44,053 nucleotides of DNA, taken from Thermoplasmata archaeon. GTDB lineage: Archaea; Thermoplasmatota; Thermoplasmata; Thermoplasmatales; Thermoplasmataceae. The notes below the pieces were generated by a model. That model worked only from the letters and a program-made list of their open reading frames with translations, had not been told where the DNA came from and did not search any database. Below are positions 1 to 44,053 of the stretch, one piece after another. The position numbers were made by a program, and so were the translations under genes. The stretch is from NCBI GenBank assembly GCA_021846395.1, contig JAJZXB010000012.1, positions 1 to 44,053 of the forward strand, given 5' to 3'. Every line of letters starts with the position of its first letter. Positions within the stretch are counted from its first letter, which is position 1.

Positions 1-1
1 T

Positions 2-610
2 AAGGGATGGGCAGTTTTTTTTATAATGTTCTCAATGGTGATATTCACAGGAGAATTTTCAAATGCAATTTTATTCTACTTTTTTAAGAATGCAGGGGAT
101 TTAAATTTTGTATCTTCCACATTATTTTTAATAACTTTTGCATTTGCCCTTGCATACAGCAAATCAATATTTAAAAAATCCGAAAAAATTATAAAATTAA
201 GATATTTCAATTATCCACATAATAAAAAGACAATGGTGGGAAATGAATCTGTTTATCTTTTCACCGGGTTTGTAATTGCGGAAATTACACTTAACATTAT
301 AAAAATAAACGACAGAATTCTAATATCAAACATGATGAGCTATTTTGTATATATAACATTCGGATATTTTATGCTGAGAGCTCTGCGCAATTGTTTTCAG
401 AGAATTCCCATTACAGGATATATATCTATACTTTTATTTTTTATGGTACTTACAATTCAAATTATCATAAATTTCTTTGTAAAATCAAATAATATTTTTA
501 CTGGAATTATAATGTATGCGCTCTGGATATTATTAATAGCGATATGGATTTTATCGGCCATTTTATTTTATGATAAAGCTAAAAATTTCAGGGGTGATAT
601 CAATACCTAA
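2..610 (+). CDS. Multi-pass membrane protein, 5' end outside window
   Basis: The reading frame is open from the first bases of the window, so the true start probably lies upstream; an internal ATG at 26 is possible but would cut into the first hydrophobic segment. About six hydrophobic stretches are visible, separated by short Lys/Arg-rich loops, with one longer basic loop after the second segment. The charge pattern suggests an integral cytoplasmic-membrane protein. I recognise no family signature. Its last bases overlap the start region of the following winged-helix gene, so the two are probably co-transcribed, and the regulator may respond to or control this protein. That link is inference from position only. 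Confidence 0.6.
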   Translation, partial: KGWAVFFIMFSMVIFTGEFSNAILFYFFKNAGDLNFVSSTLFLITFAFALAYSKSIFKKSEKIIKLRYFNYPHNKKTMVGNESVYLFTGFVIAEITLNIIKINDRILISNMMSYFVYITFGYFMLRALRNCFQRIPITGYISILLFFMVLTIQIIINFFVKSNNIFTGIIMYALWILLIAIWILSAILFYDKAKNFRGDINT

Positions 611-998
611 CAATGATAAATCGGATTTCAATCCCAATTTTATAGATCTTTTTAACAAGGTTAAAAAATCACCCCTTCAATCATCTATAAGGCTTATTAT
701 TCTTATGTCACTTGCTGTTAATGAAAAAATGAAATTTTCAGATCTGCTAAAATTAACACAGTGCAGCAAGGGAAGTCTTTCTAACCATATTTCCAAGCTT
801 GAAGATTCAGGGCTCATTACAACAAAACACGTATCTTTTTTCACATCACCTCGCCTTATTATTAAAATAACAGACAATGGAATGAAAGTCTATGAGGAAT
901 ATATAAATACATTTCAGAATATTATTGGGAAAATGGATAATTACAATAGAAATGAAAAGGATGACGGCAGCACTTTAAATGATAGCAACAGGATATAA
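570..998 (+). CDS. Winged-helix transcriptional regulator (MarR/ArsR-like)
   Basis: The 142-residue protein has a helix-turn-helix core at about residues 38-95: a first helix rich in Ile/Leu, then a recognition region around CSKGSLSNHISKLEDSGLI and a wing ending in PRLIIKITDNG. This is the layout of compact one-domain archaeal regulators in which a wing follows the recognition helix. The C-terminal tail (EEYINTFQNIIGKM, then a charged stretch) may dimerise. The start is uncertain: ATG at 570 overlaps the upstream membrane-protein gene by 41 nt, while an in-frame GTG at 594, just after an AGGGG stretch, would shorten the overlap to 17 nt. Target genes are unknown; the overlapping membrane protein is the obvious candidate. 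Confidence 0.75.
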   Translation: MIKLKISGVISIPNNDKSDFNPNFIDLFNKVKKSPLQSSIRLIILMSLAVNEKMKFSDLLKLTQCSKGSLSNHISKLEDSGLITTKHVSFFTSPRLIIKITDNGMKVYEEYINTFQNIIGKMDNYNRNEKDDGSTLNDSNRI

Positions 999-1191
999 TT
1001 AGCCTGTAAAATGTTGTTTAATTCATCTTCATAATTGTTAAGTAGTCAGATACATAATTATTGCAACGATTACATGGTCAATAGAGAGGGTGCATCCGTT
1101 ACAAAATCTAAGAATTTACTGAGTTTATATTCCCTTTCAGCCTTTAATTTATTAATCGAATACTTTTTATTTAATTAAATGCTATCTTTTT

Positions 1192-1383
1192 ATGGTAATG
1201 CAACAGAAATATCAAGAATTACGTTCGTATGATCACGATATATTTTATCGCGTCACACAAAATACAAAGGAAGATCTGATACTGCTGACGCAGAAGGTCT
1301 ACGGGTACAAGGATATGAATGACGAGAGCGCGAAGAGTTCAATGCAACCTATTGTATCAGCAGAGCTAATAGAAAGGCTTTGA
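1192..1383 (+). CDS. Small protein preceding the type III R-M operon
   Basis: A 63-residue open frame sits 22 nt before mod in the same direction. An A/T-rich element at about 1161-1172 (TTTTTATTTAATT) is placed about 25 nt before the ATG, as expected for a leaderless archaeal transcript, so this may be the first gene of the mod-res operon. The protein is charged and soluble, without Cys, signal peptide or membrane segment. I do not recognise a family. It could be a small operon regulator or the remains of a longer gene truncated on insertion of the island. Confidence 0.4.
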   Translation: MVMQQKYQELRSYDHDIFYRVTQNTKEDLILLTQKVYGYKDMNDESAKSSMQPIVSAELIERL

Positions 1384-1405
1384 GAAGGCAGTCATCGGTG
1401 ATATA

Positions 1406-3769
1406 ATGGTTAAGAAAGGAAAAAGGAAAGTTGAAAATGATGAGTTAGCGCAATATACTTTTGAAGGGGAAAAACGGCTCAATATACCGCAAACAGGTCT
1501 TGTCTCATCGGAGACAGATCCAATTAATGGGAGGAAAACATACACGTTCGATCCGCATTTAGATCCCGAATTGCAGTGGGCAGGAAAAACTGAAGGAACA
1601 AGTTTTGATGTTGACACTGTGTCTTTGCATGTTCACGAGAGAATTGACCCATTGACGATTATCGAAGCTGTTAGAAATAAAGAACCAGGAAACCAAAGGA
1701 GTTTATACTACTTTGAAAACTCAGAAAACAATCTGCCTATTAGAAAGGCAATAGAATTCTATAAGCATGATGAAGGGTGGTCCAATAGGTTGATTGCAGG
1801 TGATTCCCTCATAGTGATGAATTCACTTCTAGAGAAGGAAGGTATGGCTGGAAAGATTCAGATGATATACATTGATCCGCCTTATGGAATTAAGTATGGT
1901 TCAAATTTTCAGCCCTTTGTAAACAAGAAGGACGTGAAGAATGGAAAAGATGAAGATTTAACACAAGAACCGGAAACCATTAAAGCTTTTAGAGATACAT
2001 GGGAGCTTGGAATACACTCTTATTTGACCTATCTAAGAAACAGACTGCTACTGGCAAAAAATTTGCTTTCCGAGACAGGGAGCATTTTCGTCCAAATGAA
2101 TGACGAGAACTTGCATCATGTAAGGGAGTTGATGGATGAGATTTTCGGCCCAAAGAACTTTGTTGCAATCATTACATACCAAACGGCAACTAATCAAAAC
2201 ACAAAGACTGTGCAAAGGCTTCATGACTATTTGATTTGGTATTCTAAAACTGATAATCCCAAGGTAAGACATCTCTTCAGAGAATACACTCAAGAAGAGA
2301 GGTCGAATATTTTTAACAATGTAGACAAAGACGGAAAGCGATTTAAGGCTGCACAATTTAGAGATAATTGGACAAACAACCAAATAGACAACCTAAGAAA
2401 ATCAGATAGAATCTATGGTAAATATGTCAAACGATTTGAGACGGATTTTGAATATACAGAATATGATACCGTGTGGAACGGTACAGTTATCTCTACTTTT
2501 TCCAAGGAGAAAGTCTATGCTGTTCAAACTAGCACGGTTCCCATTAAACGTTGTATTCTAATGACAACTGACCCAGGGGACCTTGTTCTTGATATAACTT
2601 GTGGCAGTGGCACGACAGCCCACGTAGCAGAACAGTTTGGCAGGAGGTGGATCACTTGTGATACCTCTAGGGTGGCAATAGTATTAGCAAAACAGAGGTT
2701 AATGACGGCTCTTTACGACTATTATGAACTAGCGCATCCTAAGGAAGGTGTTTCAAGCGGTTTCAAGTACGAGAGCGTTCCCCACATCACGATAAGTTCA
2801 GTTGCTAATGGAGAACTCGTTAGAATGGAAACACTTTATGATAGACCTATTTCTGATAATGCTAAGAAAAGAGTGACCGGCCCATTCACTGTTGAGGCTG
2901 TTCCATCACAGCGTGTGGTGAATCTTGAAGAGGTCGAAGAGACCCCAAACAATCAAGACCTGGATAACACAATTGCACGTTCTGGAGAGACTGTAAGACA
3001 GAGTGATTGGATCGATGAATTGAGCAAGACTGGTATTAGGGCAAAAGGTGGGCAGATCATTAAGTTCGCAAGAATTGAACCCTTGCAAGGTACGAAATGG
3101 TTACAAGCTGAAGGAGAGACCAGCGATGGTCAAAAGGCTGTAATTTCGTTCGGACCCGCATATGCACCTTTGGAGCAAAGACAAGTTGAATTGGCTATTG
3201 AAGAGGCTCAACAGATTGTACCAAAGCCTAAACTCGTTATTTTCGCATCCTTCCAGTTTGATCCTGAAGCGTCAAAGGATATCGATGAACTTAAATGGCC
3301 TGGGGTAACAGTAATCAAATGCCAGATGAACACTGATCTCTTGACTGATGATCTCAAAAAGAAGAAAGCAACTGAAGAGTCCTCATTCTGGCTGATTGGC
3401 CAACCTGATATTGATTTGAAGAAGCAGGGCGAGAAGTACTTCGTAACTGTTAATGGTTTTGACTACTACGATACTAGAACTGGTGAGATAAAATCCGGAA
3501 GTGCCTCAAATATAGCGATGTGGGAATTGGATACAGACTATAACGGCAGGAGCCTTTATCCCAGACAGGTATTTTTCCCTCTTGAAGGTGAGAACGGAAG
3601 ATGGAGTAAACTTGCCAAAGCCCTTCATGCATACATAGATGAGGATTTGATTTCCAGTTATGTTGGTAATATATCATTGCCTTTCAAAGCCGGCAAAAAC
3701 AAGCAGATCGCTGTGAAAATCATAGATGATCGCGGCATAGAGTCCTTAAGAGTCCGAAAGGTGGATTAA
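1406..3769 (+). CDS. mod: Type III restriction-modification methyltransferase subunit (Mod)
   Basis: A 787-residue N6-adenine-type DNA methyltransferase. The catalytic motif DPPYGIKY lies at about residues 157-164, and the S-adenosylmethionine-binding motif LDITCGSGTTA follows at about 392-402. The order (catalytic motif first) is that of the beta class, to which type III Mod proteins belong. The region between and the long C-terminal part would hold target recognition and the Res contact. A GGTGAT ribosome-binding sequence at 1396-1401 supports the ATG at 1406. The stop overlaps the res start (TAATG), so the two are translated together. The gene is visibly richer in G and C than the flanking chromosome, which suggests acquisition by transfer. 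In the family Mod methylates one strand of an asymmetric site and guides Res. Confidence 0.93.
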   Translation: MVKKGKRKVENDELAQYTFEGEKRLNIPQTGLVSSETDPINGRKTYTFDPHLDPELQWAGKTEGTSFDVDTVSLHVHERIDPLTIIEAVRNKEPGNQRSLYYFENSENNLPIRKAIEFYKHDEGWSNRLIAGDSLIVMNSLLEKEGMAGKIQMIYIDPPYGIKYGSNFQPFVNKKDVKNGKDEDLTQEPETIKAFRDTWELGIHSYLTYLRNRLLLAKNLLSETGSIFVQMNDENLHHVRELMDEIFGPKNFVAIITYQTATNQNTKTVQRLHDYLIWYSKTDNPKVRHLFREYTQEERSNIFNNVDKDGKRFKAAQFRDNWTNNQIDNLRKSDRIYGKYVKRFETDFEYTEYDTVWNGTVISTFSKEKVYAVQTSTVPIKRCILMTTDPGDLVLDITCGSGTTAHVAEQFGRRWITCDTSRVAIVLAKQRLMTALYDYYELAHPKEGVSSGFKYESVPHITISSVANGELVRMETLYDRPISDNAKKRVTGPFTVEAVPSQRVVNLEEVEETPNNQDLDNTIARSGETVRQSDWIDELSKTGIRAKGGQIIKFARIEPLQGTKWLQAEGETSDGQKAVISFGPAYAPLEQRQVELAIEEAQQIVPKPKLVIFASFQFDPEASKDIDELKWPGVTVIKCQMNTDLLTDDLKKKKATEESSFWLIGQPDIDLKKQGEKYFVTVNGFDYYDTRTGEIKSGSASNIAMWELDTDYNGRSLYPRQVFFPLEGENGRWSKLAKALHAYIDEDLISSYVGNISLPFKAGKNKQIAVKIIDDRGIESLRVRKVD

Positions 3770-6564
3770 TGACCGATGAGAAGAAGATACAGCATCTAAT
3801 CATCAACAGCCCTTACGAAGAGCCAAATAAGCATCTAAAATACAATCGTGATGAGCGAAAATTCGAGTTGGTTGATGGAAGGAGGCCCGCGGGATATACG
3901 ATAGCTTCTGAGCGTTCAGAAAAGTTCGATGATCCGGGATTCTTTGTGGAATTGCCGGAAGTTAACAAGATCAGGCAACGTGTCGATAAGTGGAGAGAAT
4001 CAGGATATCCAGGTGTAACAAAGGTTACCAAGGAACTCCTGGATTACTGGAAAAGACCAGACAGAGACAAGAGACTCTTCTTCTGCCAACTGGAGGCAAT
4101 TGAAACCATGATCTGGTTCACAGAAGCTCCTGACACCGAGAAACAGGGCATAAATATAGAAGGCGATGGTGGAAACATAGAGCGTATGTGCTCAAAAATG
4201 GCCACAGGAACCGGAAAAACGGTTGTCATGGGGATGCTCATAGCCTGGCAGATCATCAATAAGATGACTTACAGGCAGGATACCAAATTTTCCAAAGACG
4301 TTCTTGTTGTTTCACCCGGATTGACCATCAGAAAGAGGCTTCAGGTTCTGAACCCCTCAGCTCCCGAAGAAAGTAACTACTATGTAGAATTCGACTTGAT
4401 CCCTCCTGGGATGCATGACAAACTTCGAGGAGGGCGTGTCAAAATCATAAATTGGCATCTTCTGGAATGGGAGACCGAAGATCAGGTCAAGAGAAAGAAA
4501 AGCGTCGATAAGCGTGGTGTGAAAAGCGATGAGGCATATGCCAGAGAAGTGCTTGGTGAAATGAAAGACGCCAAGAATATCATAGTGATAAATGACGAGG
4601 CACACCATGCATGGAGAATCAACCCTGAAGCTGAGGGAAAGTACAAGAGACAAAGAGATTTGAAAGATAGTGCTTATGAAAGCACCGTATGGATTGGAGG
4701 ACTTGACAAGATCGATAAAGTAAGAAACATCATGCGGTGCTATGATTTTACTGCCACACCATTCTTTCCCTCAGGAAAGAAAGCTAGCGAGGAATCGCTG
4801 TTTGGTTGGATAGTAAGTGATTTTGGTCTTAATGAAGCAATTGAATCTGGATTGGTAAAGACCCCAAGAGTCGTCATTCGTGATGACGGTACACCAGACG
4901 CTAAGACAATGAAATCAAAGTTTTATCACATATATGTAGATCCTGAAGTAAAATCAGACATAAACCGTGCAGCGGACAAGGAAGTAGCGCTTCCAGACTT
5001 GATTACAAAGGCGTACTATTTCTTGGGCCTGGATTGGGCAGAAACACTGAAAGCATGGGAAGGAAGTAAAGCTGAAACTCCGCCAGTGATGATATCTGTG
5101 TGCAACAGAACCGAAACCGCCGCACGTGTTAAATTCTCGCTGGATAAAGGAAAAATCAGGATCAAGGAATTGCAAAATCCTGAAGCCACCCTTCAGATAG
5201 ATACAAAGGTGCTCAATGAAGCTGAATCAGGTATCAATGGAAGCAATGGTGTTTCCAAGAAGAGCAATGCTGAGGAACTGCGAGAAAAGGTCGATACGGT
5301 TGGGCAGAAAGGGCAGCCCGGTGAAAAAATTCAGAACGTTATCTCTGTTGGAATGCTCTCTGAAGGATGGGACGCAAAAACAGTCACGCACATAATGGGC
5401 CTGAGGGCATTCACAAGCCAGCTTCTTTGTGAGCAGGTAGTGGGAAGAGGCCTGAGACGTACCTCATATGATGTTAACCAGGATACTGGTCTCTTCGAAC
5501 CGGAATATGTCAATGTCTTTGGTGTGCCATTTACCTTCCTTCCACATGAAGGAGAAGGAGTGGGGCCCGAAGGCGGTATTCCTCCACCGCCTCCGGCACC
5601 CAAGACAAGGGTCCATGTCGACGATGATAAGAAAGAATTTGAGATCACATGGCCAAACGTCCTCAGAATCAACCATACATACACTCCAAAGTTGAAGATA
5701 AATCTTGAGGAAGTCCAGGAACTGCAGCTCAATCCGGAAGACACACCACTTAAAGCAGAACTGGCACAGATAATTGAAGGAAAACCAGATATAACGAAGA
5801 AACTGAAAGTTATAGATCTTTCAAACAACCAGGTTGAGAAACTACTCACAAGCCTGAGAAAACAAAGACTGATCTTTGAAGCAGCAAGGGATGTCTTCGA
5901 TCAGATACAACCATCTTGGCCAGGCAGCAAAGAGTATCTCATAGCACAGTTGATCAGAATAGTCGAAGCATTTCTAGACTCAGATAAGCTGGTGATCCAA
6001 AGTGAATCATACAGAGAAGACCTGAAGAAGCGGCTACTCATCCTATTAAACCTCAACAAGATAGTTCAGCATCTATTCAGCGCCATTCGTACAGAGAACA
6101 CAGAAAAACTCGCTCCGATTTTTGACAAGGAGATGCCTATAAAGTCGACAGGAAAGATGGTTACATGGTATACTAGCAAACCATGTGAACTCACCAACAA
6201 GTCCCACATCAGCCATGTTGTATACGACAGCGCGTGGGAAGCATCTGAATCATACGAGTTAGAGAATAATAATTCCGTTGTGAGTTGGGCAAAGAATGAC
6301 CATCTGGGCTTCGTTATAAGCTACCTTTACAAAGGAGTTGTTCATAGTTTCTATCCCGACTTCCTTATCAGGCTCAACAACGGAAAAACGCTTGTACTTG
6401 AAGTTAAGGGAATGGACGACGAAAAGAACAGGACAAAGAGAGCAGCACTCAAAGAATGGATAGATGCCATAAATTCCGATACCAGATTTGGAAGATGGGA
6501 ATCAGATGTGTCCTTCAGGCCATCAGACATCAAGGACATATTAAAAAGATACATTGTGAGCTAG
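3769..6564 (+). CDS. res: Type III restriction enzyme Res subunit (helicase-nuclease)
   Basis: A 931-residue superfamily 2 helicase fused to a nuclease. Walker A is MATGTGKTVVMGML at about residues 144-157, motif II NDEAHHAW at about 275-282, motif III TATPFF at about 328, and motif VI QVVGRGLRR at about 556-564. The C-terminal endonuclease domain carries YPDFLIRL near residue 862 and LEVKG near 877, i.e. the PD...ExK catalytic pattern. All motifs expected for an active enzyme are present. A proline-rich stretch (PPPPPAP) near residue 606 is probably a linker. The start codon overlaps the mod stop by one base. In the family, Res uses ATP to communicate between two head-to-head sites and then cuts about 25 bp away. 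Confidence 0.93.
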   Translation: MTDEKKIQHLIINSPYEEPNKHLKYNRDERKFELVDGRRPAGYTIASERSEKFDDPGFFVELPEVNKIRQRVDKWRESGYPGVTKVTKELLDYWKRPDRDKRLFFCQLEAIETMIWFTEAPDTEKQGINIEGDGGNIERMCSKMATGTGKTVVMGMLIAWQIINKMTYRQDTKFSKDVLVVSPGLTIRKRLQVLNPSAPEESNYYVEFDLIPPGMHDKLRGGRVKIINWHLLEWETEDQVKRKKSVDKRGVKSDEAYAREVLGEMKDAKNIIVINDEAHHAWRINPEAEGKYKRQRDLKDSAYESTVWIGGLDKIDKVRNIMRCYDFTATPFFPSGKKASEESLFGWIVSDFGLNEAIESGLVKTPRVVIRDDGTPDAKTMKSKFYHIYVDPEVKSDINRAADKEVALPDLITKAYYFLGLDWAETLKAWEGSKAETPPVMISVCNRTETAARVKFSLDKGKIRIKELQNPEATLQIDTKVLNEAESGINGSNGVSKKSNAEELREKVDTVGQKGQPGEKIQNVISVGMLSEGWDAKTVTHIMGLRAFTSQLLCEQVVGRGLRRTSYDVNQDTGLFEPEYVNVFGVPFTFLPHEGEGVGPEGGIPPPPPAPKTRVHVDDDKKEFEITWPNVLRINHTYTPKLKINLEEVQELQLNPEDTPLKAELAQIIEGKPDITKKLKVIDLSNNQVEKLLTSLRKQRLIFEAARDVFDQIQPSWPGSKEYLIAQLIRIVEAFLDSDKLVIQSESYREDLKKRLLILLNLNKIVQHLFSAIRTENTEKLAPIFDKEMPIKSTGKMVTWYTSKPCELTNKSHISHVVYDSAWEASESYELENNNSVVSWAKNDHLGFVISYLYKGVVHSFYPDFLIRLNNGKTLVLEVKGMDDEKNRTKRAALKEWIDAINSDTRFGRWESDVSFRPSDIKDILKRYIVS

Positions 6565-6824
6565 ATGACCTATATCGTGGAATCAACAGAATCCTTCGAA
6601 ACGGAGTTTACGAGGAATCATAAGGATAAGAAGGAATGGCTTATAGGAATTATTGATAGATTGGAGCAGTAACCACAATCAGGAAAACCTCTGAGTGGCA
6701 AGCTTCACGGTCTATGGCAACTGAGATTAGGCCCTTTTAGAATATAATATGAAATAACGAGGAAGAAAAGAAAGTAACACTCAGAGCTATTCTTCACAAG
6801 GACGAAGCCAAGAAATACTATTAA
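6565..6824 (+). pseudogene. Decayed RelE-type toxin gene
   Basis: The ATG follows the res stop codon directly. Read through its defects, the sequence gives MTYIVESTESFETEF, then SGKPLSGKLHGLWQLRLGPF, then VTLRAILHKDEAKKYY, which is the RelE/ParE toxin layout (the conserved W-x-LR-x-G-x-(F/Y)R core and the final I-x-H-x-x-x-x-Y). It is interrupted by TAA codons at 6670 and near 6750, and the last segment is in another frame; adding one A to the run near 6758 would restore the final frame. At least three lesions make it inactive. No partner antitoxin is evident beside it. Its joint to the end of the R-M operon suggests it arrived with, or inserted next to, that island. Confidence 0.8.
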
Positions 6825-7071
6825 AGCTCTTTCAGGAATTCTTTGGCATTCCTTTCTTTGAGTTCATTGTCATTCTGGATCGTAGTTATCATAGGCAGCA
6901 ATAATTATTAAATTTTATTCATTCCAAGCCACCTTTAGCGAGAGGTCTGTTACTCGTTTTTATCCGACATTTGTAGTTAAAAAATAATATCAGAGTAATT
7001 TTGTACCTGCTCCCGTTAAGTTCCGTTCCGGTTACCGTCCACGATGTCCTTGAACTCCAAAGAGGAGCCAT

Positions 7072-7251
7072 TCAGGCAGAATCATATTCTTTCATAGGGC
7101 CTTCAAAACCACATTTTGGACATACAATGATAGCGCCTAGCCCAACAAGCCCTCCAGGCATCTTAAGTCCTGCCTTATATTCCAGAGGCTTAAGTCCCCA
7201 CCGAGGTTTTTTGAATATTTCTCCGCATTTTCTGCACCTAATCTCTGCCAT
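7072..7251 (-). CDS. Small zinc-ribbon protein
   Basis: A protein of 59 residues (MAEIRCRKC...; an upstream in-frame ATG at 7260 would add three residues). It has two CxxC knuckles, CRKC near the N-terminus and CPKC about 37 residues later, the usual four-Cys zinc ribbon spacing. The middle is basic and Gly-rich (KAGLKMPGGLVGLGAIIVC). Such proteins often bind nucleic acid or ribosomes, but no specific function is recognised. The opposite strand also has an open frame here; the paired CxxC motifs favour this strand. Confidence 0.6.
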   Translation of the reverse strand: MAEIRCRKCGEIFKKPRWGLKPLEYKAGLKMPGGLVGLGAIIVCPKCGFEGPMKEYDSA

Positions 7252-7306
7252 GGGTTTCACACTGTATATTTGTCTTAAGGATGGCAGGGTTGATAATGTT
7301 TCCTAA

Positions 7307-7406
7307 AAGAGGAAAGACATTGAGTATTCCCTTCAAACATTAATCAAATCCTGACCGGTCCATTTAATAAATGAATAATTTAAGTATAAAAATATAATTA
7401 TTGATT
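7307..7406 (+). promoter_or_regulatory. Promoter of nnr (TATA box, leaderless)
   Basis: An A/T-rich element TAAGTATAAAAATA at 7381-7394 lies about 25 nt before the ATG at 7407, the distance expected if transcription begins at or very near the start codon. This favours ATG 7407 over an in-frame TTG at 7401. Confidence 0.5.
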
Positions 7407-8777
7407 ATGGACTATCTTGATGTTAAAAGGGATGATATAAATTATGCAAATATTTATAACGATACATATATATTGATGAAAAATGCTGGAAAAGCAGTTG
7501 CGGAATTTATCAACAGAAAATTTCCTGATAAAAAAGAAATACTCATAGTATGTGGAACTGGCAATAATGCAGGAGATGGCATTTGTGCAGCTTCATTTTT
7601 AAAAAATAAAAATATAAAATTGCAATTTATAAAAAAATTTACCGATCTGAAAACATACGAATCTAGAAGGGCATTTAATGAATCAAATGCTGATTATTAC
7701 AATATTGAATCGTTGGATAAAAATCTAAAAGATTGCGATGTTATAGTTGATGCAATTTTTGGCATAGGCATCAGTGGCGATCCAAGGGAACCATATGCAA
7801 ATACAATTAATAAAATAAATAACAGCCAAAAAATTATTATTTCAATAGATGTGCCCTCAGGGTTTCCGTTTAAAATAAAAATAAATGCGGATTATACCAT
7901 TACATTTACTGATATAAAAGAAAATATGGATAAGGATAACTGCGGAGATATAATAGTGAAGGATATAGGCATACCGGAAAATATAAAAAAAAATTCAGGC
8001 CCGGGGGATTTGATATATCTAAAAACTCCCGATTCGGAATCACATAAGGGCATGAACGGGACTCTTGCAATTATAGGTGGATTTGAGTATTACGGTTCAG
8101 CCGTTATATCTGCACTTGGTGCATATAATACAGGAATAGATCTGGTCAGGGTATACACAAAAAGCCTTACCTATTCAGTAATCTCATCATATTATCCAGG
8201 AATAATAGTAAGAGATATAGATAAAATCAATACAGATGAAATTTTAAAAAATGATTCAATTTTAATAGGTCCAGGGATGGGATTGGATAAGGATTATATT
8301 CTTTTAATAAAAAAAATCATAGACCATTACAATGGTAATATTATCATGGATGCTGATGCCCTCAAGCTTTTAAAACCAGATGATGTTTACAATAAAAAAT
8401 GCATTGTGACACCGCACAAAATGGAATTCAAAAGTTTTTATGGTGCTGAACCTGAAGAAAGAAACTCCATAGAATTATCAAAAAAATATAAAATAACAAC
8501 GGTATTGAAGGGGAAAACAGATATCATAACTGATGGGAATAGTGTTTATTATTCATCCGGGGGAAATGCAAGAATGACCATGGGAGGCACTGGCGATCTA
8601 TTATCAGGAATAATAGCTGGCCTCGTATCAAGGGGAATAAAACCAGTAAAAGCATGCGTAATGGGAACGTACATAAATAAAAAGGCCGGAGAACTTTCAT
8701 ATAATGATATGGGATTTTATTATTCTATAGAAGATATGATAGATAAAATACCGGGAATTCTAAATAAGAAAATTTAA
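7407..8777 (+). CDS. nnr: Bifunctional NAD(P)H-hydrate repair enzyme (epimerase/ADP-dependent dehydratase)
   Basis: A 456-residue fusion of two domains that repair damaged NAD(P)H hydrates. The N-terminal YjeF-type epimerase domain (about residues 1-205) has CGTGNNAGDG near residue 50 and the DAIFGIGISG loop. The C-terminal ribokinase-like dehydratase (about 210-456) has the MDADALKLL strand, TPHKMEF and the nucleotide-binding GGTGDLLSGIIAG near 393-405. Both domains keep their signature residues, so both activities are expected; the dehydratase uses ADP in the family. A one-protein fusion is usual in prokaryotes. The next gene follows after 15 nt in the same direction. Confidence 0.93.
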   Translation: MDYLDVKRDDINYANIYNDTYILMKNAGKAVAEFINRKFPDKKEILIVCGTGNNAGDGICAASFLKNKNIKLQFIKKFTDLKTYESRRAFNESNADYYNIESLDKNLKDCDVIVDAIFGIGISGDPREPYANTINKINNSQKIIISIDVPSGFPFKIKINADYTITFTDIKENMDKDNCGDIIVKDIGIPENIKKNSGPGDLIYLKTPDSESHKGMNGTLAIIGGFEYYGSAVISALGAYNTGIDLVRVYTKSLTYSVISSYYPGIIVRDIDKINTDEILKNDSILIGPGMGLDKDYILLIKKIIDHYNGNIIMDADALKLLKPDDVYNKKCIVTPHKMEFKSFYGAEPEERNSIELSKKYKITTVLKGKTDIITDGNSVYYSSGGNARMTMGGTGDLLSGIIAGLVSRGIKPVKACVMGTYINKKAGELSYNDMGFYYSIEDMIDKIPGILNKKI

Positions 8778-8792
8778 AAATAGAGCAATCAT

Positions 8793-10004
8793 ATGAGTAT
8801 GATGTTGGATTCTTTGAAGGGTAACGTCAAAATCCCTGGCATGTCAATAAATGAATTATTTGAAAGGAATGTAAACATTAATAAAAGCCAGCCGATGGTA
8901 ATTTTCAATGGAAAGTTCATAACATATTATAAGTTTTTTAATTATGTGAATTCAATGGCTTCGGGTTTAAATGAAAGATTAAAAATAAAGGATAGTTCTA
9001 CAATAGGCATCCTGTTGGAAAATGGCCCTGAGTTTATCATATCAGTTTTATCAATATTAAGAACCGGCAGCAGTGTTTTGGTTTTGAATGAGATGGACAT
9101 CTCCAATCCAAATTTTTACAATATACTGCAAAAGTTAAATGTAAAAAATATAGTTATTTCAGAAAAATTCTATAATTTAATCAAAAGAAACAATGGCATG
9201 AAATACATTGTGGCAGATAATACTGAATTTTTAACATTGTGGGATGCAATTAAAAGATCATTAAAAAATAGGATTAAAATAAAATATACTGGGAACACAA
9301 TGAAATTTTCAGATTTTATTTATGATAATAAAAAATTTGATGAAATAAAAATATGTGAAAAGCCAGGAGTTATTTTTCTGAATGGTGATGAAATTATAGG
9401 TTTTACGGATAAAAATTTAATATCATCTGCAATTTTACTGAATTACTGGCTTCCTAAATTTGACAGAAGGCCATATATTTATTCTGCCATTGATATGCAC
9501 AATCCCCTTGGGCTGATTTATTCATTTCTTCTCCCAATTTCCTTTTCAGGTACTCTTGTATATGGAAATATGGATATTCTAAAGAAAATTGACGTTGACT
9601 TTTTAATCGGTTTCCCATCATTTTTTGACAGAACACTCGGGAAAAGAACGGGTTTTAATAATGTACGGTATTTTATTTCCCCAAACTGCACGCAAAAACC
9701 CACCAATTCAGTTTTTAAGGCAACAGGCAAAAAAATAATATGTGGGCATTCAAATGAACGCCTATTGACAACACATTTAAACCCTTTCGAGGATATCAGA
9801 GAAGGTTCAATTGGAGTTCCATTGAGCAATGTTCAATACAAAATAAATGAAGATGGTACAATGGCCATTAAATCTGATCAATCAGCTTCATATATATACG
9901 ATGATAATGAATTTATCAGTTCTCCAGAGTGGGTAAATACGCACATAAAGGTTAAAATTATTGATGAATATTTTTATCCTGCGCAACAAGATATTTCCCA
10001 TTGA
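8793..10004 (+). CDS. Degenerate AMP-binding (ANL-superfamily) protein
   Basis: The N-terminal 90 residues look like an acyl-CoA synthetase or related adenylating enzyme: a helix with the pattern ITYYKFFNYVNSMASGL, then IGILLENGPEFIISVLSILRTGS, the familiar start of the large domain. The ATP-binding loop normally rich in Thr/Ser/Gly (TSGTTGxPK) is not recognisable: at the expected place is GVIFLNGDEIIGFTDKNL. The protein stops at 403 residues, where family members have about 500-650, so most of the C-terminal lid domain and its catalytic Lys are absent. An adenylation activity is therefore doubtful. The reading frame is intact, so it may be a pseudoenzyme rather than a dead gene. Its 3' end overlaps the opposing membrane-protein gene by 47 nt. 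Confidence 0.7.
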   Translation: MSMMLDSLKGNVKIPGMSINELFERNVNINKSQPMVIFNGKFITYYKFFNYVNSMASGLNERLKIKDSSTIGILLENGPEFIISVLSILRTGSSVLVLNEMDISNPNFYNILQKLNVKNIVISEKFYNLIKRNNGMKYIVADNTEFLTLWDAIKRSLKNRIKIKYTGNTMKFSDFIYDNKKFDEIKICEKPGVIFLNGDEIIGFTDKNLISSAILLNYWLPKFDRRPYIYSAIDMHNPLGLIYSFLLPISFSGTLVYGNMDILKKIDVDFLIGFPSFFDRTLGKRTGFNNVRYFISPNCTQKPTNSVFKATGKKIICGHSNERLLTTHLNPFEDIREGSIGVPLSNVQYKINEDGTMAIKSDQSASYIYDDNEFISSPEWVNTHIKVKIIDEYFYPAQQDISH

Positions 10005-10440
10005 AATGCGAAAGCAAATAGGCAAAGAACAGTGATGTGGTAAAATTAACGGCAGCATAGGAAATGAAGTATGGTATTGCGTATATTATTGATATCTGGA
10101 ATTCATATACCGGTATAATTACAAAAATTATTGCCCATAATAATATGTTTAAAAAACGCATCTTTTTGAATGTGCTATCTCCTGGAAAACTTTTATAATA
10201 TTTAAGGACAAGAACGGAAAATAAAATTCCAAAAATTATACCGATAATAAATATGGTTTCAAACTGGTGATTAAGCAATAATGTTAGAAATATTGAATAA
10301 TATTTTGGTGGTATATTGAGGGCATTGACTATTTCATCAATAAAGACATAAATAATTGCAAAATTCACAATTGAATTTATTATAAAATATATGAAGCCAG
10401 AAATTAAGCCACCCTTTATGCCATTTATTATATCTCCCAT
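9958..10440 (-). CDS. Membrane protein of about four segments
   Basis: 160 residues, strongly hydrophobic, with four to five predicted membrane spans: one near residues 10-35, one near 58-82, and two or three between about 95 and 148. Lys/Arg residues sit between spans 2 and 3 (KYYKSFPGDSTFKKMR). No catalytic or transport motif is recognised. The start ATG at 10440 follows the promoter region shared with nothing else; the downstream end runs 47 nt into the oppositely oriented AMP-binding-like gene. Confidence 0.65.
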   Translation of the reverse strand: MGDIINGIKGGLISGFIYFIINSIVNFAIIYVFIDEIVNALNIPPKYYSIFLTLLLNHQFETIFIIGIIFGILFSVLVLKYYKSFPGDSTFKKMRFLNILLWAIIFVIIPVYEFQISIIYAIPYFISYAAVNFTTSLFFAYLLSHFNGKYLVAQDKNIHQ

Positions 10441-10491
10441 TCTTTGGTATTAAATATAAATAAATAATTTTTTTGAAAATTAAAAATTAAA

Positions 10492-10848
10492 TTATTTTTT
10501 AAAATTCTTCAATTGTTTTATAGTATTGTTTATTTCCTCAATCTTTTTCTCACGGTCATTTATAATTTCCTCAAGAATTTCGTTGAAATCCTTTGAAAGT
10601 TTATAACCATGAATCGGGCGACCCTTGCCCTCTTTTTTCATATTCCTCTTAATGATCCATCCTTTTCTCCTCAGCCATTGCATCGCAATTGATACTTCAG
10701 GCTGCCTTAATCCAGTTTCACGCTCAATTTCAACGGATGTTATTTCACCTTTATCCTTTATATATACCAGGGTATAAGCAACGCTTCTGGGTATTTCAGA
10801 TACCATCAAATATTTAGCTAATTTGTTAATCTCTTCCGTGAGTGCCAT
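10492..10848 (-). CDS. Winged-helix transcriptional regulator with C-terminal coiled coil
   Basis: A 118-residue protein whose first 80 residues form a winged helix: IPRSVAYTLVYIKDKGEITS (first helices), VEIERETGLRQPEVSIAMQ (turn and recognition helix), then RRKGWIIKRNMKKEGKGRP (basic wing). The last 35 residues are a highly charged heptad-like helix, probably a dimer coiled coil. It resembles small archaeal regulators of the MarR/TrmB type. No ligand-binding domain is present. A TATA-like stretch TTATATATATTT at 10875-10886 lies about 30 nt before the ATG. Targets are unknown; the next gene in the same direction, 51 nt on, encodes the membrane protein above. Confidence 0.8.
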   Translation of the reverse strand: MALTEEINKLAKYLMVSEIPRSVAYTLVYIKDKGEITSVEIERETGLRQPEVSIAMQWLRRKGWIIKRNMKKEGKGRPIHGYKLSKDFNEILEEIINDREKKIEEINNTIKQLKNFKK

Positions 10849-10941
10849 ATTTATCCATTAATAATATTATAATGTTATATATATTTAACCATTTAAAATA
10901 AAATTAATATATAATATTCTAAATTTTTGATTAATTAAAAA

Positions 10942-11199
10942 TTATGATTTTGACAGCGATTCCAATTTGCTAATAATTGTATATATAGCTGCCCTGCCAT
11001 GTGAGGGTACATTGGGATCATTTGATATATCATCAAGACTTGATATGACCGTTGCGCATCTCAAATCCAGACTCTCCTTCGAATTCTGTAATTTTTCCCT
11101 GGAATCCGAAGATGTTTTTCTTACATTTCTTGGTACGGACGTATCTTCTGCCAACTCATCCATAAGCTCTAAAACTTCACCATACAATTTTTCGTCCAT
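10942..11199 (-). CDS. UPF0147 family protein
   Basis: An 85-residue helical protein matching the archaeal UPF0147 family: ELMDELAEDTSVPRNVRK near the start and SNDPNVPSHGRAAIYTIISK near the end are its hallmarks. The function of the family is not established. The ribosome-binding sequence GAGGTGAG (11203-11210) overlaps the stop codon of the preceding gene, so translation of the pair is probably coupled. Confidence 0.92.
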   Translation of the reverse strand: MDEKLYGEVLELMDELAEDTSVPRNVRKTSSDSREKLQNSKESLDLRCATVISSLDDISNDPNVPSHGRAAIYTIISKLESLSKS

Positions 11200-11203
11200 C
11201 TTC

Positions 11204-11503
11204 TCACCTCATATACATATCCTTTATGATGGATAGAACCATCATTGTTTTTGATTTTTTTATCCCCTGAATTGAATTCAATTCATTTACAATGAATTTT
11301 TCAAGGGACATATAATCGGGGAACCTTACCTTGATAATTATGTCGTAATCTCCGGTAACAATGAAAACTTCTTCAACGTTTTTATTTTCTCCTATCAATT
11401 TACCAATCTTCTCAACGTTATTTATATCAGCCTCTATGCCTATTAACGCAGTAACAATTCTATTATCATAGTATTCCTTGAAGTTTGTTATTTCACCCTC
11501 CAT
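11204..11503 (-). CDS. Stand-alone Lrp/AsnC ligand-binding (RAM) domain protein
   Basis: About 99 residues with the alpha/beta fold of the Lrp effector-binding domain: VTALIGIEAD, then a helix, VEEVFIVTGDYDIIIKVRF, a second helix, and a last strand ending in MMVLSIIKDMYMR. The GDYD turn is typical of these domains. There is no DNA-binding domain. Such single RAM proteins in archaea may sense amino acids or pair with full Lrp regulators. A GGGTGA sequence precedes the ATG at 11503 (an in-frame TTG directly upstream is less likely). It is the first gene of a two-gene unit with UPF0147. Confidence 0.85.
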   Translation of the reverse strand: MEGEITNFKEYYDNRIVTALIGIEADINNVEKIGKLIGENKNVEEVFIVTGDYDIIIKVRFPDYMSLEKFIVNELNSIQGIKKSKTMMVLSIIKDMYMR

Positions 11504-11613
11504 CAATTCACCCGAATGTATACTTAATATTATTTAAACACATAATATTTTCTAATATTACCAATCATTATAAATGAAATAAATTTATTAGGTTATGTGC
11601 CATAAAACACACA

Positions 11614-12228
11614 ATGAAAAATATCATTATAGGCAAACTGATTATTATTACCGGTCCAATGTTTTCCGGTAAAACATCAAGGCTTATTGAATTGTTGGAG
11701 AGAGAAATGCTTGCTGGCAGAAATACCCTGTTGTTTAAACCCGAAATTGATAAAAGATACGATACAACATATGTTACAACCCACAAGGGAATAAGATTGC
11801 CAGCAATTGTTCTACCGGTAAACGATGAGGGAGTTGATAAAATGAGGAATTTATCAGAGAATGTTGATGTAATTGGGATTGATGAGGCCCAGTTCTGGAA
11901 TCACAATTCCACGCTTCCAGCAATTGTTGATGAACTTGCTTCCGGCAGAAAGATTGTGTATGTTGCCGCTTTGAACAAAAACCACCTTGGCATGCCATTT
12001 AAAACATCACAGGAAATTATTGCCAGGGCTGATCAGGTTTACACCTTAAATGCTGTATGTGCAAAGTGCGGTGAGGATGCGACATTCACACAGAGAATAA
12101 TGAACGGAAAGGAAATGTTTGGAGAAACAATAAAAATAGGTGGCATGGAAAGCTATGAGCCACGGTGCAGAAATTGTTACGTTCAACCAACACAGGAAGA
12201 GCTAAGGAATTTATCTGACGAGCATTAA
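11614..12228 (+). CDS. tdk: Thymidine kinase (type II)
   Basis: A 204-residue kinase that phosphorylates thymidine for dTMP salvage. It shows the P-loop GPMFSGKTS near residue 14, the DEAQFW Walker B segment near 91, the flexible loop, and two zinc half-sites (CAKC and CRNC) that hold the thymidine-binding lasso, as in type II enzymes. Length is normal. An A/T-rich stretch about 25-35 nt before the ATG suggests a leaderless transcript. It converges with the amino-acid-kinase-like gene, with only 8 nt between them. Confidence 0.95.
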   Translation: MKNIIIGKLIIITGPMFSGKTSRLIELLEREMLAGRNTLLFKPEIDKRYDTTYVTTHKGIRLPAIVLPVNDEGVDKMRNLSENVDVIGIDEAQFWNHNSTLPAIVDELASGRKIVYVAALNKNHLGMPFKTSQEIIARADQVYTLNAVCAKCGEDATFTQRIMNGKEMFGETIKIGGMESYEPRCRNCYVQPTQEELRNLSDEH

Positions 12229-12236
12229 AAATTCAT

Positions 12237-13019
12237 TTATGCATGAATATACGTTCCATTCATAATGTTGTCTGCTGAATTTATATAAACATTTTTCCCT
12301 CCTTTTTCCAGAAAATCCAATGATAGGTATACCTTGTTTTTCATATCCTCATTTTTGAATTTATTATTGTAAAGATATTTTTTCATGTCATCAGACTTTA
12401 TTGTTTGAATATCAACCAATTTATCATTTTCAATTACGGAAACGCATCTATAACTGGAAACAATTAATAATGTATCAGCCTCAACAAGAACGGCGAGAAG
12501 GGATGAAGCAGCACATGCGTCAATTTCACCAGGGAATTCTTGATAATACTGCAGTTTTTGTAGGACTGGAATTCCACCATTGATAAGTGTCAGTGGCATA
12601 TAACCTTCATATAATAACGATGATATTGCTGATTTTTCAAGGATATCCATGGGCTTTGCAAGGGATATTGTGTTTACTTTTTTTTCATTTAAATTGCGGG
12701 CATCCACAAGAGTTCTGGATAAAATTGGAGTTATATCCTTTGACAGTCCATGTTCGTATTTAATTTTATCATATATTGATGCCAGAATGTACATTATGCC
12801 CCCATGGACCATACCATCTTGAATCCCCCTATTGGTAAACTCTGTGGTTGTATTTAATTTATAATGTTTATAATTGAATGTTAATGCAACGTCGTTGCTG
12901 GATATAACCGATGAAATTTTATCAAAAATATTTTCCATTCTGGATTCAAACTCCACATAATCGAATGGCTTGTTGCCTTGAATTCTGTCAAAATCAATAA
13001 AAATTATTATCCTTGGCAC
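12237..13019 (-). CDS. Divergent carbamate-kinase-like protein (amino acid kinase family)
   Basis: The 260-residue protein follows the fold order of carbamate kinase: a long middle helix region, LSRTLVDARNL resembling the TRxxVD segment, INGGIPVL resembling the Gly-rich GGGxPV loop, then EIDACAASSLLAVLVEADTLL, matching the ID-x-D-x-A-S-x-LLA segment, and a late YLSLDFLEKGGKNVYI helix-strand. However the N-terminal substrate loop, GGNA in true carbamate kinases, reads FIDFDRIQGNK here, and the GSMxPK segment near the end is not evident. The enzyme may act on another substrate or be inactive. A TATA-like element lies at about 13043-13052 on this strand. Fold assignment is fairly secure; activity is not. 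Confidence 0.7.
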   Translation of the reverse strand: MPRIIIFIDFDRIQGNKPFDYVEFESRMENIFDKISSVISSNDVALTFNYKHYKLNTTTEFTNRGIQDGMVHGGIMYILASIYDKIKYEHGLSKDITPILSRTLVDARNLNEKKVNTISLAKPMDILEKSAISSLLYEGYMPLTLINGGIPVLQKLQYYQEFPGEIDACAASSLLAVLVEADTLLIVSSYRCVSVIENDKLVDIQTIKSDDMKKYLYNNKFKNEDMKNKVYLSLDFLEKGGKNVYINSADNIMNGTYIHA

Positions 13020-13159
13020 TGTATCACAAATAGGAATTAATTTTAATCATATAAATACAACAGTTAAACCAATCAATATCTCCGCATCACTTTTATATAA
13101 ATTACTAACAGTAATATATCATTAAATAAGAATTTTATTTTATGAGCGCATAACATTTT

Positions 13160-14068
13160 ATGAATGTTAAAAAAATTAGTTACTCATCATCAGCGAATTT
13201 AGGCCCCGGATATGATATACTGTCCATAAGCCATGGTGCTTTTTATGATGAAGTATCAGTTGAGAATTCAGACGATAAAAAAATAAAAATAATTTCAGAT
13301 AAAACTCCAGAAAATCCGGATAAAAACACTGCCGGATTAAGTCTTATGAAAATCATGGAGGATAAGGATATACATGAAGGCATCAAGGTCAGTATCAAAA
13401 AAAATGTTCCAATAGGCCTCGGGCTTGGAAGCAGTGGTGCTTCCTCTTCAGCTGCCGTCAAGGCATTTAACGAGTTGTTCAATCTTAATATGACTAAGGA
13501 TGAAATGGTATATTATTCAATGTATGGAGAAATAGCTGCATGTGGTGCCGCCCACCCCGACAATGTTTCCTCAGGCATATATGGTGGCCTAACATTGATT
13601 TCATCAAAAAATCCTATCAGGGTAAAAAAAATCAAAATAAATTATAATTTCAACTTAATGCTGTTGATACCTGAAATCAATATAAATGAAAAAACAAAGT
13701 TAGCAAGATCAATGGTACCGGATGAGGTTAAAATTGATGACCTTGTTGAACAGACTTCACATCTTTCATCAATGTTATACGGTTTCTTTTATGGTGATCG
13801 TGATGAAATAAGGTATGGAATGGATGACCGCATTGTTGAAATATCAAGGCAGAGCCTATTTCCATTTTATAAAAATGTCAGGGAAAAAGCCCTGGGCAAT
13901 AATGCTGTTTCAGTTTGTATCAGCGGTGCAGGTCCCACAATACTGATTTTTACCGACGATAAAACAAATAAAAAACAAATAAAAATGGATATAAATAATA
14001 TTATGGGGTCATTTAAATTAAAATATGATATTATTGAGACCAATATTATGGAGGGATATGATGAATGA
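13160..14068 (+). CDS. thrB: Homoserine kinase (GHMP family)
   Basis: A 302-residue GHMP kinase making O-phosphohomoserine from homoserine and ATP. The N-terminal SSANLGPGYDILSIS is the homoserine-kinase signature; the ATP loop PIGLGLGSSGASSSAA is at about residues 88-103; HPDNVSSGIYGG and the late CISGAGPTILIF motif are also present. Length is normal. The last bases overlap the start of the PLP enzyme, so the two are translated together. With that partner the product could feed methionine or cystathionine synthesis rather than only threonine. Confidence 0.95.
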   Translation: MNVKKISYSSSANLGPGYDILSISHGAFYDEVSVENSDDKKIKIISDKTPENPDKNTAGLSLMKIMEDKDIHEGIKVSIKKNVPIGLGLGSSGASSSAAVKAFNELFNLNMTKDEMVYYSMYGEIAACGAAHPDNVSSGIYGGLTLISSKNPIRVKKIKINYNFNLMLLIPEININEKTKLARSMVPDEVKIDDLVEQTSHLSSMLYGFFYGDRDEIRYGMDDRIVEISRQSLFPFYKNVREKALGNNAVSVCISGAGPTILIFTDDKTNKKQIKMDINNIMGSFKLKYDIIETNIMEGYDE

Positions 14069-15161
14069 TAATATAGATAATGTATATGCCAAACCCCTGA
14101 CATTTCCAATTTACCAGACAAGCTCTTACATTGTTCCAGATGGCGAGAAATACAGGTATTCCAGAGAATATAATCCCACAGTGGAGAATATATGCCTTAA
14201 AATAAAAAATATAGAGCATGCAGAATCATGCAATGCATTTTCCTCAGGCATGGGCGCAATTACAACAACATTACTGAGCTTGATAAACCCGGGCGACCGA
14301 GTTTTAACACATATTGACACATTTGCAAGATCATATCATTTTTTCAAGGACTTTTTATCAAAATGGGGCGTTAAAGCAGATATTTCACTCCCCGGAACCA
14401 GCAATATAGTGAACAGTATTAAAAAAGATACAAAGCTGGTTTTTATTGAAAGTCTGACAAATCCAATATTGAGAGTTAACGATATAAAAGAAATAGGGGA
14501 AAAATGCAGGGAAAATGATACAATACTGATTGTTGACTCTACACTCTCAACTCCGGTAAATATAAATCCGCTTGATCTTGGTGCGAATATAGTTATACAC
14601 AGTGCTTCAAAGTTTATTTCCGGCCATAACGATGTTATTGCGGGATTTGCAGCCGGCGATGCGGAATTAATTGAGAAAGTTGACTCAATGAGGCGAACAA
14701 TGGGAACATCAATGGATCCAAACACCGCATTCCTGATTAATCAGGGGTTCAAAACTCTCGAATTGAGAATGGAAAAAATCAACAGAAATGCCATGGAAAT
14801 TGCAGAAAGGCTCAATGAAAATAAAAATATTGAAAATGTCATATACCCTGGTCTTGAAAGCCATCCTGACCACGAATTAGCCAGGAAATACATGAAAGGT
14901 TATTCAGGGGTCATATGTTTTGAAATAAAAAATAATGTAGACTCATTCTTTAAAAATTTAAAAACAATTGTTCCAGCAAATACTCTTGGAGGAATAAATA
15001 CAATAATCGCAAATCCATTTACAATGTCCCACAGGTCATTGGATGAGGATGAGATAAAAATTCTCAATATAAATAAAAAATTCATGAGGCTTTCAGTTGG
15101 CATAGAAAACCCCGATATCTTAGTAAATGATATAAACAATGCATCGAAAAATAATACCTAA
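14058..15161 (+). CDS. Cys/Met-metabolism PLP enzyme (cystathionine gamma-synthase-like)
   Basis: About 367 residues of the trans-sulfuration PLP family. Visible are YSREYNPTVENICLKI near the N-terminus, the cofactor-contacting FSSGMGAI, VDSTLSTPVNINPL with the ring-contacting Asp, and SASKFISGHNDV with the Schiff-base Lys. The C-terminal part has VIYPGLESHPDHELA and LGGINTIIANP. The start is either of two adjacent ATGs (14058, 14061) after GAGG; both overlap thrB. Members are cystathionine gamma-synthase, cystathionine lyase, methionine gamma-lyase or O-acylhomoserine sulfhydrylase; motifs alone do not separate them. Coupling to thrB suggests that O-phosphohomoserine is the substrate. Confidence 0.85.
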   Translation: MMNDNIDNVYAKPLTFPIYQTSSYIVPDGEKYRYSREYNPTVENICLKIKNIEHAESCNAFSSGMGAITTTLLSLINPGDRVLTHIDTFARSYHFFKDFLSKWGVKADISLPGTSNIVNSIKKDTKLVFIESLTNPILRVNDIKEIGEKCRENDTILIVDSTLSTPVNINPLDLGANIVIHSASKFISGHNDVIAGFAAGDAELIEKVDSMRRTMGTSMDPNTAFLINQGFKTLELRMEKINRNAMEIAERLNENKNIENVIYPGLESHPDHELARKYMKGYSGVICFEIKNNVDSFFKNLKTIVPANTLGGINTIIANPFTMSHRSLDEDEIKILNINKKFMRLSVGIENPDILVNDINNASKNNT

Positions 15162-15632
15162 TTCCGTAAATTTGCTATTGTATTATTTCTCTGCTATCTT
15201 TCAACCTCTTTTTTCTTCTATGTGAATGTTTATTGTATTTTTCAACATGGCCTTTAATCTTTGATGCCGCTGCCTCAGCACTCTCAGGATTTTATCCTTC
15301 GGCGTTCATGTGGACCGGTATGGATTTGATTAAAGTTTTAAGGAAATCCCCATTCTTGATGTATGTGATGGGTGCAAAGAAATTGAACTTGGAAGATCGC
15401 CTATGGCAGCAATCTGTTATTAGAATATTCTTTCAATTGGTCCAATGTACTGCTTTCTCAAATTCAAACCCTTCATGTAGGCAGACGAACCTCACGCAGG
15501 TTAACACATTGCAAATAGGTTAAATCCCCAACTTTGCATGCAAAATATGGGATAATATCTAACAGGAAATTTCCACCATAGAAGATTGCATAAAGAATAT
15601 ATACTATGGCAGTTTATAGTCAAATATAGTGA
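15162..15632. other. Gene-poor interval with one repeat copy
   Basis: About 470 nt without a convincing gene. An open frame at 15233-15523 shows no family signature or promoter spacing and appears accidental. The interval contains the first copy of the 37-bp repeat at 15311-15347 and marks the left border of the accessory toxin-antitoxin zone. Confidence 0.5.
15311..15347 (+). repeat. Dispersed direct repeat, copy 1
   Basis: A 37-bp sequence ending in GTTTTAAGGAAAT that matches copy 2 at 31 of 37 positions; the differences are mostly transitions. Origin unknown: it may be the scar or an internal piece of a lost mobile element. Confidence 0.7.
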
Positions 15633-15638
15633 TTGAAA

Positions 15639-15857
15639 ATGCCTACAACTATACAAATCAGTGAAAAGCTTCAGAAGGAGTTGACAAGGAGAAAGCTCTA
15701 TGACAAGGAAACCTATGAAGAGATAATCTGGGATCTTATGGAAGATTCTCTCGAGTTGAGTGAGGAAACAAAGAAGGAATTGGCTCAGGCCCGCCAGGAG
15801 ATAAAGGAAGGTAAATACCATACCTTGGAAGAGATCAAGAAGGAATTGGGACTTTGA
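15639..15857 (+). CDS. relB: RelB-type antitoxin
   Basis: A 72-residue protein. The N-terminus MPTTIQISEKLQKELTRRK resembles the DNA-binding strand-helix of ribbon-helix-helix or related archaeal antitoxins, followed by YEEIIWDLMEDSLELSE. The C-terminus is a charged helix ending in TLEEIKKELGL, the part that normally wraps around the RelE toxin. ATG at 15639 is preferred over an in-frame TTG at 15633. It overlaps the toxin by four bases. It should neutralise RelE and repress its own promoter. A tail fragment of a related antitoxin is found at about 20.5 kb. Confidence 0.85.
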   Translation: MPTTIQISEKLQKELTRRKLYDKETYEEIIWDLMEDSLELSEETKKELAQARQEIKEGKYHTLEEIKKELGL

Positions 15858-16108
15858 CTTACCAAGTTTTGTTTTCTGATCTAGCGTTGAAACAGTTCAG
15901 AAAACTTGAAAGAATATTTCAAGACCGTATAATTTCTACCATAGAGAGAATCAGAATCCGACCAGATGCCCATGTTAAGAAATTGGTTGGGGATGAGGGT
16001 TACAGGATTAGGGTTGGAGACTACAGACTAATTCTGGATCTAGACCGGGAAAAACTTATAATTTTAGTGTTGAAAATTGCACACCGGAAAAATGTGTACG
16101 ACAGATAA
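15854..16108 (+). CDS. relE: RelE-type mRNA interferase toxin
   Basis: An 84-residue RelE/ParE-fold protein: MTYQVLFSDLALKQFRKLE, two helices, then KKLVGDEGYRIRVGDYRLILD and the final IAHRKNVYDR. The conserved Arg residues of the central sheet and the late His-Arg...Tyr are present, so it looks intact. In the family it cuts mRNA at the ribosome. The start is a TTG inside a TTGA overlap with the antitoxin stop, with no better ATG downstream; this would keep toxin translation low and tied to the antitoxin. Confidence 0.9.
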   Translation: MTYQVLFSDLALKQFRKLERIFQDRIISTIERIRIRPDAHVKKLVGDEGYRIRVGDYRLILDLDREKLIILVLKIAHRKNVYDR

Positions 16109-16150
16109 TCCTGTAACAGTCTATCCCTGGATGCTTCATTATAGGCAGAA

Positions 16151-16187
16151 TGGATCGGCATGGGTTTTATTAGGGTTTTAAGGAAAT
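16151..16187 (+). repeat. Dispersed direct repeat, copy 2
   Basis: Second copy of the 37-bp element, 43 nt after the relE stop and in the same orientation as copy 1, with the invariant end GTTTTAAGGAAAT. Confidence 0.7.
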
Positions 16188-16208
16188 GCACTCCAAAAAA
16201 ATGGATAA

Positions 16209-16438
16209 TCAAGTTCTAAGAAGATTTATTTTTTTGGTGAATTCTTCAGCAATCAGATTTTTCTGTTCATCCCCTAAATGAAAAACAGTCTTGATTATTG
16301 CCTCATTCGTAAATTGGTAGTGATTCCAGCAATGATCACATTACCAAGCCCTTCAAACAGTACAAGTGCTGGCCTAATTTTTGAACCATCAGAATTGGCA
16401 AAACTCACCCTTGTTGTCACCACCCCCTCGATCTAGGC
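16209..16438 (-). pseudogene. Decayed MazF/PemK-like toxin gene
   Basis: Downstream of and overlapping the antitoxin at 16433-16657. One frame gives VVTTRVSFANSDGSKIRPAL and then VLFEGLGNVIIAGITTNLRM, matching the N-terminal half of MazF-type toxins (the SDGSKxRPALVL strand and the following VIIAxITTN strand). A second frame gives NEAIIKTVFHLGDEQKNLIA and then EEFTKKINLL, the usual C-terminal end. The two are joined with a frameshift, and about 40-50 residues of the middle are missing. It cannot encode a functional toxin. Confidence 0.7.
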
Positions 16439-16657
16439 ATGTTCCCAACCTGAGTAATCACCATCTTTCCATAGCTCCCTCATCTTGGTTTCCTGAGATT
16501 TCTGGACAAACCCATTGAATTCTCTGGTTTCCTCCTCATTCTGTATAAGATTGTGTATAACTTCATTGTAAGTTTCACGAGGATACCGCTTAAATCTTTT
16601 CAGTGCTTCGGCAACTGATTTATCCAGCCGTATAGTTGTTACTTCAGACTTAACCAT
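16433..16657 (-). CDS. Ribbon-helix-helix antitoxin (toxin partner decayed)
   Basis: A 74-residue protein: MVKSEVTTIRLDKSVAEALK is a ribbon-helix-helix strand and first helix, YNEVIHNLIQNEE the second helix, and the tail ends WKDGDYSGWEHA, a typical flexible toxin-binding end. ATG at 16657 is chosen over an in-frame TTG nine bases upstream. The neighbouring toxin is a MazF-like pseudogene, so the antitoxin is an orphan. It may still act as a DNA-binding repressor. Confidence 0.8.
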   Translation of the reverse strand: MVKSEVTTIRLDKSVAEALKRFKRYPRETYNEVIHNLIQNEEETREFNGFVQKSQETKMRELWKDGDYSGWEHA

Positions 16658-16760
16658 TATTGACAATCTATAGTGGATATATAATCATTTATGTGATAAA
16701 TGTAGAATGCCAGTATTTCGTTGATTCGGGTTATTTTTCATAGAGAAGGTTTTTATTGAA

Positions 16761-16792
16761 CGGTCGGAATTTAATTTAAGTTTTAAGGAAAT
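16761..16792 (+). repeat. Dispersed direct repeat, copy 3
   Basis: A 32-bp shorter and more diverged copy of the same repeat, matching copy 1 at about 27 of 32 positions and identical over the last 14. It lies about 20-50 nt before the transposase remnant. Confidence 0.6.
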
Positions 16793-16812
16793 ACCTTTTA
16801 AAGAACATGCTA

Positions 16813-17085
16813 AGTCAATCCCAGCCATATGGTGTGTAGGATATTAAGAACAATAATGGGTAGGTTAACGTTGGAATTGACCAGGATACCGCAGAGTTTG
16901 CCGTTGAATCAATAAGAAAATGATGTGGCCTCATGGGAAAAGAAATGTACCCTGATGCAAAAACTCATGATAAAGGAAAATGGCCATGGATCCAATGGTT
17001 AAATGGTAAAGTTGTGGAAGATTGATCTTCAGAAATTTGCAGATGATACTGGTTTAAGCATATCTTTTTGCCTTCAGGGCATGTG
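16813..17085 (+). pseudogene. ISAzo13-type (Rhodopirellula-family DDE) transposase remnant
   Basis: Translated fragments read PYGV, DIKNNNG, VNVGIDQDTAEFAVESIRK, then MGKEMYPDAK and, in a shifted frame, QKFADDTGLSISF. Together they follow the catalytic core of ISAzo13-family transposases (the VNVGxDxDTAEFAVESI block and the LQKLADETGLxI block). Several stops and frameshifts and the loss of both ends make it a fossil. Confidence 0.75.
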
Positions 17086-17206
17086 ATAACAATTTCCCCC
17101 AAGTTAGTACCAATAATTATAAAATTAAAATTTTAATATGGATTTGATGATATTTTTTTATTTTTCCATATATATTTTTATACTAAATATGTATTATAGA
17201 ATTATA
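17086..17206 (+). promoter_or_regulatory. Promoter of the fic gene
   Basis: A TATA-like stretch TATATATTTTTATACTAA at about 17169-17186 lies about 25-30 nt before the ATG at 17207. This placement supports ATG 17207 and argues that a longer frame beginning at 17138, which would add a hydrophobic leader of 23 residues, is not the translated form. Confidence 0.5.
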
Positions 17207-18109
17207 ATGAACAGACACATATTAAACTCTCTCAGGGAGAGGCTTTTGGATAGAGGTTCTATACGCAACTTACCTGAAAAGGCACTTCAGGAATCATTTA
17301 TACTTAATACTTGGGGAACCAATGCAATAGAGGGAAATTCACTCACTCTGGATGAAGTAACAAAGGTAATTGAAAGTGGAATAACTGTGCCTAACCGCAC
17401 TGTAAGGGATCTAATGGAAACAATTCAACATAATGCCGCTTTGGCTGAAGTGGTAAGCGGAAAAATATGTGATGTGAACATGAAAAGTGCATTGGATTTG
17501 CATAATATAATATTTCATGGGATTCTTTTGGATGCTGGGCAATGGAGAATGGTAAACGTCAGAATATCTGGCTCAAAGTATTCGCCTCCCAGAGTCGAAA
17601 AACTCACCCCTCTCCTAAGAGGATGGGAACAACATTACGTGGAAATGGAAATGAAGCGCGAGGATATTTTCTCTCAAGCTGCTGAAATGCACTTTGGTTT
17701 TGAATCCATCCACCCCTTCTCAGATGGAAATGGAAGAGTCGGCAGATTACTGCTGAATATACATTTCCTCAACCACAACTGGCCACTCATTAATATCCTT
17801 CCTCCGGACAGGAATTCCTACCTGGATGCTCTGGAGGCTGCCCATTATAATGAACCGACAAAATTAACTGACTTTCTGAAAACTAACATGGCAAGATCCC
17901 TTATTTTTATGCTTGACATTGTAGGTTCTGAAGATGATAGGTTATTAACCATAAACGAAGTAAAAAAAGTCTCCGGAACGTATTACTCATCAAAATATCT
18001 GGCACTCAGGATCAATCAAGGAGAGCTTCCGGGAATCAGATTAAACGGTAGATGGAAGACAAGTTCAGCAGCCATAAACCTTTATCAAGAAATAAAGGGC
18101 AGAGAATGA
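17207..18109 (+). CDS. Fic family protein with N-terminal inhibitory motif and C-terminal HTH
   Basis: A 300-residue Fic-domain protein. The catalytic loop HPFSDGNGRVGR is at about residues 169-180, with the His and the anion-binding GNGR intact. An N-terminal TNAIEGN segment at about residues 39-45 matches the (S/T)xxxE(G/N) inhibitory helix of class II Fic enzymes, in which Glu blocks ATP. The C-terminus (LTINEVKKVSG...SKYLALRINQ) resembles an excisionase-type DNA-binding helix-turn-helix. The usual reaction is AMP transfer to a target protein hydroxyl; the target is unknown. It sits among toxin-antitoxin remnants, with no separate antitoxin, as expected for a self-inhibited form. Confidence 0.9.
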   Translation: MNRHILNSLRERLLDRGSIRNLPEKALQESFILNTWGTNAIEGNSLTLDEVTKVIESGITVPNRTVRDLMETIQHNAALAEVVSGKICDVNMKSALDLHNIIFHGILLDAGQWRMVNVRISGSKYSPPRVEKLTPLLRGWEQHYVEMEMKREDIFSQAAEMHFGFESIHPFSDGNGRVGRLLLNIHFLNHNWPLINILPPDRNSYLDALEAAHYNEPTKLTDFLKTNMARSLIFMLDIVGSEDDRLLTINEVKKVSGTYYSSKYLALRINQGELPGIRLNGRWKTSSAAINLYQEIKGRE

Positions 18110-18180
18110 TTTTTGTTCATAAATTATTTCATTCACACATGGGCATTTCCAGAACTGAATTGTCACACCAAAATCAAAGA

Positions 18181-18792
18181 TCAACTCATTTCGTCAATAT
18201 AATGTAATAGGGCTCTCTGATATTCCGGCAAAAGTCCTTGATTGCCTGAAATGATAAAAATGAGGGCAGTCTTAAGAGCCTTCTTAATTTCTCCTGACCT
18301 GAACAGAGCAATGCACAGAAATGCAAGAGCAGCAGGGTCCACTGTTTCTTTCTGAACCCTATTTAGGATAGCTATGGCCTTTTCATGTTCACCAGTAACA
18401 CTGAGTGAACTACCCAACTGAATTTCCGCCTGAGTTTTCATTTTTCCTGAAAGCCCTAATTTTATAGCCTTTAGATATAGAGGAATTGCCTCTGCCTCCT
18501 TTCCAAGAAAATCCAAAGTGTTTGCATATTGGAACAGGTATACAGCACTTCCAATTGTATTCTTAGAAGTATCAGAGATGGTGTCTGATCTCGTTCCGCT
18601 CAGATCCTTTGATTCGTTTATGTTCTTTATAATAGAGTCAGCATCATTGTCTGAAAATGTTCCTCTAATATCAAGCAGGGCCGCCCTGCCGATGAGCCTA
18701 TTTATTACGTCGGTGAAGCTTTCGTTATTTCCCTTAAATTTTTTCAATTTGGAATATGCCTCATCCGAAATAGATATATTCTTACTTCCCAT
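18181..18792 (-). CDS. VapB-type antitoxin domain fused to a TPR domain
   Basis: A 203-residue chimera. Residues 1 to about 70 (MGSKNISISDEAYSKLKKFK, ESFTDVINRLI, LLDIRGTFSDNDADSI) follow the whole length of the archaeal VapB-type antitoxins formerly called DUF217. Residues from about 77 to 203 form at least three TPR-like helix pairs: AVYLFQYANTLDFLGKEAEA, AEIQLGSSLSVTGEHEKAI, ALAFLCIALFRSGEIKKAL. No VapC toxin is adjacent. ATG at 18792 is chosen; a GTG 45 nt upstream is in frame. The TPR part resembles small bacterial TPR proteins. The function of the fusion is unknown: DNA binding by the first part with protein recognition by the second is a reasonable guess. Confidence 0.8.
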   Translation of the reverse strand: MGSKNISISDEAYSKLKKFKGNNESFTDVINRLIGRAALLDIRGTFSDNDADSIIKNINESKDLSGTRSDTISDTSKNTIGSAVYLFQYANTLDFLGKEAEAIPLYLKAIKLGLSGKMKTQAEIQLGSSLSVTGEHEKAIAILNRVQKETVDPAALAFLCIALFRSGEIKKALKTALIFIISGNQGLLPEYQRALLHYIDEMS

Positions 18793-18922
18793 GTAATCAC
18801 ATATACGTGTATCATTTAAATTTTGCTTCAACTCCACCTGAACTAAAAGTTATAGTTAAACAAACGTGGCTTGATCTAAGAATAGGTTCCAGGAAATGTA
18901 TTGATAGATCATAATTTGCTCT

Positions 18923-18947
18923 ATATTTTAGAAGAAAACTAAAATAT
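18923..18947. repeat. Perfect 9-bp inverted repeat with 7-nt loop
   Basis: ATATTTTAG, seven bases, then CTAAAATAT. It lies between the divergently transcribed VapB-TPR gene and the next vapB. It could be an operator or a hairpin; there is no direct evidence for either. Confidence 0.5.
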
Positions 18948-19054
18948 GAAACTTAAACACTCGTAAAATATTAACTCACTGATTAAATTATAGTTGGCTG
19001 TTGTTTTTGTCAGTTAATCGTAATAGGTTTATACGGAGTTTTGATTATTCATTC

Positions 19055-19270
19055 ATGGTTAAAACCACAATCAACCTTGATGATGAAATCCATTCTGAAA
19101 TGTATGGCAGCATCAGGAATATGTCAAAAATCATTAAGCAGCGGTTTAGGAACAGGAAATCTGACGCAAGGAAAGGTGAAAAGCGAATTGTGTTCAGTGG
19201 TAGGGAAGACCTTGCAACGCTGGATGCTGACAAGGAGATAAGGAAAGGATGGAAGAGAGGCAGTAAATAA
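19055..19270 (+). CDS. vapB: VapB-type antitoxin (toxin partner truncated)
   Basis: A 71-residue protein with a ribbon-helix-helix-like start MVKTTINLDDEIHSEMYGS, a basic middle (IIKQRFRNRKSDARKGEKR) and a charged C-terminal end EIRKGWKRGSK that would meet the toxin. A GTTTATACGG element about 25 nt before the ATG at 19055 supports this start over an upstream in-frame extension. A PIN-toxin fragment follows immediately in the overlapping frame, so this is the antitoxin of a broken vapBC pair. Confidence 0.75.
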   Translation: MVKTTINLDDEIHSEMYGSIRNMSKIIKQRFRNRKSDARKGEKRIVFSGREDLATLDADKEIRKGWKRGSK

Positions 19271-19371
19271 CAATACCGAGAGACACAAACGTTCTGGTTT
19301 ATGATACTCTAGAGAACCCCTCACACCATGTTCCTGCAGGTAATATTATCGACGCGTCAGAGAACCTCTGA
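19267..19371 (+). pseudogene. Truncated VapC (PIN-domain) toxin fragment
   Basis: The frame overlapping the vapB stop reads ITIPRDTNVLVYDTLENPSH and ends at 19371 after 34 residues. DTNVLVY with the first catalytic Asp is the N-terminal strand of PIN ribonucleases; the remaining 90 or so residues with the other acidic residues are missing. The first codon is ATA where a start codon would be expected. Confidence 0.75.
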
Positions 19372-19406
19372 TAAATTCTTTTTCAATTATTGAACTTGGA
19401 TCATAT

Positions 19407-20336
19407 TTAAAGACTTAGCATGAAAAGAAAGAACAGGCTAAACGCAGCGGAAACCAGCGAACTAACAATCCAATTAAGGGCAATTGAGCGAAATATTTGT
19501 GGGGTTATTACTTTAGAGTTTGTTGAGTGTTTTGCCCCATACAATGACGTAACCAAGGTCTGATTTATTGAGGCATTATACCCAATAAGATTCCCTGAAA
19601 TAATTGTTATTGCCTGGGTTAACTGAGAAGTTGCAGCCAGTGGAGAGTCCGTCTTTACTATCTCTGACCCAACCCTATGTATTAGCCTTTGCCCCCAAGT
19701 TACAAGTCCCAATGCAATAAAAAATCCTCCAAAGAGATAAGGGCTAATACCAGTAAGAATGCCTGCCTTTACCACCGAAGAAATAGCGTTGCTAACATCA
19801 TTGGAACCTAAGGTGAATGAACTAAAAATGCTGCTGCCGATTATGATGAACTTCAGTTTCTTCTCATTTCCCCTAAACCACGAGGTAAATTTTGGAGCAA
19901 GAAAATATGCCAAAAGCATTGCAGCGAGAGGAATTACAATCCACATTGACAGGACAATTCCGATTCCAACGAGTAATAGTTTGACATTACTCACTATCCC
20001 AACAAACAAAAGTGAGAAAGTATATACCTGTATTGTTGAAGCTGGTAATTTTAGCATTGTTGAGATGAATATTGCAACAGAAGCTCCAAGTAATGCTGCG
20101 GTAAGCTCTGTTGGTGTTGCCGATCCCACAATAGCAAATGCGTAGGTATGAACAACTCCAGAACTTGCAATTAAGGTTCCAAGGAACGCAAACACAGCAG
20201 CAATGGCGGTGGCTTGTCTTACTGTCAGTGTTTTAGAGCCATAGGCCATGCCCATCACGGCTCCAGAATAGTGGCTCCCCATATTCCATGAGAACAACGC
20301 ACTTGCAAACAAGAGTACGTATGAAATAAACAACAC
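19407..20336 (-). CDS. PiT-family phosphate permease-like protein
   Basis: A 309-residue membrane protein with about ten hydrophobic segments and the two-fold inverted repeat of the PiT family. The second signature, GSNDVSNAISS at about residue 178, is intact. The first, which should read GANDxANA, is GSHYSGAV in the corresponding place (before MGMAYGSKTLTVRQA), so an Asp and two Asn are lost. Family members move phosphate with H+ or Na+, using both signatures, so its transport activity may be altered. It lies inside the accessory zone, convergent with the vapBC remnant. Confidence 0.85.
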   Translation of the reverse strand: MLFISYVLLFASALFSWNMGSHYSGAVMGMAYGSKTLTVRQATAIAAVFAFLGTLIASSGVVHTYAFAIVGSATPTELTAALLGASVAIFISTMLKLPASTIQVYTFSLLFVGIVSNVKLLLVGIGIVLSMWIVIPLAAMLLAYFLAPKFTSWFRGNEKKLKFIIIGSSIFSSFTLGSNDVSNAISSVVKAGILTGISPYLFGGFFIALGLVTWGQRLIHRVGSEIVKTDSPLAATSQLTQAITIISGNLIGYNASINQTLVTSLYGAKHSTNSKVITPQIFRSIALNWIVSSLVSAAFSLFFLFMLSL

Positions 20337-21136
20337 ATTGACTACATAGGAATTTCCAATATATATGCCTTACCTTTATGAAACTTTAAAATATTAATAA
20401 AATTAAAGGATAATGCCATGTCAATAAATATCATTATTGTAAACTTATCTTTTATAAAAATAATGGGTTAAATGTTGATTTTGAATGAAAAAGATTATGA
20501 TGTGACATGTGGTTGGCTATGGCCAGTTTGGAAGAGGTCAAGAAAGAATTGGGAATTTGGTCCATCAGGTAATATTCTCTTATGTTGCCCTCAATTAACT
20601 GTGAAAAATAATTTGATCGGGGGATAAATGGAGATACATTTTGATCAGTACACGCTGTTAGAATTCAACTGTAAGGCTCATCAGAATGCCTATGCCGTTC
20701 CCACGAGATCAGAGCCCTCCATAAAGCAGATACTACCATCCTGCCTTGATTTATGGATTGTGTTTTCATTGATGGGGAATTAGCGATATCATAACTCCTA
20801 CTCGGGGAGAAGATGGCCGACATGGAAGGATGTTGTATTTTCCAAGAACGTCCATGTGTGGTGTATGTCGTATCAAGGGAAAGTTTTGGATGGTTTAATT
20901 GATGAGGGGATCGGCTCTGTGTATTATTTTCTAAAAAAGGTTCTCAGAAACGCTGAAAAAAAGACTCCGTTTTGAGGTCAAACAAAATTTGCCGAAAGAG
21001 ATTTTGGGTACACGTTTAAGTTCAAAGGCAACCCCCCATATTTTAAAGGCAGAGAAACCATAAGCAATAATGGTCTTGAAGTATTATTTCAAGGCATCAT
21101 AGGTTCGTTAATCAGATACTTTCATGATAGAATATC
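20337..21136. other. Decayed accessory DNA, about 0.8 kb
   Basis: No intact gene. The stretch contains the relB tail fragment (20519-20562), a short open frame at 20628-20783, and at about 20810-21130 fragments in more than one frame such as VHVWCMSYQGKVLDGLIDEG, GSVYYFLKKVL and GNPPYFKGRETI, separated by stops. They look like one former protein of unknown family, perhaps a transposase. Confidence 0.5.
20519..20562 (+). pseudogene. Tail fragment of a RelB-type antitoxin
   Basis: Encodes MASLEEVKKELGIW, closely similar in protein and DNA to the last 13 residues of the intact relB that ends at 15857 (TLEEIKKELGL). Only this tail remains, with no toxin after it. Confidence 0.55.
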
Positions 21137-21214
21137 TGAACGATATCCCAGGCGTGAAGGCAAGTTTTGTGGTTGATATGGGAAGCTTCACAGCTTTAGC
21201 GTGAGGTAGTTCAC
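21137..21214 (+). mobile_element. Solitary IS605-type right end
   Basis: About 78 nt nearly identical to the segment that follows the tnpB remnant at 28529-28603 (opposite strand). It includes GGCGTGAAGGCAAG and a terminal hairpin formed by GAAGCTTCAC and GTGAGGTAGTTC around a short loop. In IS200/IS605 elements this end carries the cleavage hairpin and the 3' part of the TnpB guide RNA. No tnpB sequence was recognised next to this copy. Confidence 0.7.
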
Positions 21215-21420
21215 TGGATAGTTATGGGAATAATTCTCAATATCCATATGTAAAAAGCATATAGCCAAAGCCAATAAATATTGTAGAATTATCCACTGAG
21301 GACAATGTCTTCTGGATGCCGTTTATATGGAATACCAATACTATAAGGAAAGGATTGAGAAGAAAAGGTCATTAATTAACAACTCCATTGTATTATTTCT
21401 ATTTCACATGGTTTGCAACT
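21215..21420. other. Intergenic remainder, no gene seen
   Basis: Sequence between the IS605 end and the isocitrate-dehydrogenase-like gene. Nothing recognisable. Confidence 0.4.
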
Positions 21421-22557
21421 TTATTTTAATGGTGGAGGCCTCATCCTCTTAATTATTTCCTCGCTGAATTCAGAACATTTTACAGGCGCAACATTTTCTC
21501 TTTCTGCAAAATCCTTTGGAACTTTATTATCAATAAATGCCTGGTTTATGGCATTTTCAATTATATCCGCAGCATCATTCCATCCAATATAACTTAACAT
21601 CATTGCCCCGGACATAATGAATGAAAGTGGATCAGCGACATCATATCCTGCTTCGTCCGGGGATGAACTTTGTATCGCTTCAAATAGAGCTATATTATCA
21701 CCAAAGCTTCCGCCGTATTCAACATTGACAATCTCAAGCAAAAATGCCAGTATGGGCTTGCTTAAGGTGCTATCAAGGATCACCATATCATAACTTTCCG
21801 GGTCTGAAAGAAAGCTTTTAACAAAATCCTGAAGCTCAACCAGTTCAAAATTTATTTTCCCCTGATATTTTTTAAATTCATCAGCACACCAGTCAGAAAA
21901 TTCATAATTTAAACTGTTATACACAATGCTGATTTTTTTGCCCCCATTTTTCAAATAATACTCTGCAGCTTTCTTTGCTATTTTCCTTATCCTGTACTTG
22001 CTCTGGGCAATCATTCTTATTGTGGAATCAGGATTTATATTTATATCGTAATTTTCTGATAAAAATTTTATAAGTTCCTGAGTATTGTTGGATGAATAGT
22101 TAAGAGAAATTTCCACGTTGATGGAATCCCTTATAACAGTTATATTCAATTTTTCAAAATTTTTTATAATTACAGGGATGCCTGGAAAATATTTCACCTT
22201 CCTTAAATTTGTATACAGCCCGAGCTTTTTCCTTAATAATATATTTATGTCATTTTTATCAGGCAACATATTAAGTGTCGATTTCATTGTTATTATGGAG
22301 TTTTTAATTTCCTCTATTGATTCATCCGGTATATATTTTCCATATTTTTCATATGCATCTTTACCAATCAATATTTTTTTCCATTCTATTGATTTTTTAC
22401 CAGAATATGCAAGTTCAAGAGCACTGTTAACAACGTTAATCATAGATTCTGTAATTTCTGGCCCTATACCTTCCCCCTCCACATAGCCAATTGACGGATT
22501 GTCAGGTATAACCATTTCATCATCATTAAATTCTATTTTCATATTCTCTTCATGCAT
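21421..22557 (-). CDS. Isocitrate-dehydrogenase-family protein lacking catalytic residues
   Basis: A 378-residue protein that aligns over its whole length with NADP isocitrate dehydrogenase: YVEGEGIGPEITESMINV at the start, LRKKLGLYTNLRKVKYFPGI in the middle, and GDNIALFEAIQ, MMLSYIGWNDAADIIENAIN and VKCSEFSEEIIKRM at the end. By my hand alignment to the E. coli enzyme, the substrate Arg residues (119, 129, 153) are kept. However Tyr160 becomes Ile, Lys230 becomes Asn (in VYNSLNY), and the metal-binding Asp307 and Asp311 become Lys and Ala. Normal oxidative decarboxylation is therefore unlikely. The frame is intact, so it is a paralogue with a new role or a pseudoenzyme. It is divergent from aspA. 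Confidence 0.8.
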   Translation of the reverse strand: MHEENMKIEFNDDEMVIPDNPSIGYVEGEGIGPEITESMINVVNSALELAYSGKKSIEWKKILIGKDAYEKYGKYIPDESIEEIKNSIITMKSTLNMLPDKNDINILLRKKLGLYTNLRKVKYFPGIPVIIKNFEKLNITVIRDSINVEISLNYSSNNTQELIKFLSENYDININPDSTIRMIAQSKYRIRKIAKKAAEYYLKNGGKKISIVYNSLNYEFSDWCADEFKKYQGKINFELVELQDFVKSFLSDPESYDMVILDSTLSKPILAFLLEIVNVEYGGSFGDNIALFEAIQSSSPDEAGYDVADPLSFIMSGAMMLSYIGWNDAADIIENAINQAFIDNKVPKDFAERENVAPVKCSEFSEEIIKRMRPPPLK

Positions 22558-22708
22558 AACTCATTATAATTTTTTCTGCCTATACAAATTTTATAATAAT
22601 ATCTTAAACATGGGTAAAAATTAATAATAGATATATTTCATGGGCTGACTTTTTCTTAAATATATTTCCTGAATTAAAAATTTTTATAGTCTATCATAAT
22701 AATATATT
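22558..22708 (+). promoter_or_regulatory. Divergent promoter region of aspA and the Icd-like gene
   Basis: For aspA, an AATTTTTATAG element at about 22677-22688 lies about 25 nt before the ATG at 22709, indicating a leaderless transcript. The remaining A/T-rich sequence should also hold the promoter of the opposite gene, with no single clear box. Confidence 0.5.
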
Positions 22709-24073
22709 ATGAGAACTGAAAGAGATGTTATTGGTGAAGTTTCCATAGATGATAATATATATTATGGCATAAATACATACAGGGCAATGAAAAATTTCCA
22801 GATATCTGGAATAAAATCGGATTTTGACCACATAAAATCAATGGCAATTGTAAAAAAAGCCGCTGCCTATGCGAATTACAGGGCAGGAAAAATGAAGGAA
22901 AATATTTACAATCACATAAGCGCTGCATGTGATAAATTGATTAGAGGCGAATTTAATAACCAGTTTGTGGTTGATGTATTTCAGGCTGGTGCTGGCACGT
23001 CATTCAATATGAATACAAACGAGATACTGGCCAATATTGTGCTGGAATCAATAGGGCATAAAAAGGGTGAATATAACTATGCGCACCCAAATGATGTTAT
23101 AAATATGAGCCAGTCAACAAATGATATTTACCCAACCATGATGAGAGTTAATATAATGTTAAAATCACAGGGGCTAATTGAAAATACAGAGCTACTGTTG
23201 GATGTGCTTAAGGAGAAAAGTGGTGAATTTAAGGACATATACAAAACAGGCAGAACACATTTGCAGGATGCGGTGAGAGTAACACTAGGTGATGATTTTA
23301 ATGCGTATTATTATGGCGTAAATAGAAGCTTAAACGAATTTAAAAATTCTCTGAACTATATACTTGAGTTGAACATAGGCGGAACTGCTGTGGGTAATGG
23401 AGCGAATACACCGGAACATTACAAGGAATATGCGGTTGATAAGATATCAGAATTAACGGGGATGAATTTCAGGGTAAGTGAAAATACTATGGGCCTTATG
23501 CAGTTCATGACGGATTTTGCCAGAGTGATGAATGCACTTGCAAATATATCTCTGGACTTGAGTAAAATAGCCGATGATTTAAGGCTTCTTTATTCCGGAC
23601 CCGGCTCAGGACTGCATGAAATTATACTCCCCGCGGTACAGCAGGGCTCGTCAATAATGCCGGGAAAAATCAACCCCTCAATAGCTGAAGCCATGAATAT
23701 GATATGCAATTCAATTCTGGGCTCACAGGAAGCAGTAAATTATTCAGTGAAAGGCGGACAGCTAGAGCTTAATGTGATGATGCCCGGCATGGATTATGAA
23801 ATTTCAAAATCCATAGATAGGTTATCAAACGGAATAAAAATGCTCAACGAAAAAGCCATATCTGGAATAAAGCCCGATCTGAACAAAATAAGGGAAAATA
23901 TTGAAAGAAGCTTTGGTTCCGCTGCCCTTTTAAACCCATACCTTGGATATGATACAATGGCACAAATCGTTGAAGAGGCACTTGAAACCGGAAAAAGCAT
24001 AAAGGAACTGGTTCTTAAAACAGGAAAAATTGATGAAAAGAAATACAGTGAAATATTCAGCTTTATGAAATAA
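22709..24073 (+). CDS. aspA: Aspartate ammonia-lyase (aspartase)
   Basis: A 454-residue member of the aspartase/fumarase class II family. The start RTERDVIGEVSIDDNIYYGI resembles aspartases rather than fumarases. Conserved blocks follow: GAGTSFNMNTNEILANI, STNDIYPT, GRTHLQDAVRVTLG, and the signature loop GSSIMPGKINP from about residue 313 with the catalytic Ser. The expected reaction is L-aspartate to fumarate and ammonia. Fumarase remains an alternative, but the N-terminus and the TLQDAV-like segment favour aspartase. It is followed by a T-run terminator and a convergent Lrp-type regulator that could control it. Confidence 0.9.
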   Translation: MRTERDVIGEVSIDDNIYYGINTYRAMKNFQISGIKSDFDHIKSMAIVKKAAAYANYRAGKMKENIYNHISAACDKLIRGEFNNQFVVDVFQAGAGTSFNMNTNEILANIVLESIGHKKGEYNYAHPNDVINMSQSTNDIYPTMMRVNIMLKSQGLIENTELLLDVLKEKSGEFKDIYKTGRTHLQDAVRVTLGDDFNAYYYGVNRSLNEFKNSLNYILELNIGGTAVGNGANTPEHYKEYAVDKISELTGMNFRVSENTMGLMQFMTDFARVMNALANISLDLSKIADDLRLLYSGPGSGLHEIILPAVQQGSSIMPGKINPSIAEAMNMICNSILGSQEAVNYSVKGGQLELNVMMPGMDYEISKSIDRLSNGIKMLNEKAISGIKPDLNKIRENIERSFGSAALLNPYLGYDTMAQIVEEALETGKSIKELVLKTGKIDEKKYSEIFSFMK

Positions 24074-24080
24074 TATTATA

Positions 24081-24090
24081 TTTTTTTTTT
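24081..24090 (+). terminator. Oligo-T terminator after aspA
   Basis: Ten consecutive T residues seven bases after the aspA stop codon, the form of a typical archaeal intrinsic terminator. Confidence 0.6.
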
Positions 24091-24105
24091 ATCTGCTTAA
24101 TGATT

Positions 24106-24642
24106 TTATATTCCCACCCATGGATCCTTTTTGAATGCCTTTGAAACGACCATGGTATCGTATTTTATAACTCCCGGTTTTGTTGTTAAAAGGTCCTCAA
24201 ATTCCTGTATTGATTCGAGGTTAAGAAATAATCCCTGCAATAATAGCTGATTCTGCCCCCTTCTTCTGTAGAGTGACAGCACATTGGGGTTTTCGGCTAT
24301 CTCATTTGCTATTTCATCAAGTTTGTCCGATTCTGTATCTATTCTTATACAGACCTTTATGCTGTTTTCTATTGAATGAAGGTCAACAAGCGCCGAAAAC
24401 CCAGTAATTATCCTCCTTCTCACAAGCTCATTTATCCTCCTTCTTACTGTTGCTTCGCTTGTGTTAAGCATTTTTGCAATTTCGGCATTTGACATTCTGG
24501 CATTATATCTCAAGAAACACATAATTTCTTTATCAAGTTCATCAAATGGCAATATTGAGGAATCTATTTTACTCCATCTTACGGATAAATCGCATTCATA
24601 ATTTTTACCATCAGATTTTTTTACTGTACTATCTTCTGTCAT
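24106..24642 (-). CDS. Lrp/AsnC family transcriptional regulator
   Basis: 178 residues. After a 30-residue charged leader comes the Lrp helix-turn-helix: LDKEIMCFLRYNARMSNAEI, then LNTSEATVRRRINELVRRRI, and then the ligand-binding RAM domain (VCIRIDTESDKLDEIANEIA, VLSLYRRRGQNQLLLQG). The length is slightly above the usual 150 because of the N-terminal leader. Its own promoter holds a 20-bp direct repeat, so self-regulation is likely. It converges with aspA, which suggests a role in amino acid metabolism (inference). Confidence 0.92.
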   Translation of the reverse strand: MTEDSTVKKSDGKNYECDLSVRWSKIDSSILPFDELDKEIMCFLRYNARMSNAEIAKMLNTSEATVRRRINELVRRRIITGFSALVDLHSIENSIKVCIRIDTESDKLDEIANEIAENPNVLSLYRRRGQNQLLLQGLFLNLESIQEFEDLLTTKPGVIKYDTMVVSKAFKKDPWVGI

Positions 24643-24652
24643 ATTTTTGTAT

Positions 24653-24708
24653 TTTAATTCAATATTTAATTTTTTTTATTTTTTTTTGTTTAATTCAATA
24701 TTTAATTT
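24653..24708 (-). promoter_or_regulatory. Duplicated 20-bp element at the Lrp promoter
   Basis: An exact 20-bp repeat (AAATTAAATATTGAATTAAA on the gene strand) occurs at 24653-24672 and 24689-24708, 36 bp apart start to start. The copy nearer the gene covers the position about 25 nt before the ATG and so contains the probable TATA box. The outer copy could be a second promoter or part of an Lrp binding array. Confidence 0.6.
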
Positions 24709-25028
24709 AACGAATTGTCGAATAATTTTGATAAATACATGAAATTATTATTTTATTTCTTACGATATAAACATAATTATATTGTAAAAAAATCAAAAAT
24801 ATCCAGAAAGATTTTTATTGAAAAATCAATTAATTGATAATAGCAGGATAAATGGAAAATAGGTAGTTTAAAAATTGATTCACGTTATATAATAGACACA
24901 TTTTAAAATAATATATGCATATAATACCAATTTAATAAAATTGCATGCATTTTAATTTATGGGGTCAATTGATATCGCTAATTGGATAACAAACTAAAAA
25001 TTTAATATTGTTAGTATTATCGTATGGT
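24709..25028 (+). promoter_or_regulatory. A/T-rich intergenic region and pyk promoter
   Basis: Very A/T-rich. The segment AAATTTAATATTG at about 24997-25010 lies about 25 nt before the ATG at 25029 and is the likely TATA box for pyk. No gene is seen in the rest of the interval. Confidence 0.45.
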
Positions 25029-26708
25029 ATGCCAAAGATAAAAATAGTTGCAACCATAGGTCCTGCCAGTTTTGACGAAACAATTTTAAAGAAAATGGCC
25101 AGAAAAGGACTCTCAGTCATCAGGGTAAATACCGCACATACAGAGCCGGGTTATATAACGGAAGTATCAAAAATGATCAATAAGATCAATGAAGATTGCG
25201 GAACAAAAATAGGTTTAATGGTGGATTTAAAGGGTCCAGAACTTAGAACTGGCAATTTTCCCAATAAAAAATTGACAATTACTTCCGGGAAGAAATACAC
25301 AATCACGGATGATGGCAAAATAAAGAATGATATTCTGATAAATCACCAGTTTATTGAGTATATTGATGATAACACAATTATTGCAATAAATGATGGAAAG
25401 GTACATTTCAGGGTTACCGACATAAAGGGTAATTATGTAATTGCTGAGGCACTTGACTCGGGAGAAGTGCATGATACATCCCGTGTTAATATTCCTGGAA
25501 AATACATAAAGCTAGGGACAATGACCGATCGTGATTTGATCTTTTTAAATGAGGGATTATCAATAAATGCCAATTTTTATGCCCTTTCTTTTGTTCAAAA
25601 AAAGGAAAATGTCTATGATTTGCAAGACTATATCTATGATAAGCATGGGCAGGGCGAGATCATAAGCAAAATAGAAACTAAAAGCGGCTATGATGATATA
25701 AAATCCATAGTAAACGTATCTGATTATATTATGGTCGCGAGAGGTGATCTTGGCGTTGAACTTCCATTAAAAGAGGTAGTAATGGCCCAGAAAAATATAA
25801 TTAAGGAAGCCCATAAAAGGGCAATACCTACAATTGTTGCAACACAGATGCTTGAATCCATGGTTTTATCTGATTCTCCCACAAGAGCTGAAGTGTCCGA
25901 TGTGACAAATGCAATCCTTGACAATGCTGATGCACTGATGCTTTCTGAGGAAACGGCAATTGGAAAATATCCATATTCAGCAGTATCATATTTAACAGAC
26001 ATTTCAAATTTTGTAGAATCAGAAAAAATTGACCTTATTGAGCCTGAAAATTCATTCACAGATAAACTGGCATTTTCAATTTCAAGGGGGTTGAGAAAAA
26101 TAACAGAGGGAATTGATATAAAATCATTAATAGCAGTTACAAAATCCGGATACACGGCTAAAATGATATCTGCAATGAGGCCCGAACAGGACATATACGC
26201 TGTTGTAACCTCTGAATGGCTGGCACGTGGCTTAAATTTAATGAGGGGCGTTCAGCCCGTTGTACTTTCCGAGAGTTTTCTTGAATCCAGCAATATTTAC
26301 GATGTAATTGATGAGCTCATAAAAAATAAACTCATAACAACTGGGGAGAAAACAATAATAGTCTCCGGATCTCCATCACAGGTATTTGGAGGGGCAAACG
26401 ATTTAAAAATTGTGAATGTTGGTAAATTCATCGGCAGAGGTTATGCAGTGGGAAAAAATGTCAGGGGCAAAATTGACATAAATAATACGGGAGAAGGAAA
26501 TATCCTATATCTGGATAGTTATGTAAAAAATATGGATTATTCAAAATATGATGCCATATTGATCAAATCATCCATAACCGGCAGAATTATAAATTATTTT
26601 ATGGAAAATGGAAAAACTCTGCTATATAATGTTGAATTGAAAAAAAATATAAACAGCGATATGGAAATTAGTGTTGATTCAGATACAGGGCTAATTACAT
26701 ATATATGA
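25029..26708 (+). CDS. pyk: Pyruvate kinase with extra C-terminal swivelling-type domain
   Basis: A protein of about 559 residues. The catalytic part has KIVATIGPAS at the N-terminus, LMVDLKGPELRTG, SKIETKSGYDDI, VARGDLGVELPL, and ATQMLESMVLSDSPTRAEVSDVTNAI (given here only to mark order; the signature Lys and Glu are in SKIE). After about residue 465 there is an additional domain of 95 residues (GRGYAVGKNVRGKIDI, GEGNILYLDSYVKNM, ISVDSDTGLITYI) resembling the PEP-utilising swivelling domain that some bacterial pyruvate kinases carry; its usual His motif (TSHAA) is absent. It makes pyruvate and ATP from PEP and ADP. ATG 25029 is preferred to an upstream in-frame TTG. Confidence 0.93.
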   Translation: MPKIKIVATIGPASFDETILKKMARKGLSVIRVNTAHTEPGYITEVSKMINKINEDCGTKIGLMVDLKGPELRTGNFPNKKLTITSGKKYTITDDGKIKNDILINHQFIEYIDDNTIIAINDGKVHFRVTDIKGNYVIAEALDSGEVHDTSRVNIPGKYIKLGTMTDRDLIFLNEGLSINANFYALSFVQKKENVYDLQDYIYDKHGQGEIISKIETKSGYDDIKSIVNVSDYIMVARGDLGVELPLKEVVMAQKNIIKEAHKRAIPTIVATQMLESMVLSDSPTRAEVSDVTNAILDNADALMLSEETAIGKYPYSAVSYLTDISNFVESEKIDLIEPENSFTDKLAFSISRGLRKITEGIDIKSLIAVTKSGYTAKMISAMRPEQDIYAVVTSEWLARGLNLMRGVQPVVLSESFLESSNIYDVIDELIKNKLITTGEKTIIVSGSPSQVFGGANDLKIVNVGKFIGRGYAVGKNVRGKIDINNTGEGNILYLDSYVKNMDYSKYDAILIKSSITGRIINYFMENGKTLLYNVELKKNINSDMEISVDSDTGLITYI

Positions 26709-26982
26709 TATCCAACCACTATTGAGGAACTTGGGCTTCCTGCTTCAGTGATCTTATCAGCACAGGAATGAGTTTGGGATTGCCCATACTCCGATATTTA
26801 TTTTATTGTCAAATATGCTGCCAACAGATTTTGAGGGTCTTTGCATAATGTAATTTTCTGGCAATCATCATATACCTGTTGAAATTATAAAAAATACGTA
26901 CTGGATGAATTTTGTGTATCTTCATCCTGAGAGATTTAGTTTATACTGTTTCTACCAAAAGTCCAGCAATATCTGTAAATAA

Positions 26983-28464
26983 TTACAGATCGTCAAAGAG
27001 GGAATCTCTTACTGTATTTATTGTTATATTTCCCTTTGAATAATCTGTATATACATTCTTAAGTTTCAGGTATTCATTAATACCGTAAATACTTCCTTCC
27101 CCAGCCTGGCCTGTTAATCTGAATCCAGTATGGTATCCCTGAGATGCTTCTGGACCTGGCATGTTTATGTAAACTTCTCCAAATCTTATTTTTTCAGAAG
27201 CTTCAAGCATTAATTCTGGATCTTCTGTAAACAAATATGAGGCAAGGCCGTATTTTGAGTCGTTGGCCTTATGGAACAATTCCTCAGTTGTTGAAATTTT
27301 TTCAGTTCCAATTACGGGGCCAAAAATTTCCTCCTGAAATAGTGGTGAGGTCTGGTTCACATTCTCTATTATTGTTGGTTCATAAAAATATCCATTTTTG
27401 TATGCGGGCTCAAGGTCAGGTGTTTTGCCTCCTGCAAGTATATTATATCCACTTTCCCTTGCATCTTCAACAACCTTTTTTATGCCATCCAGTGCACCCT
27501 TATTTATCAGTGGTCCAAGATCAGAGCTGTCTGGATTTCCCATTTTGATTCTCTTTGTAACCTCCAAAAATTTCTGCATAAAACTGTCATATATATCCTC
27601 GTGTATATACAGTCTCTCAGCAGCTATGCATGATTGGCCTGCATTGAGATACTTTGCCCATGTCATGCATTTCAGTGCCCTTTTAATATCTGCATCCTTC
27701 CAGACTATAAACGGTGCTTTTCCCCCTAGCTCCAGAATTAATTTTGCCATATTGTTCGATGCTTTTTGCATTATTTTTTGTCCTGTGGATGTTGAACCGG
27801 TCATAGTAATCAATGAAATCTTTCTATGTTCAACGATATAGTCTCCAATTTCAGAACCTTTTCCAGTAACAAGATTCAGCACTCCTTTTGGTATGCCAGC
27901 TTCCACAAATTTCTTAACTATCCATTCGGAAGCTAATGGTGTATCGGAACTTGGTTTCAAAACAACGGTATTTCCTGTTAACAATGCAGGTGCAAGTTTT
28001 CTTGCCACCATTGCCGCGGGAAAATTCCATGGCGTTATTGCAACAACTATTCCATATGGAACCTTATACTGGAATATTTTTCTTTTTGAGTTGGAACCCT
28101 CAACAATATTGCCCGTGAGCTTTCTTTCAAATTCAGCATAATACAGTATCTGATCTATAACGCCGTCAACCTCATCATGGGCTTCGGCCTTGATTTTGCC
28201 CCCCTCATTTTTTAAAAGCATTTCGAGTTCATTCCTGTTTTGCTTTATTAAATCAGCAGCTTTATACAATATTTTTGCCCTTTCGGGAGTTCCAAGATCA
28301 GACCATGAATCAAATGCATCTTCAGCAGCATCTATTGCCTCATCCACGTCGTTTTTTGTTCCGGCGGGAAAAGTACCCAACAACTTACCAGTATCCGGGC
28401 TGTATTTATTCAAAATCTCCTTGTTCGATGAATCTTTCCACTCTCCATTTATATATAATTGCAT
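26983..28464 (-). CDS. Aldehyde dehydrogenase (candidate D-glyceraldehyde dehydrogenase)
   Basis: A 493-residue NAD(P)+-dependent aldehyde dehydrogenase. It shows the cofactor-fold TPWNFPAAMVARKLAPAL, TGSTSTGQKIM, the general base in LELGGKAPFIV, and the nucleophile Cys in NAGQSCIAAERLY. The C-terminal EIFGPVIG and the EGSIYGINEYL end are also conserved. Thermoplasmatales use a related enzyme to oxidise D-glyceraldehyde in the non-phosphorylative Entner-Doudoroff pathway, and its proximity to pyk is consistent, but succinate semialdehyde or other aldehydes remain possible. A TTTTATAGTA box at about 28484-28496 lies about 25 nt before the ATG. An IS605 right-end scar begins 64 nt upstream. Confidence 0.88.
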   Translation of the reverse strand: MQLYINGEWKDSSNKEILNKYSPDTGKLLGTFPAGTKNDVDEAIDAAEDAFDSWSDLGTPERAKILYKAADLIKQNRNELEMLLKNEGGKIKAEAHDEVDGVIDQILYYAEFERKLTGNIVEGSNSKRKIFQYKVPYGIVVAITPWNFPAAMVARKLAPALLTGNTVVLKPSSDTPLASEWIVKKFVEAGIPKGVLNLVTGKGSEIGDYIVEHRKISLITMTGSTSTGQKIMQKASNNMAKLILELGGKAPFIVWKDADIKRALKCMTWAKYLNAGQSCIAAERLYIHEDIYDSFMQKFLEVTKRIKMGNPDSSDLGPLINKGALDGIKKVVEDARESGYNILAGGKTPDLEPAYKNGYFYEPTIIENVNQTSPLFQEEIFGPVIGTEKISTTEELFHKANDSKYGLASYLFTEDPELMLEASEKIRFGEVYINMPGPEASQGYHTGFRLTGQAGEGSIYGINEYLKLKNVYTDYSKGNITINTVRDSLFDDL

Positions 28465-28528
28465 ATAATTTTATTACAAAATACTATAAAAACCTTTATA
28501 GATAAATATTTGGCATTTTATAATTCGT

Positions 28529-28603
28529 GTGAACTACCTCACGCTAAAGCAGTGAAGCTTCCTATATCAACCACAAAGCTTGCCTTCACGCGGATATTGT
28601 TCA
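28529..28603 (-). mobile_element. IS605-type right end (TnpB guide-RNA scaffold region)
   Basis: 75 nt directly after the tnpB stop codon on the minus strand, nearly identical to 21137-21214. The terminal hairpin (GAAGCTTCAC and GTGAGGTAGTTC arms) is retained. In this IS group the end of the element and the following 16-20 nt of flanking DNA make up the scaffold and guide of the TnpB-associated RNA. Here the flank runs toward the aldehyde dehydrogenase promoter. Confidence 0.7.
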
Positions 28604-28970
28604 GGCATTCCCCATGTAGGTATAGGTTTTTATGTCCATAGGCGTAAATTTCCTACGTTCCGTAGGTACCATATATTCTAATATATTTATTGATGCATTT
28701 AGATCCCGATCAATAGAGATATTGCATGATCCACAGTTGAATGTTCGTTCTTTCAAAGGCATCTTCTGCCTATGGCCACATATTGAGCATATCTGTGATG
28801 TGGGTGTATATCTTGGAACAACCTTGGGAGTGCGTGATTTTCTCTTTAAATCATCCATCCTTTTATTGGATCATTCTGGAATGCAATTGTTTTAAAGCTA
28901 TTTGTTATAATATTAACTATCTTATTTCTAGCATCCTTCTTCTTCTGTGTATTGATAGGGTAAAGGCGCT
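28601..28970 (-). pseudogene. tnpB: IS200/IS605 TnpB remnant
   Basis: The last 85 or so residues in one frame contain the TnpB zinc knuckle (CSICGHRQ ... CGSC) and the RuvC-III segment IDRDLNASINIL. Upstream, in another frame, is a preceding block (KKKDARNKIVNIITNSFKTI, AFQNDPIKGW). A deletion and frameshift join them, and the rest of the gene, including the first catalytic Asp and the tnpA gene, is gone. The fragment is not functional. Confidence 0.85.
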
Positions 28971-28991
28971 CAAAATTCACGAGATCCAATA

Positions 28992-29872
28992 TCAAAAGTC
29001 CCAATTGTCAGTGAAGTGAGCCCCCTTCCGCAAGTTTGTCAAGAACTCTGAAACAAGCATGAAACCTCTTTGGGCAAAAATTTCCCTTTCTTCTTTATCA
29101 ATTGGTTCCAAAAAATCGGCATATAAAAGTGGACCCTCTGCGTTTACGTTCAAAAACATGTTTCCTATTCTCTTTAAAGATTCCTGAATCTGTTTTTCCA
29201 TCATAAAAGGTTTAAATGCATTTGCCACCTCTTTTACACCATTTCCGTAATGATCCAATATTGAAACTATGTCATAGGCATCTTTATGTTTGTAGCGATC
29301 TCCAAGCGCAAACCCCTTTGTACCGAGACAGCCAACTACATCTAGCATTTTAAAGTTGACTTCAGTAATGGCGCCATTAGGCATTTCTCCCCTCATATGG
29401 TTACAAAAATTATGCTTTAAACCCAATTCTGCCCCAAACATGGTGCGCGCACGTAGATCGGATTGAATTTCTCTATGGCGATGTTTCTTCCCCTCTCTTC
29501 GTTCCTGAAGCGTGAGAAAATCCACAGTTATATTTCTATAAACATTATCAATCCCCTTGATACTCCTTTCAAATGTGAATTTTTTTTAGGCACTTGTTTC
29601 CACATAGCCCCCTCTATTAATTCCACAATTGTTTGATATTCATTGTCCCCTACAAGCTGTGGATCCACAATGAGATCAATATCGATGGAACCGACGTGTT
29701 TAAAATTGTCTCCTGGAACTTTATGGTTTTCCAATAGCAGAAATGGTACCCACCCTCCAATCAAAACTATTGCTTCTTTATATGGTCTTAGTGTGCGGAT
29801 CAATTCAACAAAAGCATTCTTTGATATTGTAATTAATTGATCTTCAAAGTCGGATGAAAAGCGTGCCTTCAA
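28992..29872 (-). pseudogene. AbiEii-like nucleotidyltransferase toxin, frameshifted
   Basis: Two adjacent frames form one protein of about 293 residues. The first (29528-29872) has the nucleotidyltransferase strand IVLIGGWVPFLLLE and the metal motif HVGSIDIDLIVD. The second (28992-29525) has KHRHREIQSDLRARTMFGAE, LGTKGFALGDRYKHKDAYDI and the rest. The break is in a run of four G residues (29553-29556 on the minus strand); a fifth G would give the continuous reading RGIDNVYRNITVDFL. In AbiE systems this protein is the toxin that modifies tRNA or similar targets. The start is TTG within TTGA, overlapping the antitoxin stop. The 3' end adjoins the tnpB remnant and may be cut short. Could be real inactivation, phase variation, or a sequence error. 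Confidence 0.8.
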
Positions 29873-30951
29873 GAGGCATCTTCCCCTATTGTGTCTCTAT
29901 CAATAAGTTTTTCTGCCTGTTCTCTCCCACGAGCCGGATATGAGAATAGGTCCACATAAAGTTGAATGTCACTAACTACATTTACGCCCCTGATATTTCT
30001 GAAATCCATAAAAATACCATCGTCATAGGGCTCAAATATCCTAATATTGGCTCCAACTTTTGTTGGTTTCAGGTCAAGTTTTTTCACAAAAGCGTCAATA
30101 TCACCTAATAAGTATACCCAGACATTATTATACCGAACAAATGGAGATACCATAGATGCTCCAGCCATTCCTGTTAGAGCATATTTCATATTTAATTCCT
30201 CTGCCACATTGACAACGTTAGATATTATTTCTTCTGGATTTTTTGCAAAAGAGAAAAAACCGGTCGATTTACTCTTTTCAACTGTCCAAATTGAAGCCCA
30301 ATCCTTTAGAAGTCTTTTTGGATCTATAACCTTAATGCTTTTATCCATTTCTCTAGATACATAACCCTTATCTTCAAGTTGATTTATAACAAAATAAACT
30401 CCAGAAGGACTCATCTTACTGATGTTGGCAAGCTCTGTGATCTTCCAGCTGGTTTGCGGAGCATTAAGGAGTGTTCTTATAATTCTCGTCGCTTTGGATG
30501 CAAATATGCCTCTACTGAGCCTCCTCTCTGTTTCCCTTTCAATGTTACTGATGCGATCTATGAGAACTGAATCAAACTTTAGATAGACATCTCCTATTAA
30601 ATCAATATAGCCAATGTTTTCTGAGGCCAAAATATCTCTTGACCTTTTACTAATGTAGGGTGAGGCAAATACTGGATATTTTCCCTTATCATTTCCAATC
30701 AATTTCTTTAGTTGGTAAATGGAGCTCTGGACTATTCTGGGTTCTCCACTGGATTTAACATCAATAAACAGACATTTTTTAATTCTTCCTGTTTTAACTT
30801 TTATTATGATATCAACACAACTCTTCTTGTCAATTGGTACCTCTAACGTTACGTTTTCTAAGGTCATGTTTGGTATTAGAGTGGATAAATTCTTGGTTAA
30901 TTCAGAAATTGTTTCTTGTTCATTCATTGAGTGAAATTTAATAGAATGCAT
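29869..30951 (-). CDS. AbiEi-like type IV antitoxin with N-terminal nuclease-like domain
   Basis: A 360-residue protein of three parts. Residues about 30-135 resemble a restriction-endonuclease-like fold (VDIIIKVKTG, CLFIDVKSSGEP). Residues about 150-205 are a winged helix (ATRIIRTLLNAPQTSW, ELANISKMSPSGVYFVINQL, EDKGYVSREM). The remainder (YALTGMAGASMVSPFVR, VWVYLLGDIDAFVKKL, VVSDIQLYVDLFSYPARG) matches the C-terminal domain of AbiEi-type antitoxins. It should repress its own promoter and counter the nucleotidyltransferase encoded next. A 16-bp palindrome immediately before the ATG is the likely binding site. An in-frame ATG at 30927 is an alternative start. Confidence 0.82.
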   Translation of the reverse strand: MHSIKFHSMNEQETISELTKNLSTLIPNMTLENVTLEVPIDKKSCVDIIIKVKTGRIKKCLFIDVKSSGEPRIVQSSIYQLKKLIGNDKGKYPVFASPYISKRSRDILASENIGYIDLIGDVYLKFDSVLIDRISNIERETERRLSRGIFASKATRIIRTLLNAPQTSWKITELANISKMSPSGVYFVINQLEDKGYVSREMDKSIKVIDPKRLLKDWASIWTVEKSKSTGFFSFAKNPEEIISNVVNVAEELNMKYALTGMAGASMVSPFVRYNNVWVYLLGDIDAFVKKLDLKPTKVGANIRIFEPYDDGIFMDFRNIRGVNVVSDIQLYVDLFSYPARGREQAEKLIDRDTIGEDAS

Positions 30952-30954
30952 ATT

Positions 30955-30985
30955 TTTACCAATTGGTAAATTATATAATTATATT
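30955..30985 (-). promoter_or_regulatory. AbiE promoter with 16-bp palindromic operator
   Basis: A perfect palindrome TTTACCAATTGGTAAA occupies 30955-30970, starting four bases before the ATG at 30951. Next to it on the gene strand is the TATA-like TATAATTATATAATTT (about 30971-30986), about 25-30 nt from the start codon. A protein bound to the palindrome would cover the transcription start. Confidence 0.65.
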
Positions 30986-30986
30986 T

Positions 30987-31394
30987 AAAATTGATGTATT
31001 TCCCAAATGCCTTTACATTTAATCGTCACAGAAATTAATTCCGAATGTTTCTATTAAACCCTCTTATTTTTAAGTTTTTAATTTTTCAAAGGTTTTGATA
31101 GAAATTTTATTGGGTAGTTTGTTAAATACTGATTTTGCAATAAAGATATGCATAAATAATGGCTCTATAGGTCTATATGGATTTATTAAATTACGGTATT
31201 CAAGGGAAATATAAATGGGTGTCAAAGTTCGGATATACCATCTATGAATTGGGCAATTCGATAATACGATTTTTTTATATACAAATCTACACAAAATTCG
31301 TGGCACCATGGATAGATTAATAAAAGTGTTATAATTTCAATAAATATATATATAAATAATTAATCTCAAACGGTAAAATTATTGGTGATTGTTA
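30987..31394. other. Intergenic region between abiE and the FKBP gene
   Basis: About 400 nt without a supported gene. Short frames near 31170-31320 (for example KWVSKFGYTIYELGNS) look like a decayed coding remnant of unknown origin. The A/T-rich stretch at about 31340-31365 probably holds the FKBP promoter, and GGTGAT at 31383-31388 is its ribosome-binding sequence. Confidence 0.45.
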
Positions 31395-32186
31395 ATGAAC
31401 GATAAAGATTTCATAGAGCTTAGCTTTGAAATGCGAGCAGGTGCAGATAAAAAATTAATATCAACTAGCAAGGAAGACGTTGCAAAATCGGAAAATATAT
31501 TTGATGATAAAAAGAAATATAAGGACGTAATTTTAATAATAGGCAGCGAGGGCATGTTTAAGGATATTAATGAGTCCTTTAAAAATGCTGAAATAGGAAA
31601 GGAATATGAAGTTGTTATTCCTGCAAAGGATGCTTATGGTTTAAGAGATAATAAAAACATTAAAGTTGTTCCAATGAGAGAGTTTCAAAGGAACAAAATC
31701 AACCCAGAAATGGGAAAGGAAGTGAATATAAACAATAAAGTTGGCAAAATTATATCTGTCACACCCGGCAGAGTGCTGATTGATTATAACCATGAGCTTG
31801 CTGGCAAGGATTTGTATTATAAATATGAAATTAAACAGCTGATAACAGATGACAAGGCAAAGGTTCAGGCAATCATTGAGATGGATTATAATTCATCAGA
31901 AAATTTCACCTTTTCAATAGAAAACAATGTTATTAACATACAGATTTCCGAGGAAGCAAAATTTGATGTGAACTGGCTCGATGCAAAATACAGAATTGTC
32001 AATGATGTCAGAAAATATGTGCCGGATAATGATATTCTAATAAAGGAACTGTATAATAGGGAAGAAAAGGAAGAAGAAGAAAAGGAAGAAGAAGAAAAGA
32101 AAGAAGAACAAAAGGAGGAAAAACCGGACAATCAACAGAGTACAGAGAATAAGAAAGAAGATAAAGTCAAAGAATCTCAGGAATAA
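31395..32186 (+). CDS. FKBP-type peptidyl-prolyl isomerase (archaeal long, SlyD-like)
   Basis: 263 residues. The N-terminal part (FIELSFEMRAG, ILIIGSEGMFKDINESFKNA, EYEVVIPAKDAYGLRD) and DYNHELAGKDLYYKYEI form an FKBP domain interrupted by an insert-in-flap chaperone domain, as in SlyD and archaeal long FKBPs. A further small domain spans about residues 162-215. The last 48 residues are an extreme Glu/Lys low-complexity tail (EEKEEEEKEEEEKKEEQKEE). ATG 31395 is preceded by GGTGAT. The stop overlaps the trmJ start by one base, giving a two-gene operon. The role is protein folding in the cytoplasm. Confidence 0.9.
   Translation: MNDKDFIELSFEMRAGADKKLISTSKEDVAKSENIFDDKKKYKDVILIIGSEGMFKDINESFKNAEIGKEYEVVIPAKDAYGLRDNKNIKVVPMREFQRNKINPEMGKEVNINNKVGKIISVTPGRVLIDYNHELAGKDLYYKYEIKQLITDDKAKVQAIIEMDYNSSENFTFSIENNVINIQISEEAKFDVNWLDAKYRIVNDVRKYVPDNDILIKELYNREEKEEEEKEEEEKKEEQKEEKPDNQQSTENKKEDKVKESQE
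32055..32120 (+). repeat. GAAGAAGAAAAG-type low-complexity tract
   Basis: Purine-only tandem repeat encoding the Glu/Lys tail of the FKBP protein; near-exact repeats of GGAAGAAGAAGAAAA. Likely to vary in length by slippage. Confidence 0.7.
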
Positions 32187-32893
32187 TGGAACTTAAAGAT
32201 ATTATTTCGGTTGTTCTTGTTGAGCCTAAATATCAGGGCAATATAGGGGCAGTTGCCAGATCTATGGCGAATAGTGGGATAACTGATCTCAGAATTGTTA
32301 AAACAATGCCCGAAACTGAGGCATATTACAGATCCATGCATGGTCGGCATATTCTTGAAAAAGCAAAAATTTTTGAAAATTTTGAGGATGCAGTAAATGG
32401 TTTTGAAATTGTTGTGGGAACATCAGATATTTCAAAATCAGGTGAAAAATTCAGCAGGGTTCCCATATCTCCGGAGGATTTCTGGAATAAATATGGATTG
32501 ACTGGGCAAAGAATTGCACTGGTATTTGGCAGGGAGGACAATGGCCTGCACAATACAGAACTGAAAAAATGCAATTTCTTTATAAAGCTAATTGGCAATC
32601 CTGAATATCCCGTATATAATTTATCCCATGCCGTTGCCATAATTCTATATGAAATGGTTAAAATATATTATTCTTCAAATGTTATAACAAAAAAGGATCT
32701 CATAACAAATAGCAATATGGAGATATTGATTAAAAGAATCAATCAGATGCTATCAATGATAGATTACAACGATTCAGAAAAATCAACACTATTAACTATG
32801 CTCAATAAAATCATAGGGAGATCAGAATTAACCGAATCAGAATTTTATAAAATTATGGGAATACTCCGGCAGATAATAAACAGGATAAGTTGA
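32186..32893 (+). CDS. trmJ: tRNA 2'-O-methyltransferase TrmJ (SPOUT family)
   Basis: 235 residues with the SpoU/TrmJ motifs: LVEPKYQGNIGAVARSMANS at the start, ALVFGREDNGLHNTEL in the middle, and the knot-forming YPVYNLSHAVAIILYEM. A C-terminal helical extension of about 70 residues follows, as in TrmJ proteins. The expected role is 2'-O-methylation of nucleotide 32 of tRNAs using S-adenosylmethionine. It is translationally joined to the FKBP gene (TAATG overlap). Confidence 0.88.
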   Translation: MELKDIISVVLVEPKYQGNIGAVARSMANSGITDLRIVKTMPETEAYYRSMHGRHILEKAKIFENFEDAVNGFEIVVGTSDISKSGEKFSRVPISPEDFWNKYGLTGQRIALVFGREDNGLHNTELKKCNFFIKLIGNPEYPVYNLSHAVAIILYEMVKIYYSSNVITKKDLITNSNMEILIKRINQMLSMIDYNDSEKSTLLTMLNKIIGRSELTESEFYKIMGILRQIINRIS

Positions 32894-33021
32894 TGCAGGT
32901 GTTCTGCAAACTGCAATGGCATTTCCATAAATGAATTTGAACTGGAATATTTTGTAACCAATTTTTATAAGATTAATATTATTTGATAAAAAATTCATAT
33001 ATAATAATATTATGCACATAT

Positions 33022-34239
33022 ATGGATTATGACGTGGATGTACTAGTAGCTGGTGGAGGTTTAGCCGGTCTTTCAACCGCTCTGACCGCTGCCAGAAATG
33101 GCTTATCTGTACTTGTTGCTGAACGGGGAGAGTATTCCGGTTCAAAAAATGTCAGTGGGGGAAGGATGTATGTCCATTCACTGAAAAAACTTCTTGGGGA
33201 ACAATTTTCTGACGAATATCTGGAATTGCCCGTTTATAAGGATACATACGACATATATAACGGCGACAGAAAACTGTCATTTTCCTTTGAACAGAAAAAC
33301 AAAAAAAATAGCTACACAATATTGAGATCAAAATTTGACAGATATCTGGCCGGAATTGTTGAGGAATCCGGAGGAACCATTTCATATTCAACAATGGTGA
33401 ATGACATTTCAAGAGAGGAGGATATTGTCAATGTGCATACAGACAGGGGAGACATAAAAACCCCACTTTTAATAGAGGCGGATGGTGTTGGGGCAAACAT
33501 TTCAAGGTTAAATGGCAGAAAACTGGCCCCAAAATACCATATGCTTGGAGTGAAGGAAATTATTGATAAAAAACCAGATCATGCTGAGGCTGAAACGCGT
33601 ACCATACTTGGCCTAACTGACAGTATTAAGGGCGGGGGCTTCGTATATGAAAATAGGGACACAACATCCATAGGATTTACTTTGAAGATAGAGTCCATTC
33701 AGGATGATACAAACACCAGAACAACACCAGATCTTATTGAAGAGTTCAGGGAGAAACTGGGCATAGAGGGTAAAGTTCTTGAATATTCCGCCCATTTAAT
33801 ACCCTATTATGGTTATGACAATTTGCCCCCTGTGAATTATGACAATATACTTGTTGCAGGCGACTCTGCGGGCTTTCTTATAAATGATGGATTTACCATA
33901 AGAGGCATGGATCTTGCAATTGAGTCTGGAATGATTGCAGGCAACGCAGCAAAAAGCATAATAGATTCGAAGGATTATGGAAATACTCAAATATACAAAA
34001 AAATGCTGGATGAATCGTTTATAATGAATGATCTATCCGTGGCAAGACCCATGTTTAATTTATTGAACCAGGACAATATATTCAAAAAATATCCCGGGTT
34101 TATCACGGACTTTCTATCTAGCATGATGGATATAACCGGTGACAATAGAAAGAAACCAAGGGACGTAATGTTTGAGAAAGCCCATGAAAATGACATGAGC
34201 GTGGCTTCTCTTTTAAGGGATGCAGCAAAGGTGATATGA
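33022..34239 (+). CDS. fixC: FixC-like electron-transfer flavoprotein:quinone oxidoreductase
   Basis: 405 residues. The FAD-binding start DVDVLVAGGGLAGLSTALTA and the second FAD motif NILVAGDSAGFLINDGFTIR are clear, with SGGRMYVHSLKKLL and LIEADGVGANISRL between. FixC proteins pass electrons from electron-transfer flavoprotein to quinone at the membrane, with FixX as the iron-sulfur partner, which here follows with an ATGA overlap. ATG at 33022 fits a TATA-like CATATATAATAAT at about 32994-33008; an upstream in-frame extension is unlikely. FixA/FixB (ETF) genes are not in the window. Confidence 0.92.
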   Translation: MDYDVDVLVAGGGLAGLSTALTAARNGLSVLVAERGEYSGSKNVSGGRMYVHSLKKLLGEQFSDEYLELPVYKDTYDIYNGDRKLSFSFEQKNKKNSYTILRSKFDRYLAGIVEESGGTISYSTMVNDISREEDIVNVHTDRGDIKTPLLIEADGVGANISRLNGRKLAPKYHMLGVKEIIDKKPDHAEAETRTILGLTDSIKGGGFVYENRDTTSIGFTLKIESIQDDTNTRTTPDLIEEFREKLGIEGKVLEYSAHLIPYYGYDNLPPVNYDNILVAGDSAGFLINDGFTIRGMDLAIESGMIAGNAAKSIIDSKDYGNTQIYKKMLDESFIMNDLSVARPMFNLLNQDNIFKKYPGFITDFLSSMMDITGDNRKKPRDVMFEKAHENDMSVASLLRDAAKVI

Positions 34240-34505
34240 TGGATCTGTTGAAAAGGCTAGCTTTGAATAAATATGGAACTGGAAATGAGTCACATATAGA
34301 TGTTAATACGGACATATGCAGGACATGCAAGTATAAACCTTGCATAAAGGTTTGCCCGGCTGGAACATATGAACCAGATGAAAAGGAAATTTTAATAGTT
34401 CACTATGAAAGGTGTGTTGAATGCAGTGCCGCTCTTGTTGCATGCCCATTTGGAGCAATAACATTCAAATATCCTGAAAATGGCATAAGCTATACATATG
34501 GATAG
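34236..34505 (+). CDS. fixX: FixX-like ferredoxin partner of FixC
   Basis: 89 residues with CRTCKYKPCIKVCPAGTYEP and YERCVECSAALVACPFGAI. The first motif has four Cys. The second has three: at the position of the third Cys in the usual CxxCxxCxxxCP pattern there is an Ala. It should carry electrons between ETF and FixC, but the second cluster may be a 3Fe-4S form or absent. The start is one of two adjacent ATGs (34236 or 34239). It converges with the following gene, with a gap of 7 nt. Confidence 0.88.
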   Translation: MMDLLKRLALNKYGTGNESHIDVNTDICRTCKYKPCIKVCPAGTYEPDEKEILIVHYERCVECSAALVACPFGAITFKYPENGISYTYG

Positions 34506-34512
34506 GTACGGG

Positions 34513-35904
34513 TCATTTTTTCATTATTTCCATCTTGCAACTGCAGTGTTTAAAACTGCAGGAATTTATTACAAATGATGGGCATAAATCAAGCTTATCG
34601 GGATTGTTGCTTTTAACCGCATCCCTTATATTATTTATCTTATCTCCGCATATATTTATAATTCTGTTAAGGTCGAAGGTAATATCATAGGTCACAACCC
34701 GGTCATCAAGCTTTGGATAAATAACTATGATAATACCCTCCTTTATATTTCTTCTTGCACATATTATCGCCAGTTCAGAATAATAAGTTTCGGGAATGCT
34801 ATTTGGATATTTTGAATTGTTTACCTTTAAAATGAATGGAACAATTGAGCTTTCATCATAAACGTTTTTAATAATGTATTTATCATTGCCATATAAATCC
34901 AGCGTGCTTATTTCATTTTTCCTTGCCCTTTCTGATCCATCTATTCCAAGAATAGATTTTTCTATGGTATCCAGAATGAAGAAGGTTATGTTTTTTCTAT
35001 CATAATTGAAGGTTGAAGAATTGCCAGTTTCCTCCTCATCTCCCCTTATTCTATGATAATATTTTCTTGGGTAAATCAGATCAAAATATCTTAAATCTTC
35101 CTTATCATTGTTATTTTCATAAATTTTCTGCAAATTTTCTTCCATTACTTTATCCTCATGTACAGCCACGGCATTTTTCATGATTTCTTCATCTTTCTGT
35201 TTCAGGGAGCCACATGAACATATATTTTTTTTCTGGAAGACGCATCCGTAATTGTAATAGGAACATCTTGGCAAAACTGAAGGATCATCGTCCGCTAGGC
35301 TTTGCTTAATGATAGATATCCTATTTTTAACTGTATTGATTATGGATTCAGGCTCAATAATCTCTATTTTAAACGCATAAAATTTTGATGAGGATGAATA
35401 AAAAATCAAATAATTAAACCTGTCAGGATTTTTATTGATCACGGAATAAAAAAGAAGTTGCTCTAAATCCGAACTGTAAATGCTGAAAATGTCATTCATA
35501 TTTATTGATTCAGAACCCTTGGTTTTGAATTCTATGACGGAATTGTTGACCATAAAATCAGCCCTTCCAATAACGTTGAGGTTTATATGGCTGCCATTCA
35601 TAATTTCCTCAAATCCTGAAAAACCTGGCAACCTCTCAAACCATTGCCGGGCAATAAAATGTATGGATTCTCCGCCTTTCATACGGGACAGTATTTCAGG
35701 GGGCATTTCTATTTCTCCCATTTTCCTCGAAAAATATGAGTATGCAGGATTGATGATTTCTGTCACATAGAGATAGTCTGGAATTTCAAAATTTTTATTC
35801 GATAGTTTTTCGTATAATATTCTGGAAATATAGGGGTTCTTATTTTCCAGTAATATTGATTTTTTAACAGCCTTCAATATATCCATATTATTACCTATGT
35901 CCAT
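34513..35904 (-). CDS. Cas4/RecB-like PD-(D/E)XK nuclease with duplicated C-terminal half
   Basis: 463 residues. The N-terminal half shows a Cas4-like nuclease: GGESIHFIARQWFERL (with the motif I His), IGRADFMVNNSVIEFKTKG (D ... E-x-K), SDLEQLLFYSVI (the Q-x-x-x-Y motif) and a Cys cluster CSYYNYGCVFQKKNICSC. In the C-terminal half, SELAIICARRNIKEGIIIVI, DITFDLNRIINICGDKINNI, RDAVKSNNPDKLDLC and NSCSFKHCSC run parallel to the first half from its Q-x-x-x-Y helix to its Cys cluster, suggesting an internal duplication in which the second nuclease centre is lost but the Cys ligands remain. No cas1, cas2 or CRISPR array is nearby. The biological role is unknown; DNA end processing is likely. ATG 35886 is an alternative start. 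Confidence 0.75.
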   Translation of the reverse strand: MDIGNNMDILKAVKKSILLENKNPYISRILYEKLSNKNFEIPDYLYVTEIINPAYSYFSRKMGEIEMPPEILSRMKGGESIHFIARQWFERLPGFSGFEEIMNGSHINLNVIGRADFMVNNSVIEFKTKGSESINMNDIFSIYSSDLEQLLFYSVINKNPDRFNYLIFYSSSSKFYAFKIEIIEPESIINTVKNRISIIKQSLADDDPSVLPRCSYYNYGCVFQKKNICSCGSLKQKDEEIMKNAVAVHEDKVMEENLQKIYENNNDKEDLRYFDLIYPRKYYHRIRGDEEETGNSSTFNYDRKNITFFILDTIEKSILGIDGSERARKNEISTLDLYGNDKYIIKNVYDESSIVPFILKVNNSKYPNSIPETYYSELAIICARRNIKEGIIIVIYPKLDDRVVTYDITFDLNRIINICGDKINNIRDAVKSNNPDKLDLCPSFVINSCSFKHCSCKMEIMKK

Positions 35905-35999
35905 ATTTACCAGTAAAAGTTATAATTTTATTAATCTTAACCTTTTACATTTATTTTGTGGTTTTTAGCTTGAATATACACAATTATTTTAAAACAATA

Positions 36000-37631
36000 T
36001 TATATTTCATCAAGCAGGTCTATCCCAATTATGCTGGACGAGTCCTCCAAAATTCTTTTGAATGTTGTCAGTAACTTTATTCTCTTACCCATTTCTGGAT
36101 CGTTAATAATTGGACAATTGAGATAAAAATCGTTAAATGCCTTTGATAAAAGCAGTATATAATTTGCTATTATATCTGGCCTTAAGAAATCAACAGACCC
36201 TTTGAGATAATATGGATATATGTACATAGTCTTTATCAATTTTCTTTCGTATTCATTGTATTCACCGAATGATTCTACATAGCTTTTTGATTTTTTTAGA
36301 ATGCTGCATGCTCTTGCATATGAATACATTATGTATGGGGCAGAATCCCCCTCAAAATTCAACGCCTCCGACCATTTGAATGTTATAGGTTTGTTTGCAT
36401 TAACCTTTATTATGTTGAATCTTATTGATGATGAGGCAATTGCCCTGCTTATTTTACTTATCTGTTCATCACCATATGAAGGCCTTTTAACCCTTATTAT
36501 TTTTACTGATTCGTCCATAGTTTTATCATAAAGGTCGTTAACCGTTACAATTCTTCCCTTTCTTGTTGACATTTTTCCAGACTCCAGGGAAACAAATCCA
36601 TAGAATACGTAATTTATTTTTGACTCAAAATCAAAATAATTTTTTAGCACAAAATCCAGATTGCCTGCATGGTTTTTATGATCCTCCCCGAGAACGTCTA
36701 TTATCCAGTCAAAGTTCTGAGCCTTGAAAAGATGGTATACAATATCCCTTGCAAAGTAAAGTGAAGTTCCATCCGTCCTTGTTAGAAAAATTTTTTTATC
36801 CCCAATAGCCAGATATTTTGCACTGCCCTCAGATTTCAATTCGCTGGATATATCATAAAGCATTTTGTCTACTTCACCATAGAGAATGAAATTGGATTCC
36901 CATACATATGTGGATATTTCTATCCCAAGTTTTTTTAACGATGATTTTATGGAATCAAGCACAATCGATGCCACTTCCTGAATTGATGCTATAAGGTCCT
37001 TGTCTCCATTTTCATACCTTTCGTCAAGCTGTTCTATTTCCTTTTCTATGCCATGGTCGGCATCCATATCTCTGTATATTCTCTGATAACCGTCAAGAAG
37101 GTTTTCCAGATTGGGTTTTTCATTCTTATGGTATCTCATATGTCCCAGATAAAGTGAGATTACCTGCTTGCCGGAATCATTGACAAAATATTGAGTGACT
37201 GCCCGGTATCCATATCTGTCAAGCAATCGGAATATAGAGTCCCCAATAATTGAGTTTCTTATTCTACCAACATGAATTGGCCCGGTGGGATTTGAACTGG
37301 TATGTTCTACCAATACTTTGGATGTGTCCTGAAAAACGTTGGGATACATGGAAAAGTGCTTTATGGACTCATCCATTGATTTAAGCATTTCAACCGGCTT
37401 TATAAAGAAATTTACATAGCTGTTTTTCAATTCTATTTTCTCTATAAACTCATCCCTGACCTCACTCCTGATCCTCATAAGAATGTTTTCAGGGTTTTCC
37501 TTTATTTTAAATATTTTTAAGGTTAAGTCTCCATAATTTTCACTGATTTCAATATCATTTGCATTTATGTTGCCATATAGACCTTTGATTTTTTTTAATA
37601 TGATATCCTTATAGTCATTGAATAATAACAT
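36000..37631 (-). CDS. argS: Arginyl-tRNA synthetase
   Basis: A 543-residue class I aminoacyl-tRNA synthetase. The HIGH motif is in HTSSNPTGPIHVGRIRNSII, the KMSK-type loop is ESGKMSTRKGRIV, and the C-terminal helical anticodon-binding domain ends the protein. The N-terminal additional domain is short. It charges tRNA-Arg. Located 23 nt after the GH15 gene in the same direction, it is probably in one transcript with it. Confidence 0.95.
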   Translation of the reverse strand: MLLFNDYKDIILKKIKGLYGNINANDIEISENYGDLTLKIFKIKENPENILMRIRSEVRDEFIEKIELKNSYVNFFIKPVEMLKSMDESIKHFSMYPNVFQDTSKVLVEHTSSNPTGPIHVGRIRNSIIGDSIFRLLDRYGYRAVTQYFVNDSGKQVISLYLGHMRYHKNEKPNLENLLDGYQRIYRDMDADHGIEKEIEQLDERYENGDKDLIASIQEVASIVLDSIKSSLKKLGIEISTYVWESNFILYGEVDKMLYDISSELKSEGSAKYLAIGDKKIFLTRTDGTSLYFARDIVYHLFKAQNFDWIIDVLGEDHKNHAGNLDFVLKNYFDFESKINYVFYGFVSLESGKMSTRKGRIVTVNDLYDKTMDESVKIIRVKRPSYGDEQISKISRAIASSSIRFNIIKVNANKPITFKWSEALNFEGDSAPYIMYSYARACSILKKSKSYVESFGEYNEYERKLIKTMYIYPYYLKGSVDFLRPDIIANYILLLSKAFNDFYLNCPIINDPEMGKRIKLLTTFKRILEDSSSIIGIDLLDEI

Positions 37632-37654
37632 AAGGCATAATATATTAGATATAG

Positions 37655-39481
37655 TTATATTTTTTTATGATTTTGGCTCTTTAATTTTTCATTTAATTTT
37701 ATTATAGATCTTATGACACCAATATGAGTGATTCCCTGAGGAAAATTGCCAATCAGCTCGCCAGTTTCAAAATCTATTTCCTCCGAAAACAATAATAAAT
37801 GGTTGGATTTTTCAAGTATGTTATCCAGTATTCTCTGTGCTTCTTCAGTCCTGTTCATTAAAACCAAATCCTCAACATACCAGAACGTTAGCAGTAAGAA
37901 AGCATTGTCCCTTGATTTCAACCCATCATCCTCGATGTACCTTTTGAACAGATAACCATTGACCATAAGCTCCTTTTCAATTTTTTCTATTGTGCCCCTA
38001 ACCCTTTTATCGTCAGGCGGAAGAAAGTCCATAATGGGCAATCTCAATAAGGAAGCATCAACCGTGTCTGAACCGTAAAACTGGACAAATGAATTTATTT
38101 TTTGATTGTATCCATTTTTTATTATGTCATTTTTTATTTCATTCTCAATTTTTTTCCATTTTCCATAGGGTGCAGTATAACCAAGTTTTTTGCCCATGGT
38201 TATTGCCCTGTTAAAACCCTGCCATGAAATTAATTTTGAATACACATAATGCTTTGGTTCGGTTCTGAATTCCCATATACTTGAATCGGGATGTTTCCAT
38301 ATTACCTCAAGCTTTTCCAGTATTTCAAGAACAAAATCCCAGAGATGCAAGGTGATTAGCCCTCCCGCCAGATTAAAATGGTATATGCTATTGATGATGG
38401 AACCGTATTGATCAAGCTGAAATTGAGAGGAAGCACCATTCCCAATTCTGACCGGTCGTGAATTCATATAGCCATCGTAAGGAACTACCTCCTCATTAAG
38501 TGAATTGCCAGAATTTATTTCATATATTGTTTTAATTTTTCTGTCACTGTGAATTTTATGCATAAGATCGTACAGAAAATTTGTTGCATCTTCCTTTAAA
38601 CCGATCATTGACAGTGCATCTATTACATAGGAAGTGTCCCTGATCCATGTAAACCGGTAATCCCAGTTTCTATCACCGCCAATAGATTCTGGCAAACTGG
38701 ATGTGGGTGCGGCTACCATCATGCCTGTTGGTTCATAAAATAATCCCTTTAGGGTTAAGGCTGATCTTATTATGTGGTTATGGTAAATCCCATCATAATC
38801 TATACTTTTTGTCCAATTTTTCCAGTATTTTCTCGTTTCCTCCAGTCTTTCATTTGACCGGTAATCAGCGGTTTTATTTAAATGGCTGATGCCGGAGGAT
38901 GCAACAATCCATTCTTTTGTTCCTTTTTTTAACGTGATCTTATTGCCATATACAATTCCCTGATCCTCAAGCAATTCCAGACTGGAGGATATGCCGACAT
39001 CGTTATCAATGCCATTAAATATATATCCATATCTCTTACGCGTTATGTGCGGTTTTTCCCTGCCATAGCTAAAATTCGGTTTAAACATTACTGATATGTC
39101 AACATCTTGATCCAGTACCTCAATACATCGGTGTATTTCAGGAAAATTAATGGTAGAATATTCTGAACTTGGCAAGAAATCCGTTAATTTCATTATTGCT
39201 TCTGAATTTTTTAAAAACTCAGTTACGAGGATATTTGTAAACCCCTCGTAATACTGATTGTATTCTAAATTTTTATATGAAGGTTTTGTAATAAAAAAAC
39301 CCCCTTTTTTTATATCAAGTATTAAATCAAATACTGGCTTTGAATCAAAATTTGGAAAACATGCCCAGTCAATGGTACCATCCTTGCCAACAAGCACTGC
39401 TGTTCTATTGTTGAATAAAACCCCGTGGTTTGATATTTTTTCAAAATTAATGTTATTCTTAACATCGTTGACTGGCAACAT
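37655..39481 (-). CDS. GH15 family glycosidase (glucoamylase or acid trehalase)
   Basis: 608 residues. The N-terminal beta-sandwich starts with SNHGVLFNNRTAVLVGKDGT and DWACFPNFDS; the (alpha/alpha)6 barrel holds GGDRNWDYRFTWIRDTSYVI, IWEFRTEPKHYVYSK with the probable catalytic acid Glu, and FSEEIDFETGELIGNFPQGI with the probable base. All key residues are present. Members split starch ends or trehalose; GH15 proteins from Thermoplasma have been described as trehalases, so both activities must be considered. There is no signal peptide, so it acts in the cytoplasm. Confidence 0.9.
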   Translation of the reverse strand: MLPVNDVKNNINFEKISNHGVLFNNRTAVLVGKDGTIDWACFPNFDSKPVFDLILDIKKGGFFITKPSYKNLEYNQYYEGFTNILVTEFLKNSEAIMKLTDFLPSSEYSTINFPEIHRCIEVLDQDVDISVMFKPNFSYGREKPHITRKRYGYIFNGIDNDVGISSSLELLEDQGIVYGNKITLKKGTKEWIVASSGISHLNKTADYRSNERLEETRKYWKNWTKSIDYDGIYHNHIIRSALTLKGLFYEPTGMMVAAPTSSLPESIGGDRNWDYRFTWIRDTSYVIDALSMIGLKEDATNFLYDLMHKIHSDRKIKTIYEINSGNSLNEEVVPYDGYMNSRPVRIGNGASSQFQLDQYGSIINSIYHFNLAGGLITLHLWDFVLEILEKLEVIWKHPDSSIWEFRTEPKHYVYSKLISWQGFNRAITMGKKLGYTAPYGKWKKIENEIKNDIIKNGYNQKINSFVQFYGSDTVDASLLRLPIMDFLPPDDKRVRGTIEKIEKELMVNGYLFKRYIEDDGLKSRDNAFLLLTFWYVEDLVLMNRTEEAQRILDNILEKSNHLLLFSEEIDFETGELIGNFPQGITHIGVIRSIIKLNEKLKSQNHKKI

Positions 39482-39595
39482 TTTTGATAAGATGATAAAT
39501 CTTTATTTTAATATTTTGGTAAACACATATTATTATAATATGTTTTAATAAAAATAGTCTGAAAATTAAAATACAGGATAAATATATTACACATT

Positions 39596-40648
39596 ATGCA
39601 AATTCTTGACGCTAATTTAATCGGAAAAAATGTCAGAATATACATTGGATCCGGTCTGGGTAGTTATATAAACAAAAGTATAAAAACAAAGCACGTATCC
39701 TTTATTTCAAACAATCTCAAAGCATATGATGGCAAAATAAAAAAAATTGATTCAATTAAAATTTTTATGGATGATGGAGAAAAAGTTAAGGATATCTCTC
39801 ATTTTGGTTATGTATTGAATGAATTAATATCATTGGAAATTGAAAGAAACAGTACCGTATCATATATTGGTGGCGGAACCATGGGCGATTTAATAGGCTT
39901 TTCTGCATCTGTGTACAAACGTGGCGTAAATCTATGTGCAATACCTACAACTATGTTATCACAGGTTGATTCCTCAATTGGTGGAAAAAATGCAATAAAT
40001 TATGGCAATATAAAGAATATTGCCGGAACATTCTACAATCCAGAATATATTTTTGATGATGTTGATTTTTTGCTGGGATCTGATAGACAGCTATTGAGGG
40101 AGGGGCTTGCTGAAATTATTAAGATGGCCTTAATAAAGGACAGGCAATTTTTTGACTTTTTGATGGATAATGATCTTGACTCCATATTCAATGCTAAAAT
40201 GCTTGAGGAGATAATTTATAAAGGGGCAAAAATTAAATTGGATTTTGTGAGTGAAGATTTCTACGATGTTAAAAAGGCAAGATTTAATTTAAATTTTGGG
40301 CATTCACTTGGACATGCAATTGAGTCATATTCCGGGAATTTAATCTCGCATGGGGCCGCCATTGCCAGTGGAATGATACTTGAGAGCTACATATCACATA
40401 AAATAGGATATTCCCCAAAATTATATGATATAATAAAAAACAGTTTAAAAAGATATAAGATTGATATTATCAACATTAAGGAGTATGATATTGATAAATT
40501 AATAAACTATATAAAAAATGATAAAAAAATGGAGGGTGGAAAATTAAATATGGTCATGCTTGATGATGTTGGAAAATCCCACGTTGAGAAAATTGATATT
40601 TCTGAAATCAAAAAATACCTGGAAATGTTTAATGGTGATATGAAATGA
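39596..40648 (+). CDS. aroB: 3-dehydroquinate synthase
   Basis: 350 residues with the AroB signatures: VSYIGGGTMGDLIGFSASVY, IPTTMLSQVDSSIGGKNAIN, EGLAEIIKMALIKD, and the zinc-binding NFGHSLGHAIES and HGAAIASGMILES. It makes 3-dehydroquinate from the seven-carbon sugar phosphate DAHP, so this organism uses the classical entry to the shikimate pathway rather than the archaeal AroA'/dehydroquinate synthase II route. It is first of four genes; its stop overlaps aroE (ATGA). Confidence 0.95.
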   Translation: MQILDANLIGKNVRIYIGSGLGSYINKSIKTKHVSFISNNLKAYDGKIKKIDSIKIFMDDGEKVKDISHFGYVLNELISLEIERNSTVSYIGGGTMGDLIGFSASVYKRGVNLCAIPTTMLSQVDSSIGGKNAINYGNIKNIAGTFYNPEYIFDDVDFLLGSDRQLLREGLAEIIKMALIKDRQFFDFLMDNDLDSIFNAKMLEEIIYKGAKIKLDFVSEDFYDVKKARFNLNFGHSLGHAIESYSGNLISHGAAIASGMILESYISHKIGYSPKLYDIIKNSLKRYKIDIINIKEYDIDKLINYIKNDKKMEGGKLNMVMLDDVGKSHVEKIDISEIKKYLEMFNGDMK

Positions 40649-41433
40649 TGGGAAGCGCCTTAATCGGAAAGCCTGTTACGCATTCAGTCGGCCAGTATAT
40701 ATATAATCGATTATTTGATAAATACGATATCGATTCCATATATCTATCCATCGACCTTGATCCAGAAAACATTCAAAGATTTATTGACTATTCAAAGAGA
40801 AATTTCATTGGATTTAATATAACTGCACCTTACAAGGAAATAATTATGCCGTATCTTGATGATGTTGATATTTCGGCGAAAAATATAGGGGCGGTCAACA
40901 TGGTAAAAAATCTTTTTGGAAAGCTTTATGGATATAATTCTGACTATGAAGGTTTTCTCTTCCTTTTGAAAAATAACAATGTAAATCCAGATAATAAAAA
41001 TATATTATTGCTTGGAACAGGTGGAATAGCAAGAACAGCAGTATATGCCCTCCAAAATTTTAAATGCAGCATAGATGAGGCATCAAGAAATCCAAATGCA
41101 AAAAAATTCGAATTGTTTGATAATGTTATTCCATATGATTCAATAAAGAATAATTACGATATAATCATAAACTGTACACCGGTGGGCACATATCCTGATA
41201 AAAACATTCCAATTAATCCAGAATTAATAGATGAGAATACAACTGGAATAGATGTTGTTTACAATCCCGTAAAAACACCTTTTTTGAATGCCATTGAAAA
41301 TAAGCATGGCAAAATTGTTAGTGGCGTTGACCTTTTTATTGGCCAGGGGATTGATACCCTTAAGAAGATATATGATTTGGACGTAAGCTATGATGATTTT
41401 AAGAAACTGTTTTATGAAAAAATAAATAAATGA
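40645..41433 (+). CDS. aroE: Shikimate dehydrogenase
   Basis: 262 residues. ALIGKPVTHSVGQYIYNRLF at the N-terminus binds shikimate, FNITAPYKEIIMPYLD carries the catalytic Lys, LLLGTGGIARTAVYAL is the NADP loop, and the end has FIGQGIDTLKKIYDL. It reduces 3-dehydroshikimate. The start (one of two adjacent ATGs) overlaps aroB. Confidence 0.95.
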   Translation: MMGSALIGKPVTHSVGQYIYNRLFDKYDIDSIYLSIDLDPENIQRFIDYSKRNFIGFNITAPYKEIIMPYLDDVDISAKNIGAVNMVKNLFGKLYGYNSDYEGFLFLLKNNNVNPDNKNILLLGTGGIARTAVYALQNFKCSIDEASRNPNAKKFELFDNVIPYDSIKNNYDIIINCTPVGTYPDKNIPINPELIDENTTGIDVVYNPVKTPFLNAIENKHGKIVSGVDLFIGQGIDTLKKIYDLDVSYDDFKKLFYEKINK

Positions 41434-41452
41434 AATAATATTATTACAGACA

Positions 41453-42277
41453 ATGATAATAAAAACTAATGGTGGCTTATCAGTATTATCTGCATTCGTT
41501 GATGGAATAGGATCCGCAGTTTCCATAGACATGCCGATGTATACCCATATCAATAAATCGGAATATGATATAATGGATAATAACGTCATTCAGAATACTG
41601 TGAATATTTTCAGATCGAGATACAGTATTAATCATCATTACGAGATAAAAATAGATAGCAATATTCCAGAAGCAATGGGTTTGAAGAGCAGCAGTGCAAT
41701 GACACTATCAATAATATATGGACTGTTGAAATTGAATTCAATCGATATTAGTGATGATGAAATTTTAAGGCTCTCTGCTGAGGTATCAATGGAAAATAAA
41801 ACATCCATAACCGGAGCAATGGATGATCTTTCATCATGTTTTTATGGTGGCCTTGTCATTACTGATAACCCTAAATTCCATTTATTACACAAGAATAGGC
41901 TTGAAAAATACAGTATTATTGTTGCCTATACCGATGCTCATAAAAAAACATACGATATAAAGAATATGAACTTCAGAGCGTATACAAAATATCAAAAAAG
42001 ACTGGAATTATTATTAAATGGCAACAATATATTTGAAACAATGGTTCTCAATGGGTATTTATTTGCTTCAATATTCAACTACAATATGGATATAATAAAT
42101 TATTTTCTCAGTTCTGGCGCTATTTTTTCAGGTTTTAGCGGAAAAGGGCCGGCAGTTTTTGCCATATTTGAATCTGAAAGCGATATGTTGAGTTGCTTCA
42201 AAAACTTTAAATTCAACGATTATAGAATTATAAAGAGTAGCATTAATAACGATGGAATTAATATCATTGAATCATGA
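41453..42277 (+). CDS. aroK: Shikimate kinase, archaeal GHMP type
   Basis: 274 residues of the GHMP fold, not related to the bacterial P-loop AroK. GGLSVLSAFVDGIGSAVSID at the start, the ATP loop PEAMGLKSSSAMTLS at about residue 69, AMDDLSSCFYGGLVI, and the late FSGFSGKGPAVFAIFE. It phosphorylates shikimate at O3. It lies 19 nt after aroE and overlaps aroA by four bases. Confidence 0.92.
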   Translation: MIIKTNGGLSVLSAFVDGIGSAVSIDMPMYTHINKSEYDIMDNNVIQNTVNIFRSRYSINHHYEIKIDSNIPEAMGLKSSSAMTLSIIYGLLKLNSIDISDDEILRLSAEVSMENKTSITGAMDDLSSCFYGGLVITDNPKFHLLHKNRLEKYSIIVAYTDAHKKTYDIKNMNFRAYTKYQKRLELLLNGNNIFETMVLNGYLFASIFNYNMDIINYFLSSGAIFSGFSGKGPAVFAIFESESDMLSCFKNFKFNDYRIIKSSINNDGINIIES

Positions 42278-43533
42278 ATGCCAGAGTGAAATTATCATCC
42301 CCTGAAGGCTCGATCATGGCTCCATCTTCAAAAAGCTTTACACAGAGATATATCCTGTATTCAGCTTTTTCGAATAAAAAAATAACACTTAACAACATAT
42401 CATTTTGCAACGATGAACTCGTTTCTATTGATATAGCAAAAAAATGCAATGCAACTGTAAAGTATGATAAAAAAAATGTGACCATAGAACCTGATTTTAT
42501 CTGCCCTACTGATATTTATTTCGGAGAATCCGGAACATCCTACAGACTTGGTCTTGGGCTGGTGTCTGGCAGAAAATGCAATGTTGAAACCTATGGAGAC
42601 CCCTCACTTGCCAGAAGGCCTATAGACGACCTGCTGGATTGTTTCTCCCGTCTTAACATAAAATTTTTTCAGAATGATAAAAAATTCTACAATATAGATG
42701 CCTCACACGCTGTTAACAACTACTGCGTTATTGATGGAAAAATAAGCTCCCAATTTGTCAGTTCACTGTTATTTTATTATTCATTTTTCGATAGTGGCAA
42801 ATTCGGCGTTAAAAACCAGGTTTCTGAAAATTATATAGATATTACGATGAAATGCCTTGGTGATTTTGGAGTATCAGTATACAGGCAGGATAATGAGTAT
42901 GCCCTGGAGAGCTCCAATAAATCTGCAAAAAATATCGATATGGAAGGAGACTATTCTTCAATATCCTATTTTATTGTACTTGCTATTTTTAAGGGTGATA
43001 TTATAATAAAAAATTTAAAAAAGAATTCCCTGCAGCCAGACTCTTATATAATCAAGATAATAAACGATGCGTGCAATGCCATTGAAACATTTGAAGATTG
43101 TATAAAAATTCATAAAATAAAGGATATAAAAAGTATAACACTAGATGTTGCAAGGGTTCCGGATCTTGCTCCAATTATTGCAACCCTTGGAATATTCTCC
43201 AGTAATGGCGTCAGAATTATCAATTATCACAGGCTCAGCAAAAAAGAATCAAATAGATTTCTGAATATACTTGACCTTGTTAAAAAATTTGGTGCCATAA
43301 CTGAAGTTGATGATTATTCGATACTGATAAAAAAAGGCACAATTAAAAATCCGAAAATGATTGAATATGATGATCACAGAATGGTGATGAGTGCCATCAT
43401 TGCAGGTCTAATATCCGAATCTGACACACTTTATGGCAATATAGAAGCAATAAACAAGTCATATCCGGAATTCCTGAATGATCTGAAAAAAATTGGTGCA
43501 GAAATAACCTTCACACCCTCACTTTCAAAATAA
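42274..43533 (+). CDS. aroA: 5-enolpyruvylshikimate-3-phosphate synthase
   Basis: 419 residues. APSSKSFTQRYILYSAF, GESGTSYRLGLGL, GDPSLARRPIDDLL, GKISSQFVSSLLF, ARVPDLAPIIATLG, LSKKESNRFLNI and EYDDHRMVM supply the Lys, Ser, Arg, Gln, Asp, Glu and His residues of the active site. It joins PEP to shikimate 3-phosphate. Last gene of the aroBEKA run; chorismate synthase and dehydroquinase are not in the window. Confidence 0.95.
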   Translation: MNARVKLSSPEGSIMAPSSKSFTQRYILYSAFSNKKITLNNISFCNDELVSIDIAKKCNATVKYDKKNVTIEPDFICPTDIYFGESGTSYRLGLGLVSGRKCNVETYGDPSLARRPIDDLLDCFSRLNIKFFQNDKKFYNIDASHAVNNYCVIDGKISSQFVSSLLFYYSFFDSGKFGVKNQVSENYIDITMKCLGDFGVSVYRQDNEYALESSNKSAKNIDMEGDYSSISYFIVLAIFKGDIIIKNLKKNSLQPDSYIIKIINDACNAIETFEDCIKIHKIKDIKSITLDVARVPDLAPIIATLGIFSSNGVRIINYHRLSKKESNRFLNILDLVKKFGAITEVDDYSILIKKGTIKNPKMIEYDDHRMVMSAIIAGLISESDTLYGNIEAINKSYPEFLNDLKKIGAEITFTPSLSK

Positions 43534-43943
43534 ATTATCATATATTAATTTTTAAAGATAATGTGGTTCTGGGAATAATTTAAATTAGGCTGATGATGAA
43601 ATATAACACCGAAGCTAATTCCGAATTTATCCATATTTTTTATAACAAAATACACCGAATGAAGTTTTTTAAAAATATATTTATGAACAATTATAATTCT
43701 TAAAATAATTTATTAAAATAATATAATATTATAAAAATTGAAAATGCTTAAATATAGATAAGTAATTAAGAATAGTAGCACAATACCAATCTGAAACGAA
43801 TAGATGGATAATGTATAATATAATATATGGATGAAATCTATGATCCAGGATTGGAAAAGATGAAGTTCTCATTATTAGATGAGTTCCGATATGTAAGGCA
43901 AAGCCGCTAATTTCTTACAATTAATGAAAGTGGAGGTGGGATT
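43534..43943 (+). promoter_or_regulatory. 16S rRNA upstream region and probable promoter
   Basis: About 410 nt of A/T-rich DNA. CTTAAATATA at 43747-43756, preceded by A-rich sequence suitable for a TFB recognition element, is a plausible rRNA promoter, giving a leader of about 165 nt before the mature 16S. A 27-codon frame at 43827-43910 is probably just part of the precursor. Confidence 0.45.
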
Positions 43944-44053
43944 AACTCCGGTTGATCCTGCCGGCGGCCACTGCTATCAAGTTCCGACTAAGCCATGCGA
44001 GTCAAGGTATCGTAAGATGCCGGCATACTGCTCAGCAACACGTGGATAATCTA
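43944..44053 (+). rRNA. 16S ribosomal RNA, 5' end only
   Basis: ACTCCGGTTGATCCTGCCGG is the conserved 5' end of archaeal small-subunit rRNA, followed by GGCCACTGCTATCAAGTTCC, GACTAAGCCATGCGAGTC and CTCAGCAACACGTGGATAA. The gene continues past the window. The exact mature 5' base is uncertain by a few nucleotides. Confidence 0.97.

What the first reader, a model, noticed from the sequence alone, without database searches (positions are those of the whole stretch)
18181..18792. A VapB-type antitoxin fused to a TPR domain, without a VapC
The first 70 residues cover a complete archaeal VapB (former DUF217) antitoxin, including its usual LLDIRGTFSDNDAD region. Where a vapC gene would follow, the frame continues into about 125 residues of TPR-like helix pairs. 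I know of no standard system with this architecture. The TPR could replace the toxin as partner, turning the antitoxin into a DNA-binding adaptor. Alternatively it could be a recent chance fusion in a decaying zone.
Basis: partly seen in the sequence, partly recalled or inferred. Interest (0 to 1): 0.75.

Follow-up and report, generated by a model that had tools for sequence, protein, structure and literature searches.

The report
Deletion-born VapB–TPR fusion gene
A small archaeal gene joins the DNA-binding half of a toxin's antidote to a repeat-type protein-binding domain; relatives carry the two pieces as separate genes, so this looks like a one-off accidental fusion in a region of decaying toxin–antitoxin genes rather than a new kind of system.

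Summary
On the minus strand, 18792–18181 encodes one 203-residue chain: an almost complete VapB antitoxin (PF02697, E 1.5e-16) followed by a complete TPR_5 domain (PF12688, E 7e-19), with no vapC. The architecture is not conserved. In 77 genomes of the family, TPR_5 is a separate ~156-aa gene, usually converging on a Fic gene exactly as in the window. The nearest VapBs are separate genes overlapping an intact PIN-domain vapC. DNA homology to vapB ends, and homology to the TPR gene begins, within about 20 bp (18587–18569). The fusion therefore cost VapB its last few codons, all of vapC, and the first ~30 codons of the TPR gene. The vapB operator, a near-perfect palindrome wherever vapC is intact, is recognisable here (14/18) but eroded, as in other loci with lost or broken vapC. 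The TPR half is well conserved (dN/dS about 0.18 against a relative) and models confidently. Best reading: a deletion fusion in a decaying toxin–antitoxin island; a TPR_5 protein expressed from a vapB promoter with a leftover RHH domain, no longer an antitoxin. One oddity: two related genomes independently have vapB followed, across a single stop codon, by the TPR gene in vapC's place.

The parts
18181..18792 (-). Fused vapB-TPR_5 gene, 203 codons plus TAA
18571..18792 (-). VapB half: homologous to residues 1-74 of the 79-residue G033 VapB (68.9% identical); RHH core residues 1-33 are 31/33 identical
18569..18587 (-). Fusion junction: nucleotide homology to vapB ends at 18588 and homology to the separate TPR gene begins at 18568
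18190..18540 (-). TPR_5 domain (PF12688, residues 85-201); lacks the ~30-residue N-terminal segment of the separate TPR_5 proteins
18795..18812 (-). Eroded vapB operator ATACACGTATATGTGATT, 14/18 to the consensus palindrome ACACACATATATGTGTGT
18814..18820 (-). TATA-like TTTAAAT about 25 bp before the ATG, as expected for a leaderless archaeal transcript (inference)
   Evidence: sequence as printed
17207..18109 (+). Fic-domain gene converging on the fused gene; the same convergent pair occurs with the separate TPR_5 gene in relatives
19055..19368 (+). Remnant of a second, unrelated vapBC: shortened vapB (19055-19270) and a vapC cut off after ~34 residues (19267-19368)

Best explanation
The gene arose by a deletion that joined a vapB of a vapBC pair to a downstream TPR_5 gene which converges on a Fic gene. 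The deletion removed the last few codons and stop of vapB, the whole vapC and about 30 codons of the TPR gene, and left the frame open. The product is a TPR_5 protein whose own N-terminal segment is replaced by a VapB ribbon-helix-helix domain and which is transcribed from the old vapB promoter. It is no longer an antitoxin because it has no cognate toxin. It may still bind its own eroded operator weakly; any remaining cellular role is that of the TPR_5 domain as a protein-binding module. Shown: the two origins, the junction, the missing vapC, the conserved synteny, the eroded operator. Inferred: deletion as the mechanism, expression, weak autoregulation, TPR function.
For: In the family's 77 genomes the two halves match separate genes everywhere except here. 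The TPR half continues into the convergent Fic gene just as in G033 (same length as CP009479.1): window 18568-18001 aligns to L041 6975-7557 at 75%, while window 18810-18588 aligns to the distant vapB of the same genome, including 18 bp before the ATG. The nearest VapBs (G033, G040, G038) overlap a PIN vapC by 1-4 bp. Bacterial TPR_5 relatives align from TPR residue 4-8 on, so the separate form with its N-terminus is ancestral. In G038 a vapBC of this family sits next to Fic in the TPR's place, so this vapBC does reach the locus. vapC in this family is often broken or lost (14 of 29 loci), and operator match falls with it: 16-18/18 with intact vapC against 11-17 without, Mann-Whitney p 1e-5, ignoring relatedness. 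The window operator (14/18) is above chance: 1 of 2000 shuffles reached it.
Against: The unfused ancestor (Fic, TPR, vapC, vapB in this order) was not found in any genome, so the deletion itself is inferred. The TPR half shows no sign of decay and the RHH core differs at only 2 of 33 residues from G033, which would also fit a chimera kept by selection. Vertical descent and recombination between TA islands cannot be told apart. A local assembly error was not tested against reads.
Confidence: 0.8

Rival explanations
1. Functional RHH-TPR adaptor or sensor: the VapB domain binds the operator as a dimer and the TPR domain binds a protein or peptide that relieves or directs repression, much as HTH-TPR regulators of the RRNPP group work.
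For: RHH core intact (31/33 to G033), operator still recognisable (14/18), TPR domain complete and under constraint (dN/dS about 0.18 to G033). G019 and G020 independently have vapB followed by TAA-ATG and the TPR gene where vapC would start; the tree puts their VapB with G038, not with the window.
Against: One genome only; two other genomes of the same genus lack it. The operator is eroded here and more so in G019/G020 (11/18). Linker residues 64-76 are modelled with pLDDT below 50.
Confidence: 0.12
2. Pure relic: the same deletion fusion, but untranscribed or useless, open only because too little time has passed. This is a sub-case of the best explanation (same origin, no remaining TPR role), so the two confidences overlap.
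For: Neighbouring second vapBC is truncated, operator eroded, VapB end branch long (0.48 against 0.02-0.05 for G033/G040).
Against: No stop or frameshift in 203 codons; the TPR half deviates at only 4 of 76 conserved sites, no more than intact relatives.
Confidence: 0.3
3. Assembly artefact joining two loci.
For: Single occurrence; genome in 25 contigs.
Against: The junction lies inside a 44-kb contig, is in frame, and the TPR side keeps the Fic synteny seen in other genomes.
Confidence: 0.04

Closest known systems
Archaeal VapBC toxin-antitoxin pairs (PF02697 VapB + PIN VapC)
   Same: RHH-type VapB half 68.9% identical to G033 VapB; recognisable operator 3-20 bp before the ATG
   Different: vapC and the end of vapB gone; fused to TPR_5; operator eroded
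Separate TPR_5 proteins (PF12688; solved member 3K9I, BH0479 of Bacillus halodurans)
   Same: Complete TPR_5 domain, 68-78% identical to family members in related archaea; convergent with Fic as in most of them
   Different: Native ~30-residue N-terminal segment replaced by VapB
vapB-TPR gene pair in G019/G020
   Same: VapB directly upstream of TPR_5 in the same frame, without vapC
   Different: Two full-length genes separated by one TAA; a different VapB lineage; no homologous Fic in those genomes
RRNPP regulators (PlcR, Rgg and others): DNA-binding domain plus TPR
   Same: General plan of a DNA-binding domain followed by TPRs
   Different: HTH not RHH, more TPRs, cognate propeptide gene (PMC10075063 for the two-gene plan); no homology claimed

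Membership tests
VapBC toxin-antitoxin system | VapB antitoxin domain (PF02697) | tested here: met
   61.4 bits against cut-off 27.9
VapBC toxin-antitoxin system | Adjacent PIN-domain VapC | tested here: not met
   No vapC downstream; no cognate type elsewhere in the genome
VapBC toxin-antitoxin system | Intact toxin-binding C-terminal tail of VapB | tested here: inconclusive
   Homology runs to residue 74 of 79, but conserved R62 is K and the next residue, K in G033 and most relatives' RK pair, is D here; binding not testable
VapBC toxin-antitoxin system | Palindromic operator before vapB | tested here: inconclusive
   14/18 against 16-18/18 in intact loci
TPR_5 family (PF12688) | Full TPR_5 domain | tested here: met
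   68.7 bits, profile 3-118/119; helical model pLDDT mostly 89-98
TPR_5 family (PF12688) | Native N-terminal segment of the archaeal separate form | tested here: not met
   First ~30 codons absent
RRNPP-type HTH-TPR regulators | HTH DNA-binding domain with several TPRs | tested here: not met
   N-terminal half is VapB/RHH; about three TPRs
RRNPP-type HTH-TPR regulators | Adjacent signalling propeptide gene | not tested
   No search for short secreted peptides was made

The most novel reading that the evidence does not exclude
VapB's autoregulated RHH module is being recruited, more than once, to control a TPR_5 protein in place of VapC: fused in the window, and as a directly abutting gene in G019/G020. 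The fused chain would be an RHH-TPR regulator in which a TPR ligand, not a toxin, sets repression.
Probability: 0.1. Interest if true: 0.6.

Novelty: new variant of a known kind. Interest (0 to 1): 0.27.

Why it matters
It shows how toxin-antitoxin islands generate chimeric genes when the toxin is lost: the antitoxin's promoter and DNA-binding domain can pass to an unrelated neighbour. If the recurrent vapB-TPR arrangement proved functional, it would be an example of a TA autoregulation module reused without its toxin. As it stands it is mainly a caution against reading single fused frames as systems.

Tried and rejected
Conserved fused architecture: searched 77 family genomes and 400 of the class, GTDB contigs and viral contigs; no second fusion. 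The '249-aa open frame' listed for G019/G020 looked like a second fusion but holds one TAA between the genes. Common origin of the window fusion and the G019 pair: disfavoured by the VapB tree (G019/G020 with G038 at 99/98), although placement of the window itself is weakly supported. Cognate VapC elsewhere in the genome: not found. Known defence system: PADLOC has no hit for the fused protein or the TPR, only Fic-type and candidate (PDC) models for the Fic. Alignments A1 and A2 mis-registered the two halves and were not used; A3 was bridged with G019/G020 read through the stop only to anchor the alignment, and a few C-terminal VapB residues are still misplaced in it. Foldseek gave only generic TPR matches, none at E <= 0.001. 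Literature searches found no paper describing a VapB-TPR fusion (open-access library only).

Full report
OBSERVATION. The frame is on the minus strand: ATG at 18792, TAA ending at 18181, 203 residues. Pfam finds VAPB_antitox PF02697 at residues 4-62 (E 1.5e-16) and TPR_5 PF12688 at residues 85-201 (E 7e-19, nearly the whole profile), both far above their cut-offs. AlphaFold on a 24-row alignment gives seven helices from residue 75 with pLDDT mostly 89-98, a low-confidence stretch at 64-76, and a low-confidence VapB half, which is expected for a domain that folds as a dimer (the dimer remark is general knowledge of RHH proteins).

THE HALVES IN RELATIVES. In 77 genomes of the family, matches are to one half or the other, in separate genes. 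TPR_5 is patchy: 16 of 400 genomes of the class, 15 of them in this family. The separate TPR_5 protein is about 156 residues, with an N-terminal segment of the type MxxLNxIIEEAWKxxDxPExxLxxFQEVFEDYxEN that the window chain lacks. Bacterial relatives on plasmids align from residue 4-8, so that segment is old. The nearest VapBs (G033, G040 and G038) are 78-79 residues long and overlap a PIN-domain VapC by 1-4 bases.

SYNTENY AND JUNCTION. The separate TPR gene converges on a Fic gene, some 50-100 bp away, in G003 (TPR partly replaced), G030, G031, G032, G033, G034, G044, G052 and G053 (at a contig end), and as remnants in G057 and G069. The window has the same pair: Fic 17207-18109 (+) against the fused gene (-). 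Nucleotide alignment runs from window 18568 through the Fic end against G033; from 18810 to 18588 it runs against a vapB that lies 300 kb away in G033. The junction is thus within about 20 bp. By protein, VapB residues 1-74 of 79 are present and TPR homology begins near residue 27-31. In G038 a vapBC of the same family converges on Fic in the place of the TPR gene, and vapB copies lie 3-16 kb from the TPR gene in G044, G031, G003 and G008, so an ancestor with vapBC directly upstream of the TPR gene is plausible, though it was not found.

DECAY OR FUNCTION. vapB loci of this family with intact vapC have a near-perfect or perfect palindrome ACACACATATATGTGTGT about 20 bp before the ATG: 16-18 of 18 in 15 loci. 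In 14 loci with lost, cut or broken vapC the match is 11-17 (Mann-Whitney p 1.1e-5, relatedness ignored). The window has 14/18, which 1 of 2000 shuffles reached. So the vapB promoter was carried along and its operator has begun to erode. The RHH core is 31/33 identical to G033; the rest of VapB is 20/43, but that ratio is usual in the family. Conserved R62 is K here. The TPR half deviates at 4 of 76 conserved sites, about the same as intact relatives, and dN/dS to G033 is 0.125/0.698, about 0.18. Most of this divergence may predate the fusion, so it does not prove present selection on the chimera. Own-genome searches show no VapC of the cognate type.

A SECOND, INDEPENDENT JUXTAPOSITION. Their VapB groups with G038 (support 99/98), the window's with G033/G040 (weaker), so the two arrangements probably arose separately. 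Their operator is the most degraded (11/18). Recurrence may reflect only that these genes share islands; it is also the one observation that keeps a functional reading alive.

VERDICT. A real chimera, best explained as a deletion fusion in a decaying toxin-antitoxin island: a TPR_5 protein with a leftover VapB head, probably expressed from the old vapB promoter. It is not a VapBC antitoxin by the tests made (vapC absent), and not a conserved new architecture.

Noticed in passing
window 17207-18792; L041 6891-8402; L045 6312-7768; L046 6346-7794; L048 648-2096: A Fic gene and a TPR_5 gene form a conserved convergent pair in about ten genomes of the family (plus degenerate copies in G057 and G069). 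The Fic has HPFSDGNGRVGR and an N-terminal TNAIEGN resembling the class II inhibitory motif (recalled, not tested). Whether the two proteins interact is unknown.
   Followed up: partly
L014 1495-2199, L015 1495-2199: vapB and the TPR_5 gene abut in frame with a single TAA-ATG between them, the TPR gene standing where vapC would start; apparently independent of the window fusion.
   Followed up: yes
upstream of vapB in L027, L028, L030-L033, L058, L045, L099: Perfect or near-perfect 16-22 bp palindrome ACACACATATATGTGTGT about 20 bp before vapB, apparently the operator of this VapBC family; it degrades where vapC is lost.
   Followed up: yes
window 15642-16105 (+): ParD-like/ParE pair; the ParE passes Pfam's cut-off. 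A ParDE pair also stands directly before the TPR gene in G033 (L041 6262-6737).
   Followed up: partly
window 16433-16666 (-): Orphan VapB/DUF7557-like gene without an obvious toxin; a homologue lies at L058 8533-8754 (66% identical).
   Followed up: no
L047 1611-1682, L053 559-630, L055 6308-6381: tRNA-Ala genes directly upstream of TPR_5 genes; in L006 and L018 the upstream DNA holds a tRNA-like 3' end, as at an integration site.
   Followed up: no

Follow-up and report, generated by a model that had tools for sequence, protein, structure and literature searches.

A tandem Cas4-like protein of Thermoplasmata with one predicted nuclease site and two cysteine clusters

We analysed a 44,053-nt stretch of a contig of a Thermoplasmata archaeon (JAJZXB010000012.1; this whole stretch is referred to below as the window). 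It encodes a tandem Cas4-like protein composed of two halves that are homologous along their full length, each ending in its own group of cysteines. The N half is predicted to be a Cas4/RecB-family nuclease domain with a full PD-(D/E)XK site, and the C half appears to be a degenerate copy whose catalytic residues have been replaced. We are nearly certain of this anatomy (Table 1). As a whole explanation we favour, at a probability of roughly 0.6, a DNA-processing nuclease working outside CRISPR, in which a live N half would be combined with a dead, guiding C half. The family represents an apparently undescribed, ancient branch of Cas4/RecB nucleases in Thermoplasmata, and the arrangement is family-wide, not a local oddity.

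Table 1. Features of the tandem Cas4-like gene and its neighbours in the window
Feature	Position	Strand	Remark
Tandem Cas4-like gene	34513..35904	-	463 aa; stop codon included in the coordinates
N half, residues 1-245, predicted Cas4/RecB-type nuclease domain	35170..35904	-	PDB profile matches; phrog_1706
Catalytic core G78-x3-H82, D116, E125-x-K127, Q149-x3-Y153 (predicted)	35446..35673	-	Conservation in 54 rows
First Cys cluster, C214-x6-C221-x7-C229-x-C231	35212..35265	-	
C half, residues 246-463, predicted inactive copy of the nuclease domain	34516..35169	-	hhalign to N half; catalytic residues replaced
D275-LIYPRKYYHR, C-half equivalent of the VTEIINP...YF segment at the N-terminus	35050..35082	-	Cas4 Cys absent; P279 in 50/54, R280 in 52/54
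P356-F-I-L-K360, degenerate ExK	34825..34839	-	Alignment columns, 54 rows
Second Cys cluster, C441-x7-C449-x4-C454-x-C456	34537..34584	-	Four Cys in the last 30 residues
Arginyl-tRNA synthetase (ArgS), context	36000..37631	-	PF00750/PF05746; 95 bp upstream of the nuclease gene
Small 4Fe-4S ferredoxin-like gene, context	34236..34505	+	PF12838; convergent, 7 bp between stops
FAD oxidoreductase, partner of the ferredoxin	32983-34239	+	Converges on the nuclease gene

The gene, its relatives and the internal repeat

An earlier sequence-only reading of the window had placed the open reading frame at 34513-35904; it is there, but on the minus strand. The gene is present in one copy in the source genome (1.66 Mb, 25 contigs), and its product has an 86% identical homologue in the MAG Thermoplasmata archaeon TL1-4.bin46. 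Pfam, NCBIfam and the PDB, searched with the window protein as a single sequence, returned no useful match; relatives and profiles were needed. Relatives at E<=0.001 were found in 8 of the 61 nearest genomes, 15/117 genomes of the order, 94/400 of the class and 35/389 of the phylum sample; the latter contained relatives outside the class in G429 and G491 only. Two further genomes of the class (G226 and G327, family f11) gave weak, partial matches. Three single-contig genomes of the window's own family (G011, G027 and G096) carry the gene. Genome G092 has two different copies (L014/L117 and L025/L118) with similar neighbours; its contamination is 5%, and two species may have been placed in one bin.

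The main alignment (A2) contained 54 proteins: the order contributed 15, and other families of the class 39. From the 80 class carriers outside the order (94 less 14), 41 were used (40 fetched plus L031), picked for genus spread; omission of two contig-end fragments, L038 and L049, left the 39 rows. Identical copies were counted once, and the truncated L008 was retained.

Half profiles were obtained by splitting the proteins at residue 245. Comparison of the N-half and C-half profiles (54 rows) by hhalign gave an alignment of 214 columns (probability 99.9%, E 4.2e-31). When the halves were aligned separately (54 rows), 205 columns were aligned with a probability of 99.7% and E 3.9e-26, both E values being for one comparison. 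The reversed C half gave 0.6%, and ten column shuffles gave 0.9% or less. BLASTP of the N half against the C half of the same protein reached E<1e-3 in 30/54 members (best 1.9e-23, L032); with shuffled C halves, the count was 0/54. These results bear out the internal duplication proposed in the sequence-only reading, which had named an HHalign self-alignment as a check. That reading had paired residues ~145-240 with the segment from SELAIICARR to CSFKHCSC. The pairing was right, with the correction that the repeat covers whole halves. Structure prediction from 2-row alignments gave a pLDDT of 29 for the full length and 34 for the C half, and these models are meaningless.

The window protein's own halves, compared alone by BLASTP, gave a non-significant E of 1.1, as would be expected if the similarity between halves were due to chance or to convergence around cysteines. 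The chance of this is negligible in view of the family profiles and their clean controls, the members that are significant on their own, the behaviour of the C-half profile, and the tree. A profile made exclusively from C halves, run over 283 class genomes, gave matches in 60; the extra matches fell mostly on the N halves of those genes, that of the window gene among them (E 3.3e-4, 35197-35394). This search of the 283 genomes revealed no free-standing C half except for two candidates: a weak match (4.2e-4) inside an 883-aa frame in G675 and, in G154, a frame of 44 aa at the end of a contig.

In a first, larger tree, the N halves lay on one side (support 88). The C halves were divided between two places, and the single-domain row L143 and two long rows fell among them. 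A second tree contained 21 halves of each kind, the single-domain row and the long rows L007 and L037 being left out. It separated the N and C sets with a support of 99/98, and the same division appeared in 100% of the 200 bootstrap trees. From this separation we conclude that a single head-to-tail duplication took place before the sampled Thermoplasmata lineages diverged.

A predicted nuclease domain and its degenerate copy

The N half showed significant homology to solved Cas4 structures. Its profile matched the Cas4 chains 4ic1_A (E 8.5e-10) and 4r5q_A (E 1.1e-4) in the PDB, followed by UvrD-type helicase-nuclease chains, presumably AdnB-like, at insignificant values (E 0.23-1.2); the full-length profile matched 4ic1_A at 2.4e-9. 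Profile alignment of the N half with 26-29 Cas4 proteins of the order Thermoplasmatales gave a probability of 76-78% and E ~2e-5. Residues 35-273 of the window protein matched phrog_1706, annotated 'CRISPR/Cas system associated' (E 4.9e-8); this model matched 37/54 members, and PADLOC Cas4 models matched up to 23/54. PF12705 (PDDEXK_1) matched 14/54 members at E<=0.1 (best 5.4e-6), the window protein not among them, and those matches whose scores were inspected fell below the gathering score. The curated Cas4 models PF01930 (Pfam) and TIGR00372 (NCBIfam) did not match the window protein, and relative L006 scored 18.7 bits against TIGR00372, for which the cut-off is 65.

All elements of the PD-(D/E)XK core of Cas4 (H, D, E-x-K and Q-x3-Y) are present in the N half; the C half has lost them apart from the Lys, at whose position K or R remains. 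D116, E125, K127, Q149 and Y153 were conserved in 54/54 rows, and G78 and H82 in 53/54, one row being truncated. Judged by this conservation, the N half should be catalytically competent. The single nuclease centre proposed in the sequence-only reading was thus found, with an intact N-half site and replaced residues in the C half.

In the joint alignment of all halves, the C-half positions corresponding to H, D, E, Q and Y were occupied by other residues, in a patterned, non-random way. The E125 position held L in 38, I in 8, V in 4, H in 3 and E in 1 of the 54 C halves (L/I/V in 50/54). The K127 position was never lost, being K in 29 and R in 25. At the Q149 position we found E in 38, R in 5, Q in 5, D in 4, L in 1 and K in 1, and at the Y153 position R in 32/54. 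Since these replacements are themselves conserved, they would reflect selection for something other than cutting. The C half of L037 (6328-6945) is the only one with an E-x-K-like motif (VEVK), and it also has a Cas4-like C-x4-C-x2-C-x5-C cluster; it is perhaps the closest to the ancestral copy, or else convergent.

Direct profile comparison of the C half with Cas4 gave a non-significant probability of 2-4%, and a PDB search with the C-half profile returned nothing significant. A weak PF12705 match (E 0.002) was seen in the C half of relative L048 (residues 414-487). The case for a nuclease ancestry of the C half therefore comes from its resemblance to the N half and L143. The latter, from G429 of the same phylum, is a one-domain frame of 227 aa. 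It resembles the tandem halves in that each half profile matches it (E 1.8e-16 and 1.9e-10, among 84 ORFs). It differs from the tandem protein in having one domain, a Cys at the Cas4 N-terminal position, and an overlap with a Rad51-family gene (E 1.5e-30). This overlap was seen once, on a contig of 4.7 kb from a class represented by one genome in the sample, and hints at a link with recombination. The Cas4-like frame and the Rad51-family gene lie at 3-1677 of L143 (minus strand); a frame upstream resembles, by eye, a uracil-DNA glycosylase into which an intein has been inserted.

Both cysteine clusters noticed in the sequence-only reading were retained in the homologues, whose cysteines it had suggested surveying. 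C214, C221, C229 and C231 were present in 54/54 rows, and four C-half cysteines in 51/54; the other three C halves had only three. By column, C441 and C454 were found in 54/54, C449 in 53/54 and C456 in 40/54. Spacing in the N half was C-6-C-7-C-1-C in 51/54, with near variants in 3. The 51 complete C-half clusters comprised 25 with C-7-C-5-C-1-C, 13 with C-7-C-4-C-1-C, 9 with C-4-C-2-C-5-C and 4 others.

According to an excerpt of PMC4176176, of the cysteines that serve as cluster ligands in Cas4, one is N-terminal and three are C-terminal. The tandem family has four C-terminal cysteines in place of this arrangement; the region of the N-terminal Cys held a cysteine in 0/54 N halves and 1/54 C halves. 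When aligned with 4ic1, the family has 'LvnPRR' where Cas4 has 'LVRCPRR', with the Cas4 Cys standing as an insertion. The Cas4/AddB-type cluster assigned in the sequence-only reading must accordingly be revised: the N-terminal Cys is missing from both halves, and a fourth Cys has been added at the C-terminal cluster. Because the rearrangement is common to both halves, it most simply predates the duplication. In the nine members with C-4-C-2-C-5-C, the last three cysteines form C-x2-C-x5-C, the Cas4 spacing, which suggests that a four-ligand site was kept by selection while its ligands moved. We infer that each putative cluster is likelier to be Fe-S than zinc.

Genomic context

Genes running towards the nuclease gene encode an FKBP-type protein, a SpoU methylase, the FAD oxidoreductase and the ferredoxin. 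The last two, which we take to be a FixX/FixC-like pair, adjoin the nuclease gene in 13/15 loci of the window's family. Beyond ArgS lie GH15 and shikimate-pathway genes, and a phosphoribosyltransferase is also among the neighbours in this family. In family f15, the gene usually has a FAD_binding_2 protein on one side and a GNAT acetyltransferase/PRPP synthetase on the other, and an acyl-CoA dehydrogenase is another neighbour. An operon-based clue to function was rejected, since the genes alongside have housekeeping roles and change from lineage to lineage. No conserved repair or cas gene was recognised among the scanned neighbours, and the tandem gene is not adjacent to cas1 or cas2.

No CRISPR array was found in the window, in agreement with the earlier description of the protein as far from any array. 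The only close pair of direct repeats in the window consists of two 29-nt AT-rich copies 36 bp apart (24644-24708), which is not a CRISPR array. An AbiEi_2 type IV antitoxin-like regulator (PF09952, E 2.6e-8) is encoded at 29869-30951 on the minus strand.

Possible role and comparison with known systems

The C half might be mainly a zinc-type nucleic-acid-binding tail, with the clusters serving as structural Zn sites as in CCCH-type fingers. Its commonest spacing contains C-x7-C-x5-C (25/54), which is the CCCH zinc-finger spacing, and its profile weakly matched the CCCH zinc-finger chain 4ii1. However, this match is not significant (E 0.58), the homology between halves spans the whole half (205-214 columns) and not the Cys tail alone, and a Cas4-like spacing occupies the same place in 9/54 members. 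We consider such a tail doubtful. A nuclease of defence or against mobile elements would account for the patchy presence in the order (15/117 genomes) and for weak matches to PADLOC Cas4/DruK models; it is unlikely, given that no defence genes were recognised in the conserved neighbourhoods, that one locus is retained across many species of one lineage, and that one scan of viral contigs with one short peptide pattern found no relative.

A solo-Cas4 acting remotely in CRISPR adaptation, as a supplement to the CRISPR Cas4, would fit a Cas4-related N half in a source genome that has Cas1 and Cas4 on another contig (C20). Cas1 also co-occurred mildly with the gene in the order, being present in 11/15 carriers vs 40/102 non-carriers (p 0.023, uncorrected, relatedness ignored). 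Against this, Cas1 was found in only 10 of the 47 class carriers outside the order with completeness >=85% and was missing from 37/47; four of the 15 order carriers (G001, G006, G092 and G094) had neither Cas1 nor a PF01930 match; and the window lacks an array and the protein the defining N-terminal Cys. NurA showed the same bias in the order (13/15 carriers vs 55/102 non-carriers), as would be expected of clade or completeness effects. We regard a distant CRISPR role as quite improbable. Replacement of the end-resection nuclease NurA by the tandem protein would explain a patchy chromosomal nuclease; it was rejected as extremely improbable because NurA co-occurs with the gene in those 13 of 15 carriers.

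We thus return to a DNA-processing nuclease outside CRISPR, one that probably processes or repairs chromosomal DNA and takes no part in CRISPR adaptation. The N half would be a nuclease that requires metal and acts on single strands or the ends of DNA, and each Cys cluster would staple its own domain. Taking RecC as the analogue, the C half would be a built-in inactive protomer that most likely binds the DNA strand or steers it for its partner and also sets a pseudo-dimer geometry with one cutting site, as the inactive domain of RecC does for RecB.

The tandem family would be a CRISPR-independent relative of Cas4 in which the cluster ligands have moved and one of two copies died yet kept its cysteines. 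The protein separates cluster retention from catalysis, so that the role of a Cas4-type cluster in a non-cutting domain becomes testable. In the literature searched, a duplicated Cas4 of which one half is dead was not described, which is no proof of absence in print; the main text of the Cas4 phylogenomics paper (PMC5704561) contains neither 'duplicat' nor 'Thermoplasma'.

Cas4 (DUF83; SSO0001, 4ic1; Pcal_0546, 4r5q) has the same core order of GxxxH, D, ExK and QxxxY, a C-terminal Cys cluster, and a VTDL-PRR segment that aligns. Unlike Cas4, the tandem protein is fused with a dead second copy, lacks the N-terminal Cys, has an extra C-terminal Cys, is encoded away from cas genes and scores under the curated Cas4 cut-offs. 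Excerpts of PMC4176176 describe Cas4 proteins as monomers, dimers or decamers of dimers. Solo-Cas4, as presented in parts of PMC5704561, is likewise a chromosomal, CRISPR-independent Cas4 relative; according to the same parts, all Cas4 proteins appear active and have four conserved cysteines, unlike the tandem protein. The AddB-AdnB nuclease domains (PF12705, PDDEXK_1) are similarly RecB-like nucleases, and the tandem protein differs from them in having no helicase domain. An excerpt of PMC4625639 describes the TTV1 nucleocapsid protein TP1 as an inactivated Cas4 derivative with a new role; in contrast to the tandem protein, TP1 is a viral nucleocapsid protein from a split gene.

RecC is the comparison behind the guiding role proposed here. 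Its inactive nuclease-like domain forms a hoop for ssDNA and guides it, according to an excerpt of PMC1185551, and is thus a catalytically dead nuclease-fold partner of the active RecB nuclease. We tentatively suggest, as a possible refinement, that the tandem protein is a one-chain, helicase-free counterpart of RecB/RecC, with live and dead Cas4-type domains that each carry a relocated metal cluster. In the dead half, the former metal site might now be a conserved, charged pocket, with E in place of Q, K/R at the ExK Lys and R in place of Tyr; this pocket would take hold of a DNA strand or end and pass it on to the live half. RecC, as portrayed in that excerpt, is a separate subunit of a helicase complex, whereas the tandem protein has both domains in one polypeptide.
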